Positions 1-64,000 of a stretch of 64,000 nucleotides of DNA are shown in pieces. Each line of letters opens with the position of its first letter. Position 1 is the stretch's first letter. Made by a program: the position numbers and the translations under genes. The DNA comes from Frondihabitans australicus. Its GTDB lineage: Bacteria; Actinomycetota; Actinomycetes; Actinomycetales; Microbacteriaceae. Under the pieces are notes generated by a model. It ran no database searches, was not told where the DNA came from, and saw nothing but the letters and a program-made list of their open reading frames with translations. The DNA lies in NCBI RefSeq assembly GCF_003634555.1, contig NZ_RBKS01000001.1:310001-374000 (forward strand), given 5' to 3'.

Positions 1-21
1 CGATTACTCTCATGCGATGAG

Positions 22-61
22 CCGTGCGGCAGATGCACGGTCGATCACAGTTTCGAGAGGA
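22..61 (+). promoter_or_regulatory. stem-loop and ribosome binding site before the nucleoside lipoprotein
   Basis: A 6-bp stem (CCGTGC at 22-27, GCACGG at 35-40) with a 7-base loop is followed by a purine-rich GAGAGGA that ends about 5 bases before the GTG at 67. It supports that start. The promoter lies outside the window. Confidence 0.45.
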
Positions 62-66
62 TCAGC

Positions 67-1146
67 GTGACTATCTCTGTGCGCAAAGCCGCCCTCGCCG
101 GTATCGCCATGGTCGGGGCCACCGTGCTCCTGGCCGGCTGTGGCTCGGCTCCGTCCGCTTCGAAGACGACGAGCGCGTCTTCGAAGTACCTGCCCTGCAT
201 GGTGTCGGACTCCGGCGGCTTCAACGACAAGTCGTTCAACGAGCTGGGCCTCGACGGCCTGAAGGAGGCCGCGTCCGGCCTCGGCACGAGCTACAAGGCG
301 GTCGAGTCGGCCGACCAGACGGTGTACTCGTCGAACATCACCAGCCTCCTGAACCAGAAGTGCAACCTGATCATCACGGTCGGCTACCTCCTGTCGGACG
401 CCACGAAGACCGCGGCGAAGGCGAACCCCAAGACGGACTTCGCCACCATCGACGACAACGAGATCGACGCCGCCAACGTGCGCCCGATCACGTTCGAGAC
501 CGACGAGGCCGCATTCCTCGGCGGCTACGCCGCGGCCAGCTACTCGAAGACCGGCGTCGTCGGCACCCTCGGCGGCCAGCAGATCCCGACCGTCACGATC
601 TTCATGGACGGCTTTGCCGACGGCGTCGCCTACTACAACCAGCAGAAGCACAAGAACGTGAAGCTGGTCGGCTGGAACGAGAAGACGCAGAAGGGCGTCT
701 TCACCGGCGGATTCGAGGCCGGCACCGCCGCCAAGCAGGCCGCTCAGACCCTCCTCGACCAGGACGCCGACGTCATCATGCCCGTCGGCGGCCCGATCTA
801 CCAGAGCGCGGCTCAGGCGATCAAGGACTCGAAGAAGGGCCAGGTGCTGATCGGCGTCGACTCCGACACCTACCAGACCGACCCGCAGAACGCGTCGCTC
901 TTCCTCACCAGCGTCGAGAAGGGCATCGCGCCCGCGACGAAGGCCGTGGTCGAGGACGCCGCCAAGGGGAACTTCACGAAGACCCCGTACATCGGCACCC
1001 TGAAGAACGACGGCGTCGGCCTCGCCCCGTTCCACGACTACAAGGACAAGATCTCGTCCACGCTCCCCGCCGAGCTGAACACGATCAAGGCCGGCATCAT
1101 CGACGGCTCGATCAAGGTCGAGTCGCCGGCGGCGCTCACCAAGTAG
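67..1146 (+). CDS. BMP-family nucleoside-binding lipoprotein of an ABC importer
   Basis: Likely the extracellular substrate-binding lipoprotein of a nucleoside ABC importer (Bmp/PnrA family). The 359-aa product starts with GTG, has a basic N-terminus, a hydrophobic stretch and a lipobox LLAGC with the acylated Cys at residue 25. The mature part begins with the family-typical region VSDSGGFNDKSFNE. Length is normal for the family. It is the first gene of an operon followed by an ATPase, two permeases, cytidine deaminase and thymidine phosphorylase, so purine or pyrimidine nucleosides are the probable ligands; which ones cannot be told from the sequence. A strong hairpin follows the stop, which would let this gene be expressed above the rest of the operon. 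Confidence 0.93.
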   Translation: MTISVRKAALAGIAMVGATVLLAGCGSAPSASKTTSASSKYLPCMVSDSGGFNDKSFNELGLDGLKEAASGLGTSYKAVESADQTVYSSNITSLLNQKCNLIITVGYLLSDATKTAAKANPKTDFATIDDNEIDAANVRPITFETDEAAFLGGYAAASYSKTGVVGTLGGQQIPTVTIFMDGFADGVAYYNQQKHKNVKLVGWNEKTQKGVFTGGFEAGTAAKQAAQTLLDQDADVIMPVGGPIYQSAAQAIKDSKKGQVLIGVDSDTYQTDPQNASLFLTSVEKGIAPATKAVVEDAAKGNFTKTPYIGTLKNDGVGLAPFHDYKDKISSTLPAELNTIKAGIIDGSIKVESPAALTK

Positions 1147-1157
1147 CACCACCCGTG

Positions 1158-1189
1158 GCCCGGGGCGACGCGCGCGCGTCGCCCCGGGC
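1158..1189 (+). terminator. intercistronic GC hairpin after the lipoprotein gene
   Basis: A 32-base perfect palindrome starting GCCCGGGGCGACGCG lies 12 bases after the lipoprotein stop and 57 bases before the ATPase start. There is no T tract, so it probably acts as a 3' stabiliser or partial terminator between a highly expressed binding protein and its transporter. Confidence 0.6.
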
Positions 1190-1246
1190 CTGGGGCCTGT
1201 CCTCGCCGGTGCGTGCCGCGCCGGCTTCTCTTCCAGAAGGCACCCG

Positions 1247-2788
1247 ATGAAGCTCGAACTCCAGGGCATCACCAAGCGCTTCGGCGCACTCACCGCCAAC
1301 GACCACATCGACCTCACCGCCGAGCCGGGCGAGATCCACGCCCTCCTCGGCGAGAACGGCGCCGGCAAGTCGACGCTGATGAACGTCCTCTACGGCCTCT
1401 ACCAGGCCGACGAGGGGCGGATCCTGCTCGACGACGTGCCGCAGCACTTCGCCGGCCCCGGCGACGCGATGAACGCCGGCATCGGCATGGTCCACCAGCA
1501 CTTCATGCTCGTCCCGGTGTTCACCGTCGCCGAGAACGTCATGCTCGGCCACGAGGAGACCACCTTCGGCGGTCGCCTCGACCTGCCGGGAGCCCGCGCG
1601 AAGGTGCGCGAGATCTCCCGCCGCTTCGGGTTCGACGTCGACCCCGACGCGATCGTCGAGGAGCTGCCCGTCGGCGTGCAGCAGCGCGTCGAGATCATCA
1701 AGGCGCTCTCCCGCGAGGCGAAGGTCCTGATCTTCGACGAGCCCACAGCCGTGCTCACGCCGCAGGAGACCGACGAGCTCATGGCGATCATGCGCCAGCT
1801 GCGCGACGCCGGCACCGCCATCGTCTTCATCACCCACAAGCTCCGCGAGGTCCGCGAGGTCGCCGACCGCATCACCGTGATCCGCCTCGGCAAGGTCGTC
1901 GGCGAGGCGGAGCCGACCGCGTCCAACGCCGAGCTGGCGTCGCTCATGGTCGGCCGCTCGGTCGAGCTCACCGTGCAGAAGGAGCCCGCGACGCCGGGCG
2001 AGACCGCGCTCGTCGTCGACGGCCTCCGGGTCATCGACGCGATCGGGCAGGTCGTCGTCGACGACGTGTCGTTCGAGCTGCATCGCGGCGAGATCCTGGC
2101 GATCGCGGGCGTGCAGGGCAACGGGCAGACCGAGCTGACCGAGGCGATCCTGGGCCTGCAGGATCGAGTCGAGGGTCGCATCCTGCTCGACGGCCGGGAG
2201 ATCCAGGGGCAGAGCGTCCGCCGCGTGCTCGATGCCGGGGTCGGCTTCGTGCCCGAGGACCGCACCGAGGACGGCCTCGTCGGCGAGTTCACCATCGCCG
2301 AGAACCTCATGCTCGACCGCTCGTACCGCTCGCCGTTCGTGCGCCGCGGGTGGCTCAAGCTCGTCGACCTGGCGCAGTTCGCCGCCGACAAGGTGAAGGA
2401 GTTCGACATCAGGAGCCAGGGGATCACCACCCCGGTCGGCCGCCTGTCGGGCGGAAACCAGCAGAAGGTCGTGCTCGCCCGCGAGCTGTCGCGCGACCTG
2501 CGCCTGTTCGTCGCGGCCCAGCCCACGCGCGGCATCGACGTCGGCTCGATCGAGTTCGTGCACAAGCGGATCGTCGCCACACGCGACGAGGGCGTGCCCG
2601 TCATCGTCGTCTCGACCGAGCTCGACGAGGTCACCGCCCTGGCCGACCGCATCGCCGTGATGTACCGCGGCGCGATCGTCGGCATCGTGCCCGCCGACAC
2701 GCCGCGTGACGTGCTCGGCCTGATGATGGCCGGCGAGACGCCCGACGCGCCCGACTCCGAGAACCACCAGAAGGAGCAGCTCGCATGA
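1247..2788 (+). CDS. nucleoside ABC transporter ATP-binding protein (two ATPase domains)
   Basis: Energises the nucleoside importer on the inner face of the membrane. The 513-aa product holds two fused ABC domains, as in the sugar/nucleoside (RbsA, YufO) class. Domain 1 has Walker A GENGAGKST near residue 36 and Walker B VLIFDEPTAVL. Domain 2, from about residue 255, has a modified Walker A (GVQGNGQT), an intact signature LSGGNQQKVVLAREL and a degenerate Walker B region FVAAQPTRGIDVGS. This asymmetry is normal for the class: one composite site is active. Start ATG at 1247; the stop overlaps the next gene by 4 bp (ATGA), indicating translational coupling. Confidence 0.93.
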   Translation: MKLELQGITKRFGALTANDHIDLTAEPGEIHALLGENGAGKSTLMNVLYGLYQADEGRILLDDVPQHFAGPGDAMNAGIGMVHQHFMLVPVFTVAENVMLGHEETTFGGRLDLPGARAKVREISRRFGFDVDPDAIVEELPVGVQQRVEIIKALSREAKVLIFDEPTAVLTPQETDELMAIMRQLRDAGTAIVFITHKLREVREVADRITVIRLGKVVGEAEPTASNAELASLMVGRSVELTVQKEPATPGETALVVDGLRVIDAIGQVVVDDVSFELHRGEILAIAGVQGNGQTELTEAILGLQDRVEGRILLDGREIQGQSVRRVLDAGVGFVPEDRTEDGLVGEFTIAENLMLDRSYRSPFVRRGWLKLVDLAQFAADKVKEFDIRSQGITTPVGRLSGGNQQKVVLARELSRDLRLFVAAQPTRGIDVGSIEFVHKRIVATRDEGVPVIVVSTELDEVTALADRIAVMYRGAIVGIVPADTPRDVLGLMMAGETPDAPDSENHQKEQLA

Positions 2789-4068
2789 GCGAGGTCCAGC
2801 CCACGCCGTCGCGCGACGAGCGCAGCCGCACGATCCTGCGCGACATCGTCTCGTCGAACGCCATGATCTCGGTGCTGGCCGTCGTGCTCGCGCTCGTGAT
2901 CTCCGGAATCCTGATCGCCGCGACCGACCCGACCGTCGAGAAGACCTCCGGCTACTTCTTCGCCCGGCCCGGCGACACCTTCCAGGCCATCTGGTCGTCG
3001 GTCTCGATCGCCTACTCGTCGATCTTCCAGGGCGCCGTCATCGACTTCCAGGCGTCGACGTTCGCTGGCGCGATCTCGCCGCTGTTCGACACGCTGAACT
3101 TCGCCATGCCGCTGATCGTGGCCGGCCTCGGCGTCGCCCTGTCGTTCCGCGCGGGCATGTTCAACATCGGCGGCCAGGGCCAGATCCTCGCCGGAGCCGC
3201 AGCGGCCGGCTGGGTGGGCTTCTCCTTCCACCTGCCCCTCGCGATCCACCTGCCGCTCGCCGTCATCGCCGGCATCGTCGGCGGGGCGTTCTGGGGCTTC
3301 CTCGTCGGATTCATCAAGGCCCGCACCGGCGCGCACGAGGTGATCCTCACGATCATGCTCAACTACGTCGCGTTCTACCTCATCTCGTTCATGCTCCGCA
3401 CCCCCGGGCTCCTCCAGGCGAAGGGCACGACGAACCCGCAGTCCCCGGCGACGCTGCCCTCGGCGGTGCTGCCGCCGCTGCTGGGGTCGCAGTTCGCCGT
3501 CAACGTCGGCTTCCTGATCGTCATCGCCGCGACGTTCTTCTGCTCCTGGCTGCTGAACCGCTCGTCGCTCGGCTTCCGCTTCCGCGCGGTCGGCGAGAAC
3601 CCGCACGCCTCCCGCACCGCGGGCATGTCGGTCAAGGGCGTCTACGTCTGGGCGATGGTGCTCTCGGGCGCCCTCGTCGGCATCGCCGGGGCCACGCAGG
3701 TGCTCGGCACGCTGACGACCGGCTTCTCGTCGGGCATCGACGCGGGCATCGGCTTCGACGCCATCACCGTGGCGCTGCTCGGCCGCTCGCGCCCGTGGGG
3801 CGTCTTCGGCGCGGGCCTCCTCTTCGGCGCCCTCAAGGCCGGCGGCTACGCCATGCAGGCCGCGAACGGCGTGCCGATCGACATCGTGCTCGTCGTGCAG
3901 TCGCTCATCGTGCTGTTCGTCGCGGCGCCCCCGCTGGTCCGCACGATCTTCCGGCTCAGGGCACCAGGAGCAGGCGGAGGCCCCTCGACCACCGCCAAGC
4001 CGCCCCGCAGGCTCCGCCGCGCCGCGGCGGAGTCGTCGACCGCGCAGACCGTGGAGGCCGCCCAGTGA
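2785..4068 (+). CDS. nucleoside ABC transporter permease 1
   Basis: Integral membrane subunit of the importer (BPD_transp_2 / YufP-like). The 427-aa protein has a cytoplasmic N-terminal tail, a first membrane helix near residues 28-50, and roughly eight to ten hydrophobic segments overall. The typical cytoplasmic coupling motif region LGFRFRAVGENPHASRTAGM lies near residue 265. The C-terminal tail is rich in Pro, Arg and Ala. It overlaps the ATPase gene by 4 bp and the second permease by 4 bp. Confidence 0.92.
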   Translation: MSEVQPTPSRDERSRTILRDIVSSNAMISVLAVVLALVISGILIAATDPTVEKTSGYFFARPGDTFQAIWSSVSIAYSSIFQGAVIDFQASTFAGAISPLFDTLNFAMPLIVAGLGVALSFRAGMFNIGGQGQILAGAAAAGWVGFSFHLPLAIHLPLAVIAGIVGGAFWGFLVGFIKARTGAHEVILTIMLNYVAFYLISFMLRTPGLLQAKGTTNPQSPATLPSAVLPPLLGSQFAVNVGFLIVIAATFFCSWLLNRSSLGFRFRAVGENPHASRTAGMSVKGVYVWAMVLSGALVGIAGATQVLGTLTTGFSSGIDAGIGFDAITVALLGRSRPWGVFGAGLLFGALKAGGYAMQAANGVPIDIVLVVQSLIVLFVAAPPLVRTIFRLRAPGAGGGPSTTAKPPRRLRRAAAESSTAQTVEAAQ

Positions 4069-5354
4069 GCACCCTGACCCCCGACGTCGCCGTCCCGGCG
4101 AGCGAGACCCCCGGGCTCTCGGTCGAGCGGACCCGGTCGTGGAAGGCGCCCATCGCGTTGGCCGTCTTCACGATCCTGGCGCTGCTGCTCGTCACGGCCG
4201 CGCACCGCGGCGGCCACTCGACCTTCCGCCTCGCGTCGAGCACCGACTTCGTCAAGCTGCCGAACGCCGTGCTGCCCACCGCGGGCACCGGCGTCGTGCT
4301 GACGATCGTGCTCGCCGTCATCACGCTGCTGGCGGCTGCGCAGGTCGCCCGCTGGCAGAAGGTGCCGCTGTGGCTCCTGGCGGTCTTCGGCGTGCTGTTC
4401 TTCGTGGCGTTCCTGACCTGGGCGGGATCCGACAACTCGATCCTCGTGCCGGGCCTGTTGATCGGATCGCTCGGCCTGTCGACCCCGCTCATCTTCGGCG
4501 CCCTCGGCGGCGTCATCTCCGAGCGCGTCGGCGTCGTCAACGTGGCCATTGAAGGGCAGCTGCTCGGCGGCGCGTTCGTCTCGGCCGTCGTCGCCAGCGT
4601 CACCGGCTCGCTCTGGGTGGGCCTCGTCTCGGCGCTCGTCGCCGGTGCCGTGGTCTCGATGGTGCTCGCGGTGTTCAGCATCCGCTACCTCGTCGACCAG
4701 GTGATCGTCGGCGTCGTCCTCAACGTGCTGGTCACCGGCCTCACGAGCTTCCTCTACGGCGAGGTGCTGACGAACTCGCCCGGCCTGAACAAGGGCCTGC
4801 GCTTCTCGGCCTGGGACATCCCCGGCCTCTCGCGCATCCCGCTCATCGGACCGCTGCTGTTCCAGCAGAACGTCGTCGTCTACCTGATGTACATCGCGAT
4901 CGCCGCGGTCTTCATCGGACTGTTCCGCACCCGCTGGGGCCTCCGCCTCCGCGCGGTCGGCGAGCACCCGCAGGCGGCCGACACCGTGGGCATCAAGGTG
5001 AACGCGACGCGCTTCTGGAACGTCTCGCTGGCCGGCGCGATCGCAGGGCTCGGCGGCGCGTTCTTCACGCTCGGCGACCTGGGCGAGTTCCAGAAGGAGA
5101 TGACGGCAGGAGCCGGCTACATCGCCCTCGCCGCAGTGATCTTCGGCCGCTGGGACCCCATCAGGGCCACCCTCGCCGCGCTCCTGTTCGGGTTCGCCTC
5201 CAACCTGCAGAACGTGCTCAGCGTCGTCGGATCGCCGGTGCCGAGCGAGTTCATGCTGATGCTGCCGTATGTCGTCACGATCCTCGCCGTGGCCGGCCTC
5301 GTCGGCCAGTCGCGGGGGCCGGCGGCCTCGGGCAAGCCGTACATCAAGTCGTAG
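4065..5354 (+). CDS. nucleoside ABC transporter permease 2
   Basis: Second membrane subunit of the nucleoside importer (YufQ-like, BPD_transp_2), 429 aa. The GTG start at 4065 overlaps the upstream stop (GTGA). The open frame extends further upstream, but that part is a shadow inside permease 1. Many hydrophobic segments are present, with the coupling region GLRLRAVGEHPQAADTVGI near residue 292, parallel to permease 1. Both permeases thus probably form a heterodimer. Cytidine deaminase follows after 8 bp. Confidence 0.92.
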   Translation: MSTLTPDVAVPASETPGLSVERTRSWKAPIALAVFTILALLLVTAAHRGGHSTFRLASSTDFVKLPNAVLPTAGTGVVLTIVLAVITLLAAAQVARWQKVPLWLLAVFGVLFFVAFLTWAGSDNSILVPGLLIGSLGLSTPLIFGALGGVISERVGVVNVAIEGQLLGGAFVSAVVASVTGSLWVGLVSALVAGAVVSMVLAVFSIRYLVDQVIVGVVLNVLVTGLTSFLYGEVLTNSPGLNKGLRFSAWDIPGLSRIPLIGPLLFQQNVVVYLMYIAIAAVFIGLFRTRWGLRLRAVGEHPQAADTVGIKVNATRFWNVSLAGAIAGLGGAFFTLGDLGEFQKEMTAGAGYIALAAVIFGRWDPIRATLAALLFGFASNLQNVLSVVGSPVPSEFMLMLPYVVTILAVAGLVGQSRGPAASGKPYIKS

Positions 5355-5362
5355 GAGCCCCC

Positions 5363-5806
5363 ATGCCGCACCACACCCCGCCCGCCGGAGTCGACGTCGA
5401 CTGGGACGCCCTGCGCCAGACCGCGATCGCCGCCATGAGCCGCGCCTACGTGCCGTACTCGAAGTTCCCGGTCGGGGCTGCCGCGATCACGCTCGACGGG
5501 CGCGTCGTCTCCGGCTGCAACATCGAGAACGCCTCCTACGGCCTCACGCTCTGCGCCGAGTGCTCGCTCGTGACCGACCTCGTGATGGGCGGCGGCGGGC
5601 TCCTGGCCGCGTTCGCCTGCGTCGACGGCAACGGCGACGTGCTCATGCCGTGCGGCCGGTGCCGCCAGCTGCTGTACGAGCACTCGGCGGAGGGCATGAT
5701 CCTCGACACCGTGTCGGGGTTCAAGACGATCGACGAGGTGATCCCGGACGCGTTCGGGCCGCGCCAGCTCGACGCGTACCGCGCATCGCAGGGCGGCGCG
5801 TCGTGA
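5363..5806 (+). CDS. cdd: cytidine deaminase
   Basis: Converts cytidine and deoxycytidine to uridine and deoxyuridine in the cytoplasm. The 147-aa length fits the small tetrameric class. The zinc site is complete: NIENASYGLTLCAEC with the catalytic Glu in CAE, and PCGRCRQ supplying two more Cys ligands. The substrate loop YVPYSKFPVGAA is at the N-terminus. It sits in the nucleoside uptake operon and overlaps the next gene by 4 bp (GTGA), so imported cytidine is deaminated and passed to thymidine/uridine phosphorolysis. Confidence 0.96.
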   Translation: MPHHTPPAGVDVDWDALRQTAIAAMSRAYVPYSKFPVGAAAITLDGRVVSGCNIENASYGLTLCAECSLVTDLVMGGGGLLAAFACVDGNGDVLMPCGRCRQLLYEHSAEGMILDTVSGFKTIDEVIPDAFGPRQLDAYRASQGGAS

Positions 5807-7092
5807 GCGCCGTCGAGCCGTTCGACGCCGTCGACCTGATCCGCGTCAAGCGCGGGGGAGGGGCGCTCTCGACCGAGCAGATCGACTGGCTCGTCGACGC
5901 GTACACGCGCGGCTACGTCGAGGACGCCCAGATGTCGGCGATGACGATGGCGATCTTCCTCAACGGCATGGAGCGCAGCGAGATCCGCGACCTCACACTG
6001 GCCATGATCGCCTCGGGGTCGACGATGTCGTTCGACTCGCTCGGCAAGCCCACCGTCGACAAGCACTCCACCGGCGGCGTCGGCGACAAGATCACCCTGC
6101 CGCTCGCGCCCCTGGTGTCGTCGTTCGGCGTCGCCGTGCCGCAGCTCTCCGGGCGCGGACTCGGGCACACCGGAGGCACGCTCGACAAGCTCGAGTCCAT
6201 CCCGGGCTGGCAGGCGTCGATCTCGAACGAGAGGCTGTTCGAGATCCTGCGCGACTCCGGAGCCGTCGTCTGCGCGGCGGGAAGCGGCCTCGCACCCGCC
6301 GACGCGAAGCTCTACGCCCTGCGCGACACCACGGGCACCGTGGAGGCGATCCCGCTCATCGCGTCGTCGATCATGTCGAAGAAGATCGCCGAGGGCACCG
6401 CCGCGCTCGTGCTCGACGTGAAGTTCGGCTCCGGCGCGTTCATCCAGGACCTCGAGCAGTCGCGCCTTCTGGCCCGCACGATGGTCGACCTCGGCCGCGA
6501 CGCCGGGGTCGCCACCACGGCTCTCGTCACGGACATGAGCGAGCCGCTCGGCCACACGATCGGCAACGCGCTCGAGGTCCGCGAGGCCGTCGAGGTGCTC
6601 GAGGGCGGCGGGCCCGCCGACGTGCGCTCGCTCACCGTGGCGCTGGCGCGCGAGATGCTCGCGCTCGCCGGGCAGCCCGACGCCGACGTCGAGGCGGCCC
6701 TCGACGACGGCCGCGCCCTCGACTCGTGGCGACGCATGATCACGGCCCAGGGCGGCGACCCCTCCGCCCCGCTGCCGGTCGCGCGCGAGACCCACGTCGT
6801 CACCGCGTCGTCGTCGGGCTACCTCGTGCGCCAGGACGCCCTGCCCTTCGGCGTCGCCGCCTGGCGGCTCGGCGCGGGGCGAGCCAGGAAGCAGGATCCC
6901 GTCATGGCTTCGGCCGGCCTCGAACTCCACGCCAAGCCGGGCGACCGCGTCGTCGAGGGGCAGCCCCTCTTCACGCTCCACACCGACGAGCCGTCGCGAT
7001 TCGCGCGGGCGCTCGAGGCCGTCGAGGGTTCGTGGGAGATCGGCTCGGCTGCTCCTGCGCCCCGAACCCTCGTCGTGGACCGCCTCTCGTAG
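5803..7092 (+). CDS. deoA: thymidine (pyrimidine nucleoside) phosphorylase
   Basis: Cleaves thymidine or deoxyuridine with phosphate to base and deoxyribose 1-phosphate. The GTG start at 5803 overlaps the cdd stop by 4 bp, giving 429 aa, the usual family length; the longer upstream frame is a shadow of cdd. The glycosyltransferase family 3 signature KHSTGGVGDK lies near residue 83, with the N-terminal helical domain (LIRVKRGGGALSTEQIDWLV) before it and the C-terminal PYNP domain after residue 340. Last gene of the uptake operon; a hairpin and a separate promoter follow. Confidence 0.95.
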   Translation: MSAVEPFDAVDLIRVKRGGGALSTEQIDWLVDAYTRGYVEDAQMSAMTMAIFLNGMERSEIRDLTLAMIASGSTMSFDSLGKPTVDKHSTGGVGDKITLPLAPLVSSFGVAVPQLSGRGLGHTGGTLDKLESIPGWQASISNERLFEILRDSGAVVCAAGSGLAPADAKLYALRDTTGTVEAIPLIASSIMSKKIAEGTAALVLDVKFGSGAFIQDLEQSRLLARTMVDLGRDAGVATTALVTDMSEPLGHTIGNALEVREAVEVLEGGGPADVRSLTVALAREMLALAGQPDADVEAALDDGRALDSWRRMITAQGGDPSAPLPVARETHVVTASSSGYLVRQDALPFGVAAWRLGAGRARKQDPVMASAGLELHAKPGDRVVEGQPLFTLHTDEPSRFARALEAVEGSWEIGSAAPAPRTLVVDRLS

Positions 7093-7100
7093 CGAACCTC

Positions 7101-7121
7101 CAGCCGCCGCTCGCGCGGCTT
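7101..7121 (+). terminator. hairpin after deoA
   Basis: AGCCGC and GCGGCT arms flank a short GC loop directly after the deoA stop. No T tract is seen. It separates the uptake operon from the add promoter. Confidence 0.4.
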
Positions 7122-7157
7122 GTGGCCGTCGTTCAGATTCCTGGCGTCGGCCGCTAG

Positions 7158-7163
7158 TACGGT
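7158..7163 (+). promoter_or_regulatory. -10 element giving a leaderless add mRNA
   Basis: TACGGT ends six bases before the ATG of add, so transcription should begin at or next to the A of the start codon. No Shine-Dalgarno sequence precedes the ATG. The same spacing recurs at other genes in this window. Confidence 0.5.
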
Positions 7164-7169
7164 TGACCC

Positions 7170-8309
7170 ATGAGCGCGCCGGATCAGGAGTACCGCTTGC
7201 CTGACGGTGGCCCGAGCATCGCCGCCCTGCCGAAGGTGTCGCTGCACGACCACCTAGACGGAGGCCTGCGCCCCTCGACGATCCTCGAGCTCGCCGACGA
7301 GGCCGGCATCGCCCTCCCCGCCTCCGACGCCACCGGGCTCACCGAGTGGTTCGCCTCGGCCGTGGCCGGCGCCTCTCTCGTCGACTACCTCAAGCGCTTC
7401 GACGTCACCAACGCCGTGATGCAGACGGCGCCGGCGCTCCGCCGCGTCGCCCACGAGTTCGTGCTCGACCTCGCCGCCGACGGCGTGATCCACGGCGAGG
7501 TGCGCTGGGGGCCGAGCCTCCACACCCGCGGCGGGCTCTCGCTCGACGAGGCGGTGGAGGCCGTGCAGGCGGGTTTCGACGACGCGACGCGCGACCTGGC
7601 CGAGCGCGGTCACCACGTAGGCGTGGGCCAGATCCTGTGCGCCCTCCGCAACGAGAGCCCCGTGGCCTCGCTCGAGATCGCCCAGCTCGCTCTCCGGCAC
7701 CGTGTGGGCGAAGGGTCGGGGGGAGTCCTCGGCTTCGACATCGCCGGCCCCGAGGCGGGTTTCCCGCCCGCGGCGCATCGCGAGGCGTTCGACCTGCTGC
7801 AGGCCGAGTTCCTGCCCGTGACCGTGCACGCCGGCGAGGCGGACGGCCTCACGAGCATCCGCGGCGCGCTCATCGACGGGCACGCGCTGCGTCTCGGGCA
7901 CGGGGTAAGGATCGCCGACGACATCAGCATCCTGCGCGACACCGGCGACGCCACCACGGTCGGGCTCGGGCCCATCGCCACCTGGGTGCGCGACCGCGAG
8001 ATCGCCCTCGAGCTCTCGCCGACGTCGAACCTGCAGACCGGAGCCTTCGCCTCGCGCGGCGACGACTTCGACGACCACCCGTTCGACCTGCTCTACCAGC
8101 TCGGGTTCCGCGTGACGGTCAACACCGACAACCGGCTGATGAGCGCGACCAGCCTCAGCCGCGAGCTGGCGCTGCTCGCGCAGGCGTTCGATTACGGTCT
8201 CGACGACTTCGAGCGGTTCCAGCAGAACGCGGCAGCGAGCGCGTTCCTGCCGCTCGAGGAGCGCGACGCCCTCGCCGACCGCATCGCCCTCGGGTTCGCG
8301 GAGGCATGA
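7170..8309 (+). CDS. add: adenosine deaminase
   Basis: Deaminates adenosine and deoxyadenosine to inosine nucleosides. The 379-aa protein carries the metal-binding SLHDHLDGGLR at the N-terminus, the catalytic region VTVHAGEAD near residue 220, and the late NTDNRLMS segment with the zinc-ligand Asp. The start ATG is fixed by a -10 element six bases upstream (leaderless). Products feed purine nucleoside phosphorylase at 11253-12098. Two PTS genes follow immediately (1 bp and overlapping), which suggests co-transcription. Confidence 0.95.
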   Translation: MSAPDQEYRLPDGGPSIAALPKVSLHDHLDGGLRPSTILELADEAGIALPASDATGLTEWFASAVAGASLVDYLKRFDVTNAVMQTAPALRRVAHEFVLDLAADGVIHGEVRWGPSLHTRGGLSLDEAVEAVQAGFDDATRDLAERGHHVGVGQILCALRNESPVASLEIAQLALRHRVGEGSGGVLGFDIAGPEAGFPPAAHREAFDLLQAEFLPVTVHAGEADGLTSIRGALIDGHALRLGHGVRIADDISILRDTGDATTVGLGPIATWVRDREIALELSPTSNLQTGAFASRGDDFDDHPFDLLYQLGFRVTVNTDNRLMSATSLSRELALLAQAFDYGLDDFERFQQNAAASAFLPLEERDALADRIALGFAEA

Positions 8310-8310
8310 G

Positions 8311-8760
8311 ATGACCCTGCCCCCGATCCCCGACGACGCCATCGTGCTCGGCGCGACCGCGTCGACCTGGCAGGAGGCCGTCCGCACCGCGGGCTCGGCC
8401 CTCGTGCGCAGCGGTGCTGCGCGCCCCGGCTACTCCGACGCCATGGTGCGCATGATCGACGAGCACGGCCCGTACGTCGTGATCGCCCCGGGCCTCGCCC
8501 TCGCCCACGCCCGCCCCGACGACCAGGTGCTCGCCACCGGTCTCGCCGTCGTCACGCTCGCTACGCCCGTCGAGTTCGGGCACCCGCACAACGACCCCGT
8601 GCGGGTCGTGCTGGGCCTCGCCGTCGACTCGGTCGGCGGCCACCTCGAATCCATCGCCGACCTCGCCAACGTGTTCAACGACACGAGCGTGATCGTCGTC
8701 CTCGCCGACGCGGCCAGCCCCGACGAGGTGCGGTCGCTCATGGGGGTGTCGTCTCTCTGA
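8311..8760 (+). CDS. PTS EIIA-type phosphotransfer protein
   Basis: A 149-aa protein of the mannitol/fructose/ascorbate EIIA_2 type. The probable phospho-accepting His is in GLALAHARPDD near residue 66, and a second His-rich element GHPHNDPV follows about 25 residues later, as expected for the active site. It lies 1 bp after add and overlaps the EIIB gene by one base (TGATG). No EIIC membrane gene is near, so the sugar cannot be told. It may supply a distant EIIC or act in regulation of nucleoside or ribose use. Confidence 0.85.
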   Translation: MTLPPIPDDAIVLGATASTWQEAVRTAGSALVRSGAARPGYSDAMVRMIDEHGPYVVIAPGLALAHARPDDQVLATGLAVVTLATPVEFGHPHNDPVRVVLGLAVDSVGGHLESIADLANVFNDTSVIVVLADAASPDEVRSLMGVSSL

Positions 8761-9032
8761 TGAAGATCGTGACCATCTGCGGCGCCGGGATCGGCTCCAG
8801 CGGCATTCTCAAGGTCAACGCCGAGCGCGTCCTGCAGCGGCTCGACATCGAGGCCGACGTGGTCGCCGCCGACATCGGGTCGGTGCGTGCGGTCGCTGAA
8901 GACGCGCAGGTGATCCTCACGTCAGCCGAGTTCGTCGATGCGATCGGGCCGACGTTCGCCGACGTCATCGTGATCGTCAACCACTTCGACCAGCAGGAGC
9001 TCGCCGAGAAGCTCGAGCGCGCCCTGGGTTAG
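8760..9032 (+). CDS. PTS EIIB-type protein (ascorbate/lactose fold)
   Basis: A 90-aa phosphocarrier. It begins MKIVTICGAGIGSSGILK: a beta strand, the phospho-accepting Cys at residue 8 and the glycine/serine P-loop typical of the lactose/ascorbate EIIB fold. Together with the EIIA gene it forms an intact IIA-IIB relay, but no IIC is visible in the window. The gene is the last of the plus-strand run; a repeat-rich non-coding stretch follows. Confidence 0.85.
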   Translation: MKIVTICGAGIGSSGILKVNAERVLQRLDIEADVVAADIGSVRAVAEDAQVILTSAEFVDAIGPTFADVIVIVNHFDQQELAEKLERALG

Positions 9033-9408
9033 GGCGGCTGTGCGCGTCCGCCGGGCGCGCCGTGTATCGCGTCGCGACGTTCGGGAGGAAGTCCGGCGCG
9101 TGCGGGAGGAACCTCGGCCGCACGACGGACCTTCCGGGAGGAAGTCCGGCGCGTGCGGGAGGATTTTGGCCATTTCTGGGCGCGTCGGGAGGAGTTCGCC
9201 GCGACTGTCGCTCGGTCGGGAGGATCGCTTGGCCGGATCTCCTCCCGAAAGAATCCCGCCGCCGTTGACTTTTCCTCCGCCACGCGCGCAAGGGCATTGG
9301 TTGTCCTCCCGAAGCGCCGAAGTCCTCCGGGGCGGACTCCGTAAGGCCGAAGACGTCGACCGGGGCGGCTGACACGCGGCCGCCGACCGTGCCATGGCGG
9401 ACGCGGGG
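9033..9408. repeat. GGGAGGA array in a 376-bp convergent gap
   Basis: No gene is supported here. The gap between ptsB (plus) and the mutase (minus) holds a 29-bp exact direct repeat at 9082-9110 and 9135-9163. GGGAGGA occurs six times on the plus strand (starting about 9083, 9104, 9136, 9157, 9187, 9218) and twice inverted (about 9240 and 9304). Successive spacings are 21, 32, 21, 30 and 31 bases, close to whole helical turns. The heptamer contains the Shine-Dalgarno core. Short open frames here are GC shadows with no coding signature. Confidence 0.75.
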
Positions 9409-11256
9409 CTACCGGAGGAGGGCGCGGACACCGGCCTCGAGGTCTCGCAGGGCGGCGTCGGCCGTGCTCCTGCGGGCGGACGCGTCGCCCGTGGTGCTCC
9501 AGGTGTCGACGTAGACCTTGAGCTTGGGCTCGGTTCCGCTCGGGCGCACTATGACGCGCGCGCCGTCGCCGGACGCGTCGCCCGCGCCCGACCCCGCCCC
9601 GGCGCCGTCGCCCTCGCTCGGCCGGCCGTGCAACGCGAGGCGCAGCCGCAGGATGTCGGACGGCGGCAGCCCGTCGACCCCGCGCGAGAAGTCGTCGACG
9701 CCGACGACGGGGTGCCCGGCGATGTCGGTCGGCGGTGCCTCGCGGAGAGCCGCGGTGAGGGCGCTGATCCGCGAGAGGTCGGTCACCCGCAGGGACACCT
9801 GCGTGGACGCGTAGGCGCCGAACCGCTCGTCGAACGCGGCGAGCCGGTCGGCGATCGTGTGGCCGTCGAGCCGGAGCTCGGTCGCGAGCGCGAGGAAGTC
9901 GAGGGCGGCGGAGATCCCGTCTTTGTCGCGGACCTTCGCCGGGTCGACGAGGTAGCCGAGGGCCTCCTCGTAGCCGTAGGCGAGGTCGTCGACGCGCGAT
10001 ACCCACTTGAAGCCGGTGAGCGTCTCGGCGTAAGGGAGGTCGTAGGTGCGTGCCACGGCGGCCAGCGCCGGCGACGAGACGACGCTCGCGGCCAGCGCGC
10101 CGCGCCTGCCCGACGCCCGGAGCCGCTCGGCCGCCCGCCAGCCGAGCAGGGCGCCGACCTCGTTGCCGGTGAGCCGGCGCCAGGATGAGGACGATTCGCC
10201 CCCGGCGCGTCCGCCGCCCGGGATCGCGACCGCCAGCCGATCGGCGTCGGGGTCGTTCGCCAGGATCAGGTCGGCCTCGACGCGGTCGGCCGCGGCGTAC
10301 GAGAGGTCCATCGCCCCGTCTTCCTCGGGGTTCGGGAACGCCACGGTCGGGAACGCCGCGTCGGGCACCGCCTGCTCGGGCACCGGGATCGGCTCGGCGA
10401 AGCCGGCCGTCGCGAACACGCGGCGCGCGACCTCCCACCCGACACCGTGCAGGGCCGTGTAGACGACCCTGGGCTGTCGTGAGCCCGCGGACCCGGCCGT
10501 GCCGGCGATCGCCGCCGTCGCACGGACGTACTCGCCGACGAGGTCGTCGCCTGCCGTCTCGTAGTCGCCGGACCGCGGCAGCGCCGACAGCGGCGACGAC
10601 GCCACCCGCTCGATGTGCGCCGCGATCTCGGCGTCGGCCGGAGCGATGATCTGGCTGCCCTGGTCGTCACCGCCGAGGTAGACCTTGTAGCCGTTGTCGC
10701 GAGGAGGGTTGTGGCTGGCGGTCACCATCACGCCCGCGTCGGCGTCGAGATGCCGCACGGCGAAGGCGAGCACGGGTGTCGGAAGGGCCCGCGGCAGGAT
10801 GACCGCCCGCACGCCGGCCCCGGCCATGATCTCGGCGGTGTCGCGGGCGAAGACGTCGCTGTTCGTGCGCCCGTCGTACCCGATGACCACCGAGGGCGCA
10901 GGATCCGACACCCGCCCGACCTTCTCGAGCACGTAGGCGGCGAGCCCGCCCGCGGCCTGGCCGACGAGCACCCGGTTCATGCGTCGGGGCCCGGCCCCGA
11001 CCTCGCCCCGGAGGCCGGCGGTGCCGAAGGCGAGGCGGCCGTCGAAGCGCTCGGCGAGCTCGGCCGCCGCAGGAGAATCTGCAGGAGAAGAGTCGGCCGC
11101 CTCGATCAGCCGCGTGAGCTCGTCGCGCGTCACGTGGTCGGGGTCCTGGTCGCGCCAGGCGAGGGCCCGCGCCAAGAGATCGGCGTCGAGGTGCCCCGCA
11201 TCTCGGAACGTCCCCGCATCGCCGGGCATCCCGGAAGCGGCACCGGCGCCGCTCAC
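9409..11256 (-). CDS. phospho-sugar mutase (phosphopentomutase/phosphomannomutase family)
   Basis: Alpha-D-phosphohexomutase-family enzyme, 615 aa from GTG 11256, which overlaps the PNP stop by 4 bp; an internal ATG at 11229 would give 606 aa. It has the phosphoserine loop VMVTASHNPPRDNGYK, the metal loop LANDPDADRLAV, the sugar loop region GFKWVSR and the phosphate-binding VRPSGTEPKLK. This is the long PGM2/PMM-B-like form, and its coupling to purine nucleoside phosphorylase suggests it converts ribose 1-phosphate to ribose 5-phosphate. A low-complexity Gly/Ala/Asp insert lies before the last motif. Phosphomannomutase activity is an alternative. Confidence 0.88.
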   Translation of the reverse strand: MSGAGAASGMPGDAGTFRDAGHLDADLLARALAWRDQDPDHVTRDELTRLIEAADSSPADSPAAAELAERFDGRLAFGTAGLRGEVGAGPRRMNRVLVGQAAGGLAAYVLEKVGRVSDPAPSVVIGYDGRTNSDVFARDTAEIMAGAGVRAVILPRALPTPVLAFAVRHLDADAGVMVTASHNPPRDNGYKVYLGGDDQGSQIIAPADAEIAAHIERVASSPLSALPRSGDYETAGDDLVGEYVRATAAIAGTAGSAGSRQPRVVYTALHGVGWEVARRVFATAGFAEPIPVPEQAVPDAAFPTVAFPNPEEDGAMDLSYAAADRVEADLILANDPDADRLAVAIPGGGRAGGESSSSWRRLTGNEVGALLGWRAAERLRASGRRGALAASVVSSPALAAVARTYDLPYAETLTGFKWVSRVDDLAYGYEEALGYLVDPAKVRDKDGISAALDFLALATELRLDGHTIADRLAAFDERFGAYASTQVSLRVTDLSRISALTAALREAPPTDIAGHPVVGVDDFSRGVDGLPPSDILRLRLALHGRPSEGDGAGAGSGAGDASGDGARVIVRPSGTEPKLKVYVDTWSTTGDASARRSTADAALRDLEAGVRALLR

Positions 11257-12098
11257 AGCGCCTCCACCACGCGCGCGAGGAGGTCGCCGATGACCGCCTC
11301 GGCGTCGCGCCCCGCCTGCAGCACCTCGGCGTGACTGAGCGGCGACGCGGAGATGCCCGCGGCGAGGTTCGTGATCAGCGAGAAGCCGAGCACCTCCATG
11401 CCGGCCTGCCTCGCGGCGATCGCCTCGAGTGCCGTGGACATGCCGACGATGTGGCCGCCGACGGCCTTCGCCATCTGCACTTCGGCCGGGGTCTCGTACT
11501 GGGGGCCGCGGAACTGCACATAGACGCCCTCGTCGAGCGACGGGTCGATCGACCGCGCGATGTCGCGCAGGCGTCGGCTGTAGAGATCGGTGAGGTCGAT
11601 GAACGTCGCGCCCTCGAGCGGAGAGTCGGCCGTGAGGTTGATGTGGTCGCTGATGAGGACGGGCGTGCCCGGCTTCCAAGTCTCGCGGATGCCGCCGGCG
11701 CCGTTCGTGAGCACCATCGTCGTGGCGCCCGCCGCGGCCGCGGTCCGGACGCTGTGGACGACGCGCCGGACGCCCTTGCCCTCGTAGTAGTGCGTGCGCG
11801 CGCCGATGACGAGCGCGTGCCGGCCGTCGGGCAGGCGGATGCTCCGGAGCGAGCCGGTGTGGCCCGCCACGCCCGAGGCGCTGAACCCGGTCACCTGTGA
11901 CGCGGGGATCTCGGCGACGGTCTCGCCGAGGAGGTCGGCCGCGCGGCCCCAGCCGCTGCCGAGGGTGAGCGCGACGTCGTGCCGGTCGACGCCCGTGGCC
12001 GCAGCGATCTCGGCAGCGGCCGTGCGGGCTACGTCGAACGGGTCGGCGGCGGGATCGTCCAGCGTGCCGGCGGGGCCGGAGGTGGTGCTCGAAGACAT
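11253..12098 (-). CDS. purine nucleoside phosphorylase
   Basis: Phosphorolyses inosine and guanosine nucleosides to base and (deoxy)ribose 1-phosphate. The 281-aa product belongs to the trimeric mammalian-type PNP family: LTLGSGWGRAADLL phosphate loop, ARTHYYEGKG, MVLTNGAGGI and GMSTALEAIAARQAGM. The start ATG at 12098 has a GGTGGAGGG ribosome binding site a few bases upstream; the open frame beyond it is shadow. It opens a two-gene minus-strand operon with the sugar mutase and diverges from the LpdA-like gene across about 110 bp. Confidence 0.94.
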   Translation of the reverse strand: MSSSTTSGPAGTLDDPAADPFDVARTAAAEIAAATGVDRHDVALTLGSGWGRAADLLGETVAEIPASQVTGFSASGVAGHTGSLRSIRLPDGRHALVIGARTHYYEGKGVRRVVHSVRTAAAAGATTMVLTNGAGGIRETWKPGTPVLISDHINLTADSPLEGATFIDLTDLYSRRLRDIARSIDPSLDEGVYVQFRGPQYETPAEVQMAKAVGGHIVGMSTALEAIAARQAGMEVLGFSLITNLAAGISASPLSHAEVLQAGRDAEAVIGDLLARVVEAL

Positions 12099-12195
12099 GC
12101 CCTCCACCCTAGACGGGCGAGGGTCGGGGATCGGAGTTGTCCACAGCCGTGCGGCGGTCCGGTGCTCCTGCGCCCTGGTCGTCACGCCGGGGAAC

Positions 12196-12201
12196 CATAA
12201 T
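12196..12201 (+). promoter_or_regulatory. -10 element giving a leaderless mRNA for the LpdA-like gene
   Basis: CATAAT ends six bases before the ATG at 12208, with no ribosome binding site. It lies in the divergent gap with PNP. Confidence 0.5.
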
Positions 12202-12207
12202 GGCCCC

Positions 12208-13644
12208 ATGAGCTACGAGTTCGAGCGGAAGCAGCGCCTGGCCATTCTGGGCGGCGGGCCCGGCGGATTCGAGGCGGCCCTGAGCGGCGCGCAGCTCGGC
12301 GCCGACGTCACGCTCGTCGAGCGCGTGGGCGTCGGCGGGTCGGCGGTCATCACCGACGTGGTGCCGTCGAAGACGCTCATCGCGGTGGCCGAGGCGACGA
12401 ACGCGATCGGCGAGGCGGCCGACCTGGGCGTGCAGTTCTACACGAAGGGCGAGGCCGGACGACCCGTGCGCCCGCAGATCGCGGTGAACCTGCAGGCGGT
12501 CAACGAGCGGCTCCTGCGGCTGGCGCGGCAGCAGTCGGAAGACATGCGGGCGGCGCTGATCAGGGCGGGCGTCCGCATCATCCAAGGGGAGGGGCGCCTC
12601 GACGGCCCCGGCCGCATCGTCGTCTCGACCGGCACGGGCAAGGGCGGCATGGACTTCGACGAGGTCGAGGCCGACACCGTCGTCGTCAGCGTCGGGGCGA
12701 GGCCCCGCGAGCTCGAGAGCGCGAAGCCCGACGGCGAGCGGATCCTGACCTGGACCCAGCTCTACAGCCTTCCCACCGTGCCCGACCACCTCATCGTCGT
12801 CGGCTCGGGCGTCACCGGTGCCGAGTTCGCCAGCGCCTACACGGCGCTCGGGTCGAAGGTCACTCTCATCTCGAGCCGCGACCAGGTGCTGCCCGGCGAG
12901 GACGCCGACGCCGCCCGGGTCATCGAGGACGTCTTCACCCGCAACGGCATGACCGTGCTCGAGAAGTCGCGCGCCGAATCGGTCGAGCGCGACGGCGACG
13001 GCGTCGTGGCGATCCTCACCGACGGGCGCAGGATCACGGGAAGCCACTGCCTGATGGCGGTCGGCTCGATCCCGAACACCTCCGGCATCGGCCTGGAGGA
13101 GGCCGGCGTGCAGCTGACCGACTCGGGCCACATCCGCGTCAATCGCGTCGCGCGCACCTCGGTGCCGAACGTCTACGCCGCGGGCGACTGCTCGGAGTTC
13201 CTGCCGCTCGCCTCGGTCGCCTCGATGCAGGGCCGCACCGCCGTCTTCCACGCCATGGGCGACGCCGTGACCCCGATCGAGTTGCGCAACGTCACGTCGA
13301 ACATCTTCACGCAGCCCGAGATCGCGACCGTCGGCTGGACCCAGAAGCAGATCGAAGACGGCATCGCCCAGGGCGAGATCTACAAGCTGCCGCTGGCGTC
13401 GAACCCGCGCGCGAAGATGATGGGGATCCGCGACGGCTTCGTGAAGATCTTCGCGCGCACCGGCTCCGGCACGGTCATCGGCGGCGTCATCGTCGCCCCG
13501 AAGGCCTCCGAGCTGGTGTTCCCGCTCGCGCTCGCCGTCGAGCACCGCCTCACCGTCGACCAGGTGGCGCGCGCGTTCACGGTCTACCCGTCGCTGTCGG
13601 GCAGCATCGCCGACGCCGCCCGGGCCATGCACATCGTCAACTGA
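12208..13644 (+). CDS. lpdA: NAD(P)H-quinone dehydrogenase / LpdA-like flavoprotein without the redox cysteine pair
   Basis: A 478-aa pyridine-nucleotide-disulfide oxidoreductase fold: FAD-binding LAILGGGPGGFEAAL at residues 10-24, NAD-binding LIVVGSGVTGAEFASAY near residue 195, FAD-ribityl AAGDCSEFLPLAS, and a C-terminal dimerisation domain. At the position of the redox-active CxxxxC the sequence reads GGSAVITDVVPSKTLI, with no Cys, so it cannot work as a lipoamide or mercury-type dithiol reductase. This matches the actinobacterial LpdA group (M. tuberculosis Rv3303c), described as a quinone reductase. The start is set by a leaderless promoter. Gene order (add, PNP, mutase, lpdA) resembles mycobacteria. 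Confidence 0.85.
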   Translation: MSYEFERKQRLAILGGGPGGFEAALSGAQLGADVTLVERVGVGGSAVITDVVPSKTLIAVAEATNAIGEAADLGVQFYTKGEAGRPVRPQIAVNLQAVNERLLRLARQQSEDMRAALIRAGVRIIQGEGRLDGPGRIVVSTGTGKGGMDFDEVEADTVVVSVGARPRELESAKPDGERILTWTQLYSLPTVPDHLIVVGSGVTGAEFASAYTALGSKVTLISSRDQVLPGEDADAARVIEDVFTRNGMTVLEKSRAESVERDGDGVVAILTDGRRITGSHCLMAVGSIPNTSGIGLEEAGVQLTDSGHIRVNRVARTSVPNVYAAGDCSEFLPLASVASMQGRTAVFHAMGDAVTPIELRNVTSNIFTQPEIATVGWTQKQIEDGIAQGEIYKLPLASNPRAKMMGIRDGFVKIFARTGSGTVIGGVIVAPKASELVFPLALAVEHRLTVDQVARAFTVYPSLSGSIADAARAMHIVN

Positions 13645-13747
13645 GCGTTCGCTCACCCCTCCTCCCCAGCCGCAGGATCCGGCGGCCTGCCTCCACAGAC
13701 CCGCTCGCCCCGCCCCGCTCGCCCGTGGACCGCGGCAGTGTCGTCGC

Positions 13748-14647
13748 ATGCACTCCGCCTCCGCCGTGAACGCCGTCCGCCTCGCCGGCGGAATCGGCAC
13801 GTCCGCGCAGCTCGTCACGGCCGGCGTCACGCCGTACGCGACACGGCAGGCGGTCGAGATCGGCGACCTCGTGCGCGTGCGGCGCGGCTTCTACGCCGTG
13901 CCGGACGCTTCGCCGCGCGCACTCCTCGCCGTGAGGTCGGGCGGCCGGCTCGCCGGTCTGTCCGCGGCCGAGAGCTTCGGACTGTGGGGTGGCTGGTCGA
14001 CGCCACTCCACCTGTGCGTGTCAGGACACGCCGGTCATGTGGGCGGGCGCTCGCTGCCCGCCACGCGCGGCGTGCGCCTCGTCGACGGCACGAGAGCCAT
14101 CGTGCACTGGAACGACGATCGGCGCGACCGGGACTGGTGCTGGCGGGTGTCGGTCGAGCGGTGCGTGCGTCAGATCCTGCGCTGGCACGACGCGGAGACC
14201 GCGCTGGCCGTGGTCGACACGGCGCTGACGGCCGGCCTGCTGCGGGCTGGCGACGTCGAGCGTCTCGCGCAGTCGCCGAGCCGCGTCACCGTGGCGGACC
14301 TCGAGCGATGTGCGGCCGGGGCGCAGTCGGGCGTCGAGTCGCTCGCGCGGCAGCGGCTCCAGCGCGCCGGACTCCGGGTCCGGCTGCAGCCGGAGGTTCC
14401 CGGGGTCGGTCACGTCGATCTCGGCATCGTCGGCACGATGGTCTACGTGGAGATCGACGGCTACGACTACCACAGCGACCCCGATCAGTTCACGGAGGAT
14501 CGACGGCGTGACGCCGAGGCACGGCGCCGGGGTTTCGTGCCGCTCCGCTTCGCTGCCGCGCAGGTGCGCGACGCATGGCCGTGGGCCGAGCGGATGGTGC
14601 TCGGTGCCGTGGCGCAGACGCAGGTCGTGGCGCCCTTCGGGAGGTGA
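13748..14647 (+). CDS. AbiEi-like winged-helix plus DUF559/Vsr-like nuclease-fold protein
   Basis: A 299-aa protein. Residues 1-80 resemble the winged-helix AbiEi_4 antitoxin domain (GIGTSAQLVTAGVTPYATRQ, VRRGFYAV). Residues 190-285 look like the very-short-patch-repair endonuclease fold (DUF559): GVESLARQRLQRAGL, then VDLGIVGTMVYVEIDGYDYH with an Asp and Glu in nuclease-like positions, then TEDRRRDAEARRRGFVPLRF. Such proteins are common in Micrococcales; no function has been shown that I know of. There is no toxin gene beside it, so a toxin-antitoxin role is doubtful. The last bases contain the first GGGAGG of the following repeat region. Confidence 0.7.
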   Translation: MHSASAVNAVRLAGGIGTSAQLVTAGVTPYATRQAVEIGDLVRVRRGFYAVPDASPRALLAVRSGGRLAGLSAAESFGLWGGWSTPLHLCVSGHAGHVGGRSLPATRGVRLVDGTRAIVHWNDDRRDRDWCWRVSVERCVRQILRWHDAETALAVVDTALTAGLLRAGDVERLAQSPSRVTVADLERCAAGAQSGVESLARQRLQRAGLRVRLQPEVPGVGHVDLGIVGTMVYVEIDGYDYHSDPDQFTEDRRRDAEARRRGFVPLRFAAAQVRDAWPWAERMVLGAVAQTQVVAPFGR

Positions 14648-14955
14648 TCCGCGCCCCAGGAGGATCAGCGGGGTCGTCGCGGTTTCCGTCGGGAGGAGGT
14701 CGCCGCTGGCCTTCCTCCGGGGAGACCGAAACGGGAGGCGAATCCCTCCCCGAGCACCGAGATCGGCCGGAGTTCCTCCCCCTCCGGAGAAAAATCCTCC
14801 CGTCAGGCGGGAGCGAGGGGCGCCGACTCCTCCCGGCCGCGCGAAGTCCTCCCAGCAGGAGCGAAGTCCCGGCCGCGCCCGCTCAGCGCGCGATGGCCGA
14901 GAGCGGCGCGGCGAAGACACGGGCGCGGCACGCGCCGCGCTCCAGGCGCCAGGCG
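14648..14955. repeat. second GGAGG/CCTCC repeat region in a 308-bp convergent gap
   Basis: No gene is supported. Between the DUF559 gene (plus) and accA3 (minus), GGGAGG or AGGAGG occurs near 14661, 14693 and 14732, and CCTCC in the opposite orientation about six times between 14715 and 14853. It resembles the array at 9033-9408, again between convergent genes. Here the two orientations face each other and could pair into a long imperfect stem. Confidence 0.65.
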
Positions 14956-16749
14956 CTAGTCGCCGATGGTGAGCAGCACGTGCCCCGACGACACGGTCGA
15001 CCCGACCGTTGCGTCGATGCCAGTGATCGTGCCGTCGCGGTGGGCGGAGACCGGCTGCTCCATCTTCATCGCCTCGAGCACGAGCACGAGGTCGCCCTTG
15101 ACGACCTTCTGCCCCTCTTCGACGGCGAGCTTGACGACGGTGGCCTGCATCGGCGCCTTGACGGCGTTGCCCGTGGCGGTGGCGAGGCCACCACCGGCGC
15201 CCGCGCCGCGACCCGCGCGCTTCCGCGGAGTGAGCGACGGAGCAGCGGCGGCACCGCCCCCGAACCCGCCGCGCGATCCGAGCGACGCCGGCAGGGTGAC
15301 CTCGATGCGCTTGCCGTCGACCTCGACGACGACGGTGGCCCGCTCGGGCACGACCGACGGGGCGGTCGCCTCGCCGCTCCACGGCTCGATGCGGTTGTCG
15401 AACTCCGTCTCGATCCAGCGCGTGTAGATGCTGAAGGGCGCACCGTCGGCGGGCGCGAAGGCGGGGTCGTCGACGATCGCACGGTGGAACGGCAGGACCG
15501 TGGGCAATCCTGCGACCTCGAACTCCTCGAGGGCACGGCGAGCGCGCTCGAGGGCGTCCTCGCGCGACGACCCGGTGACGATGAGCTTCGCGAGCAGCGA
15601 GTCGAACGCGCCCGAGACCTCGTCGCCGGCCTGGACGCCCGAGTCCACGCGGATCCCGGGGCCGCCGGGGGCCTTGAACACGTGCACGGGGCCGGGGGCC
15701 GGGAAGAAGTTGCGACCGGGGTCCTCGCCGTTGATGCGGAACTCGAACGAGTGGCCGGTGGGTCGAGGATCGCCGTACTCGAGCACGCCCCCCTCGGCGA
15801 CGCGGAACTGCTCGCGCACGAGGTCGATGCCCGTGACCTCTTCCGAGACCGGGTGCTCGACCTGGAGGCGGGTGTTCACCTCGAGGAACGACACGGTGCC
15901 GTCCTGCCCGATGAGGAACTCGCACGTGCCGGCACCGACGTACCCGACCTCGCGGAGGATCGCCTTCGACGCGGCGTAGAGCGCGTCCGTCTGCGCGGGA
16001 GTGAGGAACGGCGCGGGCGCCTCCTCCACGAGCTTCTGGTGGCGGCGCTGCAGCGAGCAGTCGCGGGTCGAGACCACGACCACGTTGCCGTGCTCGTCGG
16101 CGAGGCACTGGGTCTCGACATGACGGGGCTTGTCGAGGTACTTCTCGACGAAGCACTCGCCGCGGCCGAAGGCGGCGACGGCCTCGCGGACGGCCGAGTC
16201 GTAGAGCTCGGGGATCTCCTCGCGGGTGCGGGCGACCTTGAGGCCGCGACCGCCGCCGCCGAACGCCGCCTTGATGGCGACGGGCAGGCCGTACTGGTCG
16301 GCGAACTCGACGACCTCGTCGGAGCCCTCGACCGGGTTGAGCGTGCCGGGGGCGAGCGGAGCGCCCACCTTCTCGGCGATGTGGCGGGCCGAGACCTTGT
16401 CGCCGAGCTTCTCGATGGCGTCGGGCGAGGGGCCGATCCAGATCAGGCCGGCGTCGATGACGGCGCGGGCGAAGTCGGCGTTCTCGGCGAGGAACCCGTA
16501 GCCCGGGTGCACGGCGTCGGCACCTGAGCGCCGGGCGACCGAGAGGATCTTGTCGATGACGAGGTAGGTGTCGGCGCTGGTGGTGCCGTCGAGCGCGTAG
16601 GCCTCGTCGGCGAGCTTCGCGTGCAGGGCATCGCGGTCCTGGTCGGCGTAGACCGCGACACTGCGGATCGACGAGTCACGCGCGGCGCGGATCACGCGAA
16701 CGGCGATCTCTCCACGGTTGGCGATGAGCACCTTGGTTATACGCGGCAT
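14956..16749 (-). CDS. accA3: acyl-CoA carboxylase alpha chain (biotin carboxylase + biotin carrier)
   Basis: Carboxylates its own biotin with ATP and bicarbonate and hands CO2 to the beta chain (22756-24363). The 597-aa length matches actinobacterial AccA3. The N-terminal biotin carboxylase starts [18 protein letters not shown], has the ATP-grasp glycine loop [12 protein letters not shown] near residue 166 and the catalytic [19 protein letters not shown] near residue 290. An Ala/Gly-rich linker near 505-530 leads to the carrier domain with the biotinylated Lys in EAMKMEQPV near residue 565. Start ATG 16749; longer frames upstream have no support. Confidence 0.95.
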
Positions 16750-16848
16750 AGTCCCCAAGCCTACGGCGACAGCCCGAAGCGCCTTTGGACGCACCGCACA
16801 AAAAGCGCGGGGAGCGCGCTGACGTCATCTACAAGCCTCGGTGACGTA

Positions 16849-17541
16849 TCACCGGGGCGGGTCGAGGGGCGCAGGAGCCGGTGCTCCCGCCCGATTCCAC
16901 AGCCGATGCCACTCGATGCCGAAGTGCGAGCGGAAGAGGTCGCGCAGCACCGGTATCGAGAGGCCCACCACCGCGCTCGGGGTGCCGGTGATGCCGGAGA
17001 TGAACGCCCCCGCCAGCCCGTCGATCGTGAACGCGCCGGCGACCTCGAGCGGCTCGCCGCTGGCGACGTAGTGCGCGATCTCGGCCTCGGTGAGGTCGTC
17101 GGCGAAGGTGAGGTGCGCCGAGGCGTGCTGGGAGTGCCCGGCGTGGGGGCGCCCGCCGCGGTGGTCGATGAGGTGGTGACCCGAGTGGAGGACGCCTTCG
17201 CCGATCCTGGCCATCTGCCGCCACCTCTCGGCGGCGATCTCGGGCTCGTGCGGTTTGCCGAGCACCTGCCCCTCGATCTCGAACGCGCTGTCTCCGCCGA
17301 GGATGAAGCCGTCGATCTCCTCGCCGTCGACGCGCTCGCCGATGACGGCCTCGGCCTTCGCCCGGGCGAGCAGGGTCACGGTCTCGACGGCGGTGAGCCT
17401 GCGGCCGAGCGTGAGCTCTTCCTGCGCGACGGCGGCCTCCTCGTCGACGCCGGGGGAGATGAGCACGGGCTCGACGCCGGCTGCTCTCAGCAGCGAGAGC
17501 CGGGCGGGGGAGGTGCTCGCGAGATACAGCCGAACCGTCAT
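16849..17541 (-). CDS. maf: Maf-family nucleotide pyrophosphatase
   Basis: Likely hydrolyses non-canonical or UTP/dTTP-type nucleotides (Maf family). The 230-aa protein starts VRLYLASTSPARLSLLRAAGVE, the substrate-binding loop of the family, with later family blocks LARAKAEAVIGERV, FILGGDSAFEIEGQVLGKP and HSGHHLIDHR. The central acidic residue is present (GGDSAF). Position beside the carboxylase genes matches the mycobacterial accA3-maf-accE-accD order. It diverges from the RNA methyltransferase gene. Confidence 0.9.
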   Translation of the reverse strand: MTVRLYLASTSPARLSLLRAAGVEPVLISPGVDEEAAVAQEELTLGRRLTAVETVTLLARAKAEAVIGERVDGEEIDGFILGGDSAFEIEGQVLGKPHEPEIAAERWRQMARIGEGVLHSGHHLIDHRGGRPHAGHSQHASAHLTFADDLTEAEIAHYVASGEPLEVAGAFTIDGLAGAFISGITGTPSAVVGLSIPVLRDLFRSHFGIEWHRLWNRAGAPAPAPLDPPR

Positions 17542-17561
17542 GCCCTAAGAGTGTCAGAGAC

Positions 17562-18806
17562 ATGCGAGAGACTGGAGGGATGGGTGACTTCTTGGGTAAG
17601 GACGTCGAGCTCGACGTCACGTCGATCGCGCACGGCGGCATCTCGGTGGCGAGGCTCGACGGGCGAGTCGTGTTCGTCTCCGACGCGATCCCGGGCGAGC
17701 GGGTCGTGGCGCGGATCAGCGACGACAGCAAGAAGTCGTTCTGGCGCGCTGACACCGTCTCGGTGGTCGAGGCGTCGCCGCACCGCCGCGACCACGTCTG
17801 GAGCGCCGCCTCGATCGACCGCGACCCGGCGGATCGCGCCGGCGGCGCCGAGTTCGGCCACATCGCGCTCGAGCACCAGCGGGCGCTGAAGAAGCAGGTG
17901 CTCACCGAGGCGCTCGAGCGCATGGGCAAGACCACCGTCGACGTCGACGTCCAGCCGGTTCCCGGCGACGACGAGGTGAACGGCCTCGGCTGGCGGACCA
18001 GGATCAGCCTGCACGTCGACGAGCAGGGCCACGTCGGGCCTTACGCCGCCCGCTCGCACCGCGTCGTCCGCGTCGACGACCTGCCCCTGGCCACCGCCGA
18101 GGTCGAGACCGCGGCCCCGCTCGACCAGACCTTCCCCGGCGAGGAGCGCGTCGACGTTCTCGCCCCGTCGGAGGGCGGCGCGCGGCTGATCATCGGCGAC
18201 CAGCGGCGCACCACGATCGTCGAGAGGGTCGGCGAGAGGGAGTTCCGTCTCGACGACGCCGGGTTCTGGCAGGTGCACCGCGGCGCGGCGGGCGTGCTGA
18301 CGGAGGCCGTGCAGGCTCTCGTCGATCCTGCGCGCTTCGACCCGCGCGCCCACAACCTCGACCTCTACGGCGGGGTGGGCCTGCTCGCCGCGGCGGTCGG
18401 CGACCGCTTCGGGCAGGCGACGCGCATCACGAGCGTCGAGGCCGACGCCCGCGCCACGGACCACGCCGCCGAGAACCTGCAAGAGTGGATCGGCGCGACC
18501 GCCGAGACGGGTCGTGTGGAGCGCTGGATCCGGCAGCTCGCCGACGCCCCAGCCTCCGACCGCTCGAGACTGAAGGCCGCGACCGTCGTGCTGGACCCTC
18601 CCCGGTCGGGGGCTGGAAAGGCCGTTGTAGACGGGATAGCTTCGTTCGAACCGGCCCAGGTCGTCTACGTCGCGTGCGATCCGGTCGCCCTGGCCCGGGA
18701 CGTCGCGCTCTTCCGAGAGCACGGCTACGAGGCGGAGGCCGTCCAGGCCTTCGACCTGTTCCCCCACACGCACCATCTTGAAACCGTGGTGCGCCTGATC
18801 CGCTGA
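17562..18806 (+). CDS. TrmA/RumA-type class I SAM-dependent RNA methyltransferase with TRAM domain
   Basis: A 414-aa uracil-C5-type RNA methyltransferase. The N-terminal TRAM domain (about residues 8-65) carries the RNA-binding pattern IAHGGISVARLDGRVVFV. The catalytic domain has the SAM-binding region NLDLYGGVGLLAAAVGDRFG, motif IV VLDPPRSGAGKAVV, and the nucleophile in VYVACDPVALARD. The N-terminal Fe-S cysteines of RumA are absent, as usual in actinobacteria. Whether the substrate is tRNA or rRNA cannot be told. An ATG at 17580 is an alternative start. Confidence 0.9.
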   Translation: MRETGGMGDFLGKDVELDVTSIAHGGISVARLDGRVVFVSDAIPGERVVARISDDSKKSFWRADTVSVVEASPHRRDHVWSAASIDRDPADRAGGAEFGHIALEHQRALKKQVLTEALERMGKTTVDVDVQPVPGDDEVNGLGWRTRISLHVDEQGHVGPYAARSHRVVRVDDLPLATAEVETAAPLDQTFPGEERVDVLAPSEGGARLIIGDQRRTTIVERVGEREFRLDDAGFWQVHRGAAGVLTEAVQALVDPARFDPRAHNLDLYGGVGLLAAAVGDRFGQATRITSVEADARATDHAAENLQEWIGATAETGRVERWIRQLADAPASDRSRLKAATVVLDPPRSGAGKAVVDGIASFEPAQVVYVACDPVALARDVALFREHGYEAEAVQAFDLFPHTHHLETVVRLIR

Positions 18807-18823
18807 GAGTCGCCCCGCCCGAT

Positions 18824-18829
18824 ACGATT
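18824..18829 (+). promoter_or_regulatory. -10 element giving a leaderless mRNA for the response regulator
   Basis: TACGAT ends six bases before the GTG at 18836. It is the main argument for the longer start of the response regulator. Confidence 0.45.
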
Positions 18830-18835
18830 GGGCTG

Positions 18836-19609
18836 GTGACGCCCGGGAATCAGGGACCCGACGCGCCCATCGAACGAAGGATGATCGTGCCAGAAACGAC
18901 GACGGACCCGACTGCTGCGAACGAGACCACGACCGGGCGCCCGCCTGCCCGTCAGGTGCGCGTCGCGATCGTCGACGACCACGAGTCCGTCCGTCTCGGC
19001 ATCCAGGCCGCCTGCCAGAACGAGGGCTTCGACGTCATCCTCACCGCCGCCGGCGTGCAGGAGTTCGTCGACAACCTCGCCGGCCGCGAGGTCGACGTCG
19101 TCGTGCTCGACCTGTCCCTCGGCGACGGCTCCACCGTGACCGAGAACGTCAAGCGAGTCCAGGCCACCGGCTCAGCCGTTCTCGTGCACTCCATCGCCGA
19201 CCGCGTCGCCTCCGTGCGCGAGGCGCTCGCCGCCGGTGCCGCCGGCGTCATCCCCAAGTCGTCCGCGACGAAGACCGTCATGGCGGCCGTCGCGACCGTC
19301 GCCCGCGGCGACGTGCTCAACAACCTCGAGTGGGCGAGCGCCATCGACGCCGACCGCGACTTCGCGAAGGCGCAGCTCGGCCGGCGCGAGCGCGAGATCC
19401 TCCACCTCTACGCCTCGGGTCTGCCGCTCAAGCTCGCCGCCCAGCAGCTCGGCATCGGCTACTCGACCGCCCGCGAGTACCTCGACCGCATCCGCGTGAA
19501 GTACGTCGAGGTCGGCCGCCCGGCGCCGACGAAGGTCGACCTGCTCCGCCGCGCCGTGGAAGACGGCATCCTGCCGGGCCTGGATGCGGACGGCGGCGAT
19601 GGCCGCTGA
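18836..19609 (+). CDS. response regulator with LuxR/NarL-type DNA-binding domain
   Basis: A 257-aa two-component regulator. The receiver domain (about residues 42-165) has acidic residues in VAIVDDHESV, the phospho-acceptor Asp in VVVLDLSLGDG and the Lys in VIPKSS. The C-terminal helix-turn-helix is REREILHLYASGLPLKLAAQ onward, LuxR-like but with a diverged tail. Starts: GTG 18836 (leaderless), or GTG 18887 with GAAGG upstream (240 aa). The kinase gene overlaps its 3' end by 11 bp, so the pair is cognate. A divergent N-terminal Thr-rich tail is unusual. Confidence 0.9.
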   Translation: MTPGNQGPDAPIERRMIVPETTTDPTAANETTTGRPPARQVRVAIVDDHESVRLGIQAACQNEGFDVILTAAGVQEFVDNLAGREVDVVVLDLSLGDGSTVTENVKRVQATGSAVLVHSIADRVASVREALAAGAAGVIPKSSATKTVMAAVATVARGDVLNNLEWASAIDADRDFAKAQLGRREREILHLYASGLPLKLAAQQLGIGYSTAREYLDRIRVKYVEVGRPAPTKVDLLRRAVEDGILPGLDADGGDGR

Positions 19610-20867
19610 CGAACCCTCCGGGGTTCCCTCCTCCCTCCGCCCGAGGCCCGCGCGCAACCCGATCTCGGGCCCCCTGCTCGACAAGATCTTCGCGCGCGCC
19701 CTCTCGGGCCTCGGCATCGTGTTCGGTCTCGAGGCCGTGCCGTTCGTCATCGCCCAGCAGTCCCACATGCAGGAGGCCTGGGGCTGGATCATCTCCCTGG
19801 CCATCTTCGGCGGCATCGCGGCCGTCGGCGTCGCGAGCCTCATCATGCGCGGCCTCGAGACGGCGGCCGCGTTCGTCGCGATCTCCTTCCTGGTCGCCCT
19901 CATCACGTGGCCCCTGGCGGTGCAGGATCCCACGGCCGTCCAGCCCCAGGTGCCCTGGCTCTGGTACCTGGTCACCGTGGCCACCTCGGCCGCAGCGATC
20001 GCGTTCTCGCTCTGGGTCGCGACCGGCTACCTGTTCCTCGCGCCGATCATCTACGGCCTCATCCGCCTGACGCCCTCCGGCGGCGGCGCCGACCCGCTCC
20101 GGGCCGGCCTCGACGCGGCGTACTCGATCATCCTGGGCGGCGCCGTCCTCATCCTCATCACGCTCCTGCGCCAGGCGTCGCACGCCGTCGACTCGGCGCA
20201 GAGCATGGCCGTCGCCCGCTACTCCGGCGCGATCCGCGAGCACGCCACCGAGCTCGAGCGCGTCCAGGTCGACGCGATCGTGCACGACAGCGTGCTCACG
20301 ACGTTCATCTCCGCCGCGAGGGCGTTCTCGCCCGACGAGCAGGCGCTCGCGACGACCATGGCCAGGAACGCCATGTCGCACCTCACCAGCGCGGCCTCAG
20401 TAACCCCCTTCGACGAGTCCTCGACGTCGCTGCAGTCGATGCGCGAGCGGATCCGGGTGTTCATCCAGAACCTCGGCGCCGACGTCGAGATCCGCGCGAA
20501 GGGCCTCGACGACCACACGATTCCCGCGGCCGCGGCCGAGGCTCTCTACTCGGCGGCCGTGCAGGCCGTGGTCAACAGCGTGCAGCACGCCGGCGGCGAG
20601 GAGATCTCGCGCTGGGTCAGCATGAACTGGGAGCGCGAGCAGGTGCGCGTCGAGGTCGGCGACACCGGCTCCGGCTTCAACCCCGCGGCCGTGCCCGGCG
20701 AACGCCTCGGCGTCCGCGTCTCGATCACCGAACGCCTCGCCAACGCCGGCGGCGAGGCCGCCATCCACACCAAGACGGGCTCCGGCACCGTCATCCACCT
20801 GACCTGGCCGCGATCAGAACCCCGCCCCGCCGCCGTCCCCACCGAGCTCCAGGAGGACGCCTCGTGA
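19599..20867 (+). CDS. membrane sensor histidine kinase
   Basis: Likely partner of the upstream response regulator. From ATG 19599 (422 aa; ATG 19584 also possible) it has about six membrane helices in residues 35-195 and no obvious extracellular domain. The probable phospho-acceptor is the His in VDAIVHDSVLTTF at about residue 229, in the HisKA_3-like H-D context. The ATPase domain keeps the N box (AVQAVVNSVQHAGG, near 325), the G1 box VEVGDTGSGFNP and G2 GERLGVRVSI. The C-terminal overlap with the third gene (GTGA) ties the three together. Confidence 0.88.
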   Translation: MAADEPSGVPSSLRPRPARNPISGPLLDKIFARALSGLGIVFGLEAVPFVIAQQSHMQEAWGWIISLAIFGGIAAVGVASLIMRGLETAAAFVAISFLVALITWPLAVQDPTAVQPQVPWLWYLVTVATSAAAIAFSLWVATGYLFLAPIIYGLIRLTPSGGGADPLRAGLDAAYSIILGGAVLILITLLRQASHAVDSAQSMAVARYSGAIREHATELERVQVDAIVHDSVLTTFISAARAFSPDEQALATTMARNAMSHLTSAASVTPFDESSTSLQSMRERIRVFIQNLGADVEIRAKGLDDHTIPAAAAEALYSAAVQAVVNSVQHAGGEEISRWVSMNWEREQVRVEVGDTGSGFNPAAVPGERLGVRVSITERLANAGGEAAIHTKTGSGTVIHLTWPRSEPRPAAVPTELQEDAS

Positions 20868-21982
20868 ACGTCAAGCTGCCCCGTTGGCTGCCGATCGGCC
20901 TCGCCGCACTCTTCTCGCTGTACCACCTGCTGCTCGCGGCGGTCTCGCTCACGACGCCTGCGCATCCTGCGCCCATCGTGGTCTGCATGGTGCTCTACGC
21001 GGGCGCCACGGCGCTCACCCTGTGGCCCTCGGGCATCCGCAAGAACATCACCATGCCCGTGTGGATGGCGTGCCTGTCGCTCGCCGTCGCAGTGATCCTG
21101 CCGCTCGCGGTCGCGTCGCAGCTCGATCCTCACGCGAAGGGCGGAAACGGCTACGCCACCTGGTACGTCGCCGCCGTGGGCACGCTGATGGTGATCGTGT
21201 CGACGCGTCGTCGTCAGGGCTTCGCCTGGGTCGGCGTCGGGTTCCTCGTGGTCCACTCGATCATCTGGTCGGGAGACTTCGCCGAGCTTGCGAACCTCGG
21301 CGTCGTCGGCAGCGTCAGCTGGGTGGCGATCTCGCACGCCCTCCAGGCGACGCTGGCCCGCGCCAGCCGCGACACCCGCGAGTTCATCCGCGCCGAGCAG
21401 GAGGCCGCCGACTGGCAGGCCGCTCAGGAGGCGCACGTCAACGAGCGCCAGTTCCGGCTGCTCCAGACCGGCCGCACGGCCCGCCCCATGCTGCAGCGCA
21501 TCGTCGCGACCGGGGGCGACCTGTCGCCGGAGGAGCGCCAGGAGTGCCTCAACCTCGAGGGCGCGATCCGCGACGAGATCCGCGGCCGTCGCCTCCTCAG
21601 CGACGACGTCCGGCGCGAGGTCATGGCCGCTCGCCGCCGCGGCACCGTCGTGAGCCTGCTCGACGAGGGCGGTATCGACGACCTCGACGACGACGAGCTC
21701 GACCGCGTGCACCGCGAGCTCGCGTCGGCGATCCGCGACGCGTCGGCCGACCGGCTCATCATCCGCACGGTCGCGGCGGGCAGCGAGTACGCCGTGACCG
21801 TCGTCGGCCTGTCCAGCGAAGACCTGCAGTCGTCGACGCTCGGATCGAGCCACGCCGGCGCGGACGACGACGATGAAGACGACCCCTACGCCGACGACGA
21901 GGACGACGACGGCGAAGACGAAGTGAGCCTGTGGCTGCAGATCCCGCGGTCGTCGGTGCCGCAGGAGCACGTGGACGCCTAG
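20864..21982 (+). CDS. membrane protein, probable degenerate sensor kinase partner
   Basis: A 372-aa protein starting with GTG in a 4-bp overlap with the kinase. Six or so membrane helices fill residues 8-165. A cytoplasmic helical part follows (ARASRDTREFIRAEQEAADW), then LLQTGRTARPMLQRIVATGG, placed like a DHp domain but without the His, then a segment ending ELASAIRDASADRLIIRTV, placed like an N box but without the Asn. No ATP-binding glycine boxes are present. The C-terminus is an Asp/Glu-rich tail (DDDDEDDPYADDEDDDGED). It looks like a kinase that lost catalysis and kept a sensing or scaffolding role. Function unknown. Confidence 0.8.
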   Translation: MNVKLPRWLPIGLAALFSLYHLLLAAVSLTTPAHPAPIVVCMVLYAGATALTLWPSGIRKNITMPVWMACLSLAVAVILPLAVASQLDPHAKGGNGYATWYVAAVGTLMVIVSTRRRQGFAWVGVGFLVVHSIIWSGDFAELANLGVVGSVSWVAISHALQATLARASRDTREFIRAEQEAADWQAAQEAHVNERQFRLLQTGRTARPMLQRIVATGGDLSPEERQECLNLEGAIRDEIRGRRLLSDDVRREVMAARRRGTVVSLLDEGGIDDLDDDELDRVHRELASAIRDASADRLIIRTVAAGSEYAVTVVGLSSEDLQSSTLGSSHAGADDDDEDDPYADDEDDDGEDEVSLWLQIPRSSVPQEHVDA

Positions 21983-22054
21983 CTCGTCCCCACGCCCGGC
22001 CACTGACCCCGTCGCCCGTCCCCGAGGGGGCGGGCGGCGCCCGTTAACGACCGA

Positions 22055-22080
22055 GGGCCGGACCCCCGAAGATCCGGCCC
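22055..22080 (+). terminator. hairpin after the three-gene signalling operon
   Basis: GGGCCGGA and TCCGGCCC arms (8 bp) with a 10-base loop lie about 70 bases after the last stop. There is no clear T tract. It is the first of a series of hairpins in this gap. Confidence 0.55.
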
Positions 22081-22091
22081 TGCACAAGCCC

Positions 22092-22320
22092 CGAGTCAGG
22101 GCGACAACCCGAATATCACCCTGACTCGCCGCCGAACAGTGACAGGCCCGCTTACCCTAGTAGGCCCCTGTTCGGTGGTGTAACTCTGAGAGAGACACCT
22201 AGCAACATCAATAATGCCGACGGGCCCCCCTCACGAAAAGTCGTCATTTAGGAGGACACTGGGGGGCAGACAAGATGGTTCGTTTTCGAGAAATGCCCCC
22301 CGTTATGGGGATCTTTCGGT
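22092..22320 (+). ncRNA. tandem-hairpin structured RNA, 6C-RNA-like 3' part
   Basis: Five hairpins follow each other in a 477-bp gap (21983-22459) between convergent genes: 10-bp stem CGAGTCAGGG at 22092-22128; CCGAACAG...CTGTTCGG at 22132-22175; GGTGT-AA-CTCT at 22177-22199; AATG-CGAC...GTCG-CATT at 22213-22248 with six C in its loop; and 22287-22318 with six C and GGGG followed by ATCTTTC. Two successive hairpins each with six C are the hallmark of actinobacterial 6C RNA, which would read on the plus strand. A -10-like TACCCT lies near 22153. The region is clearly less GC-rich than its surroundings. A 50-codon frame at 22275-22427 is possible but has poor spacing to AGGAGG at 22250. Identity with 6C RNA is from memory of the motif, not a model search. 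Confidence 0.45.
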
Positions 22321-22342
22321 GCGTGACATACGTGATGACACT

Positions 22343-22355
22343 CGAATGGGGGACA
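22343..22355. promoter_or_regulatory. operator-like site CGAATGGGGGACA
   Basis: The same 13 bases occur at 36173-36185, beside a lipoprotein promoter. Here the left half lacks the C run. Related sites are near 61868 and 61928. A target gene at this copy is not evident. Confidence 0.35.
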
Positions 22356-22459
22356 ATCCGGGTCGCTTTTGACCCCTGCCGGGGCACACGAGCTTGGCAG
22401 CGGGGCACACGGCCGTCCGGAGGATGACACGGCCTCACAGGGGCACGCGTCCCGAGCCC

Positions 22460-22759
22460 TCAGCCGTGGTGGCGGCCCCACTGGCCGGGCCCGGGCGTGA
22501 TCGGCTGCCGGAGGGCGCGACGGCTCTCCGACCAGGCGCTCTGGACGTGGGGTGTCACGACGGCGGCGGCCCGAGCGGCCTCCTCCGCAACGAGGGCTGC
22601 CAGCACGGCGGTCACCGCGGCGAGCTCCTCGGCCGAGGGGTCGCCCGAGACGACTCTGATCGCAGGATCGGCGGGAGCCCCGGCGGCATTCGAATCCTGC
22701 GCCCCCGGCCCCTCGTCGCCCGACAGCCCGACCGGGCCGGCCGCGTGCCGCCCGGTCAC
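22460..22759 (-). CDS. accE: acyl-CoA carboxylase epsilon subunit
   Basis: Small regulatory/structural subunit found only with actinobacterial acyl-CoA carboxylases. From GTG 22759 it is 99 aa and overlaps the beta-chain stop by 4 bp; the longer upstream frame is a shadow inside accD. After a variable Gly/Ala-rich head comes the family core [20 protein letters not shown], followed by an Ala-rich helix and a Trp (QSAW). Sequence conservation in this family is low, so the assignment rests on this core, size and position. Confidence 0.85.
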
Positions 22760-24363
22760 AGCGGGATGTTCCCGTGCTTCTTCGACGGCATCGACGCGCG
22801 CTTGGTGCGGAGGGCGCGGAACGCCTTGATCACGGCGCTCCGGGTCGCGGCGGGTTCGATGATGCCGTCGATCTCGCCCCGCTCGGCCGCGAGGAACGGC
22901 GACGCCACGTTGTAGGTGTAGTCGTTGGCGAGCTTGGTGCGCACCGCGGTGACGTCTTCGCCCTCGTCGGTCGCCCGCTTGATCTCGGACCGGTAGAGGA
23001 TGTTGACCGCGCCCTGGCCGCCCATGACGGCGATCTCGGACGTCGGCCAGGCCAGGTTGATGTCGGCACCCAGCTGCTTCGAGCCCATGACGATGTAGGC
23101 GCCGCCGTACGCCTTGCGCGTGATGACGGTGACGAGCGGCACGGTCGCCTCGGCGTACGCGTAGAGGAGCTTCGCGCCGCGGCGGATGATGCCGGTCCAC
23201 TCCTGGTCGGTGCCGGGCAGGAAGCCAGGCGTGTCGACCAGGGTCAGGATCGGGATCGAGAACGCGTCGCACAGCCGCACGAACCGCGCCGCCTTCTCGC
23301 CCGCGTCGATGTTGAGCGTGCCCGCCATGACGTTCGGCTGGTTCGCGATGATGCCGACCGAGCGGCCCTCGATGCGGCCGAAGCCGATGACGATGTTGGG
23401 GGAGAAGAGCGGCTGGACCTCGAGGAATTCGCCGTCGTCGAGCACGCCCTCGATGACCGCCTGCATGTCGTACGGCTGGTTCGGCGAGTCGGGGATCAGG
23501 GTGTTGAGCGCGCGGTCGGCGTCGGTGACCTCCATCTCGGGGTACGCCTCGAAGACCGGTGGGTCGGTGAGGTTGTTCTCGGGGAGGTACGAGAGCAGCG
23601 TGGCGACGTAGTCGAGCGCGTCGTCCTCGTCGGCGGCGAGGTAGTGCGAGACGCCGGAGATCTTGTTGTGGGTGAGCGCGCCGCCGAGTTCCTCGAAGCC
23701 GACGTCTTCGCCGGTGACTGTCTTGATGACGTCGGGGCCGGTGACGAACATCTGGCTGGTCTTGTCGACCATGATCACGAAGTCGGTGAGCGCGGGGGAG
23801 TACACCGCGCCGCCGGCCGCCGGGCCCATGATGATCGAGATCTGCGGGATCACGCCCGACGACTTCGTGTTGAGGCGGAAGATCTCGCCGTACTTGCCGA
23901 GGGCGACGACGCCCTCCTGGATCCGGGCGCCGCCCGAGTCGAGGATCCCGATGATCGGCACGCCGGTGCGCAGCGCGAGCTCCATCACCTTGATGATCTT
24001 CTCGCCGGCCACCTCGCCGAGCGAACCGCCGAACGTGGTGAAGTCCTGCGAGTAGACGGCGACGTTGCGGCCGCCGATGGTGCCGGTGCCGCTCACGACC
24101 GAGTCGCCGTAGGGGCGCTTGGCGTCCATGCCGAAGGCGGTCGTGCGGTGCCTGACGTACTCGTCGAGCTCGACGAACGAGCCCGGGTCGAGCAGCTGGT
24201 CGATGCGCTCGCGCGCGGTCTTCTTGCCCTTGGCGTGCTGCTTGGCGATGGCCTGCTCGCCCGGCCCGGTCACTGCCTCGTGATACCGGACCTTCAGGTC
24301 GGCGATCTTGCCGGCGGTCGTCGAGAGATCGGGAGCGTCGGTCGGGGTGGGGTCTGAAGTCAC
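22756..24363 (-). CDS. accD: acyl-CoA (propionyl/acetyl-CoA) carboxylase beta chain
   Basis: Carboxyltransferase subunit that moves CO2 from biotin to acetyl- or propionyl-CoA. From GTG 24363 it is 535 aa, as in mycobacterial AccD5. The N-terminal crotonase-like domain has [13 protein letters not shown] and [18 protein letters not shown]; the C-terminal half has [15 protein letters not shown] and [17 protein letters not shown], the two oxyanion regions. It is translationally coupled to accE. The TAGTGT element seven bases upstream suggests a leaderless mRNA. Partner biotin subunit is accA3; biotin is attached by the nearby birA product. Confidence 0.95.
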
Positions 24364-24370
24364 GGCCCCC

Positions 24371-24376
24371 ACACTA
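24371..24376 (-). promoter_or_regulatory. -10 element for accD (leaderless)
   Basis: TAGTGT on the minus strand ends seven bases before the GTG start of accD. It sits in the gap shared with the divergent membrane-protein gene. Confidence 0.45.
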
Positions 24377-24517
24377 CCCAGCGCCTCGCCGCGACACGGT
24401 GTGGAGAACCGCCAAGAGTCGGGCTCGAACATGGTCGGTTCGAGTGCCGAACGTCGTTCTGAGGGCCGTTTTCCTCCCGGGGCGTGACCGCGGCAGGAGC
24501 GTGACGGGCGCGTCCGC

Positions 24518-24523
24518 TAATGT
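24518..24523 (+). promoter_or_regulatory. -10 element for the membrane-protein gene (leaderless)
   Basis: TAATGT ends seven bases before the GTG at 24531 and decides that start over the more upstream ATG at 24399. Confidence 0.5.
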
Positions 24524-24530
24524 CCGGATC

Positions 24531-26285
24531 GTGCCCAGGATCCCGCTCAGACGCGTCGCCCTCGAGGCCGCCGGCGTGGCCCTCGCCGCGGCCTGGGGCC
24601 TCGTGGCGATCGCGCACGCCCTCGCGGGTGCCAAGCGGGATCTCCTTCTCGACGACGGCGACTCCGTGCTCCTGCCGCTCATCGTCCGCTCGTTCCGTGA
24701 GGGGCTGCCGAACGAGTGGGGCATGTCGCCCGTCCTCTTCGTCTTCCCCGAGCTGCCGCTCTATCTCGTCTCTGCCACGGTGACGACGGGCGTCGCAGCG
24801 GCCCTGCTGCTGAACGGCGTGCTCAACGTCGTGCTCCTGTACGGGCTGCTGCGGGTCGTGGCGGGTCGCGTGACGGCTCTGTCGGGCGGCGTGCGGCGGC
24901 GTGGGCACGGGCGAGCCGTCACGGGTGCGCTCGTGGGCACGGGCGGGTTCGCGATCCTGTGCCTGCTCGAGACCCGGCCCGGCGGCAATACCGGCGAGAT
25001 CATGTCGCTGTACCTCACGACCACGTACTACGCCGGCACCGTCATGGCTCTGGTGGCGGCGACGGCGCTCGTCGTGCACCTTCTCGCCGGTGGTCGCAGG
25101 ATCGGGGGCGCCGCCGGGGCCCTCGCCCTCCTCTCGGCCCTCGCCACCCTCTCGAACCCGCTGTACGCCCTCTGGGTGACCGGCCCGGTGCTCGTTACGG
25201 CGCTCGTGGTGGCGTGCCTGCGCTCGCGGTTCCGCCGCCCGCTCCTGACCCTCGCGGCGGTCGTCGTCGGCTCCGGCATCGGCTACGCCGCGAGGCTGCC
25301 GCTCGGGCCGTATCTCATCGCCCAGAAGGACGAGTACCTGCGCTGGCAGGGCCGTGCCGAGAGCGCGCAGTTCTACGGCGACGCGTTCCGCGTGCTCGTG
25401 CAGACGGTCGGAGGCCGCGTGGAGGTCGGCGTGTGGGCGGGGCTGATCCTGCTCTCCGTGGTCGGGGCCGTCCTGCGGCTCCGGCGGCGCCGCGACGACG
25501 CGGCCGGCCTCGTCGCCCTGCTCGCGATCGTCACGGTCGTCGTCGTCGCCGTCGGGCTCAACATCACGGGCAGCCTGGCGACGCGGTACGCCCTGCCGAT
25601 CGTGTTCTCGCCGCTCGTGTCGCTCGCGGCGACGGTGGCGAGCGCGGACTGGAGAGCGCTCGGGCGGCGGACGCGCGACCGGCTGCCGCTCACTCGCGTG
25701 GGTTCGCGGCGGGCCGGGTCGCGGCGGGCCGGGTCGCAGGAGGCCGGATCGCCGCAGGCCGTGTCGCGGCTGCGTGCGGGCGGGCTTCGCGTGGCCGCGG
25801 GTCTCGGCGCTGCCGTCGTGGTCGCGACCCTCGTCGCTGCAGTGCCGTCGACGGCGAGCGTGGTCGCCGCCGGTAGCGCCTCGGGTGAGCCGGCCGCCCG
25901 GTGCCTCACCGACTGGTCGCGGGGCAAGGACGCCACGGGCGTGGCGCAGTTCTGGACCGTCCGCGGCCTGCAGACCTACGGCGGCGACGACGTGCACCTG
26001 CTGCAGGTGAACTCCGACCTGTCCGTCTACCCGTGGCTGACGAATCTGGCGGCCTATCGGCACGCGCGGGTAGGTTACGTGATCGTGGCCACCGGCGAGA
26101 TCCCCGGCGGGCACACCGAAGGGTGGGCAGACACCGTGACTGCGCTCGGCACGCCACGCGACACCGTGCACTGCGACGGCTACGACATCGTCGACTTCCG
26201 GGGCACCCCGGCGCAGAAGGCGCTCACGTCGGCCGTCGTCGACAGCGCGGACGCGCAGGCGGCCCTGAGGGGGTTCGAGTGGTGA
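24531..26285 (+). CDS. large multi-helix membrane protein of unknown function
   Basis: Not recognised. A 584-aa product with about ten membrane helices: residues 10-30, 80-120, 135-150, 165-190, 195-240, 255-275, 300-330 and 345-365, then a cytoplasmic linker and a last helix near 425-450, followed by a roughly 135-residue outer C-terminal domain with two Cys (AARCLTDW, TVHCDGYD). The linker holds a short tandem repeat of RRAGS-type units (about nt 25695-25760). Layout resembles polyprenyl-linked glycosyltransferases, but no catalytic motif is clear. Start chosen from the -10 position. It overlaps birA by 4 bp. Confidence 0.75.
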   Translation: MPRIPLRRVALEAAGVALAAAWGLVAIAHALAGAKRDLLLDDGDSVLLPLIVRSFREGLPNEWGMSPVLFVFPELPLYLVSATVTTGVAAALLLNGVLNVVLLYGLLRVVAGRVTALSGGVRRRGHGRAVTGALVGTGGFAILCLLETRPGGNTGEIMSLYLTTTYYAGTVMALVAATALVVHLLAGGRRIGGAAGALALLSALATLSNPLYALWVTGPVLVTALVVACLRSRFRRPLLTLAAVVVGSGIGYAARLPLGPYLIAQKDEYLRWQGRAESAQFYGDAFRVLVQTVGGRVEVGVWAGLILLSVVGAVLRLRRRRDDAAGLVALLAIVTVVVVAVGLNITGSLATRYALPIVFSPLVSLAATVASADWRALGRRTRDRLPLTRVGSRRAGSRRAGSQEAGSPQAVSRLRAGGLRVAAGLGAAVVVATLVAAVPSTASVVAAGSASGEPAARCLTDWSRGKDATGVAQFWTVRGLQTYGGDDVHLLQVNSDLSVYPWLTNLAAYRHARVGYVIVATGEIPGGHTEGWADTVTALGTPRDTVHCDGYDIVDFRGTPAQKALTSAVVDSADAQAALRGFEW

Positions 26286-27157
26286 GCGACGAGGCGCCCG
26301 GCGGGGTCACCGATCCTGCGCCCTCTGGCCTGTCGGACTTGTCTGGCCTCTCGGGGCGGCAGCTGCTGCCCATCACGGCGGCCACGGCGTCGCACCTCGA
26401 CTTCCGGCACACGACCGGGTCGACCAACACCGACCTCGCCGCGATCGCCGCCTCGCTGCCGCACCTGGCCGTCGTCGCCAGCCTCGACCAGCGCTCGGGC
26501 CGTGGCCGCCTCGACCGCCGGTGGTCATCGCCCGCCGGGCAGACTCTGGCCGCGAGCGTGCTGCTGCGCCCTCGCACCCCGTCGGGCGGGCCGCTGCCCG
26601 ACGACGCGTGGGCGTGGTTCCCGTTGCTTGCCGGTACGGCCCTCCACGGGGCGATCGCCGATCTCCTGCCCGACGCCGACGTCACGGTGAAGTGGCCGAA
26701 CGACGTGCAGATCCGGGGGCTCAAGGTGTCGGGTCTCCTCGCCGAGCTCGTGGCCGTCGACGGGGCGCAGGATGCCGTCGTCATGGGCGCCGGCCTCAAC
26801 CTCACGATCCCGCCCGAGCACCTCCCCACGCCGACGTCGACGTCGTTGGCCATCGAAGGCGCCGCGGGCAGCGCGTACGAGATCGCCGACGCGGTGTTCG
26901 CCTCCTACCTCGTGCGCCTCGACGCGCTCGTCACGACGCTCGGGGGCGACGCGGGCGCTGCGGCCGTGCGTCAGGTCGTCGAGGCCGTCTGCGGCACGCT
27001 CGGTCGCCGAGTCCGCGTCGAGCTGCCCGACGGCACGAACCGCTTCGGCACGGCGCAGAACCTCGACGACGGAGGGAGACTCGTCGTTCTCGAGGATGAC
27101 TCTTCGGCTCTTCTCACCGTCTCGGCCGGAGACGTCACTCACCTGAGGTATGAATGA
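26282..27157 (+). CDS. birA: biotin-[acetyl-CoA-carboxylase] ligase
   Basis: Attaches biotin to the carrier Lys of AccA3. From GTG 26282 (4-bp overlap) it is 291 aa. The catalytic domain has RHTTGSTNTDLAAI, the biotinyl-AMP loop DQRSGRGRLDRRW, and TVKWPNDVQIRGLKVSGLL with the essential Lys. There is no N-terminal helix-turn-helix, so it is a class I ligase that does not act as a repressor. A short repeated SGLSDLSGLSG stretch precedes the domain. Its position next to the carboxylase genes matches the mycobacterial order. Confidence 0.94.
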   Translation: MSDEAPGGVTDPAPSGLSDLSGLSGRQLLPITAATASHLDFRHTTGSTNTDLAAIAASLPHLAVVASLDQRSGRGRLDRRWSSPAGQTLAASVLLRPRTPSGGPLPDDAWAWFPLLAGTALHGAIADLLPDADVTVKWPNDVQIRGLKVSGLLAELVAVDGAQDAVVMGAGLNLTIPPEHLPTPTSTSLAIEGAAGSAYEIADAVFASYLVRLDALVTTLGGDAGAAAVRQVVEAVCGTLGRRVRVELPDGTNRFGTAQNLDDGGRLVVLEDDSSALLTVSAGDVTHLRYE

Positions 27158-27160
27158 GGC

Positions 27161-27718
27161 ATGTCCGCGCCTGAGCCTGCCGCCGTCCTCCGCGAGGGCG
27201 CGCCCGAGCAGGTCATCGCGCGGCTCCGGCCGCACGGCCGCGTGCTGTTCTGGCCGTCGGTGCTGCTCGTCGTGATCTGCGCCGCGCTCGGCTTCTTCAC
27301 CGGCAAGCTGCCGGCGGCGTGGATGAACCAGGCCCTCTGGATCGTGGGCGTCGTGCTCATCGCGCTCGTGTGGCTCCTGCCGCTTCTGGCGTGGTCGGGG
27401 CGCCACTACACGATCACGACGCGGCGCATCATCATCAAGCGCGGGCTCTTCGTCCGCACCCGGCAAGAGCTCATGCACACCCGCGGCTACGACCTCACCG
27501 TGCGGAAGAACGGCATGCAGTCGCTCTTCGGCTCGGGCGACGTGCTCATCAACTCCGGCCTCGAGCGGCCCGTCGTGCTCTGGGACGTCCCGTCCGCCGA
27601 CCTCGTGCAGTCGACGCTGCACGACCTCATGGAGGAGAACATCTCCGCGGTGGCGCGCATGAGGCAGCAGGAGCAGACGCTCCCGCCCGACGCCTCGACC
27701 TACTGGGGCGGCCGCTAG
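27161..27718 (+). CDS. PH-domain (bPH2/YdbS-type) membrane protein
   Basis: A 185-aa protein with two membrane helices (about residues 27-47 and 52-78) and a C-terminal bacterial PH domain starting HYTITTRRIIIKRGLF, then HTRGYDLTVRKNGMQSLFGSGDV. The same kind of gene follows birA in mycobacteria (Rv3278c, from memory). It starts 3 bp after birA and is likely in that operon. Role not established; membrane association of some protein complex is a guess. Confidence 0.85.
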   Translation: MSAPEPAAVLREGAPEQVIARLRPHGRVLFWPSVLLVVICAALGFFTGKLPAAWMNQALWIVGVVLIALVWLLPLLAWSGRHYTITTRRIIIKRGLFVRTRQELMHTRGYDLTVRKNGMQSLFGSGDVLINSGLERPVVLWDVPSADLVQSTLHDLMEENISAVARMRQQEQTLPPDASTYWGGR

Positions 27719-27787
27719 CCCGCCCGGTGCGCCATGTCCACCGGACGCGGGGTTGTCGGGCGGCACGGCACCCGCGACGATCGGAGG

Positions 27788-28405
27788 ATGACCGATGCCG
27801 CCGCCGCCGAGCCGCCGAGCTCTGGCGTCCCCGGCCTCGACATGCCGCGCTCGATCAGTGGTGGGCGCGCCGTGCTCGTGGGAGCCGGGCTCGTCGCCGC
27901 GCTTCTCGCCGACACGCTCGTCACCTGGCTCACCGCTCTGGTGGGGTTCTTCGGGGCGCTGACCGCGCAAAGCGGTCTCGTCTTGGCGGCTTCCGTCCTC
28001 GGCGCCATCGCACTTGGCGTCGTGCCGCAGCTCGTGGGAACGAGACGCGTCAGTCGTCGTCTTCCCGTCGGGCGGCGTCCGTTCCTGGTCGTCGCCGCCC
28101 TCTCCTCCGGCGGCCTCGTGCTGGCCGGATGGCTCGACACGACGCTCGTCTGGGCCGCGCATGCCAACGACTACTACCCTGACCAAGGGGCCTTCATGAC
28201 GCTCGCGCACGTGGTCGTGCCGGCCGCCTGGCTGGCCTCGGCGATCGTGTGGGCGTGCTCCTGCCTGATGTCAGAAGCACGCCGCCGGACGGGCCGCGCG
28301 TACCGCTGGCCCGTGGTCGCGGCGGGCCTCGTCATGGGCGCGATCCAGGTGGCGTCGTGGTGCTGGCTCCAGGCCGGCCTGAGCGCCGGCGTCTTCTCGG
28401 CCTAG
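27788..28405 (+). CDS. hypothetical four- to five-helix membrane protein
   Basis: Not recognised. From ATG 27788, right after TCGGAGG, it is 205 aa. Hydrophobic segments lie near residues 28-50, 55-80, 100-120, 135-155 and 175-195. There are no catalytic motifs. It ends three bases into the stop-side overlap with the convergent small gene at 28402. Confidence 0.7.
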   Translation: MTDAAAAEPPSSGVPGLDMPRSISGGRAVLVGAGLVAALLADTLVTWLTALVGFFGALTAQSGLVLAASVLGAIALGVVPQLVGTRRVSRRLPVGRRPFLVVAALSSGGLVLAGWLDTTLVWAAHANDYYPDQGAFMTLAHVVVPAAWLASAIVWACSCLMSEARRRTGRAYRWPVVAAGLVMGAIQVASWCWLQAGLSAGVFSA

Positions 28406-28653
28406 CCCGGCGTGCGCCGCCTCAGGTCGACGATGAACGCGACGGCACCGAGTGCGGCGAGTGCGCAGATGGATGACGTCGCGTAGATCGTTCGGGCGCG
28501 CCCGTCATCGCCGGTGAAGCAGGTCAGGCCCACGAGCGCGAGCACGAGCGCCGCGCCGGCGAAAGCGCCCGCGATGGCGGAGAGCCCGAGCATCCACTGA
28601 ACGCGGGGCGGTGATGCGGCGGCTTCATTGGCTCCGGTCGAACTGTTCCTCAT
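28402..28653 (-). CDS. small two-helix membrane protein, possible immunity-type partner
   Basis: An 83-aa product whose ATG overlaps the stop of the upstream secreted-protein gene by 4 bp (ATGA), so it is co-translated with it. Two membrane helices (about residues 20-42 and 55-75) are joined by a short polar loop with DDGRAR. Small hydrophobic proteins in this position are often immunity or export partners of secreted peptides; this is inference from layout. It converges with the gene ending at 28405. Confidence 0.65.
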   Translation of the reverse strand: MRNSSTGANEAAASPPRVQWMLGLSAIAGAFAGAALVLALVGLTCFTGDDGRARTIYATSSICALAALGAVAFIVDLRRRTPG

Positions 28654-29273
28654 TGGTTGTTGCACCAGACTGCGACAGTGGGAGGGATGTTGTGGGCGAC
28701 CATCCCGCGCCCGCGTGCTGTGCAGGTGGTGACTGCGCCCGATGCCACTGTCATGGCACCTGCGATCGTGCCCGCCACGACGGCACCCACTCCCGTTGCG
28801 GCCGTGACGACTGCGGCGATCGTTGCGAGGCCGGCGCCGCTCGTGATCAGCCCGAGGAACTTGGCTGAGTTGCACGAATTCATGTAGGCGTTGAGCTGGA
28901 GGCCCGTGTAGTCGTAGGAATTCTTTCCGACACATGCGCGCACTCGCGGCTCGGCCGCGAGTGCCATGCTGACCGTGACGGTGTCGACCGTGGCGTTCGT
29001 CACCTCTCTGCCAGCCGCAGACCACCCGGTCGCGAAGTCGTCGACCACGGCCTGACTGACTCCCGCCTCGCGAGCCGCCGAACCGTCGAAAGTCTCGTTG
29101 GCCGTGTCTATGGCGCTGTCGAGGCGTTGCCAGTCGCTCTGGGAGATCGCACCTGCCGACGCAGAGCGGACGGGTTCGGCGGTCGCTGGGTGCGACTGCG
29201 TTGCGGTCAGAGCTGCTGCTGCCAGAACGGACGCGGTGGCGAGAGCGATGAAATGAGGGGCGCTATGACCCAT
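28650..29273 (-). CDS. secreted Cys-containing glycine-zipper protein (bacteriocin-like)
   Basis: A 207-aa exported protein. The signal peptide (residues 1-32) ends near HPATAEP. The mature part has a helical polar half and then RACVGKNSYDYTGLQLNAYM with NSCN, followed by a long Ala/Gly hydrophobic stretch (LITSGAGLATIAAVV and AAGTIAGA-type repeats), TTCTARGRG, and a terminal VWCNNQ. Four Cys could form two disulfides. Similar CxGxN...G..YLNSC plus glycine-zipper plus GRG proteins occur in Gram-positives, uncharacterised as far as I know. Lower GC than its neighbours. A GGAGG lies about 5 bases before the ATG. Confidence 0.75.
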   Translation of the reverse strand: MGHSAPHFIALATASVLAAAALTATQSHPATAEPVRSASAGAISQSDWQRLDSAIDTANETFDGSAAREAGVSQAVVDDFATGWSAAGREVTNATVDTVTVSMALAAEPRVRACVGKNSYDYTGLQLNAYMNSCNSAKFLGLITSGAGLATIAAVVTAATGVGAVVAGTIAGAMTVASGAVTTCTARGRGMVAHNIPPTVAVWCNNQ

Positions 29274-29428
29274 GACGACCTCCTATGTGAGCGACATCGT
29301 TGCCGCAGTGTCAGCGTGTCGGACAAGAACATAAAATGTCAAGTGAGAATTCTGCCAATATCCTCACGAGCCGGGCCGTCCTGGAGCGGAGCACGCGGAG
29401 CGCAGGCGGGGTCGGCTAGGGTCGTCTC
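29274..29428. promoter_or_regulatory. AT-rich divergent promoter gap
   Basis: Distinctly AT-richer than the flanks. For the secreted gene (minus) TATGTT near 29330 with a TTGGCA-like -35 near 29353 is a candidate promoter with a leader of about 50 bases. For the dehydrogenase (plus) see the -10 at 29417. Confidence 0.4.
29417..29422 (+). promoter_or_regulatory. -10 element for the UDP-glucose dehydrogenase (leaderless)
   Basis: TAGGGT ends six bases before the GTG at 29429; no ribosome binding site is present. Confidence 0.5.
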
Positions 29429-30748
29429 GTGCGAATTTCAGTCATCGGATGCGGATACCTCGGTGCCGTCCACGCGGCCTGCATGGCCGAGCTGGGCCAC
29501 GACGTCGTGGGGATCGACGTCGACGAACGCAAGATCGCCGAGCTTCAGGCGGGTCGCGGACCGTTCTTCGAGCCGGGCCTGCCCGAGGTGCTCACGCGCG
29601 CGCAGGCCACCGGCCGCCTTCGCTTCTCGACCGACCTCGCCGACGCCCGTGATGCGACGGTGCATTTCGTCGCCGTGGGCACACCGCAGACCAAGGGGTC
29701 GTTCAACGCCGACCTCACCTACGTGAACGCGGCCGTCGACGGGCTCCTGCCGCACCTCAAGAGCGGCGATCTCGTCGTCGGCAAGTCGACCGTGCCCGTG
29801 GGCACCGCCGCCCGCCTGGCCGGCGTGATCGAGGCCGCGGGCTCCGGTGCGACCCTGGCGTGGAACCCCGAGTTCCTCCGCGAGGGGTTCGCCGTCAAAG
29901 ACACCCTCACCCCCGATCGGTTCGTCTACGGCGTCTCCGGGGGCGAGCAGACCGACGAGGGTGCGAAGGCCGCTGCGATCCTCGACGAGATCTACGCGAA
30001 GGCCCTCGCCACCGGCACCCCGCGCATCGTCACCGACTACGCCACGGCCGAGCTGGTCAAGGTCAGCGCAAACGCGTTCCTCGCGACGAAGATCTCGTTC
30101 ATCAACGCCATGGCCGAGGTCGCCGAGGCGACCGGCGCGGACGTCACCCAGCTCGCCGACGCGATCGGCCACGACGCGCGCATCGGCCGCAAGTTCCTCA
30201 ACGCCGGCCTCGGCTTCGGCGGCGGCTGCCTGCCCAAAGACATCCGTGCCTTCCGCGCCCGCGGCGACGAGCTCGGCCTCACCGACACCCTCTCGTTCCT
30301 CGGCGAGGTCGACGCGATCAACCTCCGCCGCCGCGAGCGCGTCGTCACGCTGACCCGCGAGCTCGTCGGCGACCTCCAGGGCGCCACGATCGGCGTGCTC
30401 GGCCTCGCGTTCAAGCCGAACAGCGACGACGTCCGCGACTCTCCGGCTCTCGACGTGGTGCAGAAGCTCCAGGCCGCAGGAGCAACGGTGGTCGCCTTCG
30501 ACCCCGAAGCGAACGAGACCGCGCAGCGCAGTGTGCCCGGCCTCACCACGGCCGCCTCGGCCGCCGAGGCCTACAGCGGCGCCGACGCGGTGCTGGTCCT
30601 CACCGAGTGGCAGGAGTTCCGCGACCTCGACCCCGCCACGGTCGCCGCGGCCGTGAACCACAAGCGCGTCGTCGACGGCCGCAACTGCCTCGACGCCGCC
30701 GCCTGGCGCGCTGCCGGATTCGAGGTCCGCGGCCTCGGCCGCCCGTAG
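29429..30748 (+). CDS. UDP-glucose 6-dehydrogenase
   Basis: Oxidises UDP-glucose to UDP-glucuronate with two NAD+. The 439-aa length is usual. The NAD-binding Rossmann start is ISVIGCGYLGAVHAACMAEL; the catalytic Cys is in FGGGCLPKDIRAF near residue 265; the Lys of the AELVKVSANAFLATKISF helix is near 208; the C-terminal UDP domain has VLGLAFKPNSDDVRDSPAL. The GTG start is set by a leaderless promoter. Product is probably used by the surface-polysaccharide genes downstream. Other nucleotide-sugar dehydrogenases (for example UDP-ManNAc) are less likely. Confidence 0.93.
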   Translation: MRISVIGCGYLGAVHAACMAELGHDVVGIDVDERKIAELQAGRGPFFEPGLPEVLTRAQATGRLRFSTDLADARDATVHFVAVGTPQTKGSFNADLTYVNAAVDGLLPHLKSGDLVVGKSTVPVGTAARLAGVIEAAGSGATLAWNPEFLREGFAVKDTLTPDRFVYGVSGGEQTDEGAKAAAILDEIYAKALATGTPRIVTDYATAELVKVSANAFLATKISFINAMAEVAEATGADVTQLADAIGHDARIGRKFLNAGLGFGGGCLPKDIRAFRARGDELGLTDTLSFLGEVDAINLRRRERVVTLTRELVGDLQGATIGVLGLAFKPNSDDVRDSPALDVVQKLQAAGATVVAFDPEANETAQRSVPGLTTAASAAEAYSGADAVLVLTEWQEFRDLDPATVAAAVNHKRVVDGRNCLDAAAWRAAGFEVRGLGRP

Positions 30749-30795
30749 CGGGCGACCACGGGCAACGCTCTCACAGGTACGGAAAGGCGCACGAG

Positions 30796-31938
30796 ATGGC
30801 ACTCACGGTCGGCGTGATCGGCGGCGGGCAGCTCGCCCGGATGATGGTCCCCCCGGCGATCGGCCTTGGCCTCGAGATCGAGGTGCTCGCCGAGAACGAG
30901 GGCTCGTCGGCCCGCATCGCCGCGACCGAGGTCGGCGACTACCACGACGCCGACGTCGTCCTCGCCTTCGCGAAGGGCAAGGACGTCATCACGTTCGACC
31001 ACGAGCACGTGCCGCAGCCGGTGCTGAAAGCTCTCGTCGACGCCGGCGTGAGCGTGCACCCCAGCCCTGCGGCCCTCTTCGTGGCGCAAGACAAACTGGT
31101 CATGCGCGAGCGCCTCAGCGCGATCGGACTGCCGGTGCCCGACTGGGCGAGGCTCTCGGCTCCTGCCGACCTCCAGGCCTTTCTCGACGAGCACGGCGGC
31201 CGCTGCGTCGTGAAGACGGCCCGTGGCGGCTACGACGGCAAGGGCGTCCGTGTCGTCAGCGACGCAGCGGCGGTCGACGACTGGTTCGCTCAGTTGAGCG
31301 ACGACCCGGCCGGCATCGGCGCGGCGCTCCTCGCCGAAGAGCTGGTCGACTTCCGCCGCGAGCTCGCGCAGTCGGTGGCCCGCAGGCCGAGCGGCGACGT
31401 CGTCGCGTGGCCGGTCGTGGAGTCGATCCAGCGCGACGGCGTCTGCGCGGAGGTCATCGCGCCGGCTCCTGCGTCCGCCGGCCGCATCTCCGACATGGCG
31501 GAGGAGATCGCGCGCACCGTCGCCCGCGAGCTCGACGTCACGGGTGTCCTCGCGGTCGAGCTGTTCGAGACGACCGACGACCGCGTGCTCATCAACGAGC
31601 TCGCCATGCGCCCGCACAACACCGGCCACTGGTCGATCGACGGCTCGACGACGAGCCAGTTCGAGCAGCACCTGCGCGCCGTGCTCGACCTGCCGCTCGG
31701 CGACACCGGCACGCACGACGAGTGGAGCGTCATGGTCAACGTGCTCGGCGGCCCGGCCACCGGCACGATCGCCGATCGGCTGCCGCGCGCCATGGCCGAC
31801 GAGCCGGGGGCCAAGATCCACGACTACGGCAAGGATCCTCGCCCGGGCCGCAAGGTCGGTCACGTCACGACGACGGGCGACGATCTCGACGACGTCGTGT
31901 ATCGGGCGCGGGCGGCGGCCGAGCACTTCCTGGACTAG
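30796..31938 (+). CDS. purK: N5-carboxyaminoimidazole ribonucleotide synthase
   Basis: ATP-dependent carboxylation of AIR in purine synthesis. From ATG 30796, with GGAAAGG 11 bases upstream, the protein is 380 aa. N-terminal VGVIGGGQLARMMVPPA, ATP-grasp core VVKTARGGYDGKGVRVV and NELAMRPHNTGHWSIDGSTT are all typical. PurE follows 42 bp downstream under its own -10 element. The purK-purE pair matches the mycobacterial order near accD. Confidence 0.96.
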   Translation: MALTVGVIGGGQLARMMVPPAIGLGLEIEVLAENEGSSARIAATEVGDYHDADVVLAFAKGKDVITFDHEHVPQPVLKALVDAGVSVHPSPAALFVAQDKLVMRERLSAIGLPVPDWARLSAPADLQAFLDEHGGRCVVKTARGGYDGKGVRVVSDAAAVDDWFAQLSDDPAGIGAALLAEELVDFRRELAQSVARRPSGDVVAWPVVESIQRDGVCAEVIAPAPASAGRISDMAEEIARTVARELDVTGVLAVELFETTDDRVLINELAMRPHNTGHWSIDGSTTSQFEQHLRAVLDLPLGDTGTHDEWSVMVNVLGGPATGTIADRLPRAMADEPGAKIHDYGKDPRPGRKVGHVTTTGDDLDDVVYRARAAAEHFLD

Positions 31939-31968
31939 TGGGCGATCCGCTGCTCCTGCGCCCTTCGC

Positions 31969-31974
31969 TAGGCT
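31969..31974 (+). promoter_or_regulatory. -10 element for purE (leaderless)
   Basis: TAGGCT ends six bases before the GTG of purE. PurE can thus be transcribed apart from purK. Confidence 0.5.
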
Positions 31975-31980
31975 CGTCGC

Positions 31981-32484
31981 GTGACTGACTCCGCTGCGCC
32001 CCTCGTCGCCCTCGTGATGGGCTCCGACTCCGACTGGCCCACGATGAAGTCGGCGGCCGACGTGCTGACCGAGTTCGAGATCCCCTACGAGGTCGAGGTC
32101 GTCTCGGCGCACCGCACGCCCGCGAAGATGATCGCCTTCGGCCAGGGCGCCGCTGCCCGGGGCGTGCGCGTGATCATCGCAGGAGCAGGCGGAGCCGCCC
32201 ACCTCCCCGGCATGCTCGCCTCGGTGACGACCCTCCCGGTGGTGGGCGTCCCGGTGCCGCTGGCGAGGCTCGACGGCCTCGACTCGCTGCTCTCGATCGT
32301 GCAGATGCCCGCCGGGATCCCCGTCGCAACCGTCTCGATCGGCGGGGCCGCGAACGCGGGCCTGCTCGCGGCGCGGATCCTGGGAGCAGGAGACGAGGCG
32401 CTCACGGTCCGTCTCGCGGACTACGCCGCGGGTCTCGCCGAGCTCGTCGAGGGCAAGAACGAGGCCCTCAAGCGCTCCCTGTAG
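31981..32484 (+). CDS. purE: N5-carboxyaminoimidazole ribonucleotide mutase
   Basis: Rearranges N5-CAIR to CAIR. The 167-aa protein has the class I PurE start [17 protein letters not shown], the catalytic [11 protein letters not shown], and [20 protein letters not shown]. Its presence with purK confirms the two-step bacterial route. The GTG start fits the -10 spacing. A large inverted repeat follows. Confidence 0.96.
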
Positions 32485-32521
32485 CGCGCTCCGCCCCGGT
32501 GCGCGGGTTGCGAACCGCCGA

Positions 32522-32561
32522 CCGGCCAAAGAACCTGCGCGCGCGGTGGTTCGTTGGCCGG
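32522..32561. terminator. inverted repeat between convergent purE and glycosyltransferase
   Basis: CCGGCCAA-AG-AACC and GGTT-CG-TTGGCCGG arms (12 paired bases with one internal 2-base mismatch) around a GC loop. It can serve both convergent transcripts. Confidence 0.6.
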
Positions 32562-32612
32562 CCCGAGGTTCGTCGTGCGTCGCGCCGCGCCGCGCCGGGC
32601 CGCCCGCCGCCG

Positions 32613-33752
32613 TCAGAGGTCGGCGTGCAGCTGCCACACCTTCTCGGCCGAATCCCGCCACGAGAAGGCGCGCGCGCGGTCGAGCCCGATCACGCCGAGC
32701 CTGGTCGAGAGCTCGACGTCGTTGACGACCTGGTACATCGCCTGGGCGAGCCGCTCGGGGTAGCCGGCGGGGTCGTCGCGGGGGACGACCACCCCTGCTC
32801 CTGCGGCGACCTCGACCAGTGCCGGCGCGTCGGAGTGCACGACGGGAGTCCCGAGCGACAGGGCCTCGACGACGGGCAGCCCGAAGCCCTCGGCCAGCGA
32901 CGGGTAGACGAACACCGAGGCGCGCTGCAGGAGCGCGGCGAGAGTCGCGTCGGGCACACGCCCCATCACCCGCACCCGCGTGTCGTCGAGCCCCGCCTGC
33001 TCGGCCACCGACGAGACCTGCACGTCGCCCCAGCCCTCGGGGCCGACCACGAGCAGCGGGATGTCGGGGGCGTCGGGGTGCGCCATGGCGCGGATCAGAG
33101 GCTCGAGGCCCTTGCGGGGCTCGAGCGTGCCGACGCTCAGCGCGTACCGCTCGGGCAGGTCGAGACGGTCGGCGATCTCGTCGGCGTCGTCGGGCACGGC
33201 GAGGTCGGGGCTGACCGCCCCGCCGATGACGCGCAGGCGGTCGCCGAAGTCGAAGTACTCGGCCAGCTCGGCGGCGACGGCGTGAGTGGGCACGACGACG
33301 GCGTCGGCGAACTTCCACGCCCGCTTGGCCATGGCCCGGTGCCACCGGACCCCCTGCGCGGTGAGCGTCTCGGGGTGCGTCCACGGCACGGTGTCGTGGA
33401 TCGTCACGGCGGTCTGGGTCGCAGGGTCGAGCGATCGGTCGTGCTTGTAGAGCGGAGTGAAGAGGCTCGTGCCGTGGACCATGCCGCGGCCGGGGAGCCC
33501 GAGCGTGCCGGTCTGCCAGGCGATCGACAGCTCGCGGCGACCGAGGACGGAGCGGTAGAGGCTCGCCAGACCGGGCAGCTTGTCCTCGAGGCGGTCGTAG
33601 TCCTCCTGCGGGTGCGCGGAGACGATGCCCTCGACGTCGCAGCCGCGCGGGGCGACCTGGATGATCTGCTTCGTCAGCTCTTCGGTGTAGCGGCCGATGC
33701 CCCCGGGGACGGGCGCGAGCATCTGGTCAACGACTACTCGCAGCGTCATCAT
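32613..33752 (-). CDS. family 4-type glycosyltransferase (GT-B)
   Basis: A 379-aa GT-B glycosyltransferase. N-terminal VVDQMLAPVPGGIGRYTEEL; C-terminal nucleotide-sugar domain with LSVGTLEPRKGLEPLIRA near residue 195 and EGFGLPVVEALSLGTPVV near residue 288, including the EX7E glutamates. It overlaps the 3' end of rmlD by 26 bp on the same strand, forming rmlB-rmlD-GT; a rhamnosyltransferase role is plausible. Start ATG 33752 (ATG 33749 is next in frame), with CAGGAG 12 bases upstream. Confidence 0.88.
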   Translation of the reverse strand: MMTLRVVVDQMLAPVPGGIGRYTEELTKQIIQVAPRGCDVEGIVSAHPQEDYDRLEDKLPGLASLYRSVLGRRELSIAWQTGTLGLPGRGMVHGTSLFTPLYKHDRSLDPATQTAVTIHDTVPWTHPETLTAQGVRWHRAMAKRAWKFADAVVVPTHAVAAELAEYFDFGDRLRVIGGAVSPDLAVPDDADEIADRLDLPERYALSVGTLEPRKGLEPLIRAMAHPDAPDIPLLVVGPEGWGDVQVSSVAEQAGLDDTRVRVMGRVPDATLAALLQRASVFVYPSLAEGFGLPVVEALSLGTPVVHSDAPALVEVAAGAGVVVPRDDPAGYPERLAQAMYQVVNDVELSTRLGVIGLDRARAFSWRDSAEKVWQLHADL

Positions 33753-34611
33753 CGTGATCGAGAACTCCTGTGCTGGCCGCCTCGGCCAGCGCATCGCGCC
33801 AGGAACGCATGGGGGGCAGCCCAGCGCGGGCCCATGCGTCGTGACCGAGAACGCTGTAGCTCGGCCGGGGTGCAGGCCGGACGAACTGCGAGCTGTCGGT
33901 CGGCTTGACCCTATCAGGATCGAGACCGGCGACTCCGAAGACCGCCTGAGCGAACTCGTACCACGACGCCTGCCCGGAGTTCGTGCCGTGGTAGACCCCC
34001 GCGGGGGCGTCGGAGTCGACGAGCGCGACGATCTGGGCGGCGAGGTCGGAGGTCCAGGTGGGCTGCCCGAGCTGGTCGTCGACGACCGACACCGTGTCGT
34101 GGGCCCGGGCGAGACGGAGCATCGTGCGGGCGAAGTTGCCGCCGTGCTTCCCGTACAGCCAGGCCGTCCGCACGATGTAGGTTCCGTCGGGGTTCGCCGC
34201 GCGCGCCAGCCTCTCGCCCTCGGCCTTCGTGCGCCCGTAGGCGTTCAGCGGGTCGAGCGGAGTGTCTTCGGCGTACGGCATCGTCGCGGTGCCGTCGAAG
34301 ACGTAGTCGGTCGAGATCTGCACGAGCTTCGCGCCGGCTGCGGCCGTGGCCTCGCCGAGCAGCCCGGCGGCGGTGCCGTTGACGAGCAGGGCCTCCGCCT
34401 CGTGCTCCTCGGCGTCGTCGACGCGGGTGTAGGCCGCGGCGTTGATGACGACGTCGTGTCCTTCGACGGCGTCCCTCACGGACTCCCGGTCGGTCACGTC
34501 GAGATCGGTGCGTCCGAGCACTGTGACGTCGCGGCCGAAGAGCGCCTCGACGAGGTCGGAGCCGAGCATTCCGCGGGCTCCTGCGACCAGGTACTTGCTG
34601 GGCTGCGACAC
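33727..34611 (-). CDS. rmlD: dTDP-4-dehydrorhamnose reductase
   Basis: Last step of dTDP-L-rhamnose synthesis. From GTG 34611 the protein is 294 aa. SDR features: YLVAGARGMLGSDLVEAL (NADP binding), QISTDYVFDG, and the catalytic YGRTKAEGE. The more upstream part of the open frame is shadow within rmlB. GTG lies 8 bases after the rmlB stop. The last 25 bp overlap the glycosyltransferase gene. Confidence 0.94.
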   Translation of the reverse strand: MSQPSKYLVAGARGMLGSDLVEALFGRDVTVLGRTDLDVTDRESVRDAVEGHDVVINAAAYTRVDDAEEHEAEALLVNGTAAGLLGEATAAAGAKLVQISTDYVFDGTATMPYAEDTPLDPLNAYGRTKAEGERLARAANPDGTYIVRTAWLYGKHGGNFARTMLRLARAHDTVSVVDDQLGQPTWTSDLAAQIVALVDSDAPAGVYHGTNSGQASWYEFAQAVFGVAGLDPDRVKPTDSSQFVRPAPRPSYSVLGHDAWARAGLPPMRSWRDALAEAASTGVLDHDDDAASSR

Positions 34612-34619
34612 GGCCGGCC

Positions 34620-35606
34620 TCAGTCGAGCGCCGCGGCGGCCTTGAGCGGCTCCCACCAGGCGCGGTTGTCGCGGTACCACTGCACGACGTCGGCCAGCCC
34701 CTGAGCGAACGGCACCTGCGGCTCGTACCCCAGCTCGGCGCGGATCTTCGCGATGTCGACCGAGTACCGGAGGTCGTGGCCGAGGCGGTCGGGCACGCGG
34801 TCGACGTACGACCAGTCGCGGCCGGTGGCTTCGAGCAGGAGCCCGGTGAGCTCCCGGTTGGTGAGCTCGGTGCCGCCCCCGATGTTGTACACCTCGCCCG
34901 CGCGGCCGCCCACGAGCACCATCGCGATGCCGCGGGTGTGGTCGTCGACGTGCAGCCAGTCGCGGATGTTGTTCCCCTCGCCGTAGAGCGGCACGTGCCG
35001 GTCGTCGATGAGGTTCGTGACGAAGAGCGGGATCACCTTCTCGGGGAAGTGGTAGGGCCCGTAGTTGTTCGAGCAGCGGGTGATCGACACGTTGAGGCCG
35101 TGCGTGCGGTGGTAGCTGCGGGCGAGCAGGTCGCTGCCGGCCTTCGACGCGGAGTAGGGGGAGTTCGGCTCGAGCGGGCGGTCTTCCGACCACGAGCCCT
35201 CGCTGATCGAGCCGTAGACCTCGTCGGTCGAGACGTGCACGAAGCGCTGCAGGTCGTGGCGGAGGGCGGCGTCGAGGAGGCGCTGGGTGCCGAGCACGTT
35301 CGTCTCGACGAAGATCGACGCGTCGCGCACCGAGCGATCGACGTGCGACTCGGCGGCGAAGTGGACGACGGCGTCGATGCTCGGGTAGAGCTCGTCGAGC
35401 AGGTCGGCGTCGCGGATGTCGCCGTGCACGAAGCGGTACCGCGGCGAGTCGGCGACCGGTGCGAGGTTCGCGAGGTTGCCCGAGTAGGTCAGCGCGTCGA
35501 GCACCGTCACCTCGGCGCCCTCGAGGCCCGGGTAGGCGTCCTCGAGGGTGCGACGCACGAAGTTCGAGCCGATGAAGCCGGCTCCGCCGGTGACCAGGAT
35601 GCGCAT
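34620..35606 (-). CDS. rmlB: dTDP-glucose 4,6-dehydratase
   Basis: Second step of dTDP-rhamnose synthesis. The 328-aa protein has MRILVTGGAGFIGSNFVRR, HFAAESHVDRSVRDAS, FVHVSTDEVYGSI with the Thr-Asp-Glu triad and the catalytic YSASKAGSD, and RCSNNYGPYHFPEKVIPL. Normal length. First gene of the rmlB-rmlD-GT operon. The start ATG at 35606 has a GAAGGG ribosome binding site. The other two rhamnose genes are 3 kb away on the plus strand. Confidence 0.96.
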   Translation of the reverse strand: MRILVTGGAGFIGSNFVRRTLEDAYPGLEGAEVTVLDALTYSGNLANLAPVADSPRYRFVHGDIRDADLLDELYPSIDAVVHFAAESHVDRSVRDASIFVETNVLGTQRLLDAALRHDLQRFVHVSTDEVYGSISEGSWSEDRPLEPNSPYSASKAGSDLLARSYHRTHGLNVSITRCSNNYGPYHFPEKVIPLFVTNLIDDRHVPLYGEGNNIRDWLHVDDHTRGIAMVLVGGRAGEVYNIGGGTELTNRELTGLLLEATGRDWSYVDRVPDRLGHDLRYSVDIAKIRAELGYEPQVPFAQGLADVVQWYRDNRAWWEPLKAAAALD

Positions 35607-35709
35607 GGACAGCCCTTCGGGTGGGGGAGGGTCGGTCCACCGATCATACGGGGCGCTCTCAGGCGGCGGCGCAAGCGGCGGCCCCGCCGGTCAGGTCACG
35701 CCGCGCGTG

Positions 35710-36132
35710 TCAGGCGACGGCGTACACGTCCACGTCGAAGGTGAGGCTGTCGCGGAACGACCAGGTGGCCGAGAAGCCGTCCCACGCCACGGTCTGCGAC
35801 CCTCCGGTGGCCCCGGACGCCGCGAACAGCTTCCGATCGCTCGTCGGCATGCCGAGCGCGTCGAGCACGCAGCCGGCCGTGGCGCGGTCGACACCCGTCG
35901 GGTGCCCGGAGACGGGGGTCTCGAGGTGCAGGGCGCGTGCTCCTGCGATCACGCCCGGCTGGGTCGACGACAGGTTGCAGGATCCGAGAGCCTTCGACAC
36001 GACGGCGCTCATCGACGGCGCCGTCGCCCGTGGCGCCTGCCGGGTCGAGGTCTGCGTCATCGCCGCGCAGCCCGTGGTCGCGAGAGCGACGGCGGTCAGG
36101 GCGGCGATCGCGGCGCATCGGGATGCTCGCAT
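35710..36132 (-). CDS. small lipoprotein of unknown function
   Basis: A 140-aa exported lipoprotein. Signal peptide with lipobox ATTGCAA, acylated Cys at residue 22. The mature domain has three further Cys-containing or aromatic blocks (GSCNLSSTQPGV, AGCVLDALGMP, FSATWSFRDSL). No family recognised. GAAGG lies upstream of the ATG. Its promoter (TACAGT, 36162-36167 on the minus strand) abuts the CCCCCGAATGGGGG palindrome at 36169-36182, so it is likely controlled there. Confidence 0.75.
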   Translation of the reverse strand: MRASRCAAIAALTAVALATTGCAAMTQTSTRQAPRATAPSMSAVVSKALGSCNLSSTQPGVIAGARALHLETPVSGHPTGVDRATAGCVLDALGMPTSDRKLFAASGATGGSQTVAWDGFSATWSFRDSLTFDVDVYAVA

Positions 36133-36161
36133 GACCGTTTCTCACCTTCATTGGTGGACAG

Positions 36162-36185
36162 ACTGTATCCCCCGAATGGGGGACA
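36162..36185 (-). promoter_or_regulatory. CCCCC-GAAT-GGGGG operator next to the lipoprotein -10
   Basis: Five-C and five-G arms around GAAT (36169-36182) directly upstream of a minus-strand -10 TACAGT. A regulator bound here would cover the -10/-35 spacer. Related sequences lie near 22296, 22343, 61868 and 61928. Confidence 0.5.
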
Positions 36186-36235
36186 TGTCTACGGCTGTGC
36201 GCACAGCGGCCGGGCGGCCTCTCGGCCGGCGAGGC

Positions 36236-36241
36236 CATGAT
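36236..36241 (+). promoter_or_regulatory. -10 element for the aldo/keto reductase
   Basis: CATGAT ends six bases before the ATG at 36248. The bases between (GGAGGG) also look like a ribosome binding site but are too close to work in a normal leader. Confidence 0.4.
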
Positions 36242-36247
36242 GGAGGG

Positions 36248-37177
36248 ATGAAGACGACGACGCTTCCGACCGTCCCCAAGCCCGCCTCCACGATCATCCT
36301 GGGTCTCATGCGGATCATGCCGCTCGACGACTCGCAGGTCCGCGACCTCGTGTCCGCCGCCCGCGAGGAGGGGATCAACTTCTTCGACCACGCCGACGTC
36401 TATGGCGGCTCGCCGCACGCCGCCGAGGCCCACTTCGGCGACGCGGTGCAGTTCTCCTCCACCGAGCGCGAGGAGGTGATCCTCCAGTCGAAGGTCGGGA
36501 TCCGCGACGGGTTCTGGGACTTCTCGACCGAGCATATCCTGGAGTCGGTCGACCTGTCGCTCAAGGCTCTGCGGACCGACTACCTCGACATCCTGCTGCT
36601 GCACCGCCCCGACCCGCTGGTCGAGCCGGAGGAGGTCGCCGCGGCGTTCGACGCGCTCGAGTCGTCGGGCAAGGTGCGCCACTTCGGTGTCTCGAACCAC
36701 ATGCCGCTGCAGGTCGAGCTGCTGAAGACCGCCGTGAAGCAGCCTCTCGTGGCGAACCAGGTGCAGCTGAGCGTGACCCACGCGCCGATGATCGCCGCCG
36801 GGGTCGCGGCCAACATGAAGGGGCTCGACCAGTCGCTCGACCTCGACAACGGGATCCTCGACTACAGCCGCATCCACGGCATGACGCTGCAGGCCTGGTC
36901 GCCGTTCCAGAAGGGGTTCTTCGACGGCATCTTCCTCGGCGACCGCGAGAACTACGCCGAGCTGAACGACGCGATCGACGAGCTGGCGGGCAAGTACGGG
37001 GTGGGGCCCGCGGCGATCGCCGTCGCGTGGATCACCCGGCATCCTGCCGACATGCAGGTGGTGCTCGGCACGACGAGCATCGAGCACCTGCGCGACTCGG
37101 CGAAGGGCGCCGACGTGGTGCTCACCCGGCAGGAGTGGTCGCGGCTGTTCACCGCGGCGGGCGCGATTCTCCCGTAG
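36248..37177 (+). CDS. aldo/keto reductase
   Basis: NADPH-dependent oxidoreductase, 309 aa from ATG 36248; the much longer open frame is shadow. TIM-barrel features: catalytic Asp in NFFDHADVYGG with Tyr, the Lys in EVILQSKVGI, His in DILLLHRPDP, and the family C-terminal VVLGTTSIEHLRD. Belongs to the YdhF-like oxidoreductase group (DGFWDFSTEHILESVDLSLKAL is typical, split here for length). Substrate not predictable. Isolated gene facing the isochorismatase gene. Confidence 0.9.
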   Translation: MKTTTLPTVPKPASTIILGLMRIMPLDDSQVRDLVSAAREEGINFFDHADVYGGSPHAAEAHFGDAVQFSSTEREEVILQSKVGIRDGFWDFSTEHILESVDLSLKALRTDYLDILLLHRPDPLVEPEEVAAAFDALESSGKVRHFGVSNHMPLQVELLKTAVKQPLVANQVQLSVTHAPMIAAGVAANMKGLDQSLDLDNGILDYSRIHGMTLQAWSPFQKGFFDGIFLGDRENYAELNDAIDELAGKYGVGPAAIAVAWITRHPADMQVVLGTTSIEHLRDSAKGADVVLTRQEWSRLFTAAGAILP

Positions 37178-37204
37178 GCGCTGTCTCCCGTAGAGGCTCT
37201 ATCT

Positions 37205-37262
37205 GCGACAAAACGCGACACCTGCGACGCTTCGGCGCGTCGCAGGTGTCGCGTTTTGTCGC
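37205..37262. terminator. 26-bp perfect inverted repeat, bidirectional terminator
   Basis: Arms 37205-37230 and 37237-37262 are exact reverse complements (26 bp) around TTCGGC. It lies between convergent stops (37177 and 37282). The outer arm carries AAAA/TTTT runs, which would give U-rich ends on both strands. Each arm contains GCGACA twice. Confidence 0.8.
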
Positions 37263-37281
37263 GGGGGCGGGGCGGGCGGGG

Positions 37282-37839
37282 TCAGGGGAGCAGCGCGACG
37301 ATCTCGGCGGCGGTCGCCGACTGGCCGATGCGGGGGAAGACGCTCGACACCGCGTAGTCGTGGCCGGCCGGGCTCATGTCGGTCATCGCGTCGGTGGCGA
37401 GCACGACGTGGTACCCGAGCTCGTGCGCGTGGCGAGCGGTCGACTCGACGCCCGCGGTCGTGGCGACACCGGTGACGACGACCTCGGTGGCGCCCTGCGC
37501 GCGCAGCCACTCGTCGAGGTCGGTGCCGGTGAACGAGCCCCAGGTCTTCTTCGTGACGACGTGGTCGCTCGGCTGCCGGTCTAGCTCGGGGGCGAACTCC
37601 GTCGCTTCGGGCGGCATCGCGAACGAGCCGCCCTCGGGTCGGAGGTCGGTGCGGCCGGGCGCGCCGGCGTCGACGTTGACGAGCACGACGGGCAGGCCCT
37701 TCGCACGGAACGCGTCGAGCAGGAGCCGGTTCGCGGCGAGCACGTCGGGGATCGGATGCGCGGTCTCCCGCCCCGTCACGCCGGCCTGGAGGTCGACGAC
37801 GACGAGGGCGGTCACGGGGTCGAGTGCGGTGAGGGTCAT
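37282..37839 (-). CDS. isochorismatase-family cysteine hydrolase
   Basis: A 185-aa hydrolase (nicotinamidase/isochorismatase fold). Catalytic Asp in [10 protein letters not shown], Lys in VTKKTWGSF. At the nucleophile position the usual VCV/GIATHICV reads [17 protein letters not shown]: the Cys appears replaced by Ala-Gly, as in several family members with other activities. Activity is therefore uncertain. Its start overlaps the MarR stop by 4 bp, so both are expressed together. Confidence 0.82.
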
Positions 37840-38357
37840 GGGGTCTCCTTCGGTTCGCCGACGGCGGTCGCCGGCGCGGTCTCGGTGTCGAGGAGTCGCC
37901 CGAGCAGAGCGCTGGCCTCGGCCAGGCAGGCGATCTCGGAGGCGTCGAGGGTCTGCGTGAGGCGATTCGTGAACCAGTCCGTCTTCGCGACGCGGTTCGC
38001 GAGGAACTGCTCGTGAGCGTCGTCGGTCAGGGTGAGGATGGTCCGCCGGCCGTCGTTCGGGTCGGGGCGCCCGGTCACGTAGCCGAGGCCGTCGAGCACC
38101 GCGATGGTCGCGCCGAGCGACTGGGGGCGGACGCCCTCGGCTCGGGCGAGGTCGGAGACGCTGGCAGGGCCGTCTTTGAGCAGGCGGCTCAGGATCGAGG
38201 TCTGCGACGGAGAGAGATCGTTCGGCGCGGCGACCTCGCGCAGCCGTCGCTGCAGCCGGCTCATCACGACGCGCAGCTCGGTAGCGACCAGGGCGGCGGT
38301 CGGCTGAGTGGCGGCGGCCTGAGTGGCGGCGGCCTGCGCGTCAGCGGAAGGATTCAT
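37836..38357 (-). CDS. MarR-family transcriptional regulator (with isochorismatase)
   Basis: A 173-aa winged-helix regulator. An N-terminal Ala/Gln-rich tail (residues 5-25) precedes the dimerisation helix; the DNA-binding part has [40 protein letters not shown] and the wing [15 protein letters not shown]. It overlaps the hydrolase gene and is likely autoregulated through the 15-bp palindrome at 38395-38409. The start ATG is set by a leaderless -10 (TACCGT). Confidence 0.92.
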
Positions 38358-38363
38358 GACTTC

Positions 38364-38369
38364 ACGGTA
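38364..38369 (-). promoter_or_regulatory. -10 element for the MarR gene (leaderless)
   Basis: TACCGT on the minus strand ends six bases before the ATG at 38357. Confidence 0.5.
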
Positions 38370-38394
38370 GCAGATAGGAAGCCAAAACTACCAA

Positions 38395-38409
38395 GTATGA
38401 ACTTCATAC
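38395..38409. promoter_or_regulatory. perfect palindrome GTATGAACTTCATAC, MarR operator
   Basis: A 15-bp perfect palindrome in the divergent gap, about 25 bases upstream of the MarR -10 and about 30 bases upstream of the rfbC -10. AT-rich surroundings. It fits a MarR dimer site and could also affect rfbC. Confidence 0.65.
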
Positions 38410-38439
38410 CCGTCGGTAGGGCTGCGGAGGGCCCGCTGA

Positions 38440-38445
38440 TACGCT
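38440..38445 (+). promoter_or_regulatory. -10 element for rfbC (leaderless)
   Basis: TACGCT ends six bases before the GTG at 38452. Confidence 0.5.
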
Positions 38446-38451
38446 CGCTGA

Positions 38452-39087
38452 GTGCAGACCCGAGAATTGGCGATCGCCGGCGCGTGGGAGTTCACCCCCG
38501 TCCAGCACGGCGACGATCGAGGCGTGTTCTTCGAGCAGTACCGCTACGAGAAGCTGGTCGAGACCGTCGGGCACCCCCTCGACCTGAAGCAGGTCAACAC
38601 CTCGGTGTCGGCTCGGGGCGTCGTCCGCGGCATCCACTACGCCCTCGTCCCGCCGGGCCAGGCGAAGTACGTCTCGGCGCCGAAGGGCGCCTTCATCGAC
38701 TTCATCGTCGACATCCGCGTCGGATCGCCGACGTTCGGCCGGTGGGACAGCGTGCTCATCGACGACGTCGACCGTCGCGCGATCTATCTCAGCGAGGGTC
38801 TCGGGCACGCGATCGTCGCGCTCACCGAGGGGGCGACCGTCAACTACCTCGTGTCGGAGGTCTTCAACCCGGAGCGCGAGAAGGGCCTGAGCGTCTCGGA
38901 TCCTGCGATCGGCCTGACCTTCCCCGACGACCTCGGCGAGCCTCTGCTGTCGCCGAAGGACGTCGCCGCTCCCACCCTCGCCGAGGCGCAGGAGCTCGGC
39001 CTCCTGCCCCTCTACGACGAGTGCGTGGCCTACGCCTCGTCGCTCGGCGCGGGCCGCGGCGCGCAGGCCGCGGAGGCCGCGCTGTGA
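38452..39087 (+). CDS. rfbC: dTDP-4-dehydrorhamnose 3,5-epimerase
   Basis: Third step of dTDP-L-rhamnose synthesis. The 211-aa cupin has the catalytic His region [40 protein letters not shown], and the late Tyr-containing [15 protein letters not shown]. Slightly longer than typical (about 180-200 aa) because of a C-terminal Ala-rich end. GTG start from the -10 spacing. It overlaps rfbA by 4 bp (GTGA). Confidence 0.95.
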
Positions 39088-39944
39088 AGGGCATCATCCT
39101 CGCCGGCGGCTCGGGCACGCGGCTGTACCCGATCACCAAGGGCATCTCGAAGCAGCTGATGCCGATCTACGACAAGCCGATGATCTACTACCCCCTGTCG
39201 ACGCTGATGTCGGCCGGCATCCGCGAGATCCTCATCATCACCACGCCCGAGGACGAAACGGCCTTCGCCCGGCTCCTCGGCGACGGGTCTGCGCTCGGGC
39301 TCGACATCTCGTACGCGGTCCAGCCCTCGCCCGACGGTCTCGCCCAGGCGTTCCTGATCGGTGCGGACTTCATCGGCGACGACAAGGTCGCCCTCGTGCT
39401 CGGCGACAACATCTTCCACGGCACCGGCCTCGGCACGAACCTCCGCGCCAACACCGACCCCGACGGCGGCGTCATCTTCGCCTACCACGTGGCGAATCCT
39501 CGGCGCTACGGCGTCGTCGAGTTCGACGAGGGCTTCACGGCGCTCTCGATCGAGGAGAAACCGCAGGAGCCGAAGAGCAACTACGCGGTGCCCGGCCTCT
39601 ACTTCTACGACAACACCGTCGTCGAGGTGGCGCGCGGCATCACCCCCAGCGCCCGCGGCGAGCTCGAGATCACGACGGTCAACGAGCACTACCTGGCGCA
39701 GGGCAAGCTGCAGGTGCAGGTGCTCGAGCGCGGCACCGCCTGGCTCGACACCGGCACGCACGAGTCGATGATGCAGGCGTCGGAGTTCGTGCGCGTGATC
39801 GAGCAGCGGCAGGGCTTCAAGATCGGCTGCATCGAAGAGGTGGCTTGGCGACAGGGCTGGATCGACGACGCGGCGCTGTCGGCGCTCGCGGCCCCGCTGG
39901 CCAAGAGCGGCTACGGAGACTACCTGCGCGACCTGCTCGGCTGA
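39084..39944 (+). CDS. rfbA: glucose-1-phosphate thymidylyltransferase
   Basis: First step of dTDP-rhamnose synthesis, making dTDP-glucose. From GTG 39084 the protein is 286 aa; the longer open frame is shadow. [20 protein letters not shown] nucleotide loop, [28 protein letters not shown] with the metal Asp, and [20 protein letters not shown] are all intact. With rfbC, rmlB and rmlD the pathway is complete in this window. Confidence 0.97.
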
Positions 39945-39991
39945 CCTGCCGGGCGGCTCCGGCGGCTCCGGGCGCGGCCGCGTGCTCCGGG

Positions 39992-40102
39992 TTACGCCTC
40001 GTCGTCCTCGACGGCGGAGAGGTCGTAGTACGGGCGGTGGGCGGAGTCGTCGGCGGAGCCGAGCAGACGCCGCTCGAGGTCGTCGAGCGAGGCTGCGCTC
40101 AT
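39992..40102 (-). CDS. 36-aa acidic small protein
   Basis: A short frame whose ATG overlaps the stop of the upstream 59-aa gene by 4 bp (ATGA). The peptide is rich in Asp/Glu and Ser (LDDLERRLLGSADD, ending VEDDEA). The overlap and a clean TAA stop suggest it is translated, but there is no homology I recognise. Confidence 0.4.
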   Translation of the reverse strand: MSAASLDDLERRLLGSADDSAHRPYYDLSAVEDDEA

Positions 40103-40278
40103 CGCAGGAGCCCGAGGGCACTGAGCACGGCGACGGTGACGCTCGTCACCATGCCTGCCGTGGCCACGGCGGCTATCGCCTTGCCGATCCGGCGGTCGGT
40201 CGCCTCGGAGAGGTGCGGGTGGTGCTGCGCGGCGTCGGGCGAGGACGCCTCGACGTCGGTGAAAGCGGTGGTCGACAT
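40099..40278 (-). CDS. 59-aa single-helix membrane protein
   Basis: From ATG 40278 it encodes a polar N-terminus (MSTTAFTDVEASSPDAAQHH) and one C-terminal membrane helix (AIAAVATAGMVTSVTVAVLS). Unknown family. A 140-bp leader region with a MarR-type palindrome over its -10 lies upstream, and the MarR gene at 40419 is next on the same strand, so it is a probable regulated target. Confidence 0.55.
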   Translation of the reverse strand: MSTTAFTDVEASSPDAAQHHPHLSEATDRRIGKAIAAVATAGMVTSVTVAVLSALGLLR

Positions 40279-40381
40279 GGTCTTCTCTTCTCTGCGGCCC
40301 TGCGCCGTCAAGAACGACATGTGTGGTGGTTGAGGCGGGCCGGCCGTGAATCCGGCCCGTGGATCCAGTGAAGCACTGAAC

Positions 40382-40401
40382 AACCTAGTTCGTCTAACTA
40401 G
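40382..40401 (-). promoter_or_regulatory. CTAGTT-N5-AACTAG palindrome over a -10, MarR-type operator
   Basis: A 17-bp perfect palindrome at 40385-40401 overlaps TAGGTT (40382-40387, minus strand), a -10 for the small-protein pair. A bound repressor would block it. Confidence 0.6.
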
Positions 40402-40418
40402 TTACTCGACGACTGCGC

Positions 40419-41015
40419 TTACCGGCTGGTCGGTTCTCCGCGGCCGGCCGCCTCGACCTCGGTGCGGGCCCCGTCGGGCTCGGCGTCGTCGTCCACGGCG
40501 AGAGCCTCGGCCATCTCGTCGAGGAACGCCGCGATCGTCGTCGACGCGGTCTCGTCGAGGCCCTCCGCGATCCTGATCATGCGTGCGTGCATGCCGTCGA
40601 GCGTGGCGCGCACCTCGACGTCCGAGCTGTCGGTCGTCGTGATGAGCACCCCCCGACGATCGGTGGGGTGCGGGTGCCGCTCGAGGTGCCCCGACTTCAC
40701 GAGCCTGTTGACGAGCACCGAGGTCGAGGCGGTCGTGATGCCGAGGTGGTCGGCGAGGTCTTTCGCGCTCACCGGCTCGTCGCGCATCTGCGCCCGCAGA
40801 AGGAAGCGGATCGCCTCGAGGTCGGTCTCGCCCATCTTCATCGACGTGCGGGTTCGGCGGCGCATGTCGGACTCTGCCGCGCGATAGCGACGCAGGGCGT
40901 TGAGGACGCGGATGCCGCGATCGGTCTCGGCGGTGTCGGGCTCGTCGTACCAGTAGCCGGACGCGTCGAAGTCGGCGTCGTCGACCGGTCGGGAGCTGGC
41001 TTTCGGGCTGGCCAT
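40419..41015 (-). CDS. MarR-family transcriptional regulator (with small membrane proteins)
   Basis: A 198-aa regulator from ATG 41015. The N-terminal 60 residues are an acidic, aromatic tail (FDASGYWYDEPDTAE) unlike the usual family start. The winged helix has MGETDLEAIRFLLRAQMRDE, SAKDLADHLGITTASTSVLV and the wing RHPHPTDRRGVLITTT. C-terminal tail is Glu/Asp-rich. A palindrome (CTAGA-CGC-TCTAG) four bases upstream of its -10 suggests autorepression; a related one precedes the small genes downstream. Confidence 0.92.
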   Translation of the reverse strand: MASPKASSRPVDDADFDASGYWYDEPDTAETDRGIRVLNALRRYRAAESDMRRRTRTSMKMGETDLEAIRFLLRAQMRDEPVSAKDLADHLGITTASTSVLVNRLVKSGHLERHPHPTDRRGVLITTTDSSDVEVRATLDGMHARMIRIAEGLDETASTTIAAFLDEMAEALAVDDDAEPDGARTEVEAAGRGEPTSR

Positions 41016-41021
41016 GCTCAC

Positions 41022-41044
41022 ATGGTAGTCGCTAGACGCTCTAG
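41022..41044 (-). promoter_or_regulatory. leaderless -10 and CTAGA-CGC-TCTAG operator of the MarR gene
   Basis: TACCAT (41022-41027 on the minus strand) ends six bases before the ATG at 41015. The perfect 13-bp palindrome at 41032-41044 sits in the -10/-35 spacer. It shares TAG-N4-TCTA with the site at 40386. Confidence 0.6.
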
Positions 41045-41213
41045 GGAAAACGAGGGGAGGGCCGCATCCGACGGTGACGGGTGCGGCCCTGCGTCGCCGG
41101 TCCGGGCGAGCTTCACGGGCAGGGGCCACAGACCGGCGGCGATGTCGCGGCACGGGTGCCGTCGACCTGACGCAGACCGTACGCCTGAGGTCACGCTCGC
41201 TCTGAGCGGATTG

Positions 41214-43256
41214 TCAGGCGTCGGCGAGGGCCACGCCCGCGCTCGCGCGCGCCAGCGCCCGCGGGGGAGCGACCTCGACGATCGTCGTCTCGAGCTCGGA
41301 GCCCATGGTCTGCAGCGAGTAGATGCGGCGGGCCTCGTCGCGGAAGCGCAGGGCCAGTGCCGCCCGGTCGGGACGCCCCGCGGTCTCGACCAGCAGCTCA
41401 GCCCACGCAGGCCCGTCGCCCGACGGCGCCTGGAGCCCGGTGACGCCCGGTCGCACTGCATCCTGCAGCCCCTCGATGCCCGACGCGACGGTCAGAAGCC
41501 CCGCCTGCGCCGACTCGATGACGACGAGGCCGAATCCCTCCATGTCGCCAGGAACGGGGATGTTCGGCTGCACGAAGAAGTCGGCCCCCGACAGGAGCAG
41601 CTCGCGGTCGGCGTCGGAGACGTACCCGAGCAGGTGCACGCGATCGGCGAGGCCGAGTCGCTGGGCGTCGGACAGGATGCCGTCGTGGTCCGGCCCGGAT
41701 CCGGCGACCAGGTAGTGGAAGGTCTCGGGCAGGAGCGGCATGACGTTCTGCACGAACCACTGGACGCCCTTGCGCTTCACCAGGCGGCCCGTCGTCATGA
41801 GCACGACGGCGTCGTCGGGGAGGGCGTGGGCGGCCAGCACCTCGCGGCGCGCCTCGACGCGGTCGTCCGAGATCGCGCTCGCGAGCTCGATGCCCATCGT
41901 CACGACCTGGCCGCGGGCCGGGTCGACACCGGCCTCGACAGCCTGCTGGAGCGTCGCGCGACTGATCGCGAGCACCTTCGGCGCCCGGCGGAGAGCCGAG
42001 TGGACGACGAGACGGTAGAGCGGGTTCGTGTAGGTGATGTCGAGGCCGCAGACCATGGTGAGCGCGCGGCGGCGGAACAGTCTCGGGATCCAGCCGAGCG
42101 TCGCCCAGGCGAGCGCGTCGCCGAACAGGTAGACGTCGTCGCTGCCGGCGATCGACCGGCCGACGAGCCGCACGGCGGTGGCCGGGACCCACCAGAGGAG
42201 GTTCTTGTTCGAGCCGCGCTGGGCGATGAGGCCCGAGTGCCCGAAGGCCGACGTCAAGGCCAGATCGGTGTTGAAGGCCAGGGTCTCCATGCCGCCGACC
42301 GACGGCGGGAACTTGCGGGTGACGTACGTGACCTGCAGGCGCGGGTCGTTCTTCTGGCGGGCCCTGCGACGGCCGCCGATCGTGAAGAACAGCATCGCGA
42401 TGTCGCCGAGGGTCATGAAGAGGCGGTCGACGACGGCGATGCCGAGCACCGCGTTCTGGCCCAGCGAGGGGCCGAGCACGAACACGAGGACCGCCTCGCG
42501 GACGCCGACGCCGGCCGGTGCGATGATCGCGACGAACCCGGCCACCCAGGCCAGCGCGTAGCCGCTGACCCCGTCGAGCAGCACCCGGGGCGAACCGCCG
42601 TCGGTGCCGATCGCGAGGAAGGCGAGCCCGAGGCCGAGGAACAGCCAGCTGAGCAGGGTCCAGCCCACCGCCGCGGCGAAGGCGGTGCCGTCGAGCCGGG
42701 GAAGGGCGCCCGCGCGGCGAAGCAGGCGGAGGGCGAGCATGATCACGCGGTTCAGCACCGGCGGGACGAGCACGATCAGGCCGCCGACCAGCAGGAGGAT
42801 CAGCAGGTACCAGTAGTTGTGCACCAGCGCCGGGATCGTGAAGAGCACGCCGACGCCGTAGACGAGGCCGACCGTGGCGCTCATCAGCAGCGAGATGGTC
42901 ATCGACGACACGCTCGTGATGGCGGACAGGCCGAACGCGCTGCCGAGTCGCGCGCTCGCCACGACCGGCCAGATGCCGCCGGGGATGTACTTGCCGAGCT
43001 GCGAGGTGAAGAAGACGCTCGCGGCCTCACGACGGCTGAGGTTGGTGCCCAGCGCCCGGACCACGGCCCGCCACGAGAGCATGTTGACGTAGAGCCCGCA
43101 GGCGATGGCGGCGCACGACAGGACGACCAGCGGCCACGCGATCACGCCGAGTTCTCGGACCATGGGGCCCCAGTTCTTCGCGATCGCCCAGATGAGGAAG
43201 CCGACGGCGACGACGCCGAAGACGATCTGGAGGAGGGTGCGAAGGCGCTTGAGCAT
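41214..43256 (-). CDS. fusion: LPG-synthase/flippase-like membrane domain + GT4 glycosyltransferase
   Basis: A 680-aa single frame. Residues 1-305 form an eight- to nine-helix UPF0104/LPG_synthase_TM-like domain (QLGKYIPGGIWPVVASARLG, APAGVGVREAVLVFVLGPSL). After a basic linker (GGRRRARQKND), residues 312-680 form a GT-B glycosyltransferase: VTYVTRKFPPSVGGMETLAF, TTGRLVKRKGVQWFVQNVMP, GSGPDHDGILSD and DMEGFGLVVIESAQAGLLTV. The two parts are usually separate genes; no stop or frame change lies between them. The pair may couple lipid-linked sugar handling with transfer. Confidence 0.85.
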   Translation of the reverse strand: MLKRLRTLLQIVFGVVAVGFLIWAIAKNWGPMVRELGVIAWPLVVLSCAAIACGLYVNMLSWRAVVRALGTNLSRREAASVFFTSQLGKYIPGGIWPVVASARLGSAFGLSAITSVSSMTISLLMSATVGLVYGVGVLFTIPALVHNYWYLLILLLVGGLIVLVPPVLNRVIMLALRLLRRAGALPRLDGTAFAAAVGWTLLSWLFLGLGLAFLAIGTDGGSPRVLLDGVSGYALAWVAGFVAIIAPAGVGVREAVLVFVLGPSLGQNAVLGIAVVDRLFMTLGDIAMLFFTIGGRRRARQKNDPRLQVTYVTRKFPPSVGGMETLAFNTDLALTSAFGHSGLIAQRGSNKNLLWWVPATAVRLVGRSIAGSDDVYLFGDALAWATLGWIPRLFRRRALTMVCGLDITYTNPLYRLVVHSALRRAPKVLAISRATLQQAVEAGVDPARGQVVTMGIELASAISDDRVEARREVLAAHALPDDAVVLMTTGRLVKRKGVQWFVQNVMPLLPETFHYLVAGSGPDHDGILSDAQRLGLADRVHLLGYVSDADRELLLSGADFFVQPNIPVPGDMEGFGLVVIESAQAGLLTVASGIEGLQDAVRPGVTGLQAPSGDGPAWAELLVETAGRPDRAALALRFRDEARRIYSLQTMGSELETTIVEVAPPRALARASAGVALADA

Positions 43257-43378
43257 GACGGGGCGGTGATCCGATCTGTGAGGCGGTGGAGCCGCTCGAC
43301 TCTAACATCGAGGCCCTCGTCGACCCTGGCGCCTGTGGAGAACCCTGCGAACAGCGAGCCAGGGGCGCAGGATCGGCG

Positions 43379-44239
43379 TCAGCCGCGCGTGAGGAAGGCC
43401 GCCCGCACGGCGAGGCCCACCCGCACCACCGCCAGCACCGGCTTCCACACGAGTCCCGGGTGCGTCTTGGCGATGTACTGGTACGCGCTGCGGTGGTGCG
43501 CGCGCACCATGACGTCGGCGACCTTCTCGGTCGAGGCACCGCCGATGTGGACGACGGTGGCCTGCGGCACGAAGATGTTCCGCCAGCCCTTGAGGTACAT
43601 GCGGCGCCCGAGGTCGACGTCCTCGAAGTACATGAAGAAGCGCTCGTCGAAGCCGCCGATCTGGTCGAACGCCGAGCGCCTCGCGAGCAGGAAGGCGCCC
43701 GAGAGCCAGCCGACCGCCGTCACCTCGTCGGACGACGACACGTCGCGCTGCTGGTACGCGCGGGTCCACGGGTTCGTGGGCCAGATGCCCGAGAGCACGG
43801 CGTGGCCGATGCCGGTGCGCATCGAGGGCAGCGACCTGGCCGACGGGTAGACGCTCCCGTCGGGCTCGAGGATCTTCGGCCCGAGCACGCCCGCCTCGGG
43901 GTGCGAGGCCGCCGCCTCCAGGAGGGTCGCGATCGCGCCCGGCGTCACCTGCGTGTCGGGGTTGGCGATCAGCACCCACTCGATGTCGGCCTCGAGCGAG
44001 CGTTCACCGATGTTGGCGGCCCGGCCGTAGCCCACGTTGCCGGGCGAGCGGATGAGCGTCACCGAGTCGTGCTCCGCGGCGGCGCGTTCGGGAGCGCCGT
44101 CGGTCGAGCCGTTGTCGACGACGATGATCCGGCCTCGGGCCTCGGGCTCGGTCTGGAGGGACTCGATGAACTCCTCGAGCGTGTCGCCGGGGGAGTACGT
44201 GATCGTGACGACCGCGACGGAGTTCTGCCCGGCGCTCAT
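43379..44239 (-). CDS. family 2 glycosyltransferase, WbbL rhamnosyltransferase-like
   Basis: A 286-aa GT-A enzyme from ATG 44239, overlapping the upstream glycosyltransferase stop (ATGA). AVVTITYSPGDTLEEFIESL, IIVVDNGSTDG, the metal-binding region VLIANPDTQV, and GFDERFFMYFEDVDLGRRM with WLSGAFLLARR are typical of dTDP-rhamnosyl transferases of the WbbL group. Given the complete dTDP-rhamnose pathway nearby, rhamnosyl transfer to a lipid-linked sugar is likely. Not proven. Confidence 0.85.
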   Translation of the reverse strand: MSAGQNSVAVVTITYSPGDTLEEFIESLQTEPEARGRIIVVDNGSTDGAPERAAAEHDSVTLIRSPGNVGYGRAANIGERSLEADIEWVLIANPDTQVTPGAIATLLEAAASHPEAGVLGPKILEPDGSVYPSARSLPSMRTGIGHAVLSGIWPTNPWTRAYQQRDVSSSDEVTAVGWLSGAFLLARRSAFDQIGGFDERFFMYFEDVDLGRRMYLKGWRNIFVPQATVVHIGGASTEKVADVMVRAHHRSAYQYIAKTHPGLVWKPVLAVVRVGLAVRAAFLTRG

Positions 44240-45372
44240 TCGGGTGCTCCTGCGGCCAGGCGGAACGCGGCCATGTGCTCGTCGGCCGAGCGCGCCCACG
44301 TGAACGACGCGGCGCGGGCGGGGCCGGCCTCCGCGTGCTCGGTGCGGGTCCGGGCGTCGAGCAGGAGCCCGCGCAGAGCCTCCTCGAGCGAGGTCGTGGT
44401 CGGCTCGGCATACACCGCCACCTCACCGCCCACCTCGGGCAGTGCGAGGCGCCGCGTCGTGAGCACGGCGGTGCCGCAGGCCATGCCCTCGAGGACGGGC
44501 AGGCCGAAGCCCTCGCCGTCGCTCGGGTAGGCGACGACCTCGGCGCCGGAGAGGAACGCGGGGAGGTCGCGGTCGTCGAGGAAGCCCGTCCACTGGACGC
44601 GCGGGGCGTGTCGGCGGGAGGTGAGGAGGGCGACCGCCTCGTCGTCCCACCCGGCGCCGCCGGCGAGCAGCAGCCGCCAGCCGCCGAACCGCTCGTCGGC
44701 GGTGACCGCGAGGAACGCCTCGACCAGGGGGACGACGTTCTTCCGCGGCTCGACAGTGCCGACGAAGGCGACGTAGGGGCCGGAGCCCTCGAAGCCGGAG
44801 GTCGCCCGCTGCCGGGCGGAGTCGCTCTGCGGGCTGAACCGGTCGGTGTCGATGCCGTGGTACGCCACGACGCCGTCGTCGACGCGGGCGCGGGTGGCGC
44901 GGCGCACTTCGTCGAGCGTGGCCTGGCTCGGCGTCACGATCGCCTTCGCGCGACGGACGGAGAAGCGGGTCCACGAGCGGAAGAAGAGGCGCTTGAGGCG
45001 CGAGTGCAGCTCGGGGTGGGAGAAGAAGGTGGCGTCGTGCAGCGTGACGACGACGGGCAGGCGCGAGCCCACGGGCATCGTGTAGTGCGGCGACAGGATC
45101 ACGTCGGCACCGGTCGATGCGGCCAGGCGGGCCAGACCGACCTGCTCCCAGACGAGGCGGCCGGGAACGCTGCGGGCCCACGAGGGCACCACTCGCACCT
45201 CGGCTCCGGCGGCTCGGTCCGACCACATCTCGGCGTCGCGGGCCTGCGAGGCGACGACCAGGCGCAGGTCGTCTCGCTCGGCGAGAGCCGGCACCAGGTT
45301 CAGCAGGTAGCGGCCGACACCGCCGGCGTTGGCCGGGATGCTGGTCGCGTCGACGAGGGCAGTGAGAGGCAC
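44236..45372 (-). CDS. family 4-type glycosyltransferase (GT-B)
   Basis: A 378-aa GT-B protein from GTG 45372. N-terminus LVDATSIPANAGGVGRYLLN; VAFVGTVEPRKNVVPLVEAF near residue 195; FLSGAEVVAYPSDGEGFGLP near 275 with the EX7E pattern. First gene of a two- or three-gene run with the WbbL-like enzyme. Donor sugar unknown. Confidence 0.88.
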   Translation of the reverse strand: MPLTALVDATSIPANAGGVGRYLLNLVPALAERDDLRLVVASQARDAEMWSDRAAGAEVRVVPSWARSVPGRLVWEQVGLARLAASTGADVILSPHYTMPVGSRLPVVVTLHDATFFSHPELHSRLKRLFFRSWTRFSVRRAKAIVTPSQATLDEVRRATRARVDDGVVAYHGIDTDRFSPQSDSARQRATSGFEGSGPYVAFVGTVEPRKNVVPLVEAFLAVTADERFGGWRLLLAGGAGWDDEAVALLTSRRHAPRVQWTGFLDDRDLPAFLSGAEVVAYPSDGEGFGLPVLEGMACGTAVLTTRRLALPEVGGEVAVYAEPTTTSLEEALRGLLLDARTRTEHAEAGPARAASFTWARSADEHMAAFRLAAGAPE

Positions 45373-45456
45373 GGTCCAGCAAGGCTACAGGCTGAACCCG
45401 GGTGGATCCGGCCTCCTCCGGCGGCCCGGCGAGCCGTGGCCGCGTGCGCTCTTTAG

Positions 45457-45462
45457 TAGGGT
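45457..45462 (+). promoter_or_regulatory. -10 element for the large membrane protein (leaderless)
   Basis: TAGGGT lies seven bases before the ATG at 45470 and four before an in-frame GTG at 45467. It excludes the longer upstream frame. Confidence 0.45.
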
Positions 45463-45469
45463 TCTCGTG

Positions 45470-47704
45470 ATGTTCGCCGTCCTCACCGCCGCGCTCGCCG
45501 CGCTCGTCTCTCTGATCGTCGGTCTTCCCTGGGGGCTCGTGCTCCGCCGCAGGGCCGACGACATCGTCGACCTCCTGAGCGACAGCGTCCTCGTCGGTCT
45601 CGTCCTCACGATCACCGGCCTCACGATGTACACCTACATCGGCTGGGCCGGTCTCGGCATCTCGGTCGTCGTCGAGCTGGCCCTCGTGGCCGTCATGGTC
45701 GTGCGCCGTCGCGAGCTGGGCTGGCCGCGGCTTCCGATCCGGCGCGAGTGGGTGTGGATCGCCGTCCTCGTCGTGATCCTCGCGGTCGCTCTCGTGCTGC
45801 GCCGCCACACCATCGACTTCATCACCTACACCGGCGACATGGGCGCGTACGTGAACTGGGCGAACCAGTTCCTGCGCACCGGTGGCTTCCACGCCTCCTG
45901 GCCGCCGCTGTACTCTGTGTTCCTGGCCTTCGGCGGGCTGCTGACCGGGGCCAAGGGCGTCACCGGGATCATCGCGATCACCGGGCTCCTGCTGATCCTC
46001 GGCGCGGTCCGCGTGCTGCGTCTCGTGGGCGTGAACGGGTGGGTGGCGCTCATCGTCGCCGGCGTCGTCGCCGTGCACCCCGAGTCGATCTGGTTCTCGC
46101 AGATCCCGCTGAGCGAGTCGCTCAACGCGCCCCTGCTGGTCATCTGGCTGCTCTCGATCATCGCCCTGTTCCGGGCGGAGCGCGTCGGGGTGTTCGCCTG
46201 GTCGTTCGTCGGCGGCGTGTCGATCCTCGCCCTGTCGCTGCTGCGCGGCACCGCCCCGATCCTCGTGTTCGCGCTCGCCCTCGTCGCCGTGATCGCGCTG
46301 ATCGCACCGCGGTGGCGGTCGCTGGCGCCCCGGCTGTGGCTCCTCGTGGCGGCCAACGGCGCCGGATCCGCGATCGGCTTCTGGTACGGCGTCGACCGCA
46401 TCCCCTCGTACTACGTCACCACGCAGATCCGCGAGCTGCTGCCGACCGGCCTGTACTCGAAGCTCGTCGAGATCGGGATCCTCAAGGCCACCGTCGTCTC
46501 GGCCCTCACGCTCGTCGTCGTCGTGGTGGTGCTCGCCGCCGTGTACGCGCTCGTCCGCCGCTACGCACCGCGTGTGGACGTCCTCGTAGCGTCCGGCGGC
46601 GGCGCATCCTCTGCCGACGCGGGCGACGAGGCGGCCGACGGCGGCTACAGCGTCGGCTGGGTGATCCGCGCCATCGAGGTGCTCCTCGCCCTCGGCATGC
46701 TGGTCGTCGTCCTCGACGCGAAGCACCGGGCAAGCGACGTGTGGCCGATACTTCATCGCGAGGCGTTCCTGCTGGTCGTCGTCGCGATCGTCACGCCGAT
46801 CCTGCTGGCTGTGACCCGCCACGGTCGCGCCCAGGCCGCGCTCGCGATCGTCTCGTCGCTCGTGGTCATCGTCTTCGTGCAGCTGCAGAACAAGAGGCTC
46901 GAGGCCGTCAGCGTGCACACGACCTTCCTGTACTGGGACCGCTACCTCTACAGCGAGTTCTTCCCGGCCATGATCGTGCTCGTCGGGCTGGCCCTCGGCG
47001 TCGTCCACCGGGTCGTCGTCGTCCGGCTCGATCCGGCCACCCTGGTCGGCCGGGCAGCTCTCACCGGCGGCGCGACGCCGGCTGCGTCGGGCTCGCGCCT
47101 GCGTCGGCAGCTGGGTGTGACGACCGTCGCCGTCGCGATCCTCGCCCTCGTGCTCGTCAAGGCGGTGCTGCCCGTCTCGCGCTACATCCAGCACGACGAG
47201 CTCCTCCTCGGCGCCGGGCAGATCGAGACCGACCTCCAGGTCTCCATGACCGACACGACGAAGCCGTTCGTCTGGGGTTCGACGTCGGGCGCGTCCGTCG
47301 CCAGCTCCGGCTTCCCGAACACCTGGATGGCCTACGGCACGCCCCTGGCGGTGAGCTTCGGCCGAGAGTTCGCAAACTCGCAGCATACGCAGCCCAAGGG
47401 CGACTTCGCACCGGACCCGGTGCTCACCGCCGCGGCGCTCGACCAGGCGATGTCGTGCACGAAGTCCGACTCCGTCTACGTCGTCGAGAGCGAGACGGGC
47501 GGGAAGTCCCTGAAGAAGCGCCTGGCCGGCACCGACCTGACGGTGTCGCACCTCACGACGATCCGGCAGGACGTCGTGCAGCTCTCGCAGCTGACGCCGA
47601 TGGACTCCTGGCACACGGCGTCGTACGTGTTCGGGGTCTACGAGGTGAGCGCGTCGAGCGTGCCCAGCGAAGCCGGCACCTGCGATGTCGTCACCGGCGA
47701 CTAG
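45470..47704 (+). CDS. large membrane protein, possible GT-C glycosyltransferase
   Basis: A 744-aa protein from ATG 45470 with about 14 membrane helices. The first outer loop carries TYTGDMGAYVNWANQFLRTG, similar in place to the acidic loop of GT-C enzymes using polyprenyl-phosphate sugars; SWPPLYSVFLAF follows. A large outer C-terminal domain (from about residue 580) has two Cys. It is in a glycosyltransferase cluster, so a lipid-linked-sugar transferase is the best guess. It converges with the dehydratase gene at 47727. Confidence 0.75.
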   Translation: MFAVLTAALAALVSLIVGLPWGLVLRRRADDIVDLLSDSVLVGLVLTITGLTMYTYIGWAGLGISVVVELALVAVMVVRRRELGWPRLPIRREWVWIAVLVVILAVALVLRRHTIDFITYTGDMGAYVNWANQFLRTGGFHASWPPLYSVFLAFGGLLTGAKGVTGIIAITGLLLILGAVRVLRLVGVNGWVALIVAGVVAVHPESIWFSQIPLSESLNAPLLVIWLLSIIALFRAERVGVFAWSFVGGVSILALSLLRGTAPILVFALALVAVIALIAPRWRSLAPRLWLLVAANGAGSAIGFWYGVDRIPSYYVTTQIRELLPTGLYSKLVEIGILKATVVSALTLVVVVVVLAAVYALVRRYAPRVDVLVASGGGASSADAGDEAADGGYSVGWVIRAIEVLLALGMLVVVLDAKHRASDVWPILHREAFLLVVVAIVTPILLAVTRHGRAQAALAIVSSLVVIVFVQLQNKRLEAVSVHTTFLYWDRYLYSEFFPAMIVLVGLALGVVHRVVVVRLDPATLVGRAALTGGATPAASGSRLRRQLGVTTVAVAILALVLVKAVLPVSRYIQHDELLLGAGQIETDLQVSMTDTTKPFVWGSTSGASVASSGFPNTWMAYGTPLAVSFGREFANSQHTQPKGDFAPDPVLTAAALDQAMSCTKSDSVYVVESETGGKSLKKRLAGTDLTVSHLTTIRQDVVQLSQLTPMDSWHTASYVFGVYEVSASSVPSEAGTCDVVTGD

Positions 47705-47726
47705 CGCTCGGCGGTTCTGAGACGGG

Positions 47727-48689
47727 CTACGGCTCGAGGTCCGCGGCGACCATGGCGGCCACGACGGCGTCGAAGGTCTTCGTGGGAGCCCAGCCGAGCG
47801 CGTGTCGGATCCTGCCGGCGTCGCCGCGCATCTCGGTGGCGTCGGTGGGCCGGACGAACTGAGGGTCGACGCGCACGAGGTGCTGCCAGTCGTCGATGCC
47901 GGCGGCTGCGAACGCGGCGGCCACGAAGTCGCGGATCGTGTGCGACTCGCCGGTCGCGACGACGAAGTCGGCCGAGGCCGTGTCGCCCTCGGTGAGCGAC
48001 TGCGCGATCCGGGCCATCGCCTCGGCGTAGTCGGGCGCCCAGCCCCAGTCGCGACGGGCGTCGAGGTTGCCGAGCACGAGCTCGCTCTGCTCGCCGCGAG
48101 AGATGCGCGCCACGCCCGCGGTGATCTTGCGAGTGACGAACGCCTCGGGCCGCCGCGGCGACTCGTGGTTGTAGAGGATCACGCTCGAGGCCCGCAGCCC
48201 GGCCGCGCGGTAGGCGCCCACGAGAGCGTGCGCGTACGCCTTCGACGCACCGTAGGGGTTCACCGGCGCGATCGGCGTCGTCTCGCTCTGGGGCGACTCG
48301 GCCGCCTGCCCGAACATCTCGGCGCTCGACGCCTGCACGAAGCCGCGCCGGGCGCCCGGGCGATCGGGGAGCGACCGCACCGCGTCGAGCAGGTTCGCCA
48401 CGGCCGTGCCGTTCAGCTGCGCGACCTCGAGGGGCCTCGCCCAGGCGACGGCGACCGACGAGAGCGCGGCCAGGTTGACCGTGACGTCGGGTTCGACCTC
48501 GTCGACGACCCGGCGCACGGCGGGGAAGTCGACGAGGTCGGCGGTGTGCGGCACGACGCGCTCCGGGATCGCAGGATCAGGAGCGTCGTCGCGCTGGATG
48601 CCGTGCACCTCCCACCCGCGGGCGAGGAGGTTCTCGGCCAGGTAGCTGCCGGTCTGACCGGAGACTCCGGTGATGAGGGCTCTGGGCAT
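47727..48689 (-). CDS. GDP-mannose 4,6-dehydratase-like SDR epimerase/dehydratase
   Basis: A 320-aa extended SDR protein. RALITGVSGQTGSYLAENLL, NLAALSSVAVAWARPLEV, QASSAEMFGQ with the catalytic Ser-Glu, and YGASKAYAHAL with the Tyr and Lys. YNHESPRRPEAFVTRKI and GNLDARRDWGWAPDYAEAM match GDP-mannose dehydratases. It is a paralogue of the next gene upstream (48726-49715), 36 bp away, and may act as its partner reductase/epimerase or as a second dehydratase. Confidence 0.87.
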   Translation of the reverse strand: MPRALITGVSGQTGSYLAENLLARGWEVHGIQRDDAPDPAIPERVVPHTADLVDFPAVRRVVDEVEPDVTVNLAALSSVAVAWARPLEVAQLNGTAVANLLDAVRSLPDRPGARRGFVQASSAEMFGQAAESPQSETTPIAPVNPYGASKAYAHALVGAYRAAGLRASSVILYNHESPRRPEAFVTRKITAGVARISRGEQSELVLGNLDARRDWGWAPDYAEAMARIAQSLTEGDTASADFVVATGESHTIRDFVAAAFAAAGIDDWQHLVRVDPQFVRPTDATEMRGDAGRIRHALGWAPTKTFDAVVAAMVAADLEP

Positions 48690-48725
48690 GAGGGGGTCGT
48701 CCAGGGCGATCGGAACCGGCTGCGG

Positions 48726-49808
<1,083 letters not shown>

Positions 49809-49861
49809 TCACGGCGTCTGCGCGCCCGCGAGGGAGGGACGGTGCGGTGCGGTCCGGGAGG

Positions 49862-52015
49862 TCACGAGAGCCGGGTGGCGTCGACCAGGAGGGGCTGCGA
49901 CACGGTGTCGTCGTAGATCTCGAGGCGGAGCGACGTGTGCCCGGCGTTCTTGATCGGCAGGGCGAAGGTGACCTTCGTCCAGGTCGCGCCCACGGTGAAC
50001 CGCTGCACGCCGACCTCCGCTGATCCGCCGAGGCCCCAGGCGGCGAGGCGCCCGGTGACGGTGGCGCCGGTTCCGGAGCGGACCCACGCGGTGGCCGTGT
50101 AGGTGTCGCCGACCTGCGGCGACGCGGTGACCGTCTGGCTGACCGACGTGCCGGCGGTCGTCGTCGTGAGGGACGCGGCCTGCGTGCCGTCCTCGGGTGC
50201 CGTGCCGAGCGTCTGTGCCGTGCCGGTGGTGAACGACTGGGCCGACGAGTTCGCGCTCCAGCCGGCGGTGCCGGCGTCGAAGGAGGCGTTGCTCAGCACG
50301 TTGCGCTGGAGGGACGCCGTGTCGAGCCACAGCGTGCCCTTGGAGGCGACGGTGTCGAGGTAGACCTCGGCCTTGAGGGACGTCGGGGCGGTCGCGCCCG
50401 GATCCAGCGACACGGTGATCTTCGTCCAGGCCTTCGCTACCGTGAACGGCTGGACGGTGACCGTCCGGGCCGATCCGCCGAGACCCCACAGGGCCACCCG
50501 GCCGTTGAACGCGCGCGTGTCGGCGCTCCTGAGCCAGACGGTGAAGTCGTAGCCGGTCGACGCGTCCTGCGTCACGGGGACGATCTGCGCGAAACTGCGG
50601 CCCGCGACGGGCGTGTTCGTCGCGGCGAACCACGAGCCGGACTGCGCCTGAGACGGCGACTTGTACACCTGGCGGTTCATCGCGCCGTTGCCGGGCACCC
50701 AGCCCGAGAAGGAGCCCTCGAAGCCGGGGTTCGCGAGCGTGTTGGCGAGCACGGGCGCCGCGCCGAAGGTGAGCGACGCGTCGTCGATCCACAGGGTCGC
50801 GCCGGTGGTGCCCAGACCGACGTCGAGGCGGACGGCCGAGTGGCCCGAGACGCGGAACGGGAGGGCGACGGCCACCTGGGTCCACGTGTTCGTCACGGTG
50901 AACGGCGTCGATGCGGTCTCGGTCGATCCGCCCGTCGCGGTCAGCGACACCGCGCCGGTGTAGGGCCGGGCGTCGGACGACCGCACCCACACGGTGGCGT
51001 TCGCCTGCTCACCGAGCACGGAGGCGCGGCTGACGGTCTGCGAGACGGCGCGGCCCGAGCCGGCCGTGTTCACGGCCAGGAAGGACGAGCCGTCCTGGGC
51101 CTGGCTGGTCGTGGCGATGGCGCGGTTCATCGTCCCGCCGCTCCACACCCAGCCGGACGCGGTGCGGCCCTCGAACGACGGCGACTTCAGGTAGTTGGCC
51201 GGGTTGCCGAACCAGTCCGAGAAGTAGAGGAAGAAGTTGCGATTGCCGTAGGCGCCGCACGGCGCCGAGCCGTACCCGGCCGCGAGGGCCGCCTTGTTCG
51301 GCGTGTAGGGCGTGTAGTTGTAGAGGCTCGCGGTGGCCTGGTTCTGGACGTAGACCGACGCGGACCCGCACGCCGAGCTCGGCGAGTACTGGATCACGTT
51401 CGTGTAGCCGGCGCGGTACCGGAAGTACGTCGGGTTCTTCGCGTACACCTGGAACTGGTGAGCGGCCGAGTACACCTGGTTGAAGAATCCGTAGTACGTC
51501 GAGTCGCAGGCGGCGGTGTCGGGGCAGCCGTAGCCCATCGCCGTCGTGTAGAGCCCGGTGGTGGGCCGCGAGGAGAGCACGAGGCCCTCCTCCTTCTGCA
51601 GGGTCACGAGGATCACCTCGGGGTTGATGCCGCACGCCGCGCCGACCTTCGCGATGATGGTCGCCGCCGTCTCGGAGGCTGCACCGGTGTACGCCGAGCA
51701 GTACGAGTCCGCGGCGCGCGTGGCGGTCTTCTGCGCGTAGTTCCGCAGGCACGTGTAGCCCGAGGTGCACGTCGGCACCTTCTGGTTGAGGAACGCCTGC
51801 ACCTGCGCCGCGGTCATCGTCGCCGTGTTGTAGAAGGTGGAGTCGCTGATGATGTTCCCGGGCTGGAAGTCGCTCGCCGAGGTGGTCGCGGCAGCGGGCT
51901 CCTGCGACACGATCGCGACGGTGGCCGTCACGGCGGTCGCGGCGAGGGCGAACGGCAGCACGAGGGCGGTGAGGCGGCGCAGGATCCGACGGCCGCCGGG
52001 CGCCACGCCGCTCAC
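49862..52015 (-). CDS. large secreted protein with three carbohydrate-binding-like modules
   Basis: A 717-aa exported protein; GTG 52015 overlaps the upstream stop by 4 bp. The signal helix (about residues 14-37) ends near EPAAATTSA. Residues 45-270 form a Cys- and Tyr-rich domain with INPEVILVTLQKEEGLV, FFNQVYSAAHQFQVYAKNP and the end NFFLYFSDWFG; it resembles a lysozyme/transglycosylase-like helical core often seen in actinobacterial surface proteins. Three related beta modules follow, near 275-420, 420-570 and 570-717, each starting with N-x-SFEG or NPGFEG and a Trp, CBM4_9/CenC-like. Likely binds surface glycan. Confidence 0.8.
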   Translation of the reverse strand: MSGVAPGGRRILRRLTALVLPFALAATAVTATVAIVSQEPAAATTSASDFQPGNIISDSTFYNTATMTAAQVQAFLNQKVPTCTSGYTCLRNYAQKTATRAADSYCSAYTGAASETAATIIAKVGAACGINPEVILVTLQKEEGLVLSSRPTTGLYTTAMGYGCPDTAACDSTYYGFFNQVYSAAHQFQVYAKNPTYFRYRAGYTNVIQYSPSSACGSASVYVQNQATASLYNYTPYTPNKAALAAGYGSAPCGAYGNRNFFLYFSDWFGNPANYLKSPSFEGRTASGWVWSGGTMNRAIATTSQAQDGSSFLAVNTAGSGRAVSQTVSRASVLGEQANATVWVRSSDARPYTGAVSLTATGGSTETASTPFTVTNTWTQVAVALPFRVSGHSAVRLDVGLGTTGATLWIDDASLTFGAAPVLANTLANPGFEGSFSGWVPGNGAMNRQVYKSPSQAQSGSWFAATNTPVAGRSFAQIVPVTQDASTGYDFTVWLRSADTRAFNGRVALWGLGGSARTVTVQPFTVAKAWTKITVSLDPGATAPTSLKAEVYLDTVASKGTLWLDTASLQRNVLSNASFDAGTAGWSANSSAQSFTTGTAQTLGTAPEDGTQAASLTTTTAGTSVSQTVTASPQVGDTYTATAWVRSGTGATVTGRLAAWGLGGSAEVGVQRFTVGATWTKVTFALPIKNAGHTSLRLEIYDDTVSQPLLVDATRLS

Positions 52016-52596
52016 AGGGTCACCGCGCTCTCGCCCGAGGTGCCGGCCGCGTCGGCCGACGAGTAGGCGATCGTGATGGTCCACGAGCCGTGCGCGAGCT
52101 TCGGCGACGTGATCGCCATCGCCCCGCAGTCGGTCGAAGACGGGCCGGCCGAGGCCGGGAACGCCTGTGTCACGGTCGCGGTGGCGTTCTTCACGGTCAC
52201 CGTGCAGGTTCCGCCGTTCTCGACGAGGCCCGAGACGCCGCCGCCGAGCGTGAGCGTCTGGCCCGAGAACGAGTAGTAGCTGAGGTCGGGGGTGACCTTC
52301 TTCTTCGAGACGGTCTGGCCCGTGCCGCTGCCGGATCCGGCGCCCTGGTCTGCGCCCGAGCCGGTCGTGGCCGGCGCCGACGGGGCCGACGGCGTGCTGG
52401 GGGAGGGAGCGGCCGAGGTCGCAGGAGCCGAGGGGGGCGCCGACGGCGTCGACCCCACGGTCGTCGGACGCGCGGTGTGCCCGGCGGACGCCGTCACGGC
52501 GCGCGGGTGCGCGGCTGCGACCGCGGCCACGCCGATTCCGGCGCCGGCGACGACGACTGCGGCGGCGATCCAGATCGCCGTCGTTCTGCGACTCAC
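52012..52596 (-). CDS. membrane-anchored/secreted protein with Pro-Ser-Ala linker
   Basis: A 194-aa protein from GTG 52596. One N-terminal helix (residues 7-29) is followed by a long low-complexity linker rich in Pro, Ser, Ala and Thr (residues 40-90) and a C-terminal beta domain of about 95 residues with two Cys (GGTCTVTVKN, STDCGAMAI) that may form a disulfide. A -10-like TAGGGA six bases upstream points to a leaderless mRNA. Co-translated with the large secreted protein. Unknown family. Confidence 0.75.
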   Translation of the reverse strand: MSRRTTAIWIAAAVVVAGAGIGVAAVAAAHPRAVTASAGHTARPTTVGSTPSAPPSAPATSAAPSPSTPSAPSAPATTGSGADQGAGSGSGTGQTVSKKKVTPDLSYYSFSGQTLTLGGGVSGLVENGGTCTVTVKNATATVTQAFPASAGPSSTDCGAMAITSPKLAHGSWTITIAYSSADAAGTSGESAVTL

Positions 52597-52602
52597 GTGT
52601 AC

Positions 52603-52608
52603 TCCCTA
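52603..52608 (-). promoter_or_regulatory. -10-like element for the secreted-protein pair
   Basis: TAGGGA on the minus strand ends six bases before the GTG at 52596. The last base deviates from the TAnnnT pattern. Confidence 0.35.
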
Positions 52609-52755
52609 GCGTCGCGGCCTGTTCCCGAAAAGCACGCAACGCTTCACGGTAAGGTGTGCACTCGGTCGGGTGGCATCCCCCGATCGGGGCGGGCAGCCCC
52701 GCGCGAGACCGGCGCGAGAGCCGCCCCCGCCCGTGCCGCACCAGGGAGGAACACT

Positions 52756-53007
52756 GTGACGACGACACCCGAGCGCTCGGCGCCCGAGGAGGAGCTCCAG
52801 CAGCTCCGAGAGGCGGTTCTGGACGACTGGCTGGTCGTCACCTCCTCGGTCACCGACTACCTCCGTGACATCCAGCAGACGTTCTCGTGGCGCGTGACGC
52901 GCCCGCTACGCCGCGCACGGCAGTTCCAGAAGAAGGTCGACGAGGTCGGCGTGGTGCCCGCGAGCCAGCTGGCCGCGGTCGCCCTGGCGAAGAAGCTCGG
53001 GCGGTGA
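52756..53007 (+). CDS. 83-aa helical protein opening the glycosyltransferase operon
   Basis: From GTG, with GGGAGG about 6 bases upstream, an 83-aa polar helical protein (EEELQQLREAVLDDWLVV, YLRDIQQTFSWRVTRPLRRA). No membrane helix or known motif. Coiled-coil-like N-terminal half. Its stop overlaps the next start (TGATG), so it is probably made together with the two glycosyltransferases; a scaffolding or chain-length role is a guess. Confidence 0.65.
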   Translation: MTTTPERSAPEEELQQLREAVLDDWLVVTSSVTDYLRDIQQTFSWRVTRPLRRARQFQKKVDEVGVVPASQLAAVALAKKLGR

Positions 53008-54566
53008 TGGCCCGCACGCCGCTCCCCGCGCCGAAGCGCCCCGCTCGCCCCGTCGTGCCGCTCACGACGGACGCCCTGCGGGAGGCCTTCCGGCAGCGCA
53101 TGCTGGTCGTGGCCGGGGTGCTCGGGGTCGAGGTGCCGTCCGCGGATCCTGCGGCCGAGGTGCTGGACGCCGTGGCGCGTCACGTGCGCGAGCGCGATCT
53201 CGTCGACGAGCTCTGGCTGCTCCACATCGGCATCACCGGCGCCTTCCCGCGCACCGACGAGCTCGAGGTGCTGAGGCGCAAGCTCATGCTGTCGAGTCCG
53301 GCCACCGCGATGCTCGCCGCGCTCGAGGCGACGATCGAGCTGCAGTCGCGGACCCACTCGGGACTGCGCACGATCGAGATCGCCGAGGGCGAGGTGCTTG
53401 TCGACGTCGACTTCTGCGCCCGCTACGAGCACAACACCGGGATCCAGCGCGTCGTGCGCAAGACCGTGCCGCAGTGGCAGGGGGACGACGACCGAGCGCA
53501 CCGACTCGTCGCGTGGACCCAGGACAGCACCGGCTACCGCGCCCTCAGTGAGGTCGAGGAGGACCGCGTCCTCCACTGGGACGACCGCCGCTTCGAGAAG
53601 AGCGTCGACAAGCCGTGGAGCGACGCCGAGCTGGAGCTGGAGCACATCGTCATCCCGTGGCGGTCGACGATCCTCATCGCCGAGGTGCCGGCGTACCACC
53701 TGTGCAACCACCTCGCCGCGATCGCGGAGTCGAGCGGCAACCGCATGGTGCTCATCGGCTACGACGCGATCCCGCTCGTGAGCGCGTCGACGCTGCCCGA
53801 CCTCGAGTCGGAGCGCTTCGCCCACTACCTCACCGTGATCAAGCACGCCGACCTCGTCGCCGGCATCAGCCGCTCGGCGGCCGACGAGTTCGCCGGTTTC
53901 GTCAAGACCCTGCCCAGCCAGGGCCTCACCGGCCCGGACGTCATCGAGGTGTCGCTGGCCACCGAGGTGTCCGAGTCGGCGAAGGCCGCGATCGACGCGG
54001 CCGCCGACCCCACCGAGAAGCTCGTGCTCTGCGTCGGCAGCCACGAGCCGCGCAAGAACCAGGACGCAGTGCTCTTCGCCGCCGAGCGCCTGTTCCGTCA
54101 GGGGCACGAGTTCCGCATGGTCTTCGTCGGCGGCGGCAGCCGGACAGCGACGCACCGGTTCGACCGCAGGGTGGCGGCACTCAAGCGCGAGGGCATGAAC
54201 GTCGACTCGTATCGCGGCATGAGCGACCACGACCTGTGGAGCCTCTTCGCGCAGGCGCGCTTCACCGTGTTCGTCTCGCTCCACGAGGGGTTCGGCCTGC
54301 CCGTCGCCGAGTCCGTGGCGCTCGGCACGCCGGTGCTCACGAGCGACTTCGGCAGCCTCGACGAGGTCGCCGCCGCCGGCGGCTGCCTGCAGGTCGACCC
54401 GCACGACGACGAGGCGATCCTCGCCGGCATGTCCACTCTCCTTCTGGACGACACGGTGATCGAGCGTCTCCAGGGCGAGATCGCCGGCATCACGCAGAAG
54501 ACCTGGCACGACTACGCCGACGAGCTCTGGCGCGTCACAGTCCCGAGCCGGGAGGCCGTCCGATGA
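53007..54566 (+). CDS. glycosyltransferase (GT-B) with N-terminal helical extension
   Basis: A 519-aa protein from ATG 53007. Residues 1-130 are a helical extension; DVDFCARYEHNTGIQRVVRK opens the acceptor domain; LVLCVGSHEPRKNQDAVLFA (near 345) and SLHEGFGLPVAESVALGTPV (near 427) form the nucleotide-sugar domain with the EX7E glutamates. Paralogue of the next gene, which overlaps by 4 bp (ATGA). Both feed an ABC exporter operon downstream. Confidence 0.87.
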   Translation: MARTPLPAPKRPARPVVPLTTDALREAFRQRMLVVAGVLGVEVPSADPAAEVLDAVARHVRERDLVDELWLLHIGITGAFPRTDELEVLRRKLMLSSPATAMLAALEATIELQSRTHSGLRTIEIAEGEVLVDVDFCARYEHNTGIQRVVRKTVPQWQGDDDRAHRLVAWTQDSTGYRALSEVEEDRVLHWDDRRFEKSVDKPWSDAELELEHIVIPWRSTILIAEVPAYHLCNHLAAIAESSGNRMVLIGYDAIPLVSASTLPDLESERFAHYLTVIKHADLVAGISRSAADEFAGFVKTLPSQGLTGPDVIEVSLATEVSESAKAAIDAAADPTEKLVLCVGSHEPRKNQDAVLFAAERLFRQGHEFRMVFVGGGSRTATHRFDRRVAALKREGMNVDSYRGMSDHDLWSLFAQARFTVFVSLHEGFGLPVAESVALGTPVLTSDFGSLDEVAAAGGCLQVDPHDDEAILAGMSTLLLDDTVIERLQGEIAGITQKTWHDYADELWRVTVPSREAVR

Positions 54567-56038
54567 GCCCGACCGCCCTCGACCGGGTCAAGGCGGGCCA
54601 GGTCGGCCTCGCCGCTCCCGACCACGCCCTCCGCGTCGCCGTCGCCGCGGTCGTCCCCGACGCCGCCGACTGGTCGACGCTGTCGGGCTGGCGTCTCGTC
54701 GAGGCCGCGTCGCTCGCGCTCGGCGAGGCGGACGAGAGCCTGTCGTACCTCCTCATCGCGTGCATCCAGCACGGCATCCCCGCCGAGCGCGACATCGTCG
54801 AGTTCACGCGCCGCTGGCGACTCGAGGGGCTGGCGAAGCCGCTGCAGGAGCTCCGCCGAAGCCGTCGGGCCCTCGTCGGCGGCGGCGTGCGCGTCGAGTC
54901 GGGCACCGTCGTCGACATCACCGACACGGGTCGCAGCCGATTCACGACCGGCATCCAGCGCGTCGCGCGCGAGACGCTCACCCGCTGGGCCGACGAGCAC
55001 GACATCGTCCCGGTCTCGTGGACGGCGACCGGCGACCACCTCCTCGACTCGAAGCCCGCCGAGATCGCCCGCGCGATCCTCGACCCGAAGCTCCGATCGC
55101 GCGTCGCGCGAGTCTCGGGCGACGTCGTGATCCCGTTCGGCGGTCGCCTCGTCCTGCCCGAGATCTCGGTCGCCCGCGCGCGCACCGACCACCTGCGAGT
55201 CATCGCCAGGTTCGCCCGGGTCCGCTCGGTCGCGATCGGCTACGACTGCATCCCCGTCACCACGGCCGAGACGAGCGGCCCCGGCATGCCGGGAGCGTTC
55301 TCGAAGTACCTCGCCGCGCTCGCCGAGTTCAGCGCGGTCGTGCCGATCTCATCGGCCAGCACCATCGAGTACTCCGGCTGGAAGTCGATGCTCATCGGCG
55401 CAGGTCTCGCCGGGCCGGAGGTGCGCGAGATCGCTCTGCCGAGCGAGGCGTCCGAGGTCAGCGACGAGGTCATCGCCACGATCAGCAGCCAGCTCAGCCT
55501 CGACGGCAGCACCGTCGTGCTCGCCGTCGGCAGCCACGAGCCGCGGAAGAACCACCTCAACCTGCTCCTGGCCGCCGAGCTCAACTGGCGGCAGGGCCGC
55601 GAGTTCACCCTCGCCATGGTGGGCGGCAACGCCTGGGGCGACAGCGAGTTCCAGAAGTTCGTCAAGGAGCTCCGCCGCAAGGGGCGGTCGATCAAGCTGC
55701 TCTCGGGCGTCGACGACTCGGTCGTGTGGAGCCTGTACCGCATCGCACGGTTCTCCGTCTTCTGCAGCGTGAACGAGGGCTTCGGCCTCCCGGTGGTCGA
55801 GTCGCTCGCCAGCGGCACGCCGGTGCTCACGAGCGACTTCGGCAGCATGCGCGAACTGGGCGAGGGCTTCGGCGGCGTGCTCGCCGACCCGCACGACGCC
55901 CGGGCCATGGCGGCGTCGATCGGCGACCTGCTCACGGACGACTCTCTGATCCTGCGCCTGAAGGCCGAAGCGCACGGCCTCGAGCGCCCCACCTGGGGCG
56001 ACTACGCGACGGCTCTCTGGGAGACCGTCGAACGCTGA
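54563..56038 (+). CDS. glycosyltransferase (GT-B), paralogue of the upstream gene
   Basis: A 491-aa protein from ATG 54563 in a 4-bp overlap; the longer open frame is shadow. Architecture matches its neighbour: helical N-terminus, DITDTGRSRFTTGIQRVARE, VVLAVGSHEPRKNHLNLLLA (near 318) and SVNEGFGLPVVESLASGTPV (near 408), followed by TSDFGSM. The two are likely products of a tandem duplication that has diverged, and may add different or alternating sugars. Confidence 0.87.
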   Translation: MSPTALDRVKAGQVGLAAPDHALRVAVAAVVPDAADWSTLSGWRLVEAASLALGEADESLSYLLIACIQHGIPAERDIVEFTRRWRLEGLAKPLQELRRSRRALVGGGVRVESGTVVDITDTGRSRFTTGIQRVARETLTRWADEHDIVPVSWTATGDHLLDSKPAEIARAILDPKLRSRVARVSGDVVIPFGGRLVLPEISVARARTDHLRVIARFARVRSVAIGYDCIPVTTAETSGPGMPGAFSKYLAALAEFSAVVPISSASTIEYSGWKSMLIGAGLAGPEVREIALPSEASEVSDEVIATISSQLSLDGSTVVLAVGSHEPRKNHLNLLLAAELNWRQGREFTLAMVGGNAWGDSEFQKFVKELRRKGRSIKLLSGVDDSVVWSLYRIARFSVFCSVNEGFGLPVVESLASGTPVLTSDFGSMRELGEGFGGVLADPHDARAMAASIGDLLTDDSLILRLKAEAHGLERPTWGDYATALWETVER

Positions 56039-56165
56039 CCATCGAAGAGCAGGCTTCCGGCTGTGCTCTGGCATAATGAACCGCGCCCGATCCCAGCCCG
56101 CGACCCCGGCGACTCTCGTCGAGGTGCGCGCACGGCTCGCGACCCGGGCGAGAATCAGGAGTCTT

Positions 56166-57134
56166 GTGACGACGACAGCCGCAGCGCGCGAGCGCATCAG
56201 CCGTATCGAGAAGCTTCCCTTCGTGGCCGCGGGTGCACCCGACGCCGGCCCGATCGGCGGCTTCTTCGGCGGCGTCCGCGACGTGCTCACGCACCGCGCC
56301 CTTCTCGACCTGCTGATCAGGCGTGAGCTCAAGGCGCGCTACAAGGACTCCAGCCTCGGCTTCGTGTGGAGCTTCATCCGCCCCCTCACGATGCTGCTGA
56401 TCTACTACGTGGCGATCGGCCAGTTCCTGGGCGCGGCGCGCTCGGTGCCGCAGTACGCGGTCTTCGTGTACTCGGGCCTCACGATCTGGGGCCTCTACAA
56501 CGAGATCATCCAGGCGGGCACGTCGTCGATCCTGTCGAACGCCGGCCTCATCAAGAAGGTCTACGTGCCCCGCGAGCTGTTCCCGCTCGCGGCGGTGGGC
56601 AGCGCCCTGTTCAACTTCGGCATCCAGATGATCGTGCTGCTCGGCGCCATCGTGGTGACCGGGCAGTTCCCGCTGAGCTGGAACCTCCTCTACGCGCTCG
56701 CCGCGATCATCATCGTGGTCACGTTCGGCGTCGCGTTCGCGCTCTTCCTCTCGGCCTGGAACGTGTACCTGCGCGACATCCAGTACCTCGTCGAGGTGGC
56801 GCTGCTGATCCTGTTCTGGGCCTCGCCCATCGTCTACTCCTGGACCCAGGTGCAGACCATCGGAGCGACCCACCCATGGATCTCGTTCGTCTACCTGCTC
56901 AACCCGATGTCCGACGCCATTCTCGCCTTCCAGCGCGGCATGTGGGAGGCCGGATCGCACTCGAACGTGCTCGGTCTGAACGCCGACGGGTCCAAGCACG
57001 TCGTGCCGGCCATCGACTGGCCCGCGCACCTCGACGAGCGCCTCGCGATCCTGTTCGTGATCGGCCTCGTGCTCGTCTACATCGCGCAGCGCGTCTTCGC
57101 GCGCCTGCAGGGCAACTTCGCCCAGGAGATCTGA
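56166..57134 (+). CDS. wzm: polysaccharide ABC exporter permease
   Basis: Membrane subunit of an O-polysaccharide/teichoic-acid type exporter (ABC-2). From GTG 56166, with AGGAG 4 bases upstream, 322 aa; ATG 56076 would add an Arg-rich 30 residues. RRELKARYKDSSLGFVWSFI amphipathic start, six membrane helices, VPQYAVFVYSGLTIWGLYNE and NAGLIKKVYVPRELFPL are family landmarks. CATAAT near 56070 may be its promoter. The ATPase follows 3 bp later. Confidence 0.92.
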   Translation: MTTTAAARERISRIEKLPFVAAGAPDAGPIGGFFGGVRDVLTHRALLDLLIRRELKARYKDSSLGFVWSFIRPLTMLLIYYVAIGQFLGAARSVPQYAVFVYSGLTIWGLYNEIIQAGTSSILSNAGLIKKVYVPRELFPLAAVGSALFNFGIQMIVLLGAIVVTGQFPLSWNLLYALAAIIIVVTFGVAFALFLSAWNVYLRDIQYLVEVALLILFWASPIVYSWTQVQTIGATHPWISFVYLLNPMSDAILAFQRGMWEAGSHSNVLGLNADGSKHVVPAIDWPAHLDERLAILFVIGLVLVYIAQRVFARLQGNFAQEI

Positions 57135-57137
57135 CCC

Positions 57138-57872
57138 ATGTCGACCGTCCCCGTCATCACGCTCAACGACGTCTCGAAGCGCTTCATCATCCGCAAGGAG
57201 AAGTCGCTGAAGGAGCGCCTGGTCAACTTCGGCCGCTCGCGCAAGCACAAGGAGGACTTCTGGGCCCTCCGCGACCTCACGCTCGACATCGAGGCGGGCA
57301 CCACCGTCGGCCTCATCGGCGCCAACGGCTCCGGCAAGTCGACCCTGCTCAAGGTGATCGGCGGCATCATCCAGCCGACCGACGGCACCGTGCGCCGCCG
57401 CGGACAGCTGGCGGCGCTGCTCGAGCTGGGCGCCGGGTTCCACCCCGACCTCACCGGTCGTGAGAACGTCTTCCTCAACGGCGCGATCCTCGGCCTGTCG
57501 CAGAAGCAGATCGAGGGCTACTTCGAGTCGATCGTCGACTTCTCCGAGATCCGCGACTTCATCGACACGCAGGTGAAGTTCTACTCGTCCGGCATGTACG
57601 TGCGCCTCGCCTTCGCGATCGCGATCCACGTCGACCCCGACGTCCTGCTCGTCGACGAGGTCCTCGCCGTCGGCGACGAGCCGTTCCAGAAGAAGTGCCT
57701 CGATAAGATCAAGGAGTTCCAGCAGGAGGGACGCACGATCGTGCTGGTCACGCACGACCTCGGCACGGTCGAGGAGATGTGCGATCGCACCATCGTCCTC
57801 TCGCACGGCAACGTCATCTTCGACGGCGGCGCCACCGAGGGCGTCACGGCCCTCCGTCGGAACTTCGGCTGA
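57138..57872 (+). CDS. wzt: polysaccharide ABC exporter ATPase
   Basis: A 244-aa ATPase of the polysaccharide exporter. Walker A LIGANGSGKSTLLK near residue 61, ELGAGFHPDLTGRENVFLNG, signature YSSGMYVRLAFAIA and Walker B VLLVDEVLAVGDE. It lacks the C-terminal carbohydrate-recognition domain of longer Wzt proteins, so export probably does not depend on a capped chain end. Paired with the permease 3 bp upstream. Confidence 0.94.
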   Translation: MSTVPVITLNDVSKRFIIRKEKSLKERLVNFGRSRKHKEDFWALRDLTLDIEAGTTVGLIGANGSGKSTLLKVIGGIIQPTDGTVRRRGQLAALLELGAGFHPDLTGRENVFLNGAILGLSQKQIEGYFESIVDFSEIRDFIDTQVKFYSSGMYVRLAFAIAIHVDPDVLLVDEVLAVGDEPFQKKCLDKIKEFQQEGRTIVLVTHDLGTVEEMCDRTIVLSHGNVIFDGGATEGVTALRRNFG

Positions 57873-57952
57873 CCCGCCTCACCGGGCGTCCAGCCCGCGA
57901 CGCTCGCGCGACCGATTCCGCGCCGAATCAGATCACACAACGAAAGGGACTC

Positions 57953-58900
57953 GTGAAGGTCTTCGTCCAGGTGCCCTGCCTCAACGAGGAGGAGACCCTC
58001 CCGCTCGTCCTCGAGAGCATCCCGAAGTCGATCCCGGGAGTGGACGAGCTCCACGTCCTCGTGATCGACGACGGCTCCAGCGACCGCACCGTCGAGGTGG
58101 CACGGGCGCACGGCGTCACCCACTTCGTCCACCACGTGCGCAACCAGGGCCTCGCCCGTTCCTTCCGGGACGGCGTCCACTACGCGCTCAGCCACGGCGC
58201 CGACATCGTCGTCAACACCGACGGCGACAACCAGTACCCGCAGTCGAAGATCGCCGACCTCGTGCAGCCGCTCATCGCAGGCGAGGCCGACATCGCGATC
58301 GGCGACCGGCAGACGCACCTGATCGAGCACTTCTCGCCGTTCAAGAAGCGCCTGCAGCGCATCGGCAGCCAGGTCGTCAACATCGCGGCCGAGACGCAGC
58401 TGCCCGACGCCGCGAGCGGGTTCCGCGCGTACAGCCGCGACGCCCTCATCAAGCTCAACGTGGTCACGCAGTTCAGCTACTGCATGGAGACCATCATCCA
58501 GGCCGGCAACAAGCGCATGCGGATCGCGAGCGTGCCGGTGGTGACGAACGCCAAGACGCGCGAGTCGCGCCTGTTCGGGTCGATGGGCGAGCACGTGTTC
58601 CGCTCGGCCGAGGCCATCATCCGCAGCTACTTCATGTTCAAGCCCCTGGCGTTCTTCGTCTGGGTCGGCATCGTGCTCGCCGTCGTCGGCGTGATCCCGT
58701 TCATCCGGTACGCCGTCCTCGAGATCACGCACACCGGCGGCAACCACCTGCAGTCGCTCCTGCTGGGCGTGTTCCTGCTGGTCGGGGCTGTGCTGTCGTT
58801 CGCCCTCGCGGTGATCGCGGACCTGCTGCGCACGAACCGGATCCTCGCCGAAGAGACCCTCGAGCGGCTCAAGGAGATCCAGTACGGCGTGAACCGCTGA
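57953..58900 (+). CDS. family 2 glycosyltransferase with C-terminal membrane helices
   Basis: A 315-aa GT-A enzyme from GTG 57953, preceded by GAAAGGG. VQVPCLNEEETLPLVLESI, VIDDGSSDRTVEVA, VNTDGDNQYPQSKI (DxD-like metal site) and DAASGFRAYSRDAL place it among polyprenyl-phosphate mannosyl/glucosyl transferases. Two membrane helices follow residue 220 (FFVWVGIVLAVVGVIPFI and LLLGVFLLVGAVLSFALAV). It may make a lipid-linked sugar donor for GT-C enzymes in the cluster. Confidence 0.9.
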   Translation: MKVFVQVPCLNEEETLPLVLESIPKSIPGVDELHVLVIDDGSSDRTVEVARAHGVTHFVHHVRNQGLARSFRDGVHYALSHGADIVVNTDGDNQYPQSKIADLVQPLIAGEADIAIGDRQTHLIEHFSPFKKRLQRIGSQVVNIAAETQLPDAASGFRAYSRDALIKLNVVTQFSYCMETIIQAGNKRMRIASVPVVTNAKTRESRLFGSMGEHVFRSAEAIIRSYFMFKPLAFFVWVGIVLAVVGVIPFIRYAVLEITHTGGNHLQSLLLGVFLLVGAVLSFALAVIADLLRTNRILAEETLERLKEIQYGVNR

Positions 58901-60235
58901 TCAGCCGGCGGTCGGCAGGTCGCTCGTCGGCCGGTCGAAGTGCGGCAGCCGCAGCCGCCACGACCGCTTCCGGGCCGAGATGGTCGCGATGGCGACGAAC
59001 AGCATGAGGTTGCTCTCGGCGAGCAGGTAGCTCTCGGCCGAGGCGGTCACGGCGATGAGCAGCAGCACGAGCGCCGGCCAGACGTAGGCGACGATCGGGT
59101 GGTCGGAGGCGGTGAGCCACGACCGGAAGAACGCGAGAGCGCCCGCGGCGAGCAGGATCAGCAGCCCGATCACGCCGATCTGGAACCAGGTGTCGAAGAA
59201 CGCCCCCAGCCCCGTCTCGCTCGGCCGCCCGTCGACGGTGATCTCGCTGAACGGGAAGACGTTCGTCTGCCAGGGCCCGGTGAAGCCCCAGCCGGTGATC
59301 GGGTGCTGCGTGATGAACAGCCTGATCGTGGTCCACAGCTCGAGCCGCACGCGGAGGTCGCCGGTCGCGCCGATCGCGACGAGCAGACGGTCGCGCGTGA
59401 ACCAGGCCAGCCCGCCGCCCACGATGCACAGGGCGAGCAGCACCCCCTGCAGGATCGGCTTCCGCTCGGCCGGCGCCCGCCGCAGGGCTCGCAGGGCGAT
59501 CGCGGCCACGACGAGCACGAGCACTGCGATCGAGGTCACCGGCGACGACGCGAACACGAGGCACAGCAGCGCGACGATCCCCGAGGCGATGGCGATGCCC
59601 TGCGTGATCGAGCGGGTGAACCACTCGACCGCGAAGGTGACCAGCCCCAGCGCCGCGAGGAACCCGAGGAAGTTGCGCGTGCCTCCGACGCCCTGGATCG
59701 GCCCGCCGGCGGCGAGATTGCCCTGGATCCCCAGGAAGGTGATCGGCTGGTCGATCAGCAGCCCCGAGAAGATCTCGAGTGAGAACGACACGGTGAGCAG
59801 GATCCGCAGAGCGTCGCCCGTCGCACGGATCACCTGCACCAGATCGCGGCCCAGGGCGAGGTACATGCCGAGGAACGCGAACGACAGGGCGTACATCACG
59901 CCGCCGATGGAGACCCAGGTGTACTGGCTCCAGAACACCGACGCGGTCGTGTAGCCGAAGAGCGCGATGAGCGACAGCGGCAGGATACCGTGCCACTCGA
60001 TGCGGTGACGCGCGCCGAAGAGCGAGAGCGCGGCGAGGGCGACGAGCGTCGCCAGGATTCCGATGGAGCCGGGCCAGTCGACCAGGGCCCGGACCGTGTG
60101 GATGCCGAGCGCGTACAGGAGGATCGCGACCGCGAGCACCTGGCTGAACTGCCCGCCGGCGGAGAACCCGATCCAGGCCGAGAGGTACCGGCGCAGAGGG
60201 TCGCGCTGGTCGCCCGGTGTGCTCACCCGTCCCAT
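58901..60235 (-). CDS. O-antigen ligase/polymerase-family membrane protein 1
   Basis: A 444-aa protein with about 11-12 membrane helices. The large outer loop has LRVRLELWTTIRLFITQHPI followed by GWGFTGPW, the Wzy_C-type motif (R...W...hP..GWG) used for polymerisation or ligation of lipid-linked glycans. Converges with the glycosyltransferase ending at 58900. A paralogue lies at 62015. Start ATG 60235; GTG a few codons in is possible. Confidence 0.85.
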   Translation of the reverse strand: MGRVSTPGDQRDPLRRYLSAWIGFSAGGQFSQVLAVAILLYALGIHTVRALVDWPGSIGILATLVALAALSLFGARHRIEWHGILPLSLIALFGYTTASVFWSQYTWVSIGGVMYALSFAFLGMYLALGRDLVQVIRATGDALRILLTVSFSLEIFSGLLIDQPITFLGIQGNLAAGGPIQGVGGTRNFLGFLAALGLVTFAVEWFTRSITQGIAIASGIVALLCLVFASSPVTSIAVLVLVVAAIALRALRRAPAERKPILQGVLLALCIVGGGLAWFTRDRLLVAIGATGDLRVRLELWTTIRLFITQHPITGWGFTGPWQTNVFPFSEITVDGRPSETGLGAFFDTWFQIGVIGLLILLAAGALAFFRSWLTASDHPIVAYVWPALVLLLIAVTASAESYLLAESNLMLFVAIATISARKRSWRLRLPHFDRPTSDLPTAG

Positions 60236-60282
60236 TGTGTCAGGTCGTACGACCCGGGCGACGCCCGTCGACCGCCGGCACG

Positions 60283-60317
60283 ACGACGCCCCCTGCCTAT
60301 CGGGCAGGGGGCGTCGT
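60283..60317 (-). terminator. terminator after the beta-propeller gene
   Basis: A 15-bp perfect stem (ACGACGCCCCCTGCC and its complement) with a 4-base loop lies just after the minus-strand stop at 60329. No T tract, but very stable. Confidence 0.7.
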
Positions 60318-60328
60318 GCGGCAGAGCC

Positions 60329-61813
60329 CTAGGAGATCGGGTTGAGAACCGGCCTGTCGGCGTTGCCCGTGAGCTTCTGGTCGTGGTGGAACATCGGCCA
60401 CGAACCCGCCGCGGTCACGGTCGAGCCGTTGGTGTTGGGGAAGTCGTAGTGCAGCATGACGCCCTGACCGTGGCCGTTGTAGCCGGCGACGGTGAGGCCG
60501 ACGTGGCCGTCCGACTCCTTGGTGACGAGGGCGGCGTTCTGGAACCCGTAGCCCGCCGCGAGACGCATGACCTGCTTGCCGGTCTTCCCGTCGAGGATGT
60601 ACACGCCGGCCGGGGTCGGCACGATGACGTCCTGGTAGCCGGTGCCGAGGTCGGCGGTGGTCACGCCGCCGTAGACGCCGCCGGGGATCGCGGTCGCCCA
60701 CTGGATGTGGCCGGTGACGCCCGACATCGCGTAGACGCGGCCGTTGTAGGCGGACAGGCGCGTGCCCTGGATCACGGAGAGCGCGCCGGTGCCCATGATG
60801 TTGGCGAGGGCGGGGCTCGAGTCGGTGATGCCGTTCAGCTTGGTCTGCCAGCGCAGCTTGCAGTTGTTGTCGACGGCGATCTCCTTGCCGGTGTCGCTGA
60901 CGCCCTTGTAGTAGGCGCCGGTGCCGACGGTGATGCCGAAGTCGCCGCCACCGAAGAAGTGGCCGACGGCGGGGGAGGAGTACACGGTCTGGTTGGTGTT
61001 GTACTGGCACTTGAGGCCGCCGCTGGGCTTGGACGCGCCCGCGTTGCCGGTGCGCGACAGGATCCGGATGTGGCCGCCGTTGCCGTACACCGTGTTGTAC
61101 GCGTTGCCCTTGGTCGAGTCGCCGCCCTCGATGATCTCGTCATGGCCCGAGTTGGTCGGGTCGGCGAGAGCCGGGGTGGAGAAGTTCGAGTCGGCCTGGA
61201 ACCACGGGAACCCGACGCCCATCGTGCCGGTCGAGGTGACCATGTCCTGCATCTGGCCCATCGAGCCGCCGACGACGTCGTTGCCCGACTGCAGGTTGCC
61301 GATCGAGAGGGAGCCCATGACGCCGGTCGTGCCCTTGCCGGGCAGCGCGTTGGGAGTCTTGGTCCAGAGGGTGGAGCCGTTGGCGCTGCGGGCGCGGATG
61401 CCGCCGCGGGTCTTGGACGACGAGTTGCCCTCGCCGAAGAACACCTTGGCGGAGCTGCCGGAGCCGAGGACGGACGCGGTCGAGTCGACCGGCACGCCGC
61501 CCGTCGACTGCGGCCAGCCGGCGACGGTCTTGCCGTCGGAGAGGTGCACGGCGTACTCGTAGCCGAGGCGCGAGCCGACGACGGCCGACTGGCCGGACGA
61601 GTCGAGCGTGGCCACCATCGGCGACGACAGCGCGATCGCCTTCGACGAGACGACGATGTTCCACTTGAGCGTGGGCGTCGACACGGCGGCCTGCGCCGGC
61701 GTCGCGGCGACGAGGCCCGCGGCGGTGAGGATGCAGCCCGCGGCGATGGTGGCGCCGAGCTTGGCCGCGGTCGAGCGGTGCCGCCCTGCGACGGTGCGAA
61801 CAGTCTTCTTCAT
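60329..61813 (-). CDS. secreted beta-propeller (PQQ/FG-GAP-like) protein
   Basis: A 494-aa exported protein from ATG 61813, with AGGGG 8 bases upstream. The signal peptide (residues 1-40) ends TPAQAA. The mature part repeats a beta-propeller pattern: LKWNIVVSSKAIALSSPMVA, GDGK/SDGKTVAGWPQ, ANGSTLWTKTP, VYSSPAVGHFFGGGDFGITV, SSPALANIMGTGALSVIQGT, and ILDGKTGKQVMRLAAGYGFQ, about six to seven blades. Asn/Gly-rich. Possibly a surface or matrix protein tied to the polysaccharide. Promoter region carries two C-run/G-run sites. Confidence 0.82.
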   Translation of the reverse strand: MKKTVRTVAGRHRSTAAKLGATIAAGCILTAAGLVAATPAQAAVSTPTLKWNIVVSSKAIALSSPMVATLDSSGQSAVVGSRLGYEYAVHLSDGKTVAGWPQSTGGVPVDSTASVLGSGSSAKVFFGEGNSSSKTRGGIRARSANGSTLWTKTPNALPGKGTTGVMGSLSIGNLQSGNDVVGGSMGQMQDMVTSTGTMGVGFPWFQADSNFSTPALADPTNSGHDEIIEGGDSTKGNAYNTVYGNGGHIRILSRTGNAGASKPSGGLKCQYNTNQTVYSSPAVGHFFGGGDFGITVGTGAYYKGVSDTGKEIAVDNNCKLRWQTKLNGITDSSPALANIMGTGALSVIQGTRLSAYNGRVYAMSGVTGHIQWATAIPGGVYGGVTTADLGTGYQDVIVPTPAGVYILDGKTGKQVMRLAAGYGFQNAALVTKESDGHVGLTVAGYNGHGQGVMLHYDFPNTNGSTVTAAGSWPMFHHDQKLTGNADRPVLNPIS

Positions 61814-61867
61814 GAATGAACCCCTACGTGGTGGACGCCGTTGATCGGACGGCGCTCGTCGAGAGAA

Positions 61868-61943
61868 CCCCCGAATGGCTCTCTCGGATTCAGCAACAGT
61901 AAGCAAGAGTCACTTTCGTCACATAGACCCCGTTTATGGGACA
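61868..61943 (-). promoter_or_regulatory. two C-run/G-run sites upstream of the propeller gene
   Basis: CCCCCGAATGG at 61868-61878 and CCCCGTTTATGGGACA at 61928-61943. On the minus strand the second reads TGTCCC-N6-GGGG followed by CTATGT, the same layout as at the lipoprotein promoter near 36169. Confidence 0.45.
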
Positions 61944-62014
61944 GGTGAACGCGTCTGTCTGCTTTGTACCCCGGAGCGTACCCCGCTCCGAACGAGAGAG
62001 TTCGGAGCTGGCGC

Positions 62015-63373
62015 TCAGGCGGCGGGGACCGGCTCGCGGGGTGCCGTCCACCACCGGAAGTTGTCCAGGCGGGTCGACAGGCACACCGTGATCAGGAGGC
62101 CCCAGCCCCATTCGACGTTGAGCCGGGACTCGCCGAGGGCGTGGGTGAGCATGCACGCCATGACGAGCAGCGGCACGAGGTCGAGGCTGCTCCACGGCGC
62201 GGGGCTGGAGGCGCCCAGCATCCTGCGGTCGGTCGCCCACCACCACGAGCGGGCCGTCGTCGTGACGAGGACGGCCAGGAAGAGCACGAGTCCGATCCAG
62301 CCGAGCTGGAAGAACACGTCGAGGTAGGCGTCGTGCGCCTGCAGGTAGACGACGCCGTTGCGCTCGGCGAGGTCTTTGAAGGGCGAGTACGCGGGCTGCC
62401 ACCAGCCGGTCCAGCCCCATCCTGCGATCGGCCGCTGGATCGCCAGGTCGTAGACGTCCTTCCAGATCGTTGTGCGGCCGGTGAGGTCGGGGCTCTTGTC
62501 GAGCAGGCGCAGGATCCGCGTGTGGCCCACGGCGACGACCACGGCCACCAGAGCCGCGATCACGATGGCCGCCACTCCGACGAGCCATCGCCGCTCGAGC
62601 CGCAGACGCCGCGCGAGCAGTGCCAGCCCGAGCACGACCGCGGTGACGACCAGGCAGGCGAGGACGGTCGACGAGCGGGTGAGGCCGAGCGCCAGGATCG
62701 ACGACACGATGCCGAGCCACGCCATCCGTCGGTTGATCGACCCGGCGCTGGCCTGCAGCGCCGTCACGATGAGGGCGAGGAGGGCGAAGATCGCCAGCAG
62801 GTTGCTGTTGCCCGGCAGGCCCTGGATCTGACCGCCGGTGAACAGGTTGTCGCGGGTCCAGTAGAAGGCCGCCGGATGCGCCCCGGAGCAGTCGACGTAC
62901 ACCGGGCAGAACGGCTGCCGCACGAAGAGCGCGACGACGAGCTCGAAGAGCAGCGAGAGCACGACGATCGCCCGGAGCGCGCGGCCGAGCGCCGTGACGA
63001 TGCCCTCCCATGAGGTCGTCGCGACGATCGCGAGCGGGGCGACGGTCGTCATGAGCTGGGTGGCGATGCCGAGCGCCGAGCCGAGCGGGTAGTCGGACCA
63101 CAGGATCGACAGGGTGAGGTAGGCGAGAAACACGCCGAGGAGGAGGGGGAGCCGGTTCGCCGGGATCCGGTGCCGGTTGCGGACCACCAGGATCACCGAG
63201 GCGACGACCATGACGACGCACACGGCGCCCCAGCCGCCCCAGTTGATGGAGTTGCGGAGGGCGTCGCCGAAGAACAGCACCAGGAAGACGATGGTGGCGA
63301 AGGCGGTGCGCTCCGCCCCGTCGGCACCGTCGGGGGCGGGTCGGGTGCGCAGGAGCGGGCGGACTGCGGGCAT
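62015..63373 (-). CDS. O-antigen ligase/polymerase-family membrane protein 2
   Basis: A 452-aa paralogue of the protein at 58901, with about 11-12 membrane helices. The signature loop reads LTGRTTIWKDVYDLAIQRPI then AGWGWTGWW. FPV-type outer loops with Cys (PFCPVYVDCSG) differ from the first copy. Two such proteins in one cluster suggest separate polymerase and ligase roles, or two polysaccharides. Confidence 0.85.
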   Translation of the reverse strand: MPAVRPLLRTRPAPDGADGAERTAFATIVFLVLFFGDALRNSINWGGWGAVCVVMVVASVILVVRNRHRIPANRLPLLLGVFLAYLTLSILWSDYPLGSALGIATQLMTTVAPLAIVATTSWEGIVTALGRALRAIVVLSLLFELVVALFVRQPFCPVYVDCSGAHPAAFYWTRDNLFTGGQIQGLPGNSNLLAIFALLALIVTALQASAGSINRRMAWLGIVSSILALGLTRSSTVLACLVVTAVVLGLALLARRLRLERRWLVGVAAIVIAALVAVVVAVGHTRILRLLDKSPDLTGRTTIWKDVYDLAIQRPIAGWGWTGWWQPAYSPFKDLAERNGVVYLQAHDAYLDVFFQLGWIGLVLFLAVLVTTTARSWWWATDRRMLGASSPAPWSSLDLVPLLVMACMLTHALGESRLNVEWGWGLLITVCLSTRLDNFRWWTAPREPVPAA

Positions 63374-63422
63374 GGGCCCAGGGTAGAGGACGCCGGGAGC
63401 CTCGGGCTGGACGTCGGCCGGG

Positions 63423-64000
63423 TCAGCTCCCGGGCACCGTGAAGAGCAGGTAGCGGCGGTGGTCGCTCGTGACGGCGGGCGTCGTGCCGCCGGTCGCGGC
63501 GCTGACGTAGGGCCGCCAGGCGTCGGGGTGGCCGATGAACCCGACCTGGTCGACCTCGACGGCGCAGGCCTTCGAGCGGTGCACGGCGGAGGCGAAGGCG
63601 CCGGGGGTGCCGGCGTTCTTCCAGAGGTCCCAGCCGCGCGTGCCGGTCACGGACCCGTAGCTCCAGCGGAGCCGGGCGTCGGTCGTGGCGAGGTAGAGCC
63701 GGCCCTCGTCGTAGTCCCCGAGCCCCGCGATGCGGCCGGAGTCGGGGAAGCTCTTCAGCGGCAGCTGGACCACGCCGCAGCCGGCCGGCAGCGCCTTCTC
63801 GGCGGCGGCGACGAACGAGGCCGCCTGCTCGTCGACGACCGGTGTGAGCGGCACGGCCCGGTGGACGCCGGCCAGCTGGTCGACGACCGCGACCACCACG
63901 ATGACGGCGACGAGCGCCGGGCGCACGAGGCGTCGCGACGTCGCGCGGTCGACGAGGATCGCGACGAAGCCGAGGCCGAACAGCGCCAGGAAGATGCTGA
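63423..64000 (-). CDS. membrane protein C-terminal part, cut by the window edge
   Basis: The frame stays open to base 64000, so only the C-terminal 191 residues are seen: two membrane helices (FLALFGLGFVAILV and ALVAVIVVVAVVDQLAG), then an outer domain of about 150 residues with two Cys (PAGCGVVQLP, SKACAVEVD), Trp-rich, ending LLFTVPGS. It resembles the tail of large GT-C/mannosyltransferase-like proteins. The true start lies outside the window. Confidence 0.65.
   Translation of the reverse strand, partial: SIFLALFGLGFVAILVDRATSRRLVRPALVAVIVVVAVVDQLAGVHRAVPLTPVVDEQAASFVAAAEKALPAGCGVVQLPLKSFPDSGRIAGLGDYDEGRLYLATTDARLRWSYGSVTGTRGWDLWKNAGTPGAFASAVHRSKACAVEVDQVGFIGHPDAWRPYVSAATGGTTPAVTSDHRRYLLFTVPGS

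Follow-up and report, generated by a model that had tools for sequence, protein, structure and literature searches.

A conserved predicted small RNA gene and its putative regulator site beside a signalling triplet in Microbacteriaceae

In Proteus mirabilis, the gene for the small RNA GlmY lies beside the three-gene QseEGF locus, in one operon with qseEGF, and its promoter contains putative sites for the regulator of that locus; the published account gives a QseF consensus of TGTC-N10-GACA, an overlapped sigma70/sigma54 site and effects on motility (PMC8745638). In Pseudomonas, GacS/GacA controls RsmX, RsmY and RsmZ, a palindromic upstream activating sequence is described as a potential GacA site, and the Rsm RNAs sequester RsmA proteins by means of several unpaired GGA motifs (PMC2375449). 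Among actinobacterial RNAs, 6C RNA is described as having two stem-loops, each typically with six C residues (PMC4046766), and Ms1 as an RNA of about 300 nt (PMC11077062) whose gene adjoins that of a HAD-IB hydrolase (PMC9130861).

The locus considered here lies in a window of 64,000 nucleotides from Frondihabitans australicus, the whole stretch of DNA that was analysed. A gap at 21983-22459 is flanked by a signalling triplet on the plus strand and by the genes for acetyl-CoA carboxylase (ACC) epsilon (PF13822) and a carboxyltransferase (PF01039) on the minus strand, and the gene annotation of the window bears out the convergent arrangement that had been reported for these flanks. The triplet consists of a response regulator (18836-19609) with a receiver domain (PF00072, E 4.6e-15) and a LuxR-type helix-turn-helix (PF00196, 20.6 bits, under its cut-off), which we propose as an activator; a sensor histidine kinase (19584-20867; PF02518, E 6.6e-9; top NCBIfam match MacS, far under cut-off); and a third gene (20864-21982) for which searches of Pfam and NCBIfam gave no family match, and which is present in 145 of 199 Microbacteriaceae genomes at E<=1e-10. 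Identity of the response regulator is 65-93% in those of 40 compared regions that hold the gene, and 47-62% in regions from small genomes and from genus g85, which we take to be Microbacterium. The gap had been called AT-richer, which is true of 22100-22399 (GC 0.56-0.57) but not of its 5′ portion (0.68-0.73).

The preliminary description of this DNA saw six consecutive hairpins in the gap, the last two exposing CCCCCC, and proposed either a 6C RNA with a long 5′ extension or a larger undescribed RNA. Four of these hairpins (22055-22080, 22092-22128, 22132-22175 and 22177-22199) do fold beyond chance: for the segment 22051-22205, z is -5.58 (minus strand) and -6.66 (plus strand), with none of 200 shuffles as good on either, and the whole gap reaches z = -4.55 (plus) and -3.05 (minus), with none of 100 shuffles as good on each strand. 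The last two (22213-22318, plus strand) fold like shuffled sequence. Their CCCCCC runs exist, at 22225-22230 and 22296-22301, but 22205-22330 gives z = -1.12 on the plus strand, a value equalled or bettered by 28 of 200 shuffles, and they overlap a conserved site on the other strand; we regard them as promoter-region DNA outside the RNA.

A 6C RNA with a long 5′ extension would account for the two CCCCCC runs on the plus strand and for a hairpin block that folds well on that strand as well as on the other. The 6C covariance model, however, has no match in 21900-22520 at E<=10, and the C6 runs lie upstream of the RNA and on the other strand, if strand is judged by the G-U bias and the T tails described below. 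The best 6C match of the genome lies about 71 kb away, at G000:C1:260980-261057 (L001:1501-1578); this separate candidate, with two CCCCCC loops and TCTCTTTT as its tail, has the appearance of a 6C RNA. With the C6 part of the gap folding no better than chance, we consider the 6C reading of the gap extremely improbable. Since the candidate elsewhere scores 39 bits against a cut-off of 47, 6C RNAs of Frondihabitans may escape the Rfam threshold; the candidate diverges from a frame on the other strand that reads like an acetyl-CoA synthetase. In the whole window, Rfam 15 had no match at gathering score, with only chance-level matches in the region below it, and a search of five relatives returned one chance microRNA match only. 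The RNA is likewise not described in the titles or abstract openings of the literature matches listed. Most of the hairpins thus noticed appear to be parts of an oppositely oriented small RNA gene and not of a 6C RNA; the suggestion of a larger undescribed RNA holds, its strand being most likely minus and the C6 part its promoter region.

Folding energy leaves the strand undecided because both strands fold strongly, and it is the plus strand that has the stronger z. In the minus-strand reading, on which the alignment was fitted, there are 199 G-U cells against 39 A-C cells, and T-rich tails (at least 5 T in 12 nt) follow the last hairpin in 68 of 100 rows, as compared with 2.3% of random stretches. 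Together with the −10 box and the upstream site, these features make the minus strand a well-supported assignment as far as sequence goes. Against it, simple scans of the region found no terminator on either strand, and the only promoter site they gave is on the plus strand (22186-22215, 9/12); of 111 model matches, 11 fell on the complement strand, at 36-46 bits.

As predicted, the gene occupies 22051-22205 on the minus strand (about 155 nt), with the model start at 22205 and the terminator end at about 22051, and its covariance match scores 138.1 bits and covers the model completely (1-152). Helix P1 (22177-22199) has the form GGUGU...ACACC with an inner CUC/GAG; both covariation and free folding yield it. 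Helix P2 (22132-22175) is a variable stem with the apical region ACUAGGGUAAGC at 22150-22161, seen by covariation, row alignment and free folding, and P3 (22092-22128) is a helix of 15 bp closed by the heptaloop UUCGGGU at 22107-22113, and ATTCGGGTT fills these columns in every one of 100 aligned rows. Helix P4 (22054-22081), a putative terminator hairpin with a poor T tail in Frondihabitans australicus, closes the conserved block in the minus-strand reading; it is GC-rich, and its stem varies in sequence with pairing kept. When the window copy was folded freely, by itself, P1 to P4 were recovered.

The covariance model, R1, was built from 31 sequences, and the alignment comprises 100 matches including the window copy, of which 97 are distinct, some being one genome under two names. 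Pairing is kept in 97.2% of 4217 cells, and two-sided changes occur at 40 of 44 pairs, figures that are favoured by the fitting of the alignment to the model; shuffled controls gave 83.0% and 21.7 pairs, and slid structures 35-47%. The heptaloop UUCGGGU is also found, with other closing pairs, in six g85 regions, four of which R1 misses. Most members carry AGGGUA in the P2 loop, a count that is biased for loci from L130 on because the search pattern used for them contained the P2 loop; the P3 loop was absent from that pattern. Conservation of the block as a protein-coding frame, which the preliminary description had considered, was not seen across the 100 rows, where open reading frames of at least 25 codons occur in 40 with differing start columns; a small protein was therefore rejected. 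The relatives supply the covariation that an RNA would be expected to leave, and the structure and family of the RNA are, at the level of sequence comparison, well supported.

The gap is matched in all seven Frondihabitans genomes, our own included, and a 301-base core of it in 173 of 299 Microbacteriaceae genomes. R1 finds matches at E<=0.1 in 138 of 199 sampled Microbacteriaceae genomes, covering 57 of 85 genera. In a sample of the order, 18 of 396 genomes gave a match, 16 of them in Microbacteriaceae and two outside, at 40.9 and 18.7 bits. The first of these two (G663; L129/L084, L129:7038-7173), from another family, has P2 and the heptaloop region, while P1 and the triplet are absent; by eye, it overlaps the start of a frame resembling a chemotaxis receptor, and it was rejected. 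Neither the second (G377, L086) nor a match of 24.2 bits in g85 (G671, L085), on a contig other than that of the third gene, was counted as a member. Triplets of response regulator, kinase and third gene (28-47% identity) also occur in other families of the order (L351-L357), with no acceptable R1 match nearby, and one record carrying the RNA pattern (L183) is titled Acidobacteria bacterium MAG G2_35, probably a mislabel, as its contig has the same length as one from a Microbacteriaceae genome of our set (G071).

Whole-genome searches with R1 under-call. A local re-search took in 8 of the 16 genomes that had the third gene only at E<=1e-5: five of these (G039, G113, G169, G110 and G167) have matches of 26-44 bits at the expected place, and three (G015, G018 and G099) keep the triplet with nothing acceptable to the local search (best E 4.7). 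Three small genomes with the triplet and without an acceptable R1 match have a TGTCCCCC word and, by eye, short hairpins in the same gap. The g85 regions L358-L361 have no R1 match, yet there an upstream TGTCCCCCGAAAT word is present and, by eye, a P3-like hairpin with the same heptaloop.

The RNA had been suspected of a connection to the signalling triplet that it follows, and here the comparison of genomes is favourable. The RNA adjoins the third gene in 37 of 40 regions, for which nine genes were searched; the three others are a region with a covariance match only (L099), one at a contig end (L115) and the one from another family (L129). Among 199 genomes, and without correction of the counts for phylogeny, the third gene and the RNA (E<=1e-5) were both present in 129, the RNA only in 2, the third gene only in 16 and neither in 52; at E<=0.1 for the RNA, the corresponding counts were 130, 8, 15 and 46. 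The strict table leaves out weak RNA-only matches in G043, G051, G098, G121, G159 and G175 (E 1.2e-4 to 5.8e-3) and scores a weak match in G162 (E 0.039) as absent. Its two RNA-only genomes, G023 and G103, belong to one genus and keep the order RumA-RNA-accD with the triplet gone, an absence that refers to the locus and, for G103, to a genome that is 66% complete. Beside their RNAs, the best match to the upstream site TGTCCYCCNAAATGACGAC has 9 and 8 mismatches, respectively. As triplet and site were lost jointly in one genus, this counts as one event.

The position of the RNA could also be read in another way, as a cis element or antisense transcript, either opposing the third gene by read-through of P4 or serving the accD-epsilon genes as their 3′ UTR or terminator. 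It does follow epsilon in the same orientation and is directed towards the 3′ end of the third gene. However, it has promoter-like and terminator-like elements of its own, it is inverted in L271 and L272, and its distance to the third gene is 2.7-7 kb in L269, L270, L274 and L275 and about 20 kb in G179, all of which make a role in cis improbable. A distance of 3.5 kb was found even within Frondihabitans (G004), and the region L273 has no triplet within 20 kb of the RNA, its third gene being about 20 kb off. Structure, conservation, linkage and the conserved upstream site are read directly from the sequences. Synteny and co-occurrence support the tie of the RNA to the triplet, and the promoter site gives it less firm support.

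Upstream of the RNA, across 67 distinct regions, a −10 box is conserved (CATTAT at 22211-22216 on the minus strand; A with 1.81 bits and T with 2.00 bits at two key positions), whereas positions −30 to −12 are not, and there is no conserved −35 box. In 94 of 100 rows, the 140 nt that precede the RNA contain the site TGTCCYCCNAAATGACGAC with no more than 4 mismatches. Its start lies 50-54 nt ahead of the model start in all 94 and at exactly 53 nt in 68; the pattern was written from part of the aligned sequences, and the rows were picked by the RNA and not by the site. Among 2000 random windows from the same loci, none matched at 4 mismatches or fewer, the best having 5. Of the six remaining rows, L136 is cut by a contig edge, and in the others the mismatches number 5 (L189 and L177), 6 (L131), 7 (L109) and 8 (L265). 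In the window, the site reads TGTCCTCCTAAATGACGACT (22239-22258, minus strand); it is the sole match at 3 mismatches or fewer, with 0.02 expected, and we propose it as a response-regulator site that overlaps the −35 region. A second, weaker half-site copy lies 11 bp upstream (22262-22269, minus strand), where positions −64 to −57 carry 0.3-1.3 bits. We infer from this anatomy a promoter of the activator-dependent type. Further upstream, an inverted repeat, ATGCCCCCCGTTATGGGGAT, spans 22293-22312 and holds the second C6 run; it is kept with changes in seven Frondihabitans rows and resembles a hairpin near the sigma-gene site described below.

Whether the neighbouring regulator reads this site is another matter, as the RNA could be real and trans-acting with its site read by a different regulator, the triplet being merely an old neighbour. 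Adjacency alone proves little because the whole neighbourhood of accD, Maf and RumA is conserved. Moreover, the site is poorly matched in some triplet-bearing regions (7 mismatches in L109 and L099, 5 in L262 and L276), the first two having no recognisable site, and it is still carried where the RNA lies kilobases away from the triplet (L269, L270, L273, L274 and L275). On the other hand, in a comparison of 40 relatives at 2 mismatches or fewer, the site was present in 15 of 18 triplet-bearing and in 0 of 7 triplet-less Microbacteriaceae genomes, and in 1 of 15 genomes outside the family; the reversed site gave one match each in 2 of the 40. In 13 of the 15 triplet genomes the site is at the RNA, and in two (G008 and G022) it is elsewhere. 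The site is also unrecognisable beside the RNA where the triplet is gone. We therefore regard a different regulator as a rather unlikely account, and control by the neighbouring regulator, which may read the conserved promoter site, is suggested by site position, synteny and co-loss.

If the regulator does act on this site, a few further genes could belong to its regulon. In our own genome, the 20-mer site occurs 6 times at 3 mismatches or fewer, its occurrence at the RNA included, and the reversed control 0 times. In all seven Frondihabitans genomes, the same sigma factor gene has a second site, with 0-1 mismatch, 223-250 bp ahead of its start codon; the distance of this site to any −10 box is unlike that at the RNA. 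The copy of this gene in our genome has FliA/WhiG as its best NCBIfam model (E 1e-39, 136.6 bits, cut-off 189.6), and with this sub-cut-off match as the basis for calling it FliA/WhiG-like, a flagellar role is a candidate. Between the site and the sigma start, a short CCCC...GGGG hairpin stands in all seven (L318, L319, L320, L321, L307, L308 and L309), with TTT or a longer T run behind it (at least 4 T in four of the seven); this hairpin may serve as an attenuator or belong to another small RNA. A GH18-like lipoprotein gene (PF00704) in our genome has a site with 3 mismatches to the 20-mer, and a look-alike gene with a site is found in G003.

The heptaloop, too, is found elsewhere in the genome. 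A site at 1764408, with 2 mismatches to the 19-mer, has within 150 nt a long hairpin with the same heptaloop, before a GH16-like gene; by rough arithmetic (18 words, 8 Mb, five sites, 200 nt) the coincidence of site and heptaloop word, hairpin aside, comes to 0.2%. The word ATTCGGGTT occurs 18 times in the genome, against once for the reversed word, and is flanked by 15 stem pairs in the RNA itself, 17 at L301, 7 at L290, 6 at L293 and 1-5 at the other fourteen; those folded were L290, L293 and L301. Besides the RNA, L290 is the only such word near one of the 20-mer sites of the genome. A target search of our genome with the complement AACCCGAAT gave one match that falls after a ribosome-binding-like sequence and just ahead of a 78-codon frame (L286), and L292 contains a near copy of this stretch; for a target of the RNA, this is too little evidence. 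A tandem TGTMCCCC pattern was dropped as too loose (18 matches, 8 reversed), and a tandem TGTACCCCGGAGCGTACCCC with 2 mismatches to it lies at 61965-61984 of the window. As regards the idea of an MraZ box, mraZ was located in the genome.

Taken together, we propose that the minus-strand gene would give a structured small RNA of about 155 nt, and that TGTCCYCCNAAATGACGAC, at about −53 to −35, would bring a bound activator into contact with RNA polymerase. The LuxR-type response regulator, controlled by kinase and third protein, would bind the site and switch the RNA on; it would also act on a few other site-bearing genes, including, in Frondihabitans, that of the FliA/WhiG-like sigma factor. 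The RNA would act in trans through its exposed loops, foremost the invariant UUCGGGU of P3 and, in most members, the AGGGUA of P2, which could pair with target RNAs or hold an RNA-binding protein. Trans action through the loops is suggested because the heptaloop is invariant while the stems drift in sequence; transcription and its strand, regulator binding and activation are predicted in the same way from sequence comparison. For this explanation as a whole, a regulator-activated, trans-acting small RNA with the heptaloop as its effector, we estimate a probability of about 0.58. A wider picture is possible but doubtful, namely a riboregulatory pathway across Microbacteriaceae in which the dedicated triplet has the small RNA as its main output, the heptaloop module is shared with at least one other transcript of the regulon, and the regulator, through the sigma gene and the heptaloop RNAs, steers motility and surface enzymes in a Gac/Rsm-like manner.

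To our knowledge, a regulator or a mechanism has been established for few of the small RNAs of actinobacteria. Here, the likely regulator is encoded in the adjacent triplet, the promoter site is defined, covariation backs the structure and the heptaloop is invariant across Microbacteriaceae; with all four in hand, control, partner and target become directly testable.

Compared with known actinobacterial RNAs, the one described here resembles 6C RNA (RF01066) as an actinobacterial sRNA with two apical loops, but those of 6C are C6 loops, whereas here they are GGGU loops, and the model does not match. With Ms1/scr3559 and the CoRP RNAs, as far as published accounts describe them, it shares being a structured actinobacterial sRNA recognised by a conserved gene neighbourhood, whereas its length and neighbours differ; identity with Ms1 or CoRP was rejected on the grounds of other neighbours or range. 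Microbacteriaceae are absent from the families with Ms1 candidates listed in Table 4 of PMC9130861, and an RNA that replaces Ms1 there is therefore conceivable, that is, a Ms1/6S-like RNA that binds RNA polymerase. Nevertheless, we find four hairpins in 155 nt as opposed to the roughly 300 nt of Ms1 (PMC11077062), there is no Rfam match, and in the window the neighbours are the triplet and the ACC epsilon/carboxyltransferase pair and not a HAD-IB hydrolase (relatives were compared with the neighbour genes of the window only), which makes this reading very improbable.

A two-component-controlled sRNA would be expected to have a regulator site in its promoter and a discrete transcript with its own promoter and terminator. 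For the RNA favoured here, the comparison shows a conserved candidate site at a fixed distance, unrecognisable in two triplet-less and a few triplet-bearing genomes, and conserved promoter-like and terminator-like elements with no conserved frame. Its two conserved loops, UUCGGGU and mostly ACUAGGGUAAGC, contain no GGA, whereas the Rsm RNAs are described as having several unpaired GGA motifs; the likeness to Gac/Rsm, as that system is outlined in PMC2375449, would lie in a two-component system with a putative site upstream of the sRNA and in an unpaired repeated motif as the active part of Rsm. Similarly, GlmY and QseEGF, as presented in PMC8745638, provide the example of an sRNA gene that adjoins a three-gene signalling locus with a candidate regulator site in its promoter, whereas here the regulator is of the LuxR type, the site and the RNA are different, the genes are convergent and the setting is Actinobacteria. 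By the features tested, the RNA belongs to neither system, and in wiring, as far as these accounts describe it, its closest counterparts are GlmY with QseEGF and Gac/Rsm.
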